A stretch of 12,925 nucleotides of DNA from J061 sp003695725 [NCBI: Candidatus Schekmanbacteria bacterium] (GTDB lineage: Bacteria > Schekmanbacteria > GWA2-38-11). A model generated the notes under the pieces. The model worked only from the letters and a program-made list of their open reading frames with translations. It was not told where the DNA came from and searched no databases. Location: contig RFHX01000117.1 in assembly GCA_003695725.1 (NCBI GenBank), positions 1 through 12,925 on the forward strand, written 5' to 3'. Below are positions 1 through 12,925 of this stretch, piece by piece; the stretch's first letter is position 1, and the number at the start of each line of letters is the position of its first letter. The translations under genes were made by a program, and so were the position numbers.

Positions 1-1
1 A

Positions 2-136
2 AATAAAGGTTCAGTTACAATATCAGGATTTGGTGATACATACGATAAAGTCTATTTGGTTGTTGCTGTTGTAAGCAATGGAAAGAAAAATTACAAAAAC
101 GGAGTTCCTTATACAGTAAAAGCTGTACTTGAATAA
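2..136 (+). CDS. C-terminal end of an unidentified, probably exported protein (partial)
   Basis: The frame starting at base 2 is open from the window edge to TAA at 134-136 and encodes 44 residues, ending with PYTVKAVLE. The stretch contains an SGFGDTYDKVYLVVAVVS-like segment rich in alternating hydrophobic and polar residues, which suggests a beta-sandwich. Endings of this kind, with a Tyr-Asp-Lys-Val-X-Leu-Val-Val strand, occur at the C-termini of some secreted peptidase-like proteins of myxobacteria and uncultured bacteria. That resemblance is from memory and does not identify the protein. The start, any signal peptide and any catalytic domain lie outside the window. The gene converges on the UPF0182 gene with only 11 bases between the two stop codons, so there is no room for a terminator between them. 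It is real coding sequence at moderate confidence, with function unknown. Confidence 0.5.
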   Translation, partial: NKGSVTISGFGDTYDKVYLVVAVVSNGKKNYKNGVPYTVKAVLE

Positions 137-147
137 TATTTTTCTAT

Positions 148-2835
148 TTATTGATTTTTGATGAGAAGGTTTTGAATTTCTTTCATACTTTGTCCGTATC
201 CTGCCCAATCACCTTTTCTCATCTGTTCTAAGGCTTTGTTGAAAAACTTCCTTATTTTATTCAAGATTTCATTGGCATTTTCTTCTTTGGATTCGGTTGT
301 TTTTTCAATTTTTTCTTTTCCTATTTTTTTGATTTTTCCAAATATCTTTTCAATTGCAAGGTTGAGCGTTTCTTCCATAACTATTTCGTTTTCAAAGGCG
401 ACGATGACTCTTTTCAATTCAGGTAGTCCCCCACTCTGCGTTGCAGACAGATAGAGGGGCTGGACATAAAGGATTGATTTTTCGATAGGTATTACGAGAA
501 GACTGCCTCTAATGACAGATGACCCTCCCTGATTCCAAAGAGTCAATTGTTTCGATATTTCAGGATTCTGGTCGATTCTTGAATCGATTTGCTGTGGTCC
601 GTATACGAGCTTTTGTTTAGGAAAGTTATAAACTATTAATTTCCCATAATTGGGCATATCACATCTTGCCGCCATCCATGCAATCATATTATTTTTTCGG
701 CTCGGCGTAAAAGGTATCATCAAGATGAATTCCTCCTTATATTCATTTCCTGAAGACAGCTTCATTATCATATAGTAGGGCTTCATAATACCTAATCCTT
801 GGTTTGTTCCACTCGATGGTATTTTCCAGAGGTCTTCCTTGTTATAGAAAACTTGCGAATCTTTCATATGATATGCTGAGTATTTCAATGCTTGTATTAG
901 AAAAAGGTCTCTCGGATATCTGATGTGTTTTTTCAAACTTTTTGGCATTTTTTCAAATTTTTTAAAAACGCCGGGAAATATTTTGTCATAAACTTTAATT
1001 ATGGGATCCCTATCATCTACAATATAGTAATCAACAGAACCTTCATAGGCATCGATTACGACCTTTACAGAATTTCTGATGTAGTTTCCATATCCCTTCG
1101 TAGGGTCAGAATAGGGATAATTTGCTGTGAATGTATATGCGTCGATTATCCAGAAGAGTTTCCCATCATCTGATATGACTATATAGGGGTCAGAATCGAA
1201 TTTTAGAAAAGGTGTAAGGTGTTTTACTCTTTCATTAATCTTTCTATAGAACATTATCCTGCTTTCAGGTTTGATATCACTAGCAAGGAGTATCTTGATT
1301 TCTTTGAATTTTAGAGCAAAGAGAACTTTTTTCAGGAAACTGTCAACCTGCACTCCGCCGTTCCCTTGATAATGCGTATAGATATTCTTATCTCCTGAGG
1401 GATAGTCGAATTCCTTGCTTTCAGTGTTGACGAAGCAATAATCATTGGCAATTTCTCCATAATAAATTTCTGGCCTTTTGACTTCAGGACCTTTCAGAGA
1501 TTTGGGAGGTATATCTTTAATGAAAAGTTCAGGCAGGCCTTCTTCGCTCTTCTGATTGACAGGGCTGACGCATATGCCGTAGCCGTGTGTATAAGTGAGA
1601 TGTTCATTTATCCAGATTCGGCTTGGAAGATTTTTATAGGAAAGCTCACGCGGCGAAAGAGCTACCTGCCTATATTCACCATCTATCATATAACGGTCGT
1701 TGTCAACGCCCACAAAGTCATAGTAAGTTCTAATCTCCTGAAGCTGTGCAAAAGTGGAAAGCAGCGGCTCTTCATTCCATAAGCGGATATTCTTTATGGT
1801 AAGATTGTTTTTTTCAATATCTTCTTTAGTTAGGTTTTCAGATGCCGGAAAGGGTCGTTCTTCAATATTGTTCAACCCATAGGCGGTATTTGTAAACTTT
1901 ATGGCATAATCAATATATTTTTTTTCCTTAACCAATTCGTTGGGGGCGACTTGAAATCTTTGAATAAATTCAGGATATCCCTTTATGCCTGCAAAATAAA
2001 AGACCACGATAATTATAATTCCTGAAAGAGCGGCTTTATATGAAGGATAAAAGACATTTGAAATGAGGAGCATTCCAAGGGCAATGCAAAGCCACGAAAT
2101 AATCTTTAGCACAGGCAGAGAAGCATTGATATCAGTATATCCGGCGCCGAAGATGACACCTCTTTCGGAGAAAAGAAGCTCATACTGGTTTATTACGAAT
2201 TTGTATGAAAAAAGGAACAATAAAACACCGGCAAGAATCAAGAAATGCTTCTTTGCAAATTCAGATATTTTAACGCCCTTCTCAAGGATTATTATGTTTC
2301 TTCTTAAAAAATAAAGTGTTGCTGAAATAATGATTGAGAAAAGCAGTGAGACTAATAGCAGTTCATAAAAAACCTTGATGAGAGGAAGTTTAAAAATATA
2401 GAAGCTTATATCCTTTGAGAAGAGGGGATCTTTAATGTTGAAGGGGAGAGAATTGAGGTATTTTAGCGCCAATTCCCAGTTTGAAGCTCCCCAAGTACTT
2501 AATATATAGGCAAGAAAAATTGCTGCTATATACGCAAATCTTGATGACTGCTCACTGTAGCGGTCTATCTCTGGAAGTTCAATGATATTGCCGGAAGTGC
2601 GTGGTATTTCGAGTGGTTTTCTTCTTCCTGCCAGAAAAATGTTGATTGCGCTTATTATAAAGAAAATTCCTCCAGCTGTTATTCCTGTAATGATTTTTGC
2701 AAGTAGCGTAGTTTTAAAGATTTGCGTATATCCAAGATGGGAAAACCAGAGAAAATCTACTGACAAGTCAATAAAATTGAAAAAAAGAGGAATTACAAAG
2801 GCAATAAGAAGGAATATAATCAAAAAAATCCTCAT
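148..2835 (-). CDS. UPF0182 (COG1615) family integral membrane protein
   Basis: This is a full-length UPF0182 protein of 895 residues, near the roughly 900 usual for the family, whose function is unknown. The N-terminal part carries about seven membrane helices (roughly residues 4-20, 43-68, 100-114, 152-176, 197-215, 239-261 and 268-284). A long region that should lie outside the cytoplasm follows. Family landmarks from memory are DPLFSKDISFYIF near 136-148, GAGYTD near 230-235, VAPNEL near 296-301, RLWNEEPLL near 351-359, VDNDRY near 377-382, and HLTYTHGYG near 412-420 followed by SPVN. The charged C-terminal tail ends in a GDWAGYG-type motif, also common in the family. An ATG 33 codons further upstream is open, but the ATG at 2835 directly precedes the MRIFLIIFLL membrane helix and has an AAAGGAGAA site, so I chose it. 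The gene is divergent from the F0 genes. Its role here is unknown; envelope-stress or transport ideas would be speculation. Confidence 0.93.
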   Translation of the reverse strand: MRIFLIIFLLIAFVIPLFFNFIDLSVDFLWFSHLGYTQIFKTTLLAKIITGITAGGIFFIISAINIFLAGRRKPLEIPRTSGNIIELPEIDRYSEQSSRFAYIAAIFLAYILSTWGASNWELALKYLNSLPFNIKDPLFSKDISFYIFKLPLIKVFYELLLVSLLFSIIISATLYFLRRNIIILEKGVKISEFAKKHFLILAGVLLFLFSYKFVINQYELLFSERGVIFGAGYTDINASLPVLKIISWLCIALGMLLISNVFYPSYKAALSGIIIIVVFYFAGIKGYPEFIQRFQVAPNELVKEKKYIDYAIKFTNTAYGLNNIEERPFPASENLTKEDIEKNNLTIKNIRLWNEEPLLSTFAQLQEIRTYYDFVGVDNDRYMIDGEYRQVALSPRELSYKNLPSRIWINEHLTYTHGYGICVSPVNQKSEEGLPELFIKDIPPKSLKGPEVKRPEIYYGEIANDYCFVNTESKEFDYPSGDKNIYTHYQGNGGVQVDSFLKKVLFALKFKEIKILLASDIKPESRIMFYRKINERVKHLTPFLKFDSDPYIVISDDGKLFWIIDAYTFTANYPYSDPTKGYGNYIRNSVKVVIDAYEGSVDYYIVDDRDPIIKVYDKIFPGVFKKFEKMPKSLKKHIRYPRDLFLIQALKYSAYHMKDSQVFYNKEDLWKIPSSGTNQGLGIMKPYYMIMKLSSGNEYKEEFILMIPFTPSRKNNMIAWMAARCDMPNYGKLIVYNFPKQKLVYGPQQIDSRIDQNPEISKQLTLWNQGGSSVIRGSLLVIPIEKSILYVQPLYLSATQSGGLPELKRVIVAFENEIVMEETLNLAIEKIFGKIKKIGKEKIEKTTESKEENANEILNKIRKFFNKALEQMRKGDWAGYGQSMKEIQNLLIKNQ

Positions 2836-2841
2836 TTTTAA

Positions 2842-2850
2842 TTCTCCTTT
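2842..2850 (-). promoter_or_regulatory. Ribosome binding site that fixes the UPF0182 start
   Basis: Read on the minus strand this is AAAGGAGAA, six bases upstream of the ATG at 2835. It supports that start over the longer open frame beginning at 2934, whose extra 33 residues look unlike a leader of this family. Confidence 0.75.
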
Positions 2851-2875
2851 AATTAATGTTGGAGAGGCGCTTAAA

Positions 2876-2914
2876 CTGTTTTCCTTCTTTATTTTATATA
2901 GAGAAAGAAAACAG
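2876..2914. repeat. Imperfect inverted repeat upstream of UPF0182, possible operator or leader hairpin
   Basis: CTGTTTTC (2876-2883) is the exact reverse complement of GAAAACAG (2907-2914). After one mismatch (2884/2906) the pairing continues for five more positions, one of them a G-T pair, around an AT-rich loop at 2890-2900. Read on the minus strand, the loop contains TATATAAAAT, which offers a -10-like TATAAA for the UPF0182 gene, although no good -35 box lies at standard spacing. It could be an operator covering a promoter, or a hairpin in the 5' leader. The symmetry is directly seen and the function is inferred. Confidence 0.4.
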
Positions 2915-3081
2915 CATATAAGCAATAAATACAAGACTTTTATTCTGAAAAAAAGCTTTTTTTGAATTGATCAAAAAATGAAGAGATTGTCATATCGATG
3001 AATTTCCCAATTTTTCAAAGGGAGCCATTTTTCTGTAGTGAGAAGAGAGGAAATAAACATAAAATATCAAAGCATTTTCCC

Positions 3082-3110
3082 TTGACATATATTTTTTTTA
3101 TGTGTTAAAG
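3082..3110 (+). promoter_or_regulatory. Candidate sigma-70-type promoter for the F0 genes
   Basis: A perfect -35 box, TTGACA, lies at 3082-3087. At 16-17 bases of spacing only weak -10 candidates are present (GTTAAA at 3104-3109 or TTAAAG at 3105-3110), each matching TATAAT at three of six positions. A TG dinucleotide at 3101-3102 could help the first as an extended -10. It is about 95 bases upstream of the first F0-cluster start codon and is the best promoter candidate I can see on this strand. Confidence 0.4.
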
Positions 3111-3133
3111 ACAGCAAATTTATTTTACAGGAT

Positions 3134-3176
3134 AAAGCCTTTTTTTGAGCGATAACTATTAGATTTAAAAGGCTTT
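3134..3176 (+). repeat. Inverted repeat in the presumed F0 operon leader
   Basis: AAAGCCTTTT (3134-3143) is the exact reverse complement of AAAAGGCTTT (3167-3176), with a 23-base loop between them. It lies between the candidate promoter and the start codon at 3203. The base after the second arm leads into a pyrimidine-rich but interrupted run (TTCTTGT), so it is a poor intrinsic terminator. A leader hairpin affecting transcription or mRNA stability is possible. Confidence 0.35.
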
Positions 3177-3202
3177 TCTTGTAAAAAAAGAGTGTTCCTT
3201 TA

Positions 3203-3424
3203 ATGGGAAATGAAGACAACGAGAAAAGGAAAGAATACCGTCAATGGGGTCTTCTAAGCACTATAGGAATCACTCTGGTAGCATCAACATGCGTTGGACT
3301 TGCAATTGGCTATTATTTGGATAAATGGCTTGGAACTAAGCCTCTGTTTATAATTATTTGGACAATTTTAGGTGTTGCTGCGGGCTTTAAAGAGATGTTT
3401 TCAATAATAAAAAAGGGCGAATAG
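3203..3424 (+). CDS. AtpZ/AtpI-like small F0-associated membrane protein
   Basis: This 73-residue protein matches the small AtpZ/AtpI-type family encoded at the front of many ATP synthase operons. A short charged N-terminus (NEDNEKRKEYRQW) precedes helix one (about 18-36), a GYYLDKWLGTKPLF segment with the family's Gly-Tyr-X-Leu-Asp and Gly-Thr-X-Pro pattern (36-49), helix two (about 48-62) and a basic tail. Family members are thought to assist assembly or Mg supply of the ATP synthase rather than being structural subunits. The longer classical AtpI (about 120 residues) is not seen. Only a weak A/G-rich ribosome binding site precedes the ATG. It is the first gene of the F0 cluster, with six bases between its stop codon and atpB. 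Confidence 0.85.
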   Translation: MGNEDNEKRKEYRQWGLLSTIGITLVASTCVGLAIGYYLDKWLGTKPLFIIIWTILGVAAGFKEMFSIIKKGE

Positions 3425-3430
3425 AAAAAG

Positions 3431-4117
3431 ATGGAACATCCACCGGTATATTTATTTCTCTTGCTTGGAATACCTGAGCATATTCAGGAAGAGTACCGCT
3501 ATGTGATGCTTGCTGTGCTTGTCACTCTAATTCTGACCCTTATTTCTTTGTGGGCAAAAAGAAATTTGCAGGAAATCCCTACCGGCAAACAGAATTTTTT
3601 TGAATTTGTCGTAGGAGGAATACTCGACTTTATGGAAGAAATCATGGGACATGAAGCTAAAAGATTTCTTCCTCTTATTGGTACTCTCGGATTCTTCATT
3701 CTAACATCGAATCTATTGGGACTGATACCGGGTTTTGATTCGCCAACTGCGAATATTAACGCAACCGGTGGTTGTGCAATAGTTGTTTTTTTCACAACTC
3801 ATATTGTAGGTATAAAGAGGCACGGACTTAAATATGTAAAACAGTTTACTGGTCCTATTCCTTGGCTTGCGCCATTGATGATCCCTATTGAATTGATAAG
3901 CCATATTGTACGGCCTGTTTCACTGTCGATAAGATTATTTGGCAACATTTTTGGGGGTCATCTTGTGATTGGAAGTTTTTTGGGGCTTGTATCTATTCCA
4001 TTGATTTATCCTTTGCCTATGATGGCAATGGAGATATTTGTTGCTTTTGTGCAGACTTTGATTTTTATAGTGCTATCAATGATTTACATTTCTCTGGCTC
4101 TGTCAGAAGAACATTGA
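3431..4117 (+). CDS. atpB: F-type ATP synthase F0 subunit a
   Basis: Subunit a is the stator protein that forms the two ion half-channels next to the rotating c-ring in the cytoplasmic membrane. At 228 residues it is a usual length for bacteria other than enterics. The diagnostic segment is RPVSLSIRLFGNIFGGH (161-177), in which Arg168 corresponds to the essential Arg210 of E. coli that releases the ion from the c-subunit carboxylate. Other family signs are SNLLGLIPG (93-101), PIELISHIVRP (152-162), and a last helix with Glu201 and Gln208 in the MAMEIFVAFVQTLIF region. About five membrane helices are apparent. The ribosome binding site is poor, and translation may couple to the preceding gene, six bases away. 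Subunit b and the F1 genes do not follow, so the ATP synthase genes are split. Confidence 0.96.
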   Translation: MEHPPVYLFLLLGIPEHIQEEYRYVMLAVLVTLILTLISLWAKRNLQEIPTGKQNFFEFVVGGILDFMEEIMGHEAKRFLPLIGTLGFFILTSNLLGLIPGFDSPTANINATGGCAIVVFFTTHIVGIKRHGLKYVKQFTGPIPWLAPLMIPIELISHIVRPVSLSIRLFGNIFGGHLVIGSFLGLVSIPLIYPLPMMAMEIFVAFVQTLIFIVLSMIYISLALSEEH

Positions 4118-4161
4118 GATTGATATAAAACTTTGTGAGTTTAAAGAATTTTAATTTTTAC

Positions 4162-4171
4162 AAGGGGGTGA
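4162..4171 (+). promoter_or_regulatory. Strong extended ribosome binding site of atpE
   Basis: AAGGGGGTGA has one mismatch to the full anti-Shine-Dalgarno complement and lies six bases before the atpE ATG. It follows an A/T-rich 60-base spacer. Strong initiation fits the need for many c-subunits per ATP synthase. Confidence 0.7.
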
Positions 4172-4177
4172 AAACTG

Positions 4178-4504
4178 ATGAAAAAGGTTGCTTTGACAAT
4201 GCTTGTTTTAATGTTTGCGTGTTTGATTTTTGCGCCTACCGCAATGGCTGAAGAAGCAGCGGAGGGAGCTGTAAGCGGAGTCAATTTTACCTATGTGTGG
4301 GTTGCTTGCGCTTTTGGCATTGCTATTGCTGCATTTGGAGGCGCTCTTGGACAGGGACGCAGTGTAAGCTCTGCAATGGAAGGTATTGCAAGGAATCCTA
4401 ATGCTTCTGGTAAGATTCAGACTGCAATGATTATCGGTCTCGCTCTTATCGAGTCACTGGTAATTTATGCTCTTGTTGTTGTTCTGATTCTTCTCTTTAA
4501 ATAA
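4178..4504 (+). CDS. atpE: F-type ATP synthase F0 subunit c, with N-terminal signal-like extension
   Basis: Subunit c makes the rotor ring that carries ions through the membrane. The 108 residues exceed the usual 75-90 because of an N-terminal hydrophobic leader (MKK, then a Leu/Val/Phe core, ending TAMA at 21-24 before EE) that looks like a cleavable signal peptide. The mature part has helix one (about 38-60, Gly/Ala-rich), the polar loop with ARNP at 71-74, and helix two (about 82-107) bearing the ion-binding Glu92 in GLALIESLVIYAL. Gln59 (13 residues before Arg72), Glu92, Ser93 and Tyr97 fall at positions equivalent to Gln32, Glu65, Ser66 and Tyr70 of the Na-binding Ilyobacter c-ring. Leu94 replaces Thr67, so ion choice is uncertain. 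The gene follows atpB after 60 bases and has an unusually strong ribosome binding site. Confidence 0.96.
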   Translation: MKKVALTMLVLMFACLIFAPTAMAEEAAEGAVSGVNFTYVWVACAFGIAIAAFGGALGQGRSVSSAMEGIARNPNASGKIQTAMIIGLALIESLVIYALVVVLILLFK

Positions 4505-4537
4505 TGAAGCATTTAGGTTGGTAATATATAAGGAAGA

Positions 4538-4576
4538 TTTGGCGGGGGATAAAGGAACGATTTATCCTCCGCTAAA
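4538..4576. terminator. Strong stem-loop between atpE and nuoA (terminator or processing element)
   Basis: Bases 4538-4553 pair with 4561-4576 to give a 16-base-pair stem (two G-T pairs) around the seven-base loop GGAACGA. The GC-rich core is GGCGGGGG facing CCTCCGCT. No U-run follows on either strand (AATATTGTT downstream on plus), so it is not a classic intrinsic terminator. It may end or attenuate the F0 transcript, or protect its 3' end. The spacer from the stem to nuoA contains no convincing promoter, so read-through into nuo remains possible. Confidence 0.55.
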
Positions 4577-4633
4577 AATATTGTTAAAAGTAAGAAATAC
4601 ATAATCCTTTTAGTTTAACGCAGGAATATTCAG

Positions 4634-5035
4634 GTGGAAAAGGGACTTAATCCATACCTGCCAGTCATAATAATGCTTGTTGTTGCAGTCGGTTTTGCCG
4701 CTGTCAACATTATACTCTCTTATCTTGTAGGTAAAAGAAAAATTCATTCTGAAAAACTTTCACCCTATGAGTGTGGTATGCCCCCAATCGGTTCAGCAAG
4801 AATTCGTTTTCCTATAAAATTTTATCTTATTGGAATGCTCTTCATCATATTTGATATAGAAGCTGTATTTCTATATCCGTGGGCGGCAGTTTTGAAATCT
4901 ATCAAAAGTTATGGTGCTTTTGTTTTTTATGAAATGGTTGTTTTCATAATTATTCTTCTCTTAGGTCTTCTTTATTTGTGGAAAAGGAAAGCTCTTGAAT
5001 GGGAAAAAAGCAGTGAAGAATTTGGAGAAACTTGA
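4634..5035 (+). CDS. nuoA: NADH-quinone oxidoreductase subunit A
   Basis: NuoA (ND3-type) is a small membrane subunit at the junction of the membrane arm with the quinone module of complex I. The 133 residues hold three expected helices (about 9-32, 64-86 and 95-116). The signature loop SPYECGMPP (43-51) contains the Cys that in ND3 tracks the active/deactive state. RIRFPIKFYLIGMLFIIFD then leads to the conserved Asp-Ile-Glu (FDIEAVFLYPW) in helix two. The start is GTG at 4634 with AGGA eight bases upstream. It is the first gene of the nuo run, and its TGA stop overlaps the next ATG by one base. The usual next genes nuoB, nuoC and nuoD are absent. Confidence 0.95.
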   Translation: MEKGLNPYLPVIIMLVVAVGFAAVNIILSYLVGKRKIHSEKLSPYECGMPPIGSARIRFPIKFYLIGMLFIIFDIEAVFLYPWAAVLKSIKSYGAFVFYEMVVFIIILLLGLLYLWKRKALEWEKSSEEFGET

Positions 5036-5505
5036 TGGCTGCTGAAAATGGTGAGGTTGATAAAAAAATAGACGAGCTTCTCAAAAAATATCCCCGAAAG
5101 GATGCCGCACTTTTGCCTTTACTTCATCTTTTTCAGGAAAGGGAAGGATGGATTAGCAAAGAATCTATGGAAAAAGCGGCGCAAATATTGGAAATTCCTA
5201 CAAGCCGTGTTAGAGGCGTTGCTACATTCTATACAATGTATAACAAAGAAAAGGTTGGCAGATATTTCATTCAAGTCTGTACGAATATTGCCTGCCATCT
5301 TCTTGAAGCACGCAAAATTGTTGAACATATAGAAAAGAAGCTTGGGATCAAGGTAGGTGAAACAACACCTGACGGAAAATTTTCTTTGATTACGGTTGAA
5401 TGTCTTGGTTCTTGCGGCACAGCACCTATGATGCAAATAAACAATGATTATTATGAAAATCTTACAATTGAGAAAGTTGATAGCATTTTGGACGGCTTGA
5501 AATAG
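5035..5505 (+). CDS. nuoE: NADH-quinone oxidoreductase subunit E (2Fe-2S, thioredoxin-like)
   Basis: NuoE is the 24-kDa-type subunit that carries cluster N1a beside the FMN subunit NuoF. The 156 residues comprise an N-terminal helical domain (about 8-70, with RVRGVATFYTMY at 58-69, a family signature) and a thioredoxin-like 2Fe-2S domain. The four ligands are visible as Cys82 and Cys87 (C-x4-C) and Cys123 and Cys127 (C-x3-C, in ECLGSCGTAP). The start is taken as ATG 5035, with GGAG eight bases upstream and a one-base TGATG overlap with the nuoA stop. A TTG one codon earlier is less likely. The neighbours are odd: no nuoF or nuoG follows, so its normal partners must be encoded elsewhere. It could also serve another NuoE-type enzyme such as a hydrogenase or formate dehydrogenase diaphorase, although its place in the nuo run argues for complex I. 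Confidence 0.95.
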   Translation: MAAENGEVDKKIDELLKKYPRKDAALLPLLHLFQEREGWISKESMEKAAQILEIPTSRVRGVATFYTMYNKEKVGRYFIQVCTNIACHLLEARKIVEHIEKKLGIKVGETTPDGKFSLITVECLGSCGTAPMMQINNDYYENLTIEKVDSILDGLK

Positions 5506-5529
5506 ATTTGAGACAGAAAAAAAGGGAAA

Positions 5530-6594
5530 ATGGGAGGAACGAACATCTCGAGTTTATTGACAAATACTCTTTTTATAAAAGTTGTTGAGATCCTCTTCAT
5601 CTTTAGCGCAACGATGGGCACCGTTGCTTATCTTACTTGGGTGGAAAGAAGAGTTTCTGCATTTATGCAAAAACGTTTGGGTCCCAACAGAGTTGGCTTT
5701 GCTGGACTTCTTCAACCCCTTGCAGATGGCCTTAAATTCATTATGAAGGAGGATATCATTCCGCTTCATGTGAATAAGTTTTTTTATGTTTTAGCGCCGA
5801 TGATTTCCATAATTCCAGCACTTATAACCTTTGCAGTGATACCTTTTGGAGCGCCAACGACATTCAATGGATTGTTGGATAAACCGATAGAGCTTCAGAT
5901 TACAGAGCTCAATGTTGGGATTTTATACATAATCGCTGTTGCTTCTCTTGGAGTTTATGGAATTGTCCTCGGGGGCTGGGCTTCTAATAACAAATATTCT
6001 CTTATGGGCGGTCTTCGCTCATCTGCACAGATGATTAGTTACGAGCTTGCAATGGGACTTGCTCTTGTGGGTGTAATTATGACAGCCGGCTCACTAAATC
6101 TTTCAGATATAGTAATCAAACAGGGAAAATACTGGTTTATTTTTCCACAGATTCTTGGCTTTGTAGTTTTCATTATTTCAAGTTTTGCAGAAACAAACAG
6201 ACTTCCTTTCGACTTGCCGGAAGCAGAATCAGAGCTTGTTGCCGGTTATCATACAGAATACAGCAGTATGAAGTTTGCAATGTTTTTTATGGCAGAGTAT
6301 GCAAATATGATTACAGCATCAGCACTGATTGTAACTCTCTATTTCGGCGGATGGCAGGGATTGCCTATAGGCGGCTGGTTGAATCTGCCAATCATAGATA
6401 AACTCTGGTTTATGCCATTGATATGGTTTGCTATCAAAGTGGGAGTTGTCCTTTTCTTCTTTGTTTGGGTTAGATGGACATTCCCAAGATTCAGATATGA
6501 CCAGCTAATGGCTTTTGGATGGAAGGTATTGGTGCCTATTGCACTGCTCAATATACTTATAACAGGGACATTAATATACTGGAATATCATATAA
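5530..6594 (+). CDS. nuoH: NADH-quinone oxidoreductase subunit H
   Basis: NuoH (ND1-type) is the membrane subunit that forms much of the quinone chamber and links the peripheral arm to the proton channels. At 354 residues it is near the usual 320-350, with about eight helices. Landmarks are WVERRVSAFMQKRLGPNRVG (37-56), GLLQPLADGLKFIMKED (59-75), RSSAQMISYELAMG (163-176), and the acidic loop FAETNRLPFDLPEAESELVAG (219-239) continuing HTEYSSMKFAMFFMAEY (241-257), which faces the quinone site. RWTFPRFRYDQLM (315-327) lies near the C-terminus. The ATG is preceded by AAAGGG only three bases away, and a GGGAGGAA stretch lies inside the first codons, so a slightly later start cannot be excluded. 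It follows nuoE by 24 bases. nuoI, which usually follows, is missing. Confidence 0.97.
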   Translation: MGGTNISSLLTNTLFIKVVEILFIFSATMGTVAYLTWVERRVSAFMQKRLGPNRVGFAGLLQPLADGLKFIMKEDIIPLHVNKFFYVLAPMISIIPALITFAVIPFGAPTTFNGLLDKPIELQITELNVGILYIIAVASLGVYGIVLGGWASNNKYSLMGGLRSSAQMISYELAMGLALVGVIMTAGSLNLSDIVIKQGKYWFIFPQILGFVVFIISSFAETNRLPFDLPEAESELVAGYHTEYSSMKFAMFFMAEYANMITASALIVTLYFGGWQGLPIGGWLNLPIIDKLWFMPLIWFAIKVGVVLFFFVWVRWTFPRFRYDQLMAFGWKVLVPIALLNILITGTLIYWNII

Positions 6595-7115
6595 TGATGG
6601 AAACAGTTGGCTTTTATTTTTGCGCATCACTTGCAGTGGTTTCAGCAGTTTTCATGGTGCTGAAAAAAAATCCGGTGGCATCGGTTTTTTCTCTTATTAT
6701 CACCTTTATTTCATTAGCCGGACTTTATGTGACTCTTTATGCGCATTTTTTGGCAATAATTCAAATACTTGTATATGCAGGCGCAATAATGGTTTTGTTT
6801 TTGTTCGTAGTTATGCTTCTTGATCTTAGAGAGGATGAGATTTTTTTCAAAGTGCAGAAGGGCGTTAAAATAGGAGGAATCTTTCTTGTAGGCATACTTC
6901 TTGCAGAAGTTTGGTTTGTAGCTTCATCCATCTCGAAGAACATCCTTTCTAAGGGCAATTTTACTCCAGATGCCATTGCCCGTGAAGGGGGCAATACAAT
7001 GCTTCTTGGCAAATTGCTTTTTACGAAGTATTTGTTGCCCTTTGAACTTACTTCGGTACTTCTTCTTGTTGCTATTATTGGCGCTGTGCTGATGTCAAGG
7101 AGGACAGGACGATGA
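6594..7115 (+). CDS. nuoJ: NADH-quinone oxidoreductase subunit J
   Basis: NuoJ (ND6-type) is a five-helix membrane subunit whose third helix undergoes the pi-bulge change coupling quinone chemistry to proton transfer. The 173 residues match the family length. The [20 protein letters not shown] segment (24-43) is followed by the family signature [20 protein letters not shown] (52-71), then VVMLLDL, a polar loop (about 108-145) and a final helix ending in VLMSRRTGR. The frame is open further upstream into nuoH. The start is set at ATG 6594, the first of two adjacent ATGs, sharing one base with the nuoH stop (TAATG) and suggesting coupled translation. ATG 6597 is equally possible. Confidence 0.95.
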
Positions 7116-7414
7116 TAGGACTTAACCATTATTTGGTGCTTTCAGCAATTCTTTTCTCTATTGGCGCCATTGGAGTTTTTGTTAGAAGGAGCGCGCTCAT
7201 AATTTTTATGTGTATTGAACTTATGCTAAATTCTGTGAATTTGACCTTTGTTGCTTTTTCGAAATATCTAAACAACATCGATGGACAGCTTTTTGTTTTT
7301 TTTGTCCTTACCGTAGCGGCGGCTGAAGTGGTTGTGGGGCTTGCAATCATTGTCCTGATTTTTAGAAGAAGAACCACTGTCAATGTTGATGAAATTAGTG
7401 AAATGAAAGGATAA
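7112..7414 (+). CDS. nuoK: NADH-quinone oxidoreductase subunit K
   Basis: NuoK (ND4L-type) is a three-helix membrane subunit forming part of the fourth proton path. It has exactly 100 residues, as in E. coli. The conserved channel glutamates are visible at the same numbers, Glu36 (in [14 protein letters not shown]) and Glu72 (in [14 protein letters not shown]). [13 protein letters not shown] (18-30) is the usual first loop. The start overlaps the nuoJ stop by four bases (ATGA) and is preceded by a strong AAGGAGG eight bases upstream. Confidence 0.97.
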
Positions 7415-7424
7415 ATGGTAGGCG

Positions 7425-9353
7425 ATGCTTGAATATATTTGGTTGATTCCCTGTTTACCGCTCATTGGCTTTGCCATAAATGGACTTATTGGCAAATATA
7501 TCGGTAAAAAGCTTGTAAGTTTGGTAGCCTGCGGCTCGGTGGGCATATCATTTCTAATTTCTCTTCTCTCTTTTTCAAATCTTATTGCAATGCCTGCTGA
7601 AGAGCGGCTTTTTGAGAAAACCCTGTACACATGGATTGGAAGCGGTACATTCAGAGCAGAATTGACATTTCAATTAGATCCTCTCTCAGCCATTATGATT
7701 CTTGTCGTCACAGGAGTGGGATTTCTCATTCATATCTACTCGATTGGATATATGCATGATGATGAAGGGTATGCACGCTATTTCACTTATCTCAATCTTT
7801 TTACCTTTTCAATGCTTCTATTGGTTTTGGGAGGCAATTTCCTCCTGATGTTCGTAGGGTGGGAAGCTGTAGGGCTTTGCTCATACCTTCTCATAGGATT
7901 TTGGTATAAGAAAAAGAGCGCAACTGATGCCGGTAAAAAGGCATTTATAGTCAATAGAGTAGGGGATTTCGGATTCATACTTGGAATAATGATGATATTT
8001 TTCACCTTCCACTCTGTCGATTTTCAAGAGGTATTTCATCAAGCAGAAGCCAATTTCCCTGAAGGAAGCAACACGATAGTCTGGATTGCGATGCTTCTTT
8101 TTATTGGCGCCACGGGGAAATCAGCGCAAATCCCACTTTATGTTTGGCTTCCCGATGCTATGGAGGGCCCTACTCCTGTCAGCGCATTGATTCATGCCGC
8201 AACTATGGTTACAGCTGGCGTCTATATGGTGGCAAGATGCAGTACCTTTTATATAATCGCTCCTGAAGCTATGCTGACAGTGGCTATTATTGGAGCTGTT
8301 ACAGCAATCTTTGCGGCTTCAATTGGGCTTGTGCAGAATGATATAAAGAAAGTTCTTGCATACTCCACTGTAAGTCAGCTTGGATATATGTTTCTTGCTT
8401 GCGGAGTTGGGGCATTTACAGCGGCGATATTTCATCTTATGACACACGCTTTCTTCAAAGCTCTCCTTTTTCTTGGCTCAGGCAGTGTCATTCACGCAAT
8501 GGGCGGCGAACAGGATATAAGAAAGATGGGCGCTCTTAGAAAGAAGATGCCGATTACTTTTTATACTTTTTTGCTTGCAACTCTTGCTATTGCGGGATTT
8601 CCCGGTTTTTCAGGATTTTTCAGTAAGGATGAAATTCTCTGGAAAACTTTTTCTTCTCCCTATGGGAATACTGCGCTTTGGGTTGTTGGCGCAGTGGCTG
8701 CAGGTTTTACTTCATTTTATATGTTTCGCCTTGTCTTTCTAACCTTTTGCGGTGAATCAAGAGTTGAACCTCATACTGAAGAACATCTTCATGAATCTCC
8801 ACCTTCAATGACCATACCTCTCACAATACTTGGTGTCCTTTCAGTGATTGGTGGATATATCGGCATACCTCATATTCTTGGCGGTCATAACAGGATAGAG
8901 GCATTTCTTGAACCTGTTTTCAAATTTGCTGCAGAAAGAACAAATGAATTGCAAGCAGAAGGAAGTGAAAGTTTGGAATTAACTTTGATGGTCTTATCAG
9001 TTTTAATAGCTTTGATTGGTTTGGCTGTTGCCTACTACTTTTATCTTAAAAATAAGAAGGTACCTGAGAAGCTGGCTGAGAATTTTTCACCTATATATAA
9101 ACTTCTTCTAAACAAATACTATGTTGATGAAATTTATGATGCATTGATTGTAAATCCAATAAAGAAGGGCGCTGTATTTCTTTGGGAATTTTTTGATGAC
9201 AAGATTGTTGATGGCATTGTCAATGGCACAGCCGAGTTTTTTGAAGATGGCGGTTTAAGTTTGAGAAAACTGCAGAGCGGAAAAGTTCAGGCATATTTGG
9301 TTTCAATATTGGTTGGGGTCGTATTGTTTGTTGGATATTTTCTTATTTATTAG
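7425..9353 (+). CDS. nuoL: NADH-quinone oxidoreductase subunit L
   Basis: NuoL (ND5-type) is the distal antiporter-like pump subunit with the long lateral helix along the membrane arm. The 642 residues fit the family. The order is an N-terminal domain with LDPLSAIM (84-91), FVGWEAVGLCSYLLIGFW (143-160) with channel Glu147, and KKAFIVNRVGDFGF (171-184). GKSAQIPLYVWLPDAMEGPT (231-250) carries Lys232, HAATMVTAGVYM (257-268) contains conserved His, QNDIKKVLAYSTVSQLGYM follows at 304-322, and HAFFKALLFLGSGSVIHA (341-358) carries Lys345. Lys401 lies in GFFSKDEI. These lysines and glutamate line the proton path in the E. coli and Thermus structures. The C-terminal part (about 500-642) has the NKYYVDEIYDALIV lateral-helix region and a last anchor helix. 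The start lies ten bases after nuoK, with a GGTAGG ribosome site close to the ATG. Confidence 0.97.
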   Translation: MLEYIWLIPCLPLIGFAINGLIGKYIGKKLVSLVACGSVGISFLISLLSFSNLIAMPAEERLFEKTLYTWIGSGTFRAELTFQLDPLSAIMILVVTGVGFLIHIYSIGYMHDDEGYARYFTYLNLFTFSMLLLVLGGNFLLMFVGWEAVGLCSYLLIGFWYKKKSATDAGKKAFIVNRVGDFGFILGIMMIFFTFHSVDFQEVFHQAEANFPEGSNTIVWIAMLLFIGATGKSAQIPLYVWLPDAMEGPTPVSALIHAATMVTAGVYMVARCSTFYIIAPEAMLTVAIIGAVTAIFAASIGLVQNDIKKVLAYSTVSQLGYMFLACGVGAFTAAIFHLMTHAFFKALLFLGSGSVIHAMGGEQDIRKMGALRKKMPITFYTFLLATLAIAGFPGFSGFFSKDEILWKTFSSPYGNTALWVVGAVAAGFTSFYMFRLVFLTFCGESRVEPHTEEHLHESPPSMTIPLTILGVLSVIGGYIGIPHILGGHNRIEAFLEPVFKFAAERTNELQAEGSESLELTLMVLSVLIALIGLAVAYYFYLKNKKVPEKLAENFSPIYKLLLNKYYVDEIYDALIVNPIKKGAVFLWEFFDDKIVDGIVNGTAEFFEDGGLSLRKLQSGKVQAYLVSILVGVVLFVGYFLIY

Positions 9354-9364
9354 TGTAAGGAGAG

Positions 9365-9370
9365 AAGGAG
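9365..9370 (+). promoter_or_regulatory. Ribosome binding site that fixes a TTG start for nuoM
   Basis: AAGGAG lies six bases upstream of TTG 9377. The frame has no nearby ATG, and the encoded [15 protein letters not shown] matches the usual NuoM first helix, so TTG is the likely start. Confidence 0.7.
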
Positions 9371-9376
9371 TATAAA

Positions 9377-10957
9377 TTGATTTCGGTTATTACATTTTTC
9401 CCGCTTGTTGGAGTCCTTTTTATTCTCCTTACGGGGAGAAACAATAAAGGGTTGATAAGGACCTTTGCCTTTGCAACAACTCTTATTGATTTTTTCTTCT
9501 CATTGAGGATTTACAACGGCTTTAACAGTGAGACAGCAAATTTTCAGTTTATTGAAAATATACCATGGATAACGAGTTTGGGAATCAACTATTCTGTGGG
9601 AATCGATGGCATTAGTCTTCTCCTTGTTATGCTTACGACTTTTATCACTCCAATTGTTATTCTTGCTTCTTGGAGCGCAATTGAAGATAAGGTCAAGGAA
9701 TATATGATTGCAATGCTTCTTCTTGAAGTGGGAATGATTGGGGTTTTTGTTGCAACTGACTTATTTCTCTTTTATGTCTTTTGGGAGTTGATGTTGATTC
9801 CTATGTATCTTCTCATAGGTGTTTGGGGTGGTCCTCGTAGAATTTATGCCGCTGTAAAATTTGTTCTCTATACTATGGTGGGCAGTGTCTTGATGCTTCT
9901 TGCAATTCTTTACCTTTATTTTATGAATTATCAGCAGACAGGAGAATACAGCTTTAGTCTTTTCGATTTTTATAAACTCAATATTCCCATTGAAATTCAG
10001 CCATGGCTCTTTCTTGCTTTTGCATTGGCTTTTGCAATCAAAGTTCCAATGTTTCCCTTTCATACATGGCTTCCAGATGCTCATGTCGAAGCGCCAACAG
10101 GCGGAAGCGTTATTCTTGCAGGGGTCCTTTTGAAAATGGGGACATATGGTTTTTTGAGATTTTGCCTCCCTCTTTTCCCTAATGCTTCATTTAAATTTAT
10201 GCCCTATTTTTGTGTACTTGCAATCATCGGAATAATTTACGGAGCCCTTGTATCTATGGTGCAGAAGGATATCAAAAAGCTTGTTGCCTATTCAAGTGTA
10301 AGTCATCTCGGCTTTGTAATGCTTGGAATTTTTGCCTTCAATCAACAGGGGATGGAAGGGAGCATTATCCAAATGATAAATCATGGACTAAGCACAGGAG
10401 CGCTCTTTCTTCTCGTAGGTATGGTTTATGAAAGAAGACATACTAGAATGATTTCTGAGTTTGGAGGAATCGCAAAAACAGTACCTATTTTTGCAACTTT
10501 TTTTATGATTGTAACCTTGTCATCAATCGGTCTTCCGGGTTTAAACGGTTTTATAGGAGAATTTCTCATACTTGTTGGAACTTTTCAGGCAAGCCGTATT
10601 TATGCGGCTTTTGCGGCTACAGGAATTATCCTTGCTGCTGTTTATATGTTGTGGATGGTGCAGAGGTTTCTTTTTGGGGAAATCACAAAGGAGGAAAACA
10701 GAAATCTCAAAGATGTCAATTTAAGAGAAGCCGCTGTGATTATTCCTGTTATTTTCTTCATAGTTATGATTGGTGTTTATCCACAACCATTTCTTGGAAA
10801 GATGCATACATCGGTGCAAGGGTTGTTGGACAAGGTAAATGTGCAGTATCAATTTGTGGAGAATGAGAAACCGTCGATGAAAAAAAGGGTAATCAAGACG
10901 GTTAATAGCGGTGAAAAGTTGAAGAGTGATGAAAATGAAAAAGAGCAGATGCTCTAA
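9377..10957 (+). CDS. nuoM: NADH-quinone oxidoreductase subunit M
   Basis: NuoM (ND4-type) is the middle antiporter-like proton pump. Of its 526 residues, the first 480 or so cover the fourteen-helix core. Visible functional residues are Glu137 in [18 protein letters not shown] (135-152), Lys222 in [20 protein letters not shown] (219-238), Lys253 in [15 protein letters not shown] (247-261), and Glu395 in GLNGFIGEF (388-396), equivalent to E. coli Glu144, Lys234, Lys265 and Glu407. [20 protein letters not shown] (296-315) is the conserved discontinuous-helix region. The C-terminus has an extra hydrophilic, Lys/Glu-rich tail of about 40 residues (487-526), which is not part of the pump fold. 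The start is TTG with a good ribosome site, 23 bases after nuoL. Confidence 0.97.
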
Positions 10958-10978
10958 AATTTAAGGAGTTTTTTATAA

Positions 10979-12433
10979 ATGCCGGATTTGACACAGATTA
11001 ACATCAATCTTCAGGCAGTAATGCCTGAAATCTCTCTCTGCATTGGCGCTCTTGCGGTGCTTCTGCTTAATGCACTCTTTCCGAAAATCAGCAGGCAACT
11101 GCTTGTTTTTTTATCTATACTAACACTTCTTGTCTCTTTTCGATTGACAATGAATCTATGGGGAAACAGCATAACAGCATTTAGCGGAATGTTTATAATT
11201 GACCGCTTTTCTTTTTATGCCAAGATGCTCTTTTTTATAATAGCTTTTCTGATTATCGTTGTCTCCTCGACCTATTTGCGCGATTTCGAATTTGGCGTTG
11301 GAGAATATTTGTCGCTTATACTTTTTTCAACAGCTGGTATGTCTTTCATTGCAAGCGGTGCCGACCTTCTCATTATTTTTCTTTCAATAGAGATAATGTC
11401 CATCGCCTTCTATGTCCTTGCAGGGTTCGAGAGAGGTAATTTTCTTTCAAATGAAGCTTCGCTTAAATATTTTTTAGTAGGAGCATTTTCTTCTGTTTTT
11501 CTTTTATATGGTATTGCACTTCTTTATGGTTTTGCAGGCACATCAAACCTTCGTGGAATTGCTTCAGCAATATCCACATCGTCTTCACTGCCGGTTATAG
11601 TTTTTATTGGTACTTCGCTTCTTTTTGTAGGTTTCCTCTTTAAAATAGCTGCAGTCCCCTTTCATATGTGGACTCCGGATGTTTATCAGGGTGCGCCGAC
11701 GCCGATTACCGCTTTTATGGCGACAGCAGGGAAGGTTGCGGCTTTTGTTGCTTTAGTCAGAGTAATAGAAACATCATTTCTGCCATTCATAGATAATATG
11801 TCAGAAGTGTTGTGGATTTTATGTGCAATTACAATGACTTTGGGCAACCTTGTTGCTCTTGCACAAACCAACATTAAAAGAATGCTTGCCTATTCAAGCA
11901 TTGCTCATGCCGGCTATCTGCTCATTGCTTTTGTTGCAATGAATGAACTTTTTATTCCCTCAGTGCTCTTTTATCTATTTGCATATGCTCTGATGAATAT
12001 TGGAGCATTTTCAGTCGTCGTTTTTTTGAGCAGCAAGGAAAAGGAAGCCGTTAATATATCTGCATATGCCGGAATAGGTTATAAGTATCCTCTTTTAGGT
12101 GTTTGTATGACAATCTTTATGATTTCTCTTGCAGGAATTCCTCCTACAGCAGGTTTTATGGGAAAATTCTACATCTTCTCTTCTGCAATTAAATCAGGAT
12201 TTGTCAATTTGGCAATAATTGGAGTTATCAATAGTGTAATTTCTGTTTATTATTACTTCAGAATAATAGTTTATATGTATATGAAAGAGCCGGAAGAAAA
12301 CTGGATATATGGAAGATTTTCTCCTCAACTTCTTGCCGTAATTTTTTCCTGCGCCGCAGTGATAATGATTGTTGGAATTTTTCCTGATTTTGTAATCCGC
12401 CTCGCCAAGATTTCCAAGATTGCAGTCTGGTAA
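10979..12433 (+). CDS. nuoN: NADH-quinone oxidoreductase subunit N
   Basis: NuoN (ND2-type) is the antiporter-like pump nearest the quinone module. Its 484 residues are a normal length with about fourteen helices. Key residues are Glu138 in LSIEIMSIAFYVLAGFER (135-152), Lys222 in GFLFKIAAVPFHMWTPDVYQ (218-237), Lys252 in MATAGKVAAFVAL (247-259), and Lys396 in TAGFMGKFYIF (390-400), equivalent to E. coli Glu133, Lys217, Lys247 and Lys395. AQTNIKRMLAYSSIAHAGYL (295-314) is the conserved broken-helix region. ATG 10979 has AAGGAG ten bases upstream and lies 21 bases after nuoM. It is the last gene of the run, and no clear intrinsic terminator follows within the next hundred bases. Confidence 0.97.
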   Translation: MPDLTQININLQAVMPEISLCIGALAVLLLNALFPKISRQLLVFLSILTLLVSFRLTMNLWGNSITAFSGMFIIDRFSFYAKMLFFIIAFLIIVVSSTYLRDFEFGVGEYLSLILFSTAGMSFIASGADLLIIFLSIEIMSIAFYVLAGFERGNFLSNEASLKYFLVGAFSSVFLLYGIALLYGFAGTSNLRGIASAISTSSSLPVIVFIGTSLLFVGFLFKIAAVPFHMWTPDVYQGAPTPITAFMATAGKVAAFVALVRVIETSFLPFIDNMSEVLWILCAITMTLGNLVALAQTNIKRMLAYSSIAHAGYLLIAFVAMNELFIPSVLFYLFAYALMNIGAFSVVVFLSSKEKEAVNISAYAGIGYKYPLLGVCMTIFMISLAGIPPTAGFMGKFYIFSSAIKSGFVNLAIIGVINSVISVYYYFRIIVYMYMKEPEENWIYGRFSPQLLAVIFSCAAVIMIVGIFPDFVIRLAKISKIAVW

Positions 12434-12589
12434 TTTTCGTTCATTTTGCTACAGCTTCGGTAAAAGTCTCTCATTGGTTGGTACTACGCTTCGCCTTTCC
12501 TCACTACAAATTACAAACCCTTTTGCTTAATTCCTCATTGCGTGCGCGCCTTGGGTTCAAATCTTTTCCCTCAAGCAATCAGATTTTTG

Positions 12590-12646
12590 TTTTTCACCCT
12601 CCATTAAAAAGTTCAGGTGAGAGAAGGAGAGACAGAGGGTTAAAAA
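12590..12646. repeat. 57-base unit bounded by imperfect 12-base inverted repeats
   Basis: TTTTTCACCCTC (12590-12601) pairs with GAGGGTTAAAAA (12635-12646) with one mismatch (12595/12641), enclosing a purine-rich 33-base interior. The CACCCTC/GAGGG pattern is reminiscent of dispersed intergenic repeats seen in many bacterial genomes. Copy number cannot be judged from one window. Confidence 0.4.
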
Positions 12647-12661
12647 TTTATCGATATTGTA

Positions 12662-12684
12662 GGAACGACCCACTGCGGTCGTCC
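12662..12684. repeat. Short palindromic unit with GACC/GGTC arms, REP/MITE-like
   Basis: GGAACGACC (12662-12670) and GGTCGTCC (12677-12684) form an eight-pair GC-rich stem with one bulged A around the six-base loop CACTGC. Compact CGACC-loop-GGTCG palindromes of this kind are often dispersed intergenic repeats. The structure is seen directly; membership of a repeat family is inferred. Confidence 0.45.
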
Positions 12685-12710
12685 ATTTATTACAAGGTTC
12701 AAAAACTTCT

Positions 12711-12738
12711 TGATTTTAGGAAAATCAGGTCTCTTTTT
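12711..12738. terminator. Weak candidate bidirectional terminator between convergent genes
   Basis: TGATTTT (12711-12717) pairs exactly with AAAATCA (12721-12727) across the three-base loop AGG. On the plus strand a T-run follows at 12734-12738 after a seven-base gap. On the minus strand AGAAGTTTTTG follows. The stem is AT-rich, so the strength is doubtful, but it lies ten bases beyond the stop of the leftward gene. Confidence 0.35.
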
Positions 12739-12925
12739 ATTTCCCAGTGGTGTTTAAAAGAATTGATAAGTTAGCACTTCCTGATGATATTGTTATAATA
12801 TCCAAGTAGTCGTCATTATTAAGATCTGCAACTACTACTTCTTCCGGCCATCTTCCCGCTGAAAACTCAACGGGATCTAAAAAATCAAAATCACCTTTTC
12901 CTGCTAATATGAATATGGTAAATTT
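12737..12925 (-). CDS. C-terminal end of an FG-GAP/VCBS-repeat-like protein (partial)
   Basis: The minus-strand frame is open from the window edge to TAA at 12737-12739 and encodes 62 residues. It contains FSAGRWPEEVVVADLNNDDY followed by LDIITISSGSANLSILLN. The Asp-Leu-Asn-Asn-Asp-Asp-Tyr-Leu-Asp-Ile string is the Asp-rich calcium-binding loop typical of FG-GAP/VCBS repeats, which build beta-propeller blades in exported proteins, and the hydrophobic LSILLN strand closes the blade. A second, partial repeat start (LAGKGDFDF) precedes it. The N-terminus, signal peptide and total number of blades are outside the window. It converges on nuoN and is functionally unrelated as far as can be seen. 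The substrate or ligand is unknown. Confidence 0.75.
   Translation of the reverse strand, partial: KFTIFILAGKGDFDFLDPVEFSAGRWPEEVVVADLNNDDYLDIITISSGSANLSILLNTTGK

Follow-up and report, generated by a model that had tools for sequence, protein, structure and literature searches.

The genes for what is very probably one ordinary 14-subunit proton-pumping NADH:quinone oxidoreductase (complex I), as judged from the encoded proteins, are divided in this genome between two clusters: nuoA-E-H-J-K-L-M-N in the window (the whole stretch of 12,925 nucleotides analysed here) and nuoB-CD-F-G-I on contig C18. We directly observed the gene content of both clusters, their pairing by elimination, the conservation of the division in 4/4 sampled genomes of the phylum and the intact ligand motifs; that the products of the window and of C18 assemble into a single enzyme is what we infer from these observations. 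The location of the catalytic arm is thereby settled, and the phylum as a whole provides a natural example of membrane and electron-transfer halves that are encoded apart and could be regulated apart.

Gene content of the window

The whole 12.9-kb contig reads atpB-atpE-nuoA-E-H-J-K-L-M-N (Table 1). Eight open reading frames on the plus strand (4634-12433) match the NCBIfam models of NuoA, E, H, J, K, L, M and N; NuoE, H, K, L, M and N each clear at least one curated cut-off, and NuoA and NuoJ stay below the displayed cut-offs, all of their listed matches being subunits A and J, respectively. The start of nuoJ was set at 6594 (ATGATG overlap) instead of the longer mechanical start at 6519. With this, the spacings in bases are -4 (A/E), 24 (E/H), -1 (H/J), -4 (J/K), 10 (K/L), 23 (L/M) and 21 (M/N), and together with the model matches they confirm the canonical order and the small overlaps and gaps that a preliminary description of this DNA had reported.

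Table 1. Features of the window, with positions counted from its first letter and the evidence for each assignment
Feature	Role	Position	Strand	Evidence
atpB	F0 subunit a	3431..4117	+	TIGR01131 147.3 bits, cut-off 102.6 passed
atpE	F0 subunit c	4178..4504	+	TIGR01260 55.4 bits, cut-off 43.95 passed
stem-loop, 16 pairs	atpE-nuoA intergenic; resembles a terminator or attenuator by sequence	4538..4576	+	consensus scan
nuoA	membrane arm	4634..5035	+	best NCBIfam NuoA E 1.2e-31, 109.6 bits, cut-off 155 missed; 42.6% identity to second NuoA (C104)
nuoE	NADH module, 2Fe-2S N1a	5032..5505	+	TIGR01958 188.7 bits, cut-off 142.4 passed; CTNIAC and CLGSC ligand motifs
nuoH	membrane arm, quinone-site interface	5530..6594	+	NF004741 375.8 bits, cut-off 305 passed
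nuoJ	membrane arm	6594..7115	+	best NCBIfam NuoJ E 1.1e-40, 139.3 bits, cut-off 154 missed
nuoK	membrane arm	7112..7414	+	NuoK model 133.7 bits, cut-off 57 passed
nuoL	antiporter-like subunit	7425..9353	+	TIGR01974 833.7 bits, cut-off 407.5 passed; TM7, TM8 and TM12 Lys motifs
nuoM	antiporter-like subunit	9377..10957	+	TIGR01972 660.9 bits, cut-off 263.8 passed; aligned to solved NuoM chains
nuoN	antiporter-like subunit	10979..12433	+	TIGR01770 448 bits, cut-off 332.6 passed

The same description had noted that nuoB, C, D, F, G and I are missing and have left no remnants at the gene junctions. Searching the entire window, junctions included, by tblastn detected no trace of these six genes (best E 0.19); the queries were this genome's B, C, D, CD, F, G and I proteins and its methyltransferase. 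They do all encode peripheral-arm subunits, as had been stated, but the cut does not run exactly between the membrane and the peripheral arm, since nuoE, the sole peripheral subunit retained in the window, stays behind. The two atp genes lie immediately upstream of nuoA, as in 4/4 genomes of the phylum, and a consensus scan of this region (2900-5100) gave 6 terminator-like sites against 1.7 expected. Promoter scans counted 7 promoter-like sites against 6.4 expected in the same region, and 4 against 1.5 at 12300-12925; we assign no promoter from these counts.

The fragmentation of the assembly (374 contigs) could suggest that an assembly collapse or a binning error stripped the missing genes from the window. 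This we consider practically negligible as an explanation and have rejected: the order atpB-atpE-A-E-H-J-K-L-M-N is identical in 4/4 sampled genomes of the phylum, in one of them on a contig of 613,962 bases (the contig scan of sampled genomes may omit the genome of the window itself and those closest to it), and the absent genes are located elsewhere in the same genome. The split is therefore neither a fresh deletion nor a collapse or misjoin, and the reading of it as an established arrangement holds.

The partner cluster and the combined enzyme

A search of the genome for the missing genes and their neighbours, together with a comparison of synteny in related genomes, had been proposed earlier. 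The six genes were found together on C18 as a tight cluster in canonical order, B-CD(fused)-F-G-I, followed directly after nuoI by a gene for a MidA/NDUFAF7-type methyltransferase, which is the last gene of the contig; the C18 sequence starts inside nuoB. In the three other genomes of the phylum the set is clustered as well (in G003 the contig stops inside nuoI), so that the same split is seen in 4/4, and of the two suggestions made earlier, the one placing the catalytic arm elsewhere in the genome proved right. Since the genes lie on two contigs in 4/4 genomes, they do not form a canonical single-operon nuo cluster. The C18 NuoG is short (520 aa) and, with 425.8 bits, below the NCBIfam equivalog cut-off of 470; NuoCD was aligned to solved chains.

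The second suggestion, that the membrane arm of the window works with a different electron-input module, now appears very improbable, because C18 supplies the missing set. Two such modules exist in the genome, the Q-module of contig C104 and a NuoE/F/G-like set on contig C167, and NuoE/F/G-like proteins may in principle be shared between complexes. However, C104 carries a complete second complex I of 11 subunits (ABCDHIJKLMN) with its own A, H and J-N; being complete by itself, it needs to borrow no subunit. It fits the 11-subunit complex I-like type, which lacks E, F and G and has A-D and H-N in one operon, whereas the window, having E and lacking B, C, D and I, does not. On C167, a 2-oxoacid:ferredoxin oxidoreductase beta-like gene stands immediately ahead of the HoxE-, NuoF- and HoxU-like genes, and for this position we rejected the set as the main electron-input donor; all but one of the C167 matches are partial or below curated cut-offs. 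Moreover, the C18 cluster would be left without a partner. Two matches each were found genome-wide for nuoH and nuoB, and NuoD/CD matches on two contigs; as one of each belongs to the C104 operon, only the window and C18 are left to pair. A weak partial NuoF-like match (26% over residues 241-426) was also seen on C255.

Taken together, the window (A, E, H, J-N) and C18 (B, CD, F, G, I) encode all 14 complex I subunits, none of which is required by the C104 complex. Motif scans located in their proteins the ligand sets of N1a, N3, N1b, N5, N4, an N7-like set, N6a, N6b and the four Cys of N2, as well as GRGGAGFP of the FMN site and the regions of the quinone-site His and Tyr. Among the proton-channel Lys/Glu motifs, those of TM7, TM8 and TM12 were recovered by regular expressions in all three antiporter-like subunits of the window (NuoL, M and N), and the TM5 Glu in NuoN; the TM5 Glu of NuoL and NuoM escaped this search and is visible by eye in the translations. 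In NuoN of C104, the expressions gave no TM8 motif. The window cluster would provide the proton-pumping membrane arm together with NuoE, and the C18 cluster would add the FMN site, the chain of 4Fe-4S clusters and the module that reduces quinone.

Origin of the split

The halves in the window and on C18 are complementary, and each is in canonical order. Our preferred reading, to which we give about an even chance, is that the split began with the duplication of a full ancestral nuo operon, that the two copies then lost complementary genes with the canonical order surviving in both, and that the reduced copies later became separated. In L067 (Armatimonadota), A-H-J-K-L-M-N is followed directly by B-CD-E-F-G-I on one contig, which is the pattern expected under operon duplication with complementary loss. 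Other partial splits that preserve the order occur in G250, G130, G261 and G051; with the sorted Armatimonadota operon, they suggest a route by which nuo operons may come apart with their order kept. Pseudogene remnants supporting complementary loss were not found in the window by tblastn.

Detached clusters out of canonical order were also observed, B-D-I-G in G034 and G-B-I in G220, and these departures are in favour of a somewhat less probable course, in which genes left singly and were re-gathered afterwards. Partial detachment elsewhere, of a single nuoB (G211, G076), of B-I and G-B-I (G220), of B-D-I (G051) and of B-D-I-G (G034), agrees with such piecemeal relocation. By simple arithmetic, though, random re-gathering of five units would yield the canonical B-CD-F-G-I in 1 of 120 cases, and the sorted arrangement of L067 on a single contig likewise argues against it.

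A further reading sees the complex as a hybrid that mixes lineages: a native nuo operon and an acquired one with fused CD would have undergone complementary losses and left one half each, with the same present function. All trees come from rapid searches whose branches carry SH-aLRT support alone, LG+G4 being the model for the concatenated alignments, and the test set called fused-CD-rich includes separate C and D frames (G201, G131) and the stop-interrupted G262. The phylum stands beside different operons in the tree of the membrane genes (73 rows) and in that of B/CD/G/I (68 rows). Grouping the phylum with ten fused-CD-rich rows was rejected by the membrane genes (lnL 698 lower, p 0.0004), and grouping it with G250 and five neighbours from the membrane tree was rejected by B/CD/G/I (lnL 444 lower, p 2e-56). 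The F of the phylum, whose gene lies beside B-CD-G-I, joins a group of 20 rows in which fused-CD operons abound (support 89). The F of G250, which lies in its membrane cluster, groups instead with L013 (95) and G023/G166 (86); forcing this F into the 20-row group gave p 0.040. The NuoE tree, with 8/42 inner branches starred, is too weak to draw on. These conflicting placements and rejected constraints keep a mixed origin under consideration, which we nevertheless regard as unlikely. Phylum, G250 and G060 together were rejected neither by the membrane genes (p 0.32) nor by B, CD, G and I (p 0.099), and phylum with G250 was not rejected for F (p 0.359) or for the membrane genes (p 0.586). In a 44-row B/CD/G/I tree, moreover, a clade of 14 fused-CD-rich and related rows (support 98) excludes the phylum, so that the phylum is sister to these rows and not nested among them. 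Many other operons are also placed differently in the two trees, so that the signal probably includes some systematic error. As the constraint tests gave no firm support and one grouping fits both data sets, we treat the hybrid origin as a rival of duplication with complementary loss.

A methyltransferase gene beside the peripheral-arm genes

The C18 methyltransferase passes the cut-off of PF02636 (128.7 bits against 23.3) and matches no NCBIfam family at E 1e-10. Its position beside the peripheral-arm genes is suggestive: the enzyme may modify, during assembly, the conserved NuoD arginine near cluster N2 (bovine Arg-85, HRG motif), and a candidate target arginine is present in the GYLHR of both the C18 CD and the C104 D protein. 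Such methylation of NuoD by the linked MidA is our inference. MidA scored above the cut-off in 20 genomes; among the 15 compared, it adjoins nuo genes in 4 and lies away from nuoD in 11, which weighs against the idea. The NDUFAF7/MidA modification is carried by mammals and Paracoccus and absent from E. coli (PMC3829151, PMC3750175); the likeness to that system lies in a PF02636 gene clustered with the gene of its predicted substrate. If the linked MidA does methylate NuoD, a mitochondrial assembly factor would be tied to bacterial complex I through gene neighbourhood. A more far-reaching combination, which we find rather doubtful, is that two full nuo operons, which may have belonged to different lineages, were reduced to the two halves by complementary loss, paralleling the mitochondrial membrane-arm and soluble-arm gene sets, and that the soluble-arm operon, by carrying its own NDUFAF7-like NuoD arginine methyltransferase, encodes a bacterial assembly checkpoint.

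Comparison with known complex I gene clusters

Split nuo clusters are already known; what appears new here is the phylum-wide partition, the enzyme itself being ordinary. According to a survey that covers split complex I gene sets, most clades contain both split and single-cluster forms, and a fused subunit D is counted in 1,374 species; the sections considered here describe no specific partition like that into A-E-H-J-K-L-M-N and B-CD-F-G-I (PMC12361115). No description of it was found in the open-licence literature either, as represented mostly by titles and the beginnings of abstracts. Melioribacter roseus resembles the present genome in pairing an ABCDHIJKLMN cluster of 11 genes with another set that is split over two loci, there ABCDEFJKLMN and GHI; G, H and I stand apart in that organism, in contrast to B, CD, F, G and I here (PMC3534657). 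Sulfurospirillum multivorans makes one complex I from two operons, nuoGHIJKLMN and nuoABCDEF, as we propose here, but with a single cut between F and G instead of an interleaved partition (PMC11238625). With the canonical 14-gene nuo operon and NDH-1 of E. coli and Thermus, the divided set shares all subunits, the relative order within each half and the Fe-S, FMN and quinone-site motifs; it differs in its two loci, in the short NuoG and in the fusion of C and D, the last of which is also found in E. coli.

Distribution of the complex I genes

The genome studied here comprises 2.77 Mb on 374 contigs, one of which (C117) is the window in full. As the preliminary description had it, the window holds nuoA, E, H, J, K, L, M and N without nuoB, C, D, F, G and I, and the tight packing claimed there measures -4 to +24 bases within the nuo genes. 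Searching the window with the NuoB, C, D, CD (fused NuoC and NuoD), F, G, I and methyltransferase proteins of the same genome gave a best match of E 0.19, so that no remnants of the missing genes are detectable there. Upstream lie atpB, atpE and a stem-loop of 16 pairs, possibly a terminator or attenuator setting the c-subunit dosage, and a UPF0182 membrane protein gene, whose match to PF03699 reaches 770 of 770 profile positions, points away from the atp and nuo genes.

Two explanations had been offered, a catalytic arm encoded elsewhere or a different electron-input module, and the first is borne out: the missing genes are clustered on C18, a contig of 6,910 bases which starts inside nuoB and reads B-CD-F-G-I (spacings -14, -17, +16 and +30 bases), nuoC and nuoD forming a single frame of 559 residues. 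The two gene sets are exact complements. A second complex I operon, on C104, is complete with 11 genes (A-B-C-D-H-I-J-K-L-M-N, without E, F and G); genome-wide, NuoB (PF01058) has two matches, on C104 and C18, nuoH also has two, and NuoD/CD matches are confined to two contigs. Because the C104 operon lacks none of its own subunits, the sets still without a partner are those of the window and C18. Seven window proteins share 37-58% identity with their C104 counterparts and are therefore not recent copies of them.

As to a different electron input, a PF01512/PF01257 search detected NuoF/E-like genes outside C18 and the window only on C167, and the C18 NuoF as query added one weak, partial match on C255. 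Consecutive genes on C167, named from partial or sub-cut-off matches, are 2-oxoacid:ferredoxin oxidoreductase beta-like (pyruvate-synthase-beta-like), HoxE-like, NuoF-like and HoxU/NuoG-like; since the last three directly follow the beta-like gene, the set is better read as the putative NAD module of a 2-oxoacid oxidoreductase.

The combined window and C18 proteins contain motifs which we take to represent the Fe-S ligands of N1a (NuoE), N3 (NuoF), N1b/N5/N4 and an N7-like set (NuoG), N6a/N6b (NuoI) and N2 (all four cysteines in NuoB), the FMN site, the NuoD quinone-site His and Tyr regions, and the antiporter Lys/Glu sites of NuoL, M and N. NuoM and NuoCD can be aligned to solved complex I chains across almost their full length; NuoA, NuoJ and NuoG score below the listed curated cut-offs for equivalogs, which would be unsurprising in a divergent lineage. 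We conclude from these sequences that both clusters together would encode one normal NADH-oxidising complex I, with assembly and activity predicted.

Coordinates of the features (window positions unless a fetched locus, L, is named)
Feature	Position	Strand	Remark
UPF0182 membrane protein gene	148-2934	-	
atpB	3431-4117	+	
atpE	4178-4504	+	
Stem-loop	4538-4576		between atpE and nuoA
nuoA, E, H, J, K, L, M, N	4634-12433	+	in that order
PF02636 genes at or near nuo	L004:5501-6640; L148:7202-8308; L150:4937-6058; L205:5958-7184		phylum (L004 is C18) and G034
PF02636 gene	L086:5692-7029		upstream of nuoA
2-oxoacid oxidoreductase-like set	L155:1545-5567		C167
nuoA-B-C-D(start)	L153:1-2216		contig C3 of G002
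NuoD C-terminus fragment	L153:10611-10870		contains stop
atpB-atpE	L191:7556-8709		G220

Conservation and gene order

In all four sampled genomes of the phylum (G000-G003; two families of one order) we found atpB-atpE-A-E-H-J-K-L-M-N, with B-CD-F-G-I on a separate contig (ending inside nuoI in G003). G001, the best of the four assemblies, has its membrane cluster 140 kb into a contig of 613,962 bases and the other cluster on one of 46,458 bases. Because the partition is the same in all four, the split is old and has become fixed in the phylum as sampled, in agreement with the established arrangement proposed earlier. The complete 11-gene operon occurs in three of them (G000, G001, G003); the corresponding contig of G002 displays just A, B, C and an incomplete D. 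At the opposite end of this contig (10.9 kb), a stop-containing fragment of a NuoD C-terminus is either a remnant or a binning oddity.

Gene order was tabulated in 130 loci, a similarity-selected and hence biased sample, in which nuoI is absent from 30 of 80 informative H/J junctions, so that H-J adjacency is common, and the gene behind nuoA is B 72 times out of 89 and E just five times, namely in the four phylum members and an Acidobacteria MAG (L084). Peripheral-arm genes are the detached ones in G250 (E-F-H-J-K-L-M-N and B-CD-G-I; nuoA not seen), G130 (A-H-J-K-L-M-N and CD-E-F-G-I; nuoB matches on a third contig), G261 (B-CD-E-F-G-I), G051 (A-C-E-F-G-H-J-K-L-M-N and B-D-I), G034 (A-C-E-F-H-J to the contig end, and B-D-I-G) and G220 (atpB-atpE-A-C-D-E-F-H-J-K-L-M-N, with B-I and G-B-I elsewhere; L191, L203, L204). 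This is no rule: L and M are displaced in L035 and L179 (G096). The G220 cluster adjoins H-J-K-L-M-N of the 11-gene type, and atpB-atpE stands directly 5' of nuoA there, outside the phylum, and in all four phylum genomes.

An Armatimonadota MAG (L067, JAUWAU010000017.1) carries A-H-J-K-L-M-N-B-CD-E-F-G-I on one contig (nuoA truncated at the border of the retrieved region), membrane genes preceding peripheral genes and each group in canonical order, as operon duplication with complementary loss would leave them. The order of B-D-I-G (G034) and G-B-I (G220) is non-canonical and therefore points to piecemeal moves in those lineages.

Origin of the two halves

The halves of the phylum's complex I may possibly derive from different nuo operons. 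In a tree built from H, J, K, L, M and N (73 rows), the phylum belongs to a group of 28 rows (support 87) away from operons rich in fused CD; in one built from B, CD, G and I (68 rows), it is the sister of G250 (100), both within a 24-row group (100) rich in such operons. In a 44-row B/CD/G/I tree, a clade (98) made up of 14 of those rows excludes the phylum, which is therefore their sister. The membrane genes reject a constraint that joins the phylum to ten fused-CD-rich rows (lnL 698 lower, p 0.0004), and B/CD/G/I reject one that joins it to G250 and five membrane-tree neighbours (lnL 444 lower). However, the phylum with G250 and G060 is compatible with both (membrane genes p 0.32, B/CD/G/I p 0.099), the membrane genes also allow phylum plus G250 (p 0.59), and many other operons likewise shift between the trees. 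NuoF of G250 (encoded among its membrane genes) and that of the phylum (encoded with B-CD-G-I) fall into separate groups; a joint clade of both is not rejected (p 0.36), and a clade of G250 NuoF with all of the fused-CD-rich set lies on the border of rejection (p 0.040).

A MidA/NDUFAF7-type methyltransferase

On C18, a PF02636 gene (379 residues) starts 15 bases 3' of nuoI; one follows nuoI in G000, G001 and G002 (in G002 interrupted by a single in-frame stop), and G003, 70% complete and with its contig ending before the expected place, gave no PF02636 match. According to two reports (PMC3829151, PMC3750175), Arg-85 of the mammalian NuoD homologue, NDUFS2, is symmetrically dimethylated by NDUFAF7, a modification present in Paracoccus and absent from E. 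coli. The target arginine is kept in both NuoD proteins of the window's genome (C18 CD, C104 D). PF02636 exceeds the cut-off in 20 of 145 genomes, and the gene adjoins or is close to nuo genes in four: G000, G001, G002 and G034 (about 1.4 kb upstream of B-D-I-G, on contig C32, which matches Tectomicrobia record L019). Eleven (G011, G017, G023, G024, G072, G073, G108, G111, G123, G133, G137) are unlinked, meaning on a contig other than those of the listed NuoD/CD matches or, in G073, 390 kb off; this comparison covered 15 of the 20, leaving out G045, G050, G054, G084 and G138. A second, marginal match (23 to 23.4 bits) lies on C85 of the window's genome, and a further nuo-linked copy in a Sericytochromatia MAG (L086). 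Linkage in three separate lineages is suggestive of a putative tie to NuoD methylation.

Comparison with known systems

The split is real, the preliminary reading is correct, and the enzyme is ordinary. In open-licence literature, judged largely from listings, we did not find the A-E-H-J-K-L-M-N / B-CD-F-G-I partition described. Sets of nuo genes are also split in Melioribacter roseus (ABCDEFJKLMN and GHI, beside an 11-gene cluster; PMC3534657), complex I genes likewise form two sets in Sulfurospirillum multivorans (nuoGHIJKLMN and nuoABCDEF; PMC11238625), and most clades have a mixture of split and single-cluster complex I in a 2025 survey (PMC12361115). Split nuo sets as such were thus already known; what would be new, within the literature covered, is the particular partition.
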